This document shows positions 1 through 20,850 of a stretch of DNA of 20,850 nt, in pieces. Location: NCBI GenBank assembly GCA_001799195.1, contig MGSU01000018.1, forward strand, positions 1 to 20,850, given 5' to 3'. The position numbers and the translations under genes were made by a program. The notes under the pieces were generated by a model. That model saw only the letters and a program-made list of their open reading frames with translations. It was not told the DNA's origin and ran no database searches. Position 1 is the first letter of the stretch; each line of letters begins with the position of its first letter. Source of the stretch: Deltaproteobacteria bacterium RIFOXYA12_FULL_61_11 (GTDB lineage: Bacteria > Bdellovibrionota_F > JAHFAK01 > YA12-FULL-61-11).

Positions 1-592
1 CGAGGCAGCCCGCCTCCCGGGGAGGGCTTGCGAGCAGTTCGAGGACCAGGTCGTTCGGGACACTTCCAATACTGAGACACAAGCGCGGCCGCAAGGCCAG
101 GGCGACGAGCCGTGCGAGACAGACCTCGAAATCCCCGGTACCGGTGTCGATTTCGTGCGTAGCGACCGCGCGGAACAGGGGTAGGCGCCGGCCGAGGGCG
201 GAACGCGTTTCCGCGGCGACCCCTGCGCCGAGTTCGAGCGGAGGCCGTCCGGGGTCGGTGAGCATTCTCCGAATCAGGATTTCTTCATTTGCCACGAGAT
301 GAATCACGGTGCCGAGTGTATTCAAGCATTCGCGGTTGGCAGTAGCTTCGATCACTCCCCCACCACAGGCGATGACGCAGGGGAGGCGGCGCAGTTCGGT
401 CAGGAGGGAGCTCTCGAGCGTTCGGAAGGCAGGCCACCCTCGGTTTGCGACGAAGGAGGAGATGGGACCGTGGCGTTCTTCGAAACGCAGGTCGAGGTCG
501 AGGAAGGGTAGGTCGAGCCGTTCGGCCAGGGCTCTCCCGAGAGTACTTTTACCCGTGCCGCGGTGCCCGACCAGAATCAACGGTTCAAGCAT
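1..592 (-). CDS. aroK: Shikimate kinase, 3'-truncated by window edge; possible fusion to 3-dehydroquinase
   Basis: Phosphorylates shikimate to shikimate-3-phosphate with ATP, in the cytoplasm. Seen: from ATG at 592, 197 codons run open to the window edge. Walker A GHRGTGKST is at residues 9-17, with the shikimate-binding Asp of DLD (about residue 34), FR..E (residues 56-60), the GGG motif (77-79) and an RPPL lid segment (116-119). The start overlaps the aroA stop by 8 bp, so translation is probably coupled. A stand-alone kinase normally ends near residue 165-175. Here the frame continues as RPRLCLSIGSVPNDLVLELL (168-187), which resembles the first beta-strand and helix of type I 3-dehydroquinase (AroD). 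The kinase call is firm. The AroD fusion is an inference from about 30 residues. The rest of the gene lies outside the window. Confidence 0.9.
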   Translation of the reverse strand, partial: MLEPLILVGHRGTGKSTLGRALAERLDLPFLDLDLRFEERHGPISSFVANRGWPAFRTLESSLLTELRRLPCVIACGGGVIEATANRECLNTLGTVIHLVANEEILIRRMLTDPGRPPLELGAGVAAETRSALGRRLPLFRAVATHEIDTGTGDFEVCLARLVALALRPRLCLSIGSVPNDLVLELLASPPREAGCL

Positions 593-1877
593 GGCGCAGG
601 CCGACTCCGATGGAGGCCAAGGTCTCAAAATAACTTGGAAAACTTTTTGCCACGCAGTCTTCCCCCGACAAGCACAGGCCCGGCACGCGTAGGCCGAAGA
701 GGGCGAGACTCATCGCCATGCGGTGATCCCCGTGGGTTTCGAGCGTGGCCCCGTGCAACCGGTCGGGGTTCCCGTGCACGACCAAGGCGTCGTCCTCGAC
801 CTCGACCTCGACGCCGAGCCGGCGCAATTCTGTCGCGGTATCGCCGAGTCGGTCGGATTCTTTGTGCCGCAAATGCGCGACCCCACAGAAACGGCTGGGG
901 CCGCGGGCGAACGAAGCGACCACCGCCGCGGTCTGCAGCGAGTCGGGCATGTCGGTCATGGATACTCGCACGGGCTGGAGTTGAGAGGTGCCGGTTACGG
1001 TGACGCGTTGTCGGCAATTGTCTTGGGTCAGGGCGCAGCCCATCGAGGCCAGAACGCCCAGCAGCCCGCGCTCGCCGTGCGTGGAGGCGAGATCGAGTTC
1101 GGTCACGGTGACGGTGCCGCCCGAGATGGCCGCGGCGGCGAAGAAGTACCCGGCGCTGCTCCAGTCAGTCGGGATGCGATAGGTCCGCGGGGTATACACC
1201 TGAGGCGCGGCCACCAGGAAATGACTCTGCCCGGAGCGTTCGACGGTAACGCCGAATTCGGCCATCGTGGCCACGGTCAGGTCGACATAACTCGCCGAGC
1301 GCAAAGCTCCGTAGAGCTCGATGGCGCAGGAGGACTGTGCCAAGGGCGAGATCAGGAGCAGGGCGCTGAGGAACTGGCTGCTGACCTCGCCTTCGACCCC
1401 GGTCGATCCGCCGGGTAGCTTGCCTCCTCTCACGGTTACCGGCGGAGTGCCTGCGCTGTCCTCGACCTCGACCCCCAGACCGCGCAAAGCCGCGCAGAGC
1501 GATCCGACCGGGCGTTGGCGCAAGCGCTCGCAACCGGTGATGACGCTGGAGCCTTCGGCTAGGGAGCACAGGGCGGTGACGAAACGCATCAAGGTCCCTG
1601 AAGCCCCGACATCGATCGGGTGGGAAGGTGCGGTCAGCCGACCGCCGGTGCCGTGTACCACCAGTTCGGGGGCGAGGTTCCCGGGGGTGGTGCGCACCCC
1701 GAGAGCCTGGAGGGCGGCCAGGGTGTGGGTGATGTCGTCGTTGTCGGGGAGGCCGAGGAGTCTGCTGTCGCCTCCGGCCAGGGCGGCGATGGGGAGAACC
1801 CGGTTGGCGACGTATTTGCTGCCGGGCAGGGAAAGGGTGCAGTCCAGGGGGGAGGTTGGCGGCAGGATTTCGATCAT
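585..1877 (-). CDS. aroA: 3-phosphoshikimate 1-carboxyvinyltransferase (EPSP synthase)
   Basis: Transfers the enolpyruvyl group of PEP to shikimate-3-phosphate, the sixth shikimate-pathway step. The start is set at ATG 1877 because it gives a 4-bp ATGA overlap with the aroB stop and has GAGGAG (1886-1891) 8 nt upstream. A GTG at 1886 would overlap that ribosome site. The product is 430 aa, the usual length. Visible family motifs are LPGSKYVANR (17-26), GASGTLMR (91-98), SSQFLSALL (166-174), MPDSLQT in the region of the catalytic Asp, LRHKESDRL, GDHRMAMS and VAKSFPSYF. The glycine matching the glyphosate-contact Gly96 of E. coli is kept. Oddities: Tyr follows the first active-site Lys where Ser is usual (GSKS), and Ala stands where Asn is usual in the N-A/S-G-T loop. 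The gene lies between aroB and aroK in one operon. Confidence 0.96.
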   Translation of the reverse strand: MIEILPPTSPLDCTLSLPGSKYVANRVLPIAALAGGDSRLLGLPDNDDITHTLAALQALGVRTTPGNLAPELVVHGTGGRLTAPSHPIDVGASGTLMRFVTALCSLAEGSSVITGCERLRQRPVGSLCAALRGLGVEVEDSAGTPPVTVRGGKLPGGSTGVEGEVSSQFLSALLLISPLAQSSCAIELYGALRSASYVDLTVATMAEFGVTVERSGQSHFLVAAPQVYTPRTYRIPTDWSSAGYFFAAAAISGGTVTVTELDLASTHGERGLLGVLASMGCALTQDNCRQRVTVTGTSQLQPVRVSMTDMPDSLQTAAVVASFARGPSRFCGVAHLRHKESDRLGDTATELRRLGVEVEVEDDALVVHGNPDRLHGATLETHGDHRMAMSLALFGLRVPGLCLSGEDCVAKSFPSYFETLASIGVGLRHA

Positions 1878-2974
1878 GGAACACACTCCTCGAGAGCGTT
1901 GAGCAGGTCGGTTTCCCCGATCGGGTGCGCCCAGTGGCCCTCAACGTGGAGGACGCTGCCTATTCCGGTGAGGAGGACAAACCTCGGGGTGCGTCCGCGG
2001 GCTTTCTTGTCCGCACGCATTGGTCCGAGGAGGTCCTCGGCAGTCCCGGTGGGTAGAGCGGTGGGGAGGCCGAACCCCTGCAGCAGAGAGCGCAGCCGCC
2101 GGACCTCGGATTGCCCCAGATGGCCTGCGTTTCGTGCCAGGACCGCCTCGCAAACCAGACCCCGGGAGACTGCGGCACCATGGCCTTGCCGATAGGCTTC
2201 TCGCGCTTCGAGAGCATGGCCGACCGTGTGTCCGAGATTGAGCACTTCGCGGTAACCGCGTTCGAAGGGATCGTTTGCGACTACTTCGGCCTTGAGGCGG
2301 AGGCTTCGCTCGACCACCTCGGTGATGCTCTCGGCTTCCCTCCTCGAGAGAGAGGAAACATGGGCTTCGAGGAACTCGAACAAGGCCCGGTCGAGCGCTG
2401 CGGCGATCTTCACCACCTCGGCCATACCCTCGCGGAAGAGCTCGTCTTGCAGAGTATCGAGATGGTCGGTGCCGACGAGTACGGCCTCGGGGTGGTGGAA
2501 GGTCCCGAGGAGGTTCTTGCCCTCGGGCACGTCCACGCCGTTCTTGCCGCCGAGCGAAGCGTCGACCATGCCCAACAGGCTGGTTGGGACCAGGATGAGG
2601 GGAAGGCCTCGGTAATACGTCGAGGCGAGGAACCCCGCGAGATCGGTGACGACCCCTCCGCCGTGACCGACGACGAGGGTATCCCGGCCGCAGCCAGCGT
2701 GCAGCATCTCATCCTGGAGGCGGGAGAGAGTTGTTCTGGTTTTGGAAGCCTCTCCGGGCGGGAAGGTCAAGAGGAGCGGGACTCCGATTCCGGCCAAAGA
2801 TCCGAAGAGCCGTTCGTGGTGCAGGCCGGCAACCGTGGTATCGCTGATCACGACCAACCGATGGTCGGCATGACGGTCGAGGACCTCGACAAGCGAGGCA
2901 GCGCAATTGCGTTCAACGAAAACTCTGGTGGTTCCGGACCGGGGGGGGATGACGCAGTCGAAGGACCGGCTCAT
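1874..2974 (-). CDS. aroB: 3-dehydroquinate synthase
   Basis: Converts DAHP to 3-dehydroquinate using NAD+ and a divalent metal, the second shikimate-pathway step. The 366-aa product has typical family length. Seen: PPGEASKT (72-79), the NAD-binding glycine stretch GHGGGVVTDLAGF (103-115), LGGKNGVD (141-148), GMAEVVK with metal-ligand Glu186, LNLGHTVGHALE with metal-ligand His249, and QGHGAAV with metal-ligand His265. All three expected zinc/cobalt ligands are present, so activity is expected. The start ATG overlaps the aroF stop by 4 bp and the stop overlaps aroA by 4 bp. It is therefore an internal, translationally coupled operon gene. The call is close to certain. Confidence 0.97.
   Translation of the reverse strand: MSRSFDCVIPPRSGTTRVFVERNCAASLVEVLDRHADHRLVVISDTTVAGLHHERLFGSLAGIGVPLLLTFPPGEASKTRTTLSRLQDEMLHAGCGRDTLVVGHGGGVVTDLAGFLASTYYRGLPLILVPTSLLGMVDASLGGKNGVDVPEGKNLLGTFHHPEAVLVGTDHLDTLQDELFREGMAEVVKIAAALDRALFEFLEAHVSSLSRREAESITEVVERSLRLKAEVVANDPFERGYREVLNLGHTVGHALEAREAYRQGHGAAVSRGLVCEAVLARNAGHLGQSEVRRLRSLLQGFGLPTALPTGTAEDLLGPMRADKKARGRTPRFVLLTGIGSVLHVEGHWAHPIGETDLLNALEECVP
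1886..1891 (-). promoter_or_regulatory. Ribosome binding site deciding the aroA start
   Basis: GAGGAG on the minus strand lies inside the last codons of aroB, 8 nt before ATG 1877. It supports that ATG over the upstream in-frame GTG at 1886, which overlaps it. Confidence 0.6.
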
Positions 2975-3990
2975 ACCAACCGGCGGCCGAAATGCGGGGC
3001 AAGTGTGGCGAGGTCGGCGCGCACCTCGGCGAGCTGTTCAGGGCCCAAGGATTGGGCGCCGTCACTAAAAGCCTGTTCGGGCTTCGGGTGGGCCTCGACC
3101 AACAGTCCGTCCGCTCCGGCCGCCAGGGCTGCCCTGCAGAGCCCGGGGATGAGGAGGCGATTGCCCGCGGCGTGACTGGGATCCACGATGACCGGCAGGT
3201 GGGTCTCGTGCTTGAGGAAGATCACGGCTGAGATGTCGAGGGTATTGCGATAGGTGGTCTCATAGGTCCGGATGCCCCGTTCGCAGAAGATCACCTTCGA
3301 GTTGCCGCTCTTGAGGATGTATTCCGCGGCCATGATGAATTCCTTGATCGTCGCCGAGAGGCCCCTTTTCAGGATGACCGGAAGGTCGAGTTTGCCCATC
3401 TCCTTGAGCAGTTCCGAGTTGTGCATGTTGCGCGAGCCGACGCGGACGATGTCGACATACTCGGGAGCCCATTCCACGGCTCGGACATCGGTGATCTCCG
3501 TTTCCACCAGCAGACCGGTTTGCTTCTTGACCTCGCGCAGCAGCTTCAAGCCCTCTTTGCCGAGACCCTGGAATTCGTAAGGAGAGGTGCGGGGTTTGAA
3601 GGCCGAGGCGCGCATGACCTTGAAACCTTGCTGCACCAGCATGGAGGCGGCCTCGAAGACCTGGGTTCGGCCTTCGACGGAACAGGGACCCGCGATGAAC
3701 ACGAAGTCACGGTCGCCGAAGCAGACACCGTCGAGTTCGATCGCCGTGCGTTGCGCCGCGTGTTCTTTACTGGCGAGTTTGTAGGGTTTCTGAATGCGGA
3801 GGATCTGTTCGATCCCGGGAAAGGCGGCCCAGTCGCGCTCGGGTTCGAGGGTGCGGAGATCGCCGAGCACGTTGATGACCGTGCGCTCTACTCCCTGCGT
3901 GAGGTAGGGTTTGCATCCGGACTTAACGATGCGTTCGAGCAGGGCGTCGATCTGAGCCTTGGGGGCCTTGGGTTGCATGACGATGATCAC
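2971..3990 (-). CDS. aroF: 3-deoxy-7-phosphoheptulonate (DAHP) synthase, type I-beta with N-terminal regulatory domain
   Basis: Condenses PEP and erythrose-4-phosphate to DAHP, the entry step of aromatic biosynthesis. The 339 residues align by eye with the Thermotoga-type enzyme. An N-terminal ferredoxin-like/ACT-like domain (about 1-75, with VERTVINVLGD at 34-44) precedes the TIM-barrel. Catalytic motifs are AGPCSVEG (100-107, metal ligand Cys103), KPRTSPYEFQG (132-142), DPSHAAG (270-276, His273), VEAHP (298-302, Glu299) and SDG (Asp310). The start is GTG 3990, with AGGAGG 5 nt upstream. The ATG at codon 5 is too far from that site. In the Thermotoga-like group the N-terminal domain is the feedback-inhibition module for tyrosine or phenylalanine. 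Which effector acts here cannot be read. It is the first gene of the aro operon. Confidence 0.97.
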   Translation of the reverse strand: MIIVMQPKAPKAQIDALLERIVKSGCKPYLTQGVERTVINVLGDLRTLEPERDWAAFPGIEQILRIQKPYKLASKEHAAQRTAIELDGVCFGDRDFVFIAGPCSVEGRTQVFEAASMLVQQGFKVMRASAFKPRTSPYEFQGLGKEGLKLLREVKKQTGLLVETEITDVRAVEWAPEYVDIVRVGSRNMHNSELLKEMGKLDLPVILKRGLSATIKEFIMAAEYILKSGNSKVIFCERGIRTYETTYRNTLDISAVIFLKHETHLPVIVDPSHAAGNRLLIPGLCRAALAAGADGLLVEAHPKPEQAFSDGAQSLGPEQLAEVRADLATLAPHFGRRLV

Positions 3991-3995
3991 AGGTA

Positions 3996-4001
3996 CCTCC
4001 T
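3996..4001 (-). promoter_or_regulatory. Ribosome binding site of aroF
   Basis: AGGAGG (within GAGGAGGT) on the minus strand lies 5 nt before GTG 3990. It is a strong Shine-Dalgarno match and decides for the GTG start. Confidence 0.75.
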
Positions 4002-4037
4002 CGGCCGGGGAACCGACCGCCTAGGGTTCTTGCCAGG

Positions 4038-4066
4038 ATCATAGACCAGGTTCCGGGGAGGGGCAA
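4038..4066 (-). promoter_or_regulatory. Probable sigma70-type promoter of the aro operon
   Basis: On the minus strand, TTGCCC (-35, 4061-4066) and TATGAT (-10, 4038-4043) are separated by exactly 17 nt. Transcription would start near 4031, leaving a leader of only about 40 nt before aroF. That is too short for a classical trp-type attenuator, so control would be by a DNA-binding regulator or by DAHP-synthase feedback. Consensus matching only. Confidence 0.55.
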
Positions 4067-4272
4067 GGCAAGAAACATTCCTAATGTCAGTGTTCAGTCT
4101 TGGGGGGCAAGGGGTCCTGTCGCCTCTCACCCCCACCATGCTCATGCTTGCGCGTGGCGGGGGTCCCCCGTCGGCGCCACCCCTACGTGGTTTCAGGGAC
4201 AATCAGCAATCCCCCCAAGCCTGAAGGGTCGCCAACCCTGTTGAACCCCGCCGTGCTTCTCGTGGTTCTCGG

Positions 4273-4301
4273 TTGTTCTCGAACGGTACGTGTGCTACAA
4301 G
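4273..4301 (+). promoter_or_regulatory. Possible promoter of the carboxypeptidase gene
   Basis: TTGTTC (4273-4278) and TACAAG (4296-4301) are spaced 17 nt, and TGC directly before the -10 gives an extended -10. It lies about 30 nt upstream of the start codon at 4331. The hexamers match consensus only partly. Confidence 0.35.
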
Positions 4302-4330
4302 GTGGCAGACCTCGCGCCCGGGGAGCATGT

Positions 4331-5695
4331 ATGCATCGTTGGTCACTGTTCGTACTTCTGTTGGCAACGAGCGTGGGTCAAGCCGATCAGGGGGAGTACC
4401 GCAACCAACCGGTAGAAGTCGTCTTCGACCAGCCCGGGCAGCGGGTGTGGTTGCTTGAGCGCGACTTCGAACTCGACGATCTCTGGACCGATCGTGCCCG
4501 TTTGTACGTCAACCCCCTCGATCTTGAAGAGTTGCGAGGCGCCGGCCTCCGGGTGATCGAACTTGAGGAACCGCACCCCACCGCCTTCGACCCTGTTCTG
4601 GCCGGGGATCTCGTTCGATTTCCCTACGTCCAACCGAAATACCATGACTATCCTGAACTGAAAGCAGCCCTCGAGTCCCTGGCCGAAGCACACCCGGCAA
4701 TGACCATATTGAGTTCTCTCGGGAAGACCGAGGAAGGGCGGGACATGCTGGCTCTTCGACTTGGACGACCTTCGTCCGAACCTCGACCGGAGGTATTGCT
4801 CATCGGCGGCTTGCACGGCAACGAAGTCGTCGGGAACGAACTGTTGTTGGGTTTGGCCCGCTATCTTCTCGCGACCTATGCCACCGAGGCCCGATCGCGG
4901 AAGGTGCTCGATCAGCTCTCCATCGTGATCGTGCCCTCCGCGAATCCCGATGGTACGGCAAGGCGCTGGCGCAGCAATGGTAAGGGTATAGATCTCAATA
5001 GAGATTTTCTCGATCCACGGCGGACGCGTCCAAGGGAAGCCTTCCGCGCTCTGGAGAGCCGAAATATTGCGAGGCTAGCCGAGAAACGGCGTTTTCTGCT
5101 CTCCGCGGTCTTCCACGGTGGGGAGATTGTGGTGAACTATCCCTGGGACCATCGGCCCAATACCACGAGCTTACGCCCGGAAGATGCCGAGGTCCTCCGC
5201 AGACTGTCGCTGCGTTACGCCGGCCGCAATGAAGACATGGCCCACAATCCGCGCTTTCCCGGCGGGGTGACCAGCGGGTACGAGTGGTATCAGATCAGGG
5301 GCGGTCTCCAGGACTATTTCTATGGCTGGTACGGCTCGCTCAACCTGACCATCGAAGTGTCTCGGACCAAATGGCCGGTTCCAGCCGAACTGCCGCGTCA
5401 CTGGGAACTCAATTGCGAGGCGCTTCTGGATTTCCTCGAGCAGGCCAGGGTAGGGGTTGCGCTGCAGGTACTTGGTGCCGAGGGCACCCCCCTCGAGGCC
5501 ACGGTGAGGTTGCCGGGGACTCGGTCCCCGCTCCAGACAGCCCCGCACGATGGTGCATATTTTCGTTTGCTGCCGGGAGGTTGGCACCATGCCACGATCG
5601 AAGCCCCCGGTTACCGCACCACGCTCGTACCCCTGTTCTCGACCTCGCATCCCGGCCATATTCTCCAGATCGTGAGTCCCAAACCCGTGGAATGA
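4331..5695 (+). CDS. Exported M14-family zinc carboxypeptidase with C-terminal transthyretin-like domain
   Basis: Removes C-terminal residues from peptides and should act outside the cytoplasm. ATG 4331 is chosen because GGGGAG (4320-4325) sits 5 nt upstream and the product then starts with a signal peptide (about 1-19, MHRWSLFVLLLATSVGQA). The 454 aa contain a short N-terminal domain (about 25-85) that looks like a carboxypeptidase propeptide. The catalytic domain (about 100-400) has HGNE (His162, Glu165), substrate-binding NPDG (205-208) and DLNRDF (221-226), the third zinc ligand in FHGG (His262), and the catalytic Glu342 in TIEVS. A beta-rich tail (about 375-454) resembles the CarboxypepD regulatory/transthyretin-like domain of M14B enzymes. 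All catalytic residues are present. Substrate preference cannot be read. It is upstream of two other exported enzyme-like genes on the same strand. Confidence 0.92.
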   Translation: MHRWSLFVLLLATSVGQADQGEYRNQPVEVVFDQPGQRVWLLERDFELDDLWTDRARLYVNPLDLEELRGAGLRVIELEEPHPTAFDPVLAGDLVRFPYVQPKYHDYPELKAALESLAEAHPAMTILSSLGKTEEGRDMLALRLGRPSSEPRPEVLLIGGLHGNEVVGNELLLGLARYLLATYATEARSRKVLDQLSIVIVPSANPDGTARRWRSNGKGIDLNRDFLDPRRTRPREAFRALESRNIARLAEKRRFLLSAVFHGGEIVVNYPWDHRPNTTSLRPEDAEVLRRLSLRYAGRNEDMAHNPRFPGGVTSGYEWYQIRGGLQDYFYGWYGSLNLTIEVSRTKWPVPAELPRHWELNCEALLDFLEQARVGVALQVLGAEGTPLEATVRLPGTRSPLQTAPHDGAYFRLLPGGWHHATIEAPGYRTTLVPLFSTSHPGHILQIVSPKPVE

Positions 5696-5836
5696 AGTCC
5701 GGTGTCGTTCTATCCCTGAACCGTCGTCCCTGCACCTCAGAACTCGTGAAATGATCAACAATAACAATGAAAAATCCTGGCACGAAAGTGGGATATGCCC
5801 GAGGAGGGTCGAGGTGTCGACAAGGCGGTGGAAGAG

Positions 5837-7918
5837 ATGGTTCAAGCTGAGCGCAAGGGTTCGAGGCCACTGCTGGCTGTCGTGCTCCTCTGCGGCGTTG
5901 GGCTGGCTTCCTGCAATCCCGCCGAGTTGCCAACCCAAGACCAGATCATCAGCAAGGAAACGTCCTTCCTCATCGCCGCTGAAGCGGGCAACCATCCGGC
6001 TCTGATCGGCGATGGGCTCATCCTCACCCGCAACTTCACCCGGCTGCAGGACGATTATGCGTCCGGGGCTTTGGCTCGTCAGGCCGAGCACATTCCGTAT
6101 CCGGGCAATTACTGGGACTATCAGCACAACGGGATCGCTTGGCGGTGGCAGGATCCGGGTTATCGCCCCAAAGCCTTCGATCCCGAGGCCGAAGTGGCCC
6201 TCGAACGCCGTTCTCCCGCCGAGAAATACGACCTCGCTCACAACCAAGACCTCGAACGCAGGGCTGCCTTGGTCGAACTGCTCGGACTGGAGAGCGAATA
6301 TCTCGCTACCCCGTACCCGGCCGCGTTGTGGGAATACAACCACCATGGTAACGGACTGACCGTCAACCTCTATGGCTTGGCCAACGAAGACCCCGCGGCC
6401 GCGATCGACGGGCGGACGGAGGCCGAGTATTTCCTCGAACATCGCGCTGAAGCTCGCCGACGGATCCCGCTGCTCTACGATCCCGCTACGGTAGGCTCGC
6501 TCGGCGCACCGGCCCAGCGTTACCTAAAGGTGTACTACTACCAGGGAGACAAGGTCCGTACCTTCGAGCTGTATCCCGGGGAGGTCGAGGCCGTCCTCGT
6601 GGAGCTGACCACGCGGGCCATGGTCATCGACGAAGTCCGGTTGGCCGAGTTGGCCTCCGCGCTCGGAGCTTCGGTAGAGCGTTATGCCCTCACCACGAAG
6701 CTGACCCGTCCGGTGATTGGCTGGTATGGGCACTGCAACGGATGGGTGGCGGCTTCCCTCGCCGAAGAAGAACCCCGGCAACGGGTCGAGGTCAACGGGG
6801 TCCCCTTCGAGGTCGGCGACCAGAAGGCCTTGCTCGCCGAGGTCTATTACAGCGCGGGAGCGACCTTTGCCGGCAATCGCAACGACGAGGTCGGCAAACC
6901 GGCGTTGGTCGGTGGCCGTGCCGACAGCGACGAGGAACGCGAAGCCTATGACGAGCGACGCAACCCCGCCTATCAGACCGAGGCCGTGGTCTATCGCGAC
7001 GTCAATCCGGGCACGCTCTACCTGGTCGCCACCAACCTCATCGGTTACCACGGGCTGCCCTTCGCAGGGGATCGCCAGGCCGATCACGAGATCTGGAACC
7101 AACCCTTCTTCGCCTACGAGATCCTGGAACAACGCGAAATTACCAAGGAACGCGCCAACCAGCTCCTCGGCGTCAGGGCCGATGCTCCGTATCCCTACAA
7201 CATCACCAGCACCAGGTATGCCCAGGTGACCATGACCTTGCGGTACACCAACGACTATCAGGTCGCTCCCACGACCACGCCCTATCTGACCCCTGAGGAT
7301 CCTCGACGTCTCTCGGTCAACGACGGTGCCCTCTTCAAACAGAAGACCTATACCTTCCTCCTGGAAATGAATGACGAACTCGAGATCGAGGGCGGTGAAT
7401 GGTTGGGAGCGAGCCGGGACGATCACCCCGACTTCCTGTGGCTGACCAGGCACCACGGGTATGATTACAAAGTGATCAAGAGCGGGAAGTTGTTCGACGC
7501 CGGGGTCCTCGGTTGGGGGTTGCTTAACCTCGACACCACCGTCCAGGACGACTTCAAGACCGTAACCGGCGGCAAGCTCAGTTTCACACGGTTCAACCCG
7601 AAGATGGAGCTCGTCGCCATCACCTTGGAAGACCCCCAGGGGCGGCAATTACTGCGCTTGGCCGACGAGGAATTGGACGGATTGGTCCATTTCCCCTCCA
7701 TGGGCAATCTCTTCCTCCGCACCGGCCGTTTGCGCGAGTTGGTCGGCGACCTCGACGGCGTGGTCTATCGGGTCGAGTTTGGAGCGCGCCACGACCAGAC
7801 CTTCACCTACGCCGGCCATACGTTCGAGTTCGAGGTCCTCGATGAGGACAATCCCTTCATCGAATACAGCCCTCTTCACGACATGCAGCAGAGGAACGAT
7901 CATGCAATCCAAGAGTGA
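5837..7918 (+). CDS. Lipoprotein of the transglutaminase-elicitor (TGase_elicitor) type
   Basis: Probable exported protein-crosslinking or related acyltransferase-fold enzyme, by family resemblance. From ATG 5837 the product is 693 aa with a lipoprotein signal ending in LASC (Cys26). An upstream ATG at 5795 would add 14 residues and is possible. Seen: GWYGHCNGWVAASL (297-310) with Cys300, the only cysteine of the mature chain besides the lipidated one. Then come VEVNGVPFEVGDQKALL, a DVNPG motif (388-392) and HEIWNQPFFAYEI (417-429). The order Cys box, ND/NPG box, WNQP box is that of the Phytophthora/Vibrio transglutaminase fold as I recall it. In that family a His follows the NPG motif by a few residues. 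Here the segment reads NPGTLYLV with Tyr395, so the catalytic His may be replaced or elsewhere. The C-terminal third (about 430-693) is beta-rich and unassigned. The 3' end overlaps the S41 gene. Confidence 0.72.
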   Translation: MVQAERKGSRPLLAVVLLCGVGLASCNPAELPTQDQIISKETSFLIAAEAGNHPALIGDGLILTRNFTRLQDDYASGALARQAEHIPYPGNYWDYQHNGIAWRWQDPGYRPKAFDPEAEVALERRSPAEKYDLAHNQDLERRAALVELLGLESEYLATPYPAALWEYNHHGNGLTVNLYGLANEDPAAAIDGRTEAEYFLEHRAEARRRIPLLYDPATVGSLGAPAQRYLKVYYYQGDKVRTFELYPGEVEAVLVELTTRAMVIDEVRLAELASALGASVERYALTTKLTRPVIGWYGHCNGWVAASLAEEEPRQRVEVNGVPFEVGDQKALLAEVYYSAGATFAGNRNDEVGKPALVGGRADSDEEREAYDERRNPAYQTEAVVYRDVNPGTLYLVATNLIGYHGLPFAGDRQADHEIWNQPFFAYEILEQREITKERANQLLGVRADAPYPYNITSTRYAQVTMTLRYTNDYQVAPTTTPYLTPEDPRRLSVNDGALFKQKTYTFLLEMNDELEIEGGEWLGASRDDHPDFLWLTRHHGYDYKVIKSGKLFDAGVLGWGLLNLDTTVQDDFKTVTGGKLSFTRFNPKMELVAITLEDPQGRQLLRLADEELDGLVHFPSMGNLFLRTGRLRELVGDLDGVVYRVEFGARHDQTFTYAGHTFEFEVLDEDNPFIEYSPLHDMQQRNDHAIQE

Positions 7919-9527
7919 CCGTCGGTTCCCCCGAACAGCGATGCTCGTTCTCGCGTTCGCCCTGGTCCGCCCCACTGCCGGAGCGACCGAAGAGGGTTTG
8001 ACCTGCACCGATTTCTGGACCATCGCCGGCTTTGCCCTTGAGCAACACCGGGTCGACTATGCCAATACTGCCCAGGTCAAGCGCCTCTACACGGCGGCCA
8101 AACGCCGCGCCCTGCAGGCAGTCGGAGCGGCCGAGGTGTTGTCCAAGAAAGAGCTCGAAACCCTCGTCGGAAGTACCGACACCTCTGAAGAGGCCAAGCA
8201 GTGCGTCCGCTTCGAGGACATGCGAGGCCGCCTCGAGGCCGCCGGAGCGACGGTCGACCTCGAGGCCCTGCTCTCCGGAGCCCTCGATGGGTGGTTGTTG
8301 GCCATGGATCCGCATTCCGAGTATTTCGATCGTCAAGAATACAAGAAATACAAGGATGGCATGGAAGGCAAGGCGGTCAGCATCGGGATCACCAAGGCCG
8401 AGACCCATGAGCGGGGTATCATCGTGCAGGCCACGCAGTCCGGCACCTCGGCCGCGGAATTGCTCCGCATCGGCGATATCGTGTTCCGAGCTGACGGCAA
8501 AGAGCTGCGCGGCATGGGCGTCGCCGAGATCAAACGCTTGCTCGAGAACGGAAACGAAGGTTCGAAGGTCGTCCTCACGGTACGTCGGGACAACAGGACT
8601 CTGGAAGTGGCCCTAACCCGTGAAGCGGTCGAGGTCGATTACATCTCCACCCACCGTATCCCGGGCATGGAGGAGATCTGTTATCTGCAACTCAAGAAAT
8701 TCGCCCTCAAGACCTCCAACAGGTTCCGTCGCGCCTTTCAGGCCATGAACGAGACCCGGTCCTGCAAGGCCTTGATCGTCGACCTCACCTACAATGGTGG
8801 CGGTCGTGGGTCCGAGGAGGTCGGCATCGCCGGCCAGCTCGTCAAAGGCCCCTTCGCCGGCCACGTTTCCTACCGCAACGAATTGTCGCACATGCCTTTC
8901 GACCAAGCCGAACCGATCACCGAGGTTCCGGTGGTGGTCATGGTCAACGGTTTCAGTGCCAGCGCCTCGGAGATGTTCGCCGCGACCATGCACGACTACC
9001 AGAGGGCCCTCTTGGTCGGTAACACCACCTTCGGCAAGGGGACCGGGCAAACCCCCTACACTCCCGAGATGTTACAGGAGATCCTGCACATCGAGGTACC
9101 GGGCATGGTCAAGATAACCCGGCAGTATTTCCATGGACCTGCCGGAGACACCCCGCAGGGCAAAGGAGTTGCTCCACACCTCGTCTACCGCAGCGTCGAG
9201 GAAGAACGTCGGCGTCAGGAGCGCATCGCCAAGGCCAAGGCCGCGGGGGTCAAACCGGTCCTGGCAGAGAAGGACTACGAAGGAGCCTTGCCGCCCAACA
9301 GCATTACCGTCGAGGGTTTCAGCGCCAAGAACGATCTCTCGAAGGTCATCGAGCATCTCGGTAAAGGTGGGAGCGACAACGACTGGGGCTTCGGAGAGGA
9401 CGGTGGCGTTGACCGCCAATTCGCCAAGAAGTTCCCTGAGGTTGCCAATGCAGCCACGATCGCGCGGGGATATGCCCGGCTTTGCCCGACCTACACGACC
9501 TGCTCCTTCGACAATAACTGGTGGTGA
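7902..9527 (+). CDS. S41-family C-terminal processing protease with PDZ domain
   Basis: Serine/lysine-dyad protease that cleaves proteins near their C-terminus in the cell envelope. ATG 7902 is preceded by an AGAGGA-like ribosome site and begins a signal peptide (hydrophobic 13-27). It overlaps the upstream lipoprotein gene by 17 bp, so the two are probably translated together. The 541 aa hold an S41 N-terminal helical region with MDPHSEYF (135-142), a PDZ domain (about 153-240) and the peptidase core with VNGFSASASEMFA (348-360, nucleophile probably Ser354). GNTTFGKGTGQT (373-384) carries general-base Lys379. The beta-strand stretch before the C-terminal part ends in QGKGVAPH. After the core is a roughly 110-residue extension that finishes with two cysteines (CPTYTTCSF) and WW. 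The dyad is intact. The physiological substrate is unknown; the neighbouring lipoprotein is a candidate partner. Confidence 0.93.
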   Translation: MQSKSDRRFPRTAMLVLAFALVRPTAGATEEGLTCTDFWTIAGFALEQHRVDYANTAQVKRLYTAAKRRALQAVGAAEVLSKKELETLVGSTDTSEEAKQCVRFEDMRGRLEAAGATVDLEALLSGALDGWLLAMDPHSEYFDRQEYKKYKDGMEGKAVSIGITKAETHERGIIVQATQSGTSAAELLRIGDIVFRADGKELRGMGVAEIKRLLENGNEGSKVVLTVRRDNRTLEVALTREAVEVDYISTHRIPGMEEICYLQLKKFALKTSNRFRRAFQAMNETRSCKALIVDLTYNGGGRGSEEVGIAGQLVKGPFAGHVSYRNELSHMPFDQAEPITEVPVVVMVNGFSASASEMFAATMHDYQRALLVGNTTFGKGTGQTPYTPEMLQEILHIEVPGMVKITRQYFHGPAGDTPQGKGVAPHLVYRSVEEERRRQERIAKAKAAGVKPVLAEKDYEGALPPNSITVEGFSAKNDLSKVIEHLGKGGSDNDWGFGEDGGVDRQFAKKFPEVANAATIARGYARLCPTYTTCSFDNNWW

Positions 9528-9614
9528 GCTTTCGTCCCCTTTTTTCTCCTCGAGCAGGATACTTCTCAAGCTTCGACCTCGAACAGCCGATCAGATTGGT
9601 GGAGGGGGTAGTCG

Positions 9615-9633
9615 CGGACCCCTATGAGGTCCG
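9615..9633. other. Inverted repeat between the S41 and HDOD genes
   Basis: CGGACC (9615-9620) and GGTCCG (9628-9633) form a perfect 6-bp stem around a 7-nt loop, 79 bp before the HDOD start. No T-run follows on either strand, so it is not a typical intrinsic terminator. It could be an operator or chance. Nothing else is recognisable in the 184-bp gap 9528-9711. Confidence 0.25.
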
Positions 9634-9711
9634 TCCGATCGATAGATGTAGTACAGATCGGCAAACCCCCTCGTTCCCTCAGATCCACCGTGTACCGGAG
9701 GTTCATGGTCC

Positions 9712-10560
9712 ATGCTCCATCGCCGAGGCACGATCCTCGCGGCAGCGGCAAAGCTCGAGGTAGTGCAGTTCTTGCCCGAGACCGCGGCCGCCTGTATCGA
9801 GGCGATCGACGAAGAGCGGAACCTGAGCCAAGTAGTGGCCTTGGTCGAAACCGATCCAGCTTTGACTGCTAATCTGCTAAAATGTGCAAATTCAATATAT
9901 TATACACCATTTCTTGGCAGGGCGGTGGGTACGGTGCGGGAAGCCTTGATCCGGTTGGGGTTGGTAGAATGTAAGAAGCTGGTCATCGCCCTTGGGGTTG
10001 TCCGCACGCTGCGAGGTCGGGGGTATGCGAACTGGCCACCCGGTTTCTGGGAGCATTCGATGGCCGTCGCAGGAATGACCATCCGGTTGATGCAGCGGCG
10101 CAGAGGAGCGGGTCTCGACCGACACGACCTCAGCCGGATCTATACCGCGTCTCTGCTGCATGACCTGGGAATCCTCGTTCTGGTCCAGGTTTCCCCGATC
10201 GGGTATCGGGAGGTGGTACAGCAACTGGGCGTCAGAGCAAGAGTTGCAGTCTGTGACGTCGAGGAAGAAGTGCTTGGGGTACGGCACACGGAGGTAGGGG
10301 CATTGGTGGCCATGCATTGGAAGCTGCCCCCCTTATTCGAACATCTGCTCGGGGATCATCATCGAGAGGCAGTCGATTTCAATGACCTGCCCTTGTCTGC
10401 TTTGTATTTGGCCGACCAATTGTCGTTGCGGATCGCCGAGGATCAGGCCGGTCCGATGCTGGCGCCGGTACCGGGACACAGAACCCTGCCTTCGAACGAA
10501 CGGGCCCTCTTGGCCGAGGAACTGGGGCGGTCCAATCAAATCGTGAGCCTCGTCGCCTGA
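9712..10560 (+). CDS. HDOD-domain signalling protein
   Basis: HDOD proteins are non-nucleotide-hydrolysing relatives of HD phosphohydrolases that act as signalling or scaffold proteins. The 282 aa are essentially one HDOD domain. Seen: the N-terminal motif DPALTANLLKCANSIYY (48-64), WEHS (113-116), LLHDLG (148-153) and RHTEVGALVAMHW (191-203). The HD pair is present here, unlike many HDOD members. ATG 9712 follows GGAGG (9697-9701) by 10 nt. There is no attached receiver or output domain, so it must work through partners. The codons for the NLLKCANSIYYTPF segment (about 9868-9912) are strikingly AT-rich against the rest of the gene. It stands alone between the protease gene and coaD. Confidence 0.88.
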   Translation: MLHRRGTILAAAAKLEVVQFLPETAAACIEAIDEERNLSQVVALVETDPALTANLLKCANSIYYTPFLGRAVGTVREALIRLGLVECKKLVIALGVVRTLRGRGYANWPPGFWEHSMAVAGMTIRLMQRRRGAGLDRHDLSRIYTASLLHDLGILVLVQVSPIGYREVVQQLGVRARVAVCDVEEEVLGVRHTEVGALVAMHWKLPPLFEHLLGDHHREAVDFNDLPLSALYLADQLSLRIAEDQAGPMLAPVPGHRTLPSNERALLAEELGRSNQIVSLVA

Positions 10561-10612
10561 CACCTGAAATCCCCCCATTTACTGAAGGCTTACCGATAGT
10601 GCGCGTTTTCTG

Positions 10613-10618
10613 TTGACA
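10613..10618 (+). promoter_or_regulatory. Perfect -35 hexamer upstream of coaD, no good -10
   Basis: TTGACA at 10613-10618 matches the -35 consensus exactly, but the spacing-appropriate segment near 10636-10641 (CCATCC) is a poor -10. It may be part of an alternative-sigma promoter or chance. Confidence 0.2.
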
Positions 10619-10710
10619 ACAATGGCGGGCTTCCACCATCCTCTGCCCGAGTGCCCGGTGGATGAAAGCCTAGCTATGGGAACCTTGACCATGCGAGCGT
10701 TGCAAGGGTG

Positions 10711-11244
10711 ATGGAACGATCCGCCATCTATGCCGGTTCGTTCGACCCCGTGACGCTGGGGCACGTGGATGTCGTCGAACGTGCCTCCCGACTCTTCAGC
10801 ACGATCACTATTGCCGTGGCCGATAACTCGGCCAAGACCTCCATCTTCAGCCCTTCGGAGCGTCTCGCTCAACTCGAGCGTTGTTTTGCCGAACGTGCCA
10901 ACATCAAGGTTATGCAATTCGAGGGGTTGGTCGTAGAGTGCGCCCGACGTCTCGGAGCTTCCATCCTGATCCGGGGGATCCGAACCGTCTCCGATTTCGA
11001 GTACGAACTGCGCATGGCTCAAGCCAATAGCCAGCTCGCCCGGGAAATAGAGACCGTGTTCATGACCACCCGTCCTCAGTACGCCTTCATCAGTTCCACG
11101 CTTGTCCGGGAAATCGTCACGCTTGGCGGGGATGTGTCGGGCATGGTCCCGGCCACGATCGTCGGGGAACTGTTGCAACGCCTTGCCCCGAAAGGGAAGG
11201 ATCCTTGCGGGTGCTATCCTACTGTCCGGGAGACCTCACGATGA
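10711..11244 (+). CDS. coaD: Phosphopantetheine adenylyltransferase
   Basis: Transfers AMP from ATP to 4'-phosphopantetheine to make dephospho-CoA, the penultimate CoA step, in the cytoplasm. Seen: GSFDPVTLGH (9-18) with the T/HxGH nucleotidyl-transfer motif, ILIRGIRTVSDFEYELRMAQ (85-104), and ISSTLVREI (127-135), the conserved SS-x-LVRE helix start. ATG 10711 fits the canonical N-terminus. The GTG one codon earlier adds only Met. The product is 177 aa, about 15 longer than usual, because a Cys-containing tail (about 160-177) follows the normal end. The stop overlaps the next gene by 4 bp. An 11-codon upstream ORF (10676-10711) ends in a TGATG overlap with the start. Confidence 0.96.
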   Translation: MERSAIYAGSFDPVTLGHVDVVERASRLFSTITIAVADNSAKTSIFSPSERLAQLERCFAERANIKVMQFEGLVVECARRLGASILIRGIRTVSDFEYELRMAQANSQLAREIETVFMTTRPQYAFISSTLVREIVTLGGDVSGMVPATIVGELLQRLAPKGKDPCGCYPTVRETSR

Positions 11245-11711
11245 GCGAACGCGAAGCCTTGACCCTGCACGTCGGTCGGGAAGAACCCGAGGCCCCTCTA
11301 CCTCCCGACCCACGGGAGGGCCGATCACGGATCCGCCACGGCCGCTTCTTCCTCCGCAAGGTCGATACCATCGCGGGGGCGGCGCTCCTGTTGGCCTTGA
11401 TCGCCTTCATCCTGACCTTGTTCATCACCTTGCCCGGGCATTTCCCGGCCTTCCTCGAACTGCAGGAGAAAGTCGAGGTGTTGTCCTCGCAACTCTCTGT
11501 ACTCAATAAAGATATTATGCTCTTGCACAAAGATCGGCGCGCGCGGGAGCTCGTCGAACTCGGCCAGATGAAACTCCAACTCGATCGTTTCGCCGATGGA
11601 CGCGGGGAAGCCCAACGACAACGGTTCCTCCTCCTGAGCGAGGAAGTGCAATCCTTGATTGACGACCTCTCCCACGAGGCCAAGCCTGCCCGCGGACCCC
11701 TGGACGAATGA
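11241..11711 (+). CDS. Single-pass membrane protein with coiled coil, function unknown
   Basis: I do not recognise this family. The 156-residue product has a polar, proline-rich cytoplasmic N-terminus (1-40) and one transmembrane helix (about 43-66). A heptad-like helix rich in Leu, Glu and Gln (about 70-115) and a second helical segment (120-148) follow. Positive residues before the helix (RHGRFFLRK) suggest an N-in topology with the coil outside. The ATG overlaps the coaD stop (ATGA), and GGGAG lies 8 nt upstream of it. The MFS gene starts 13 bp after its stop. The three genes look co-transcribed. A role as a small partner or scaffold of the MFS protein is possible but unsupported. Confidence 0.8.
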   Translation: MSEREALTLHVGREEPEAPLPPDPREGRSRIRHGRFFLRKVDTIAGAALLLALIAFILTLFITLPGHFPAFLELQEKVEVLSSQLSVLNKDIMLLHKDRRARELVELGQMKLQLDRFADGRGEAQRQRFLLLSEEVQSLIDDLSHEAKPARGPLDE

Positions 11712-11724
11712 GTGGTCGTTACCC

Positions 11725-12924
11725 GTGAGGTTGTTCCGAGGTCGCAATTTCCTGCTCCTCTGGTGCGGGCAACTCGTCTCTCTCCTCGGGGACAGTATCC
11801 ATCACGTCGCGGTAATGTGGTGGGTGTACAATGCGACGGGTTCCTTCAACGCCACCGCGGCGATCATGATCGCCGTCTCCTTGCCCTATGTCCTCTTCGG
11901 ACCCTTCTCCGGAACCCTGGTCGATCGGCTCGATCGGCGCAGCATCCTCGTAGGTTCTGATCTCGCCAGGGGAGGGCTGCTCCTGCTCTTTGCCCTCTTG
12001 GCCTATCGCGGGTTGCTCGACACATGGTCGGTCGTCCTGCTGACCTTCTGCCTCTCCAGTATCGCGACTCTGTTCAACCCGGCCGTGTTCGCGGTCTTGC
12101 CCTCGATCGTGCAGCGCGAGGACCTCGTCGCCGCCAATTCGGTACATGAGTTCTCCATCGAACTCAGCAAGGTGATCGGTCCGGCGATCGGCGGGTTGCT
12201 CATGGCCGCCTACGATCTCCATATGTTGTTCATTATCAATGGGCTGAGTTTTATCCTCTCGGGTATTTCGGAGTGTTTCATCAGGTTGGCGCCTTCCGAG
12301 GCAGAAAGGCACGAGTTCTTCGAGGACATCCGACAGGGGTTCCGATTGTTCCGCGAAGACGGCAGGTTGTTCGAACTGATCCTGTTCTTCGGAGTACTCA
12401 ACCTTTTCACCGTGCCGCTCCTGGTCTTCATTCCCTATTTCGCCAAGGATGTGTACGTTCGCGGCGCAGTAGGCCTCGGCCTGATGGAGAGCGCGATCTC
12501 GATCGGCCTCATGGCCATTGCCGTCACCTTGACCCTATGGCGTCGCGAGAAAGACTTCAAGAAGGTGGTCATCGTGCCCCCATTGATCATCGGCTGCTGT
12601 TATCTGGTGGTCGGTAGGTTACCCGGTTTTTCCTCGACTCTCATCCTCTTGGCCATCATCGGCGCGAGCATCGGCCTGCTGAATATTTCCATGATCGCCT
12701 ATTTCCAACGCATCGTCCCGGCCGCTTTCCTGGGGCGGTTCATGGGGTATCTCAATGTCCTCGTATTCGCCCTCCAACCCTGTTCGTACTTTCTCGCGGG
12801 GTTACTAGGAGGTTGGGTGGGACCCTCGGTCGTCCTCACCTCGTGCGGGGCGCTGATCTGCTTGCTGGGGCTTTTCGCTTGGTGGTTCCCGCGCTTCAAG
12901 GGCCTGGCCGGGCAAACGATCTGA
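11725..12924 (+). CDS. Major facilitator superfamily exporter (MFS_3/EntS-like)
   Basis: Multi-pass inner-membrane transporter, probably a drug or small-metabolite exporter driven by the proton gradient. The product from GTG 11725 is 399 aa, with about 10-12 hydrophobic segments. Its N-terminus (MRLFRGRNFLLLWCGQLVS) fits the family pattern. The first cytoplasmic loop has the MFS signature-like GTLVDRLDRRSIL (63-75). The pattern NPAVFAVLPSIVQREDLVAANS (118-139) is typical of the EntS/MFS_3 group. An in-frame TTG at 11659 would overlap the previous gene by 53 bp and add a non-hydrophobic stretch, so GTG is preferred. The ribosome site is weak. The substrate is unknown. The gene ends 6 bp from the convergent TPR lipoprotein gene, with no clear terminator between. 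Confidence 0.88.
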   Translation: MRLFRGRNFLLLWCGQLVSLLGDSIHHVAVMWWVYNATGSFNATAAIMIAVSLPYVLFGPFSGTLVDRLDRRSILVGSDLARGGLLLLFALLAYRGLLDTWSVVLLTFCLSSIATLFNPAVFAVLPSIVQREDLVAANSVHEFSIELSKVIGPAIGGLLMAAYDLHMLFIINGLSFILSGISECFIRLAPSEAERHEFFEDIRQGFRLFREDGRLFELILFFGVLNLFTVPLLVFIPYFAKDVYVRGAVGLGLMESAISIGLMAIAVTLTLWRREKDFKKVVIVPPLIIGCCYLVVGRLPGFSSTLILLAIIGASIGLLNISMIAYFQRIVPAAFLGRFMGYLNVLVFALQPCSYFLAGLLGGWVGPSVVLTSCGALICLLGLFAWWFPRFKGLAGQTI

Positions 12925-12930
12925 GCCTCT

Positions 12931-13539
12931 TCAGGGTGTTGAGAGACCTTGCTTCTTGCTCAGGGCGTCGAGCCGTTGGCGGGCCAAGGGGAGACCTGGT
13001 TCGAATTCCGTGGCGATGAGGTAGTGTTCCCTGGCGTCTTCGAGGAAGCCCTGTTTTTCCAACGCAATGGCAAGATACAGGTGGAAGAGGCCGTTGTGGG
13101 GATCGTGAGTTAGGGCTTGGTTCAATTTCTCCTGGGCTTCTTGGTGCTTGCCGAGGAAGATGAGGGCTTCGGCGAGGGCATAGCTGAGGTAGGGTCTCGT
13201 GCCGTCATCCTGCGGCCCGAGCAGCTCGACCGCGAGCTCGTACCGATGCTGCAGTTTCGCGAGGAGGCCTTGATAGGTCGTGGCCTGGGAGTCTCCGGGA
13301 TGGCTCGCGAGGTACTTCGTGAGATAGTGATCCGCGCGTTCGAGTTGGTCCATGGTGGGATTGGCCAAGACCAAGCGTTGGGTGTCGGCAAGGAGGAGTT
13401 CCTCGACATAGGGCAAGAGCTCCTTGTCGGGGAGGACTGGGTAGCCGAACAGCGGTTTGGGGCCATGCCGTTCGGCCTCAATGCAGCCGAGCAGGCTCCC
13501 GAGGATGGGCAGGAGGACGAGAGAGCGTTGGAGCGTCAC
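12931..13539 (-). CDS. TPR-repeat lipoprotein
   Basis: Likely an envelope-attached scaffold protein. GTG 13539 has GAGG 7 nt upstream. The 202-aa product starts with a lipoprotein signal ending LLGC (Cys19). After a leader with VEELLLADTQRLVLANP, helical repeats run from about residue 65 to 195. The clearest TPR units are ALAEALIFLGKHQEAQEKLN (121-140) and LYLAIALEKQGFLEDAREHY (153-172). No enzymatic motif is seen. It has its own probable promoter (13575-13602) and is transcribed away from the parvulin-like gene. The partner proteins cannot be inferred. Confidence 0.85.
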   Translation of the reverse strand: MTLQRSLVLLPILGSLLGCIEAERHGPKPLFGYPVLPDKELLPYVEELLLADTQRLVLANPTMDQLERADHYLTKYLASHPGDSQATTYQGLLAKLQHRYELAVELLGPQDDGTRPYLSYALAEALIFLGKHQEAQEKLNQALTHDPHNGLFHLYLAIALEKQGFLEDAREHYLIATEFEPGLPLARQRLDALSKKQGLSTP

Positions 13540-13574
13540 CGCAAGACCTCGACTTGCCTTTTTTCGCGGACTAT

Positions 13575-13602
13575 TTTATAGCATGCTGGAGTTGGATTGC
13601 AA
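13575..13602 (-). promoter_or_regulatory. Probable promoter of the TPR lipoprotein gene
   Basis: On the minus strand, TTGCAA (-35, 13597-13602) and TATAAA (-10, 13575-13580) are spaced 16 nt in a locally AT-rich stretch. The leader would be about 30 nt. The same AT-rich block (13560-13635) also reaches the start of the divergent gene, so it probably drives both directions. Confidence 0.45.
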
Positions 13603-13611
13603 AACTTTGTT

Positions 13612-14208
13612 ATGCAATATCTTTTGATTGGTTTTTGTTTGCTCTCGGGGAGTCTGGCAGCGGCCGCGGGCGTTGCCGCCCGGCAGTTGGCGCTGAGTTC
13701 GGAGCAGCGCTTGGCGGAACTTCGCAACGAACTCGAGCAGCGGGATTTCTCTTACGTGGCCGCGGAGCACTCGATCGTTTCGGCGAAGGAAGACGGGGGC
13801 GACTTAGGAGAGTTCGAACTCTCCGGAGCCCAGGTCGAGGTCGCTCAGGCTTTGCGGTCCCTGCCCATAGGCGGCCTCAGTCAACCCCTGACGAGGGGGG
13901 AGATGGTCGTACTCTTCCAGCGGCTGGCCCCCCCTTCGAGCCTGCCGAAGGTTTCCTTCAGCTACCTGTTTGCGGATGGCGAACAACCCCTGCGCGAACT
14001 CCTCGCCTTGCTCACCGGCCGGAAGATCGGTTTCGATGCAGCCCTTGCTCGGGCCGATGGAGTGACCCTGCATCGGGGGAACGCCGTAGAGGTGAACTTC
14101 TCTGACCTCGACCCCTTCCTGCGCTTAGCCCTGCAGAGCCTTACCAAGAGCACCTGCTCCAAGATCGTGCGTAGTCGGGGACGGTACTTCCTGCTGCGGC
14201 TGGATTGA
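13612..14208 (+). CDS. Small exported protein with two divergent parvulin-like (PpiC-type) modules
   Basis: Possible periplasmic peptidyl-prolyl isomerase or chaperone. ATG 13612 gives a 198-aa product with a clear signal peptide (about 1-22). An in-frame TTG at 13597 is also possible. No Shine-Dalgarno sequence precedes either. Residues about 26-110 follow the parvulin pattern: a strand plus helix RQLALSSEQRLAELRNEL, then FSYVAAEHS, SAKEDGGDLGEFELS and VAQALRSLPIGGLSQPL, ending in a strand (MVVLFQRL). Residues about 115-198 repeat that outline weakly (FSYLF, LRELLALLTGRKIGFDAALA, PFLRLALQSL, RYFLLRL). The GGDLG core is only in the first unit. The SurA/PpiD-like N-terminal chaperone segment is absent. 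Parvulin assignment is inferred from the motif. Activity is uncertain. It lies 93 bp upstream of the multidomain kinase gene on the same strand. Confidence 0.6.
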   Translation: MQYLLIGFCLLSGSLAAAAGVAARQLALSSEQRLAELRNELEQRDFSYVAAEHSIVSAKEDGGDLGEFELSGAQVEVAQALRSLPIGGLSQPLTRGEMVVLFQRLAPPSSLPKVSFSYLFADGEQPLRELLALLTGRKIGFDAALARADGVTLHRGNAVEVNFSDLDPFLRLALQSLTKSTCSKIVRSRGRYFLLRLD

Positions 14209-14301
14209 ATCGGGACGACACCGCGATTCCCCCGCTTTCCATTCCTCACCGGATCGGCTATTCTCCCGTCGGTTCGAACATCGAGGTCGAGCAGGCCCGG
14301 G

Positions 14302-17300
14302 ATGACGAGCGAACAAGCTGCCAAGGTGATCATTCTTGCCGATGAAGCGCTGAGGACCCTGCGGGTTCCTGCGACGGTCGTACCCCTGATTCCCGAACAT
14401 GTCGCCCGAGAAACCGGCATCATGCCCCTTGCCTTCGACCAAGCGAAGTCCATCCTGACCCTCCTTATGCTCGATCCCTCCGACCAGGTGACCATCGAAG
14501 AAGTTCGTATGGTCACGGAAGCCGCGGTGATCAAAGTTGTCAGCGGGCGCTCCGAGTTGATACGCGAGGTGATCGAACGCTACTACCGTCCCTCTGACGA
14601 GGTGAGCGTCGTCGAAACCGTGGAAGAACCAAATTTCGGCGATGAAGTCGGCGCCGAGCTGCTCTTCCTCTGCTCCGATGCCCAGCTCAACGAGCGGCTG
14701 AGAGCCTTTCTGGCCAGTAGCCCGGTGTCCATTTCTATCGTCAAGAATGTCACCACCATCTCAGCTATCCTCGAACGCACCCTCTTCGATCATGTGGTCA
14801 TTCATCGCCCGAGCTTCCAGGGGGTCGAAGACCTGGCTGCCAACATACGTAGCCGCGCACCCCAGGCCACCGTGAGGGTCATCGACAACCTCTTCGAACT
14901 CTGTTCCTTCGACGCCCCGGGCTCCAGGTCTGAGGTTGTCGGGGGACTTCCCACGGATTTTTTCTTCAATACCCTCGACTACCTGATCGGGATGCTCGAG
15001 ACCGAGTACGATTTCTTCCGAGGTCAAGCCCATGCGCTCTGTGGCTATGCCCGGACTCTGGGGGAGCGGTGCGGGATGCCTCCGGAAGAATTGCTCAAGG
15101 TCTCTCTGGCGGCCTATTTTAATGATTTCGGTGAGTTCGTACGGAGAAGGAACTTTGCCGTCAACGAAGACAGTCTGTTGCTCGAAGATCAAGTCCTCAA
15201 AGAGGATGATACTCTTATCAATGAATTACAGGAACAGCTTGCGATTCCCTATGACCTTCGCACCATCCTGCGGTATCGCAACGAACGCTTCGATGGAGCC
15301 GGACCTCTTGGGTTGACCGGCAACGATATTCCCCTGGCCTCCCGCATCCTCGGGTTGGTCCATGTATTCATCAACGAGGCCAAGTTCAAAGGGAAGATCC
15401 AGAACAAGAGAGAATCCCTGCGCATTATCCAAGAGGAGATGCAGGGTCGCTTCGATCCCCAGCTTGTGACCAAGCTCGAGGAAATGGTGACCGAAGAGTG
15501 TGGAGAGGAACAGCAGCAAGGTGAGAGTGGGACGCGCCGCATCCTCTTGCTCGATACCAAGAATCTCGCCACCGCTCAAATGAAACTGCGCCTCGTGCAC
15601 GAAGAGTTCGAGGTCGAGGTCGCAGCCTCCTCCCGCCGGGCGGTGGAGCAATGGAAGACCTTCCGTCCGGGCCTTGTGCTCCTCGGTATCGACAAACTCA
15701 ATTTCGTCGAACGTATTCGCGACGAGGGAGTGGAAGATCTCAAGGTCATCCTGTTACTGCCGCGCAATACCCCGGTCGACACCTCGAAGGTCGAGGGGGT
15801 GGTCGATCAGGTAACCAAACCGGTGAACCTCGACCTCCTGGTGACGAAAGTGAGGCGGGCCTTCGGACTCGGAGCCCAAGAACGAGTTGGTGGGTTTTTC
15901 CAGCAGAGTCAGGAATTCTACGAACTGGCACGCAAGTACAAGGAGCAGGGAAATATTCTCGATGCCGCCCGGATGTTTGAGAAAGCCAGGGATTTCAAAC
16001 AGGCCGGTGCCCTATATCTGGAAGCCCAGCAACCCGAAATGGCGGCAAGGGCCTATGAGAAGGGCAAGTACTTCAAGCGTGCCGCTGAATGCTACAAGCA
16101 AGCGAAGAACTACATCAAGCAGAACGAGATCTTGCTCAAACTGGGGGATTATTACTCGGCCGGGGCAAATCTGATGAAGAAGCACCGGTGGGACCAAGCC
16201 ATCGCGATACTCCAGAAGGTCGACCGGGGATCCGAGAATTATCTCAAGAGCAAGATCCTGCTCGGTAAGGCCTTCATGAGCAAACGGAACTTTCCGTCGG
16301 CCATCGCCAATTTCCGCAGCGCGATCGACGACAAGAAGATCGGCAAAGAGAACCTCGGTAGCTACTATGTCTTGGCCGTAGCCCTGGAATATCACGGCGA
16401 ATACGAAGAGGCGTTGAAAATCTACGAAGCCATCTACGGGGAGCAAGTCAATTACCAGGATGTGGAGAAGCGTCTCAAGAACGTCAAGACGAAGCTCAAG
16501 GACCAGAGGCAGAAAGAGCAACAAGCTGGGGGCGAGCAAGGCCGAGCCTTCGGGCCTGCCAAACGCTACAAGAAGCTCGAGGAGATAGGCCGGGGTGGCA
16601 TGGGCGTTGTGTACAAGGCCGAAGACACGTTGCTCGGACGAGTCATTGCCCTCAAGGTCCTCGCGACGGCCCTGAAAGAAGATCGCAAGGTCGTCGACAA
16701 TTTCCTGCGAGAGGCGCGATCTGCCGCGGCTCTCAACCATGCCAATATCGTTACCGTCTACGATGTCGGTATTGAGGACGGTAACTATTTCATCGCCATG
16801 GAAAATATCGAGGGTGAGACGTTGCGCGAGATCATTCGCAAGAAGCGCAAGGGACCTCTCGATCTGAAGAATACCCTGGCGATCAGCAAGCAGATCTGCA
16901 AAGGTCTCGGGTATGCCCACAACAACAAGATCATTCACCGGGACCTGACGACCAGCAATGTCATGATAACCATGACCGGGATGGTCAAGATCATGGATTT
17001 TGGCCTGGCTCGAGTGGTCGAACGCCTGATGAGCGAGCAATCGATCATCGGGGGTACGCCGTCGTTCATGTCGCCGGAGCAGGTCGAGGGTGATCCGATC
17101 GATCATCGTTCCGATATCTACACCTTCGGGGTGTCCATGTTCGAGATGGCCACGGCCGATGTTCCCTTCAAGAAGGGTGACCTCGGCTATCATCATCTCC
17201 ATACGGCGCCCCCTTCTCCCAAGAGCATCAACCCCGAGACCCCGGATCTGCTCTGCGAGATCATTCTCAAATGTCTCCAGAAGAAACCCGATGACCGTTA

Positions 17301-17361
17301 CCAGTCGGTCGATGAAATCCTCGAGGACCTCAACCGGCTCCAGCGTGAGGTCCAGGGGTAG
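14302..17361 (+). CDS. Multidomain signalling protein: MshEN-like, degenerate HD-GYP, degenerate receiver, TPR repeats, Ser/Thr kinase
   Basis: A 1019-aa soluble Hanks-type kinase with long sensory part. Domains by eye: residues 20-95 match the second half of the T2SS-E/MshEN N-terminal domain (VVPLIPEHVARETGIMPL). Residues 225-400 resemble HD-GYP, but the HD site reads YFNDFGE and the GYP region NERFDGAGPLGL. Residues 412-523 look like a receiver with LLLGID where the phospho-Asp should be and KPV kept (506-508). TPR-like helices rich in Ala/Tyr/Lys fill 535-715. The kinase domain is 755-1015: GRGGMG loop (763-768), ALK Lys785, Glu804, HRDLTTSN (879-886), DFG (899-901), SPEQ (924-927) and the usual C-lobe Arg. 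Catalytic Asp881 is present, but the HRDLK Lys is Thr883. No transmembrane segment is seen. ATG 14302 is plausible, with a weak ribosome site. The next gene begins 4 bp after its stop. Confidence 0.9.
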   Translation: MTSEQAAKVIILADEALRTLRVPATVVPLIPEHVARETGIMPLAFDQAKSILTLLMLDPSDQVTIEEVRMVTEAAVIKVVSGRSELIREVIERYYRPSDEVSVVETVEEPNFGDEVGAELLFLCSDAQLNERLRAFLASSPVSISIVKNVTTISAILERTLFDHVVIHRPSFQGVEDLAANIRSRAPQATVRVIDNLFELCSFDAPGSRSEVVGGLPTDFFFNTLDYLIGMLETEYDFFRGQAHALCGYARTLGERCGMPPEELLKVSLAAYFNDFGEFVRRRNFAVNEDSLLLEDQVLKEDDTLINELQEQLAIPYDLRTILRYRNERFDGAGPLGLTGNDIPLASRILGLVHVFINEAKFKGKIQNKRESLRIIQEEMQGRFDPQLVTKLEEMVTEECGEEQQQGESGTRRILLLDTKNLATAQMKLRLVHEEFEVEVAASSRRAVEQWKTFRPGLVLLGIDKLNFVERIRDEGVEDLKVILLLPRNTPVDTSKVEGVVDQVTKPVNLDLLVTKVRRAFGLGAQERVGGFFQQSQEFYELARKYKEQGNILDAARMFEKARDFKQAGALYLEAQQPEMAARAYEKGKYFKRAAECYKQAKNYIKQNEILLKLGDYYSAGANLMKKHRWDQAIAILQKVDRGSENYLKSKILLGKAFMSKRNFPSAIANFRSAIDDKKIGKENLGSYYVLAVALEYHGEYEEALKIYEAIYGEQVNYQDVEKRLKNVKTKLKDQRQKEQQAGGEQGRAFGPAKRYKKLEEIGRGGMGVVYKAEDTLLGRVIALKVLATALKEDRKVVDNFLREARSAAALNHANIVTVYDVGIEDGNYFIAMENIEGETLREIIRKKRKGPLDLKNTLAISKQICKGLGYAHNNKIIHRDLTTSNVMITMTGMVKIMDFGLARVVERLMSEQSIIGGTPSFMSPEQVEGDPIDHRSDIYTFGVSMFEMATADVPFKKGDLGYHHLHTAPPSPKSINPETPDLLCEIILKCLQKKPDDRYQSVDEILEDLNRLQREVQG

Positions 17362-17365
17362 GCGT

Positions 17366-18025
17366 ATGGCAATCCTCGCCTCGGGTCGCACCGGGTATTG
17401 GCTGCCAGTTCTCCTCTCTACCTTCTTCGTAGCCTCCCTGCAGGCCCAGGAGCGGCGGGCCGTCTTCGCGCAGCTCACAACCGAGATCGATGAACCTGCG
17501 CTGAGCGAGCTGGCGGCTACGCTCGATCGAGGCCTTCGGGCTGGGTTGGCGGAGAACCCGAGCTTCGATCTTTTGGAAGCGATCGAGGTCGAGAGCATGG
17601 CAGCCGATTACCTTGCCGGGATCGACGGGTCGTGCCGGGATATCTCCTGCCTTGTGCAGATGGGTCGGTTCATGGGGGCCGATATAATCATGAGGCCAAG
17701 ATTAGAAGGAAGCGGGCCGACCTTGTTCTTGCGTCTCCACCTGCTCGATTGTCGCACCGGAGCGCTCGAGTTCGCGCTGCTCGAGCAGTTCCGTCCCGAG
17801 GAGCTCGAGACGGTGGTGGAGAACGTGCGCCAACGGCTGGTGCAGGAACAATTCTGGTTGGATCTGCGCTTTCCCGGGGACTACGAGGGTCAAGTCTACA
17901 TGTATGCTTCCAATACCCAACCGCCTGGGTTCACCACTTCCCTGCCCTTCTGGACCGTGACCCTCGCTGGAGCCTTCTTGGCCTCGGCGCTGTCGTCGTA
18001 CTACCTCTGGCAGACTTCGCGCTGA
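17366..18025 (+). CDS. Exported, C-terminally anchored protein with TolB-N/CsgG-like region
   Basis: Function unknown. The 219-aa product starts at ATG 17366, 4 bp after the kinase stop, with an AGGGG ribosome site at about 9 nt. It has a signal peptide (about 8-30). A periplasmic domain (about 32-170) resembles the small alpha/beta fold seen at the N-terminus of TolB/CsgG-type proteins. It reads helix LAATLDRGLRAGLAEN, then FDLLEAIEVE, CRDISCLVQMGRFMGADIIM, LFLRLHLLDCRTGALEF. A final transmembrane helix (about 190-212) leaves a few cytoplasmic residues. The cysteine pair CRDISC and the GAD-I-M segment are typical of this group. The tight spacing suggests co-translation with the kinase and a role at the membrane side of that pathway. 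This is inference. Confidence 0.72.
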   Translation: MAILASGRTGYWLPVLLSTFFVASLQAQERRAVFAQLTTEIDEPALSELAATLDRGLRAGLAENPSFDLLEAIEVESMAADYLAGIDGSCRDISCLVQMGRFMGADIIMRPRLEGSGPTLFLRLHLLDCRTGALEFALLEQFRPEELETVVENVRQRLVQEQFWLDLRFPGDYEGQVYMYASNTQPPGFTTSLPFWTVTLAGAFLASALSSYYLWQTSR

Positions 18026-18039
18026 ACTGGAGTGGTGAA

Positions 18040-19170
18040 TCAGTAACCGGCTTTTCGGGCCTGTGAGCGGGGCTGTTCTTCCCGTTGGGCATGGGGTTCG
18101 GCGGTTGGTTCTTCTTCCTGTTGTTCCTCGCCCCAATGGTCTTCGAGCTCTGGGAGATCGCGCATTTCTGCTGCGTTGAAGATGGCTCGTTCGACCCGGC
18201 GCATCTGGAGAGCGCGAACCGGAGTGATGGATTGGACCAAGGGGAGGTAACGCGCCAGGCTCCTCTCGACCATGGTCCCGAGGACCATCCGGCCTGCCAG
18301 CAGGATGAGGAGGAGGGCGAGGGAGATCGGCAGTACCGGGATACGGGTGGGACCTATGAGTTCCATGGTGACCATCGGTAAGGTCCCGGCAGTAGCAGTG
18401 GTGATGCCGGCCTCGGAGAGGTAGAGGCGGTGAGCGAAGGGATTACTGAAGCCGGCTGCCCGGATGGTACCCTCTTCACTCAGGTGCTGGACTTCGTCGA
18501 GCGATGCGATGGTCAGGCCGTCGACGGAATCTTTCGCTTTGAGGATCAGTTTATTGCGGACGGTCTTGGAGGCATGATGATAATTCAGCGCGAACAGGGC
18601 TGGGGTGTGGAGACCCTCGCGGATAAGAGTGTTGACATACAGCCGGTGCTCGGCACCGATCAGGTGATTGAGTTGGTGGCCGAGTTGGAGGACGCCGCCG
18701 GTGAGCTGCAGTTCTTGGACCAAGCTCTGGCGATGAGGATCGAGGGTGAAGCCGGCGCCGAGGATGCGATTAGACCCTGTCGTTCCGAAGAGGTCGCGTT
18801 CGTCTGTGGAACACTGTACTGCTCCGCTCTGGTCGAGAACGCGGGCGAAAGTTACCTCGGGATGGTGGCGGAGGAAGGTCGCCAGAGTATCGAGAATGGT
18901 TTCGAAGCGTCCCTCGGTTAGGAGTGGAGCAACCATCCCGGCCAGGTGTGCGCCGAGAGCATGGGTTTTCTCCAAGTTTGCCTGGAGCTGCAGGGTACCG
19001 TGGTCGAGGCTGTGCTCCCGTGCGACACGATTGTCGCGTTCCTCGAGGTAGAACAGGAGGCCGAACAATCCAACGGCTACAAGCAGGAACATGACGTAAT
19101 AGACTGGGAAGAGCGCCCGTTTCAGATTGTTACGGTGCAGCGCCAGCAATGTCGTAGTATGGTCGACCAT
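18040..19170 (-). CDS. Two-TM membrane sensor with Cache-like extracytoplasmic domain and no output domain
   Basis: Probable sensory membrane protein. ATG 19170 is chosen because GGAGG (19179-19183) lies 8 nt upstream and the previous gene stops 4 bp before. The product is 376 aa. TM1 covers about 20-42. An extracytoplasmic domain (about 45-275) begins with a long helix and contains VTFARVLDQSGAVQCST (106-122), the strand-turn of Cache/CHASE-type sensors. TM2 covers about 277-297. A cytoplasmic helical segment (about 298-345) could be a HAMP-like linker, followed by a Glu/Gln-rich tail to the end. No histidine kinase, GGDEF or methyl-accepting domain follows. It converges on the 17366-18025 gene with a 14-bp gap. 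It is presumed to work with the solute-binding protein encoded just upstream. Confidence 0.75.
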   Translation of the reverse strand: MVDHTTTLLALHRNNLKRALFPVYYVMFLLVAVGLFGLLFYLEERDNRVAREHSLDHGTLQLQANLEKTHALGAHLAGMVAPLLTEGRFETILDTLATFLRHHPEVTFARVLDQSGAVQCSTDERDLFGTTGSNRILGAGFTLDPHRQSLVQELQLTGGVLQLGHQLNHLIGAEHRLYVNTLIREGLHTPALFALNYHHASKTVRNKLILKAKDSVDGLTIASLDEVQHLSEEGTIRAAGFSNPFAHRLYLSEAGITTATAGTLPMVTMELIGPTRIPVLPISLALLLILLAGRMVLGTMVERSLARYLPLVQSITPVRALQMRRVERAIFNAAEMRDLPELEDHWGEEQQEEEPTAEPHAQREEQPRSQARKAGY

Positions 19171-19174
19171 GGCG

Positions 19175-20704
19175 TCAGCCTCCGGTAGATAGCTTCTTGA
19201 AGATCGTATGCACAAAGCCTTCCAATTCGGTGCTGGATAGATCGAGGTCCACGATTTCGCGCAGGACTTGGATCAGTTCGGACTCGAAGCGGACCTCGGT
19301 CGAGGGCCAGACTTCATGGTGCCCGAAATATCGTCCGTTGCGCTCGACCACGTCCAAGAACTCCTTGCTGCCGTTCGAGTGTTGCCAGGGAGTATGGAGG
19401 AGTGCACTCCCCGGCAGCATTCCGAGGGTCGAGAGCAGGGTCTGTTCCTCCAATTCCTGAGCGGCCAGGAAACCGAGAAAACGAACCGCGGCGTCGCGAC
19501 GCTCGGTAGAGGCTGAAACGGCAAAATTCGAACCATTGAGATAAAGGTAATTACGCAAGATCAGGTCGCTACCGAGGCCGCGGGGGGGGAGGGCCACGAA
19601 ATACCCATCCTGCCAACAGGTGCGGTGGAAAATCTCGAGGTCTTGCGGCAACAACGCGAGGATGCGGCCGTTGCGGAAGCGGTCGAGCAGAGGAACCAGC
19701 GCTCCCCCCAGGCCGCGTTGATACGCCAAGGTGTGCTTCAGGATAGTGCCGATGTTGTGTAGGGATTGGGTCAGGTTGCGGCGATTGTCGCTTTCGGATG
19801 GGGCGTCTCTGCCCCTATCGAGCATGAGTTCGCTACCGTGGTTGTAGGCAATGGGGAAGAGCCAGAAGGGATCATCCTCGCGCTCGAAATAGGTGGGAAT
19901 ACCCAAGACACTGATGGGTTGCAGACCGTTGGAGACGAGTAAGTTGTTACAACGGTGTATTTTTTCAGGGACCTCCAGATCCTCCTCTTTGGCGAAGACG
20001 AGGTCGTGCTTGATTCCCTTGGCCTCGAGTTCGCGGAGATGGAAACGGACCAATTTGAGTTGGATGGCTGCGAGCGAGCGCCGCAGACCGTCCCAGGTCT
20101 CGAACAAGAGTTCGTGCAACACGATGCCTTCGGGCACGCGTTGATTGATCTCTTTGAGCAGGCGAGCATTGATGACCAGGGGTTGGCCGCGGAAGAGCAG
20201 GGGGACGCCGAAGATGCGATACCCAATGCCCTCCTTGTGGTCCAGGCAGGTGGCGAACAGGGAGTTGCTGCGCTGCAGGCTGATTTCGTGCAACAGTGGA
20301 CGTTCGAGCAAGGGACCGATGCTGCTGCGCCGGAAATTGGACAGCAGGAGGTCCTCGGTGCCGGGTTGAGCATTGGGGGTGATGTCGTCGATCCATCCCC
20401 GGCGGATGTAGAAGCGGAAGAAGCGCGAGGGGAGTTCGATCACGTCGGGACGAGTCGCGCGAGTGCGGCCGGCGAGATCGACCCGTTGCAGGTGTTCTCG
20501 CAAAGGTAGGCTGCGCAGTTCGACGCCGATCCCGGTTTTTTTCGTGAAGGTCTCGGTCAGAGAACGGAGCAAAGCCTCTTTTCCGCGCGTCTGGAAGAGC
20601 CATACTTCGAGTTGCGGTGGCTCAGGGCGAGCCTCAAGCGGAGCCGACGCAGCGATCAACCAGAGACAAGAAAGTATTGCAGCGGTTCGAAGACGTGTCA
20701 CCAC
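19175..20704 (-). CDS. Extracellular solute-binding protein, family 1-like
   Basis: Probable periplasmic ligand-binding protein. The frame starts at GTG 20704 (a second GTG follows at once), and the product is 509 aa with a Sec signal peptide (about 1-25, cut near EARPEPP). The mature N-terminus LEVWLFQTRGKEALLRSL (32-49), then FTKKTGIGVELRSLP (53-67) and RPDVIELP (84-91) are the first strands of the SBP_bac_1 fold. GIGYRIFGVPLLFRGQPLVI resembles the hinge-region pattern GVPL. The C-terminal lobe has a helix-rich part with ERRDAAVRFLGFL. No lipobox is present. No ABC permease or ATPase gene is adjacent in the window. Instead a Cache-like sensor follows 4 bp downstream. The ligand, possibly a sugar or oligosaccharide by family, is not determinable. 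Confidence 0.8.
   Translation of the reverse strand: MVTRLRTAAILSCLWLIAASAPLEARPEPPQLEVWLFQTRGKEALLRSLTETFTKKTGIGVELRSLPLREHLQRVDLAGRTRATRPDVIELPSRFFRFYIRRGWIDDITPNAQPGTEDLLLSNFRRSSIGPLLERPLLHEISLQRSNSLFATCLDHKEGIGYRIFGVPLLFRGQPLVINARLLKEINQRVPEGIVLHELLFETWDGLRRSLAAIQLKLVRFHLRELEAKGIKHDLVFAKEEDLEVPEKIHRCNNLLVSNGLQPISVLGIPTYFEREDDPFWLFPIAYNHGSELMLDRGRDAPSESDNRRNLTQSLHNIGTILKHTLAYQRGLGGALVPLLDRFRNGRILALLPQDLEIFHRTCWQDGYFVALPPRGLGSDLILRNYLYLNGSNFAVSASTERRDAAVRFLGFLAAQELEEQTLLSTLGMLPGSALLHTPWQHSNGSKEFLDVVERNGRYFGHHEVWPSTEVRFESELIQVLREIVDLDLSSTELEGFVHTIFKKLSTGG
19179..19183 (-). promoter_or_regulatory. Ribosome binding site deciding the sensor start
   Basis: GGAGG on the minus strand lies inside the last codons of the solute-binding protein gene, 8 nt before ATG 19170. 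It rules against the longer open frame that starts at 19215. Confidence 0.65.
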
Positions 20705-20707
20705 GGA

Positions 20708-20797
20708 TCATCGATCCAAAAGGCCTTGAAGCAGCACCGCCGAGACCGCAATGCCCAAGAGGAAGGGAGAACGAGTAGGGGCAAGACGCGAGCTCAC
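20708..20797 (-). CDS. Small hydrophobic ORF, 29 codons
   Basis: A GTG at 20797 overlaps the stop of the preceding gene by 4 bp (GTGA). It opens a 29-residue frame with a 16-residue hydrophobic run (FLLGIAVSAVLLQGLL) after a short basic N-terminus, ending 3 bp before the solute-binding protein start. The placement between two tightly packed genes fits a small membrane protein or a coupling ORF. There is no homology evidence and the ribosome site is weak. Confidence 0.35.
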   Translation of the reverse strand: MSSRLAPTRSPFLLGIAVSAVLLQGLLDR

Positions 20798-20850
20798 TTC
20801 AGTTCGTCGCGCTTCCGGCGGAGTAGCTTTCCCTTGTGGTGCTCGAAATC
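20794..20850 (-). CDS. C-terminal end of an unidentified gene, truncated by window edge
   Basis: The minus frame entering at 20850 reads 18 codons ending in DELK and TGA (20794-20796). It is Lys/Arg-rich (KLLRRKRDELK), typical of a cytoplasmic C-terminal tail. The family cannot be recognised. The overlap with the following small ORF suggests it is in the same operon as the solute-binding protein. Confidence 0.5.
   Translation of the reverse strand, partial: DFEHHKGKLLRRKRDELK

Follow-up and report, generated by a model that had tools for sequence, protein, structure and literature searches.

The 20,850-nt stretch of DNA analysed here, referred to as the window, comes from contig MGSU01000018.1 of Deltaproteobacteria bacterium RIFOXYA12_FULL_61_11, a member of a sparsely sampled phylum. 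It contains one long gene whose product joins the C-terminal part of an MshEN domain, a receiver-like domain (REC1), an HD-GYP domain, a second receiver (REC2), TPR-like repeats and a Hanks-type protein kinase (Table 1). The original prediction had placed MshEN, HD-GYP, receiver, TPR and kinase modules on one chain in this order, and Pfam searches confirm both the order and the coordinates of the reading frame; the HD-GYP region (as HD_5) and the receiver region are both found by profile. Misassembly, frameshift or chance joining can be set aside as explanations, as a single BLAST alignment runs unbroken through the HD-GYP, REC and TPR regions in each of two further genomes, at 32% and 27% identity, and GC content changes only smoothly along the gene.

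Table 1. Features of the fusion kinase and its downstream gene, in positions of the window.
Feature	Position	Strand	Residues	Remarks
Fusion protein, MshEN_C - REC1 - HD-GYP - REC2 - TPR - Hanks kinase	14302..17361	+	1019 aa	no internal stop
MshEN C-terminal subdomain	14350..14598	+	17-99	Pfam PF05157, E=1.2e-9
Cryptic receiver-like alpha/beta domain, REC1 (putative)	14650..14910	+	~117-203	AlphaFold2 and position
Degenerate HD-GYP domain	14953..15522	+	218-407	PF13487 (HD_5) at 229-388, E=3e-14
HD motif, read as ND	15121..15126	+	N274-D275	motif table
Aspartate-less receiver, REC2	15535..15864	+	412-521	PF00072 at 414-518, E=2.6e-6
TPR-like helical solenoid	15871..16524	+	~524-741	weak TPR Pfam matches within 624-713
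Hanks-type protein kinase domain	16567..17322	+	756-1007	PF00069, E=1.9e-49
Catalytic loop HRDLTTSN	16936..16959	+	879-886	Thr883 at usual Lys position
Downstream gene	17366..18025	+	219 aa	N-terminal hydrophobic segment; 4-base gap after kinase gene

Upstream of the kinase gene lies a gene for a PPIase-like protein (13597-14208), and downstream is the gene for a 219-residue protein, which is probably co-transcribed with it; this protein has no Pfam match at E<=0.05. The HD-GYP-REC-TPR-kinase order recurs in two other genomes, G001 and G179, and neither has the 219-aa gene beside its orthologue. In G001 the kinase gene overlaps the upstream lipA by 4 bases, and in G179 it shares a few bases with an acyl-CoA dehydrogenase gene downstream. 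A conserved operon was considered and rejected, as the neighbours differ at all three loci; since none of them is conserved, genome context names no pathway. Elsewhere on the plus strand of the window are a stand-alone HDOD-domain protein (9712-10560, E 1.1e-36), which precedes the kinase by about 3.7 kb and belongs to a family often tied to signalling, and a 707-residue protein matching Transglutaminase elicitor PF16683 (5795-7918, E 3.6e-42), a family that takes its name from oomycete elicitors. The minus strand carries a shikimate-pathway cluster (2-3990), in which genes for shikimate kinase, EPSP synthase, 3-dehydroquinate synthase and DAHP synthase adjoin.

AlphaFold2 models support each of the predicted folds. 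A first run on residues 1-530 (19 alignment rows, mean pLDDT 80.6) gave an MshEN_C fold at 8-95, a strand/helix domain at 119-202, an all-helical HD-GYP domain at 218-407 and a CheY-like domain at 413-520; because its pTM was low (0.50), the relative arrangement of these domains is not fixed by the model. Residues 521-1019 (mean pLDDT 88.0) were modelled as about 13 consecutive helices, mostly with pLDDT above 90, which form the TPR region, followed by a kinase fold. The highest 19-residue hydropathy mean in the whole protein is 1.25, with no stretch like the membrane anchors of TPR-kinases, and the best reading is that the fusion kinase would be soluble.

The MshEN part had been described as a half-domain, and indeed only half is present, namely the half without the c-di-GMP site. 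PF05157 matches residues 17-99 with 38.5 bits against a cut-off of 23.1 (41.7 bits in a second search), and the entire N-terminal half of 53 residues, which binds c-di-GMP, is missing. Two 24-residue c-di-GMP-binding motifs have been defined for MshEN (PMC5013675). A relaxed form of this motif (RLGxx...Q), of which two copies are expected, occurs nowhere in the reading frame or in the 31 residues of open frame upstream of its ATG; the same pattern is found once each in four related proteins (L042, L069, L077 and L078). A longer N-terminus that restores the lost half is thereby rejected, and a link of the protein to c-di-GMP through MshEN is not supported. The remaining subdomain resembles the N-terminal domains of PilF and PilB. 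MshEN also occurs without an ATPase in genome G000, where two adjacent short proteins (frames of 248 and 257 aa, C191:27091-28103) carry one such domain each.

Between MshEN and HD-GYP, residues ~117-203 probably form a CheY-like domain, a reading held with moderate confidence and based on position, secondary structure and inspection of the sequence. Pfam receiver models do not match this segment, and fold-search matches for the fusion are mainly to REC2 and HD-GYP. In the AlphaFold2 model, strands and helices alternate in residues 119-202 with moderate confidence (block pLDDT 61-87), and the segment occupies the position of the first receiver of a related protein with two Response_reg stretches in Pfam (L042) and of a weak Response_reg match at 192-238 in another (L096). 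One alignment placed REC1 of the relatives against MshEN, and those parts were cut before modelling. With this domain the number of degenerate modules would rise to four; the original prediction had counted three, all of which do lack key residues.

The HD-GYP domain is closest in structure to DvhD among solved HD-GYP proteins (Z 17.5, rmsd 4.3 over 188 residues; Foldseek E=2.3e-7) and lacks its metal site as had been read from the sequence: the HD motif is ND and the Tyr of GYP is gone, the motif being GAG-P. In addition, the HH pair is replaced by R326-N327 and a later Asp by H354; H244, D275 and the D331-G332 pair are retained. Hydrolysis of c-di-GMP by this domain is predicted to be absent. 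REC2 scores 28.0 bits with Response_reg, slightly below the cut-off of 30.2, and its fold superimposes on the PhoP receiver with a Z of 17.8 (rmsd 2.0 over 114 residues). Its phospho-Asp is missing, as had been noted, with G462 in its place; one acidic residue (D418) and the conserved Lys K506 are kept. The term "aspartate-less receiver" (PMC12632262) fits this domain. The earlier suggestion that the degenerate modules serve as binding or sensing scaffolds remains a sensible reading, as they appear to be folded and have been retained without catalytic residues.

At the other end of the protein lies a divergent Hanks-type kinase domain, which matches PknB (5u94) with E=1.8e-51. It had been called otherwise complete, and all the other motifs checked are intact (G-loop at 763, K785 in beta3, E804 in alphaC, HRD at 879-881, N886, D899-FG and SPE at 924-926), but the Lys of the catalytic loop is replaced by Thr883. 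This Lys of HRDxK is usual in Ser/Thr kinases without being invariant, and catalytic loops that lack it can be active, as in tyrosine kinases. Thr is found at this position in the window protein, in both other fusions and in a second kinase of G179 (L147), and Ser in a kinase of G034. A tree of 32 kinase domains unites these five in one clade with support 100/99; the other near kinases compared have Lys there, except for L002 from the same genome as the window, which has Ser (HRDISPQN). L147 (1721-4153 on contig C66 of G179) is a TPR-kinase with the loop HRDLTTNN. Its N-terminus carries a hydrophobic segment, and neither HD-GYP nor a receiver is seen in its sequence; the loss of the Lys thus probably came before the fusion. 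Since every other checked catalytic motif is intact and the change is common to the whole clade, the fusion kinase is probably active.

Only three carriers of the fusion were found among roughly 390 distinct genomes sampled. G001 (JAHFAK010000017.1, Deltaproteobacteria bacterium nzgw173) belongs to the same class as the source of the window, and was the only relative found in a contig scan with two narrow peptide patterns; G179 belongs to another phylum. Their proteins are shorter (846 and 818 aa), and neither has MshEN or REC1, so that the core design can do without these two modules. The HD motif varies among the three (ND in the window, QQ in G001, HD in G179), and none has an N-terminal hydrophobic anchor. 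The kinase part is the best conserved region, with 66% identity between the window protein and G001 and 61% to G179. The three fusions group together in the trees of the TPR-kinase part (support 84/71; 84% of bootstrap trees), of the HD-GYP-REC part (83/85; 87% of bootstrap trees) and of the kinase (96/93). End branches are longer for HD-GYP-REC (1.5-1.8) than for TPR-kinase (0.4-0.7), which indicates that the former evolves faster and could reflect weak constraint. A single fusion event is favoured, not proved, since the grouping has moderate support in the TPR-kinase and HD-GYP-REC trees, and a number of their rows are long. As the fusion is present in two phyla, its transfer between them is likely. 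A search of plasmid records returned ordinary HD-GYP matches only.

Both halves of the protein have homologues of their own. Those of the N-terminal half (MshEN_C, REC1, HD-GYP and REC2) are the input halves of MshEN-REC-HD-GYP-REC-DUF4388 proteins in several genomes, and those of the C-terminal half are TPR-kinases that are, by hydropathy, mostly membrane-anchored; each of these families is widespread. PF14332 (DUF4388) has no match in the fusion, and its matches in the same genome lie on other contigs. A module swap, in which the DUF4388 end was replaced by a TPR-kinase end, would explain the protein. The phospho-Asp of the second receiver is missing in 8 of the 10 DUF4388-type members compared (Glu in six, Ser and Ala in the others), so that the receiver was probably degenerate before the fusion. 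In L042, L069, L074, L075, L076 and L077 the position is mostly taken by Glu, which may serve as a built-in phospho-mimic. The REC-HD-GYP-REC-DUF4388 arrangement is widespread, and no description of it was found in the literature searched.

We propose, with a probability of about 0.5, that the protein is a soluble Hanks kinase and that its control lies with a docking and dimerisation platform devoid of enzymatic activity, together with the TPR solenoid. The input side of the kinase would have been taken over from another signalling family, and its folded N-terminal modules would form the platform. A partner protein, or a ligand, may bind the platform or the solenoid and so change the spacing of two kinase domains; the changed spacing in the dimer would control trans-autophosphorylation and switch the kinase on or off. 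PknB-type kinases are activated by dimerisation and trans-autophosphorylation, and HD-GYP domains act as dimers (PMC13090378, for DvhD), which makes the model plausible. Against it, no partner gene is conserved beside the fusion in the three genomes, both orthologues lack MshEN and REC1, and the faster change of HD-GYP-REC could reflect weak constraint.

It is less probable, and on the whole doubtful, that the kinase is instead a second-messenger receptor, freed from autoinhibition when c-di-GMP or another nucleotide binds its pseudo-HD-GYP or a pseudo-receiver. There are precedents, as DvhD has SQ for HD and yet binds c-di-GMP without metal, doing so without hydrolysing it (PMC13090378), and in ShkA it is a pseudo-receiver that binds c-di-GMP (PMC7010744). 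The own genome of the window has 16 GGDEF and 9 MshEN matches, so that c-di-GMP is probably present. The MshEN motifs are absent from the fusion, however, and so are the ligand residues of DvhD: the six residues mutated at its two c-di-GMP sites (K520, P567, M646, R650, Y652 and R653; PMC13090378) align with E235, R282, E359, K363, K365 and I366, and none of the six is kept, R650 to K363 being the sole conservative change. The original prediction of a link from c-di-GMP to Ser/Thr phosphorylation is thus not supported for MshEN and is possible in principle for HD-GYP, by analogy with DvhD; sensing of c-di-GMP by the fusion is possible, with the link weakened. That the platform carries the kinase to a type IV pilus or type II secretion ATPase, with MshEN_C packing on a PilB/GspE-like protein, seems improbable. 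The likeness to the N-terminal domains of PilF and PilB fits such docking, as do the MshEN-ATPases with Walker motifs (L101 and L102) encoded in the genome, but neither of the other fusions has MshEN and no pilus genes are recognised within the window. Beyond the MshEN homology, no evidence was found for the predicted link to type II or type IV pilus signals.

Other readings place the change in the kinase or deny the N-terminal half a role. Loss of the Lys may have altered phospho-acceptor specificity, or left a nearly dead kinase that is mainly a binding protein, which we consider unlikely: the Lys is replaced in all five members of the well-supported clade while near kinases other than L002 keep it, but the remaining catalytic motifs are all present, the high conservation of the kinase part argues for retained function, and L002 itself does without the Lys. 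Least of all do we expect the N-terminal half to be a decaying remnant carried along by the kinase without present function. All four of its modules are degenerate and it changes fastest, but its frame of 521 residues is intact, the predicted folds are confident and HD-GYP-REC persists in each of the three fusions, which span two phyla. A bolder reading, which we regard as speculative and probably too strong, is that the lysine-less kinases form a separate bacterial subfamily with changed chemistry or acceptor preference, one branch of which is steered in cis by a wholly non-enzymatic c-di-GMP/phosphorelay input block and has spread between phyla.

Dead HD-GYP domains, like pseudo-receivers, are common, yet their mode of action is mostly obscure. 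Here several such modules sit in cis on one kinase, which could make their effect readable directly as kinase activity. An input block appears to have passed from c-di-GMP and phosphorelay signalling to Ser/Thr phosphorylation, with the phospho-Asp already gone in most of its kinase-less relatives. The parts are all familiar; the module order, its probable single origin and the clade of kinases without the Lys appear undescribed in the literature searched. Literature searches that paired HD-GYP with DUF4388, with kinases, or with TPR and a pseudo-receiver returned no description of this architecture, and within their reach the view that no named system has this order is upheld. Fusions of MshEN with REC, HD-GYP and Ser/Thr kinase domains had, however, been reported in general terms in 2016 (PMC5013675).

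The closest known systems resemble parts of the fusion. The MshEN-REC-HD-GYP-REC-DUF4388 proteins (such as L042, L069 and L096) have its first four modules in the same order, with REC1 in some members only; they end in DUF4388 rather than TPR-kinase, and in several of them HD is retained along with one or more MshEN_N motifs. The TPR-Ser/Thr kinases (such as L045, L046 and L048) place a TPR solenoid before a Hanks kinase as the fusion does, with 37-43% identity over the C-terminal half; unlike it, most begin with a hydrophobic anchor, have a longer TPR array and read HRDIK. The anchor is common without being universal, as 19-residue hydropathy exceeds 2 in most members and four non-fusion members lack it. 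DvhD of Desulfovibrio vulgaris likewise has an HD-GYP fold without a metal site and is no enzyme, but it is a PAS/dCache membrane receptor without a kinase and keeps GYP and the c-di-GMP ligands (PMC13090378). ShkA of Caulobacter is a kinase regulated through a pseudo-receiver, as the fusion may be (PMC7010744); it is a histidine kinase with REC1/REC2, and no homology to the kinase part of the fusion is claimed. The PknB-type Hanks kinases share its kinase domain, and the fusion differs from them in having no PASTA domains, Thr for the catalytic-loop Lys and other input domains.
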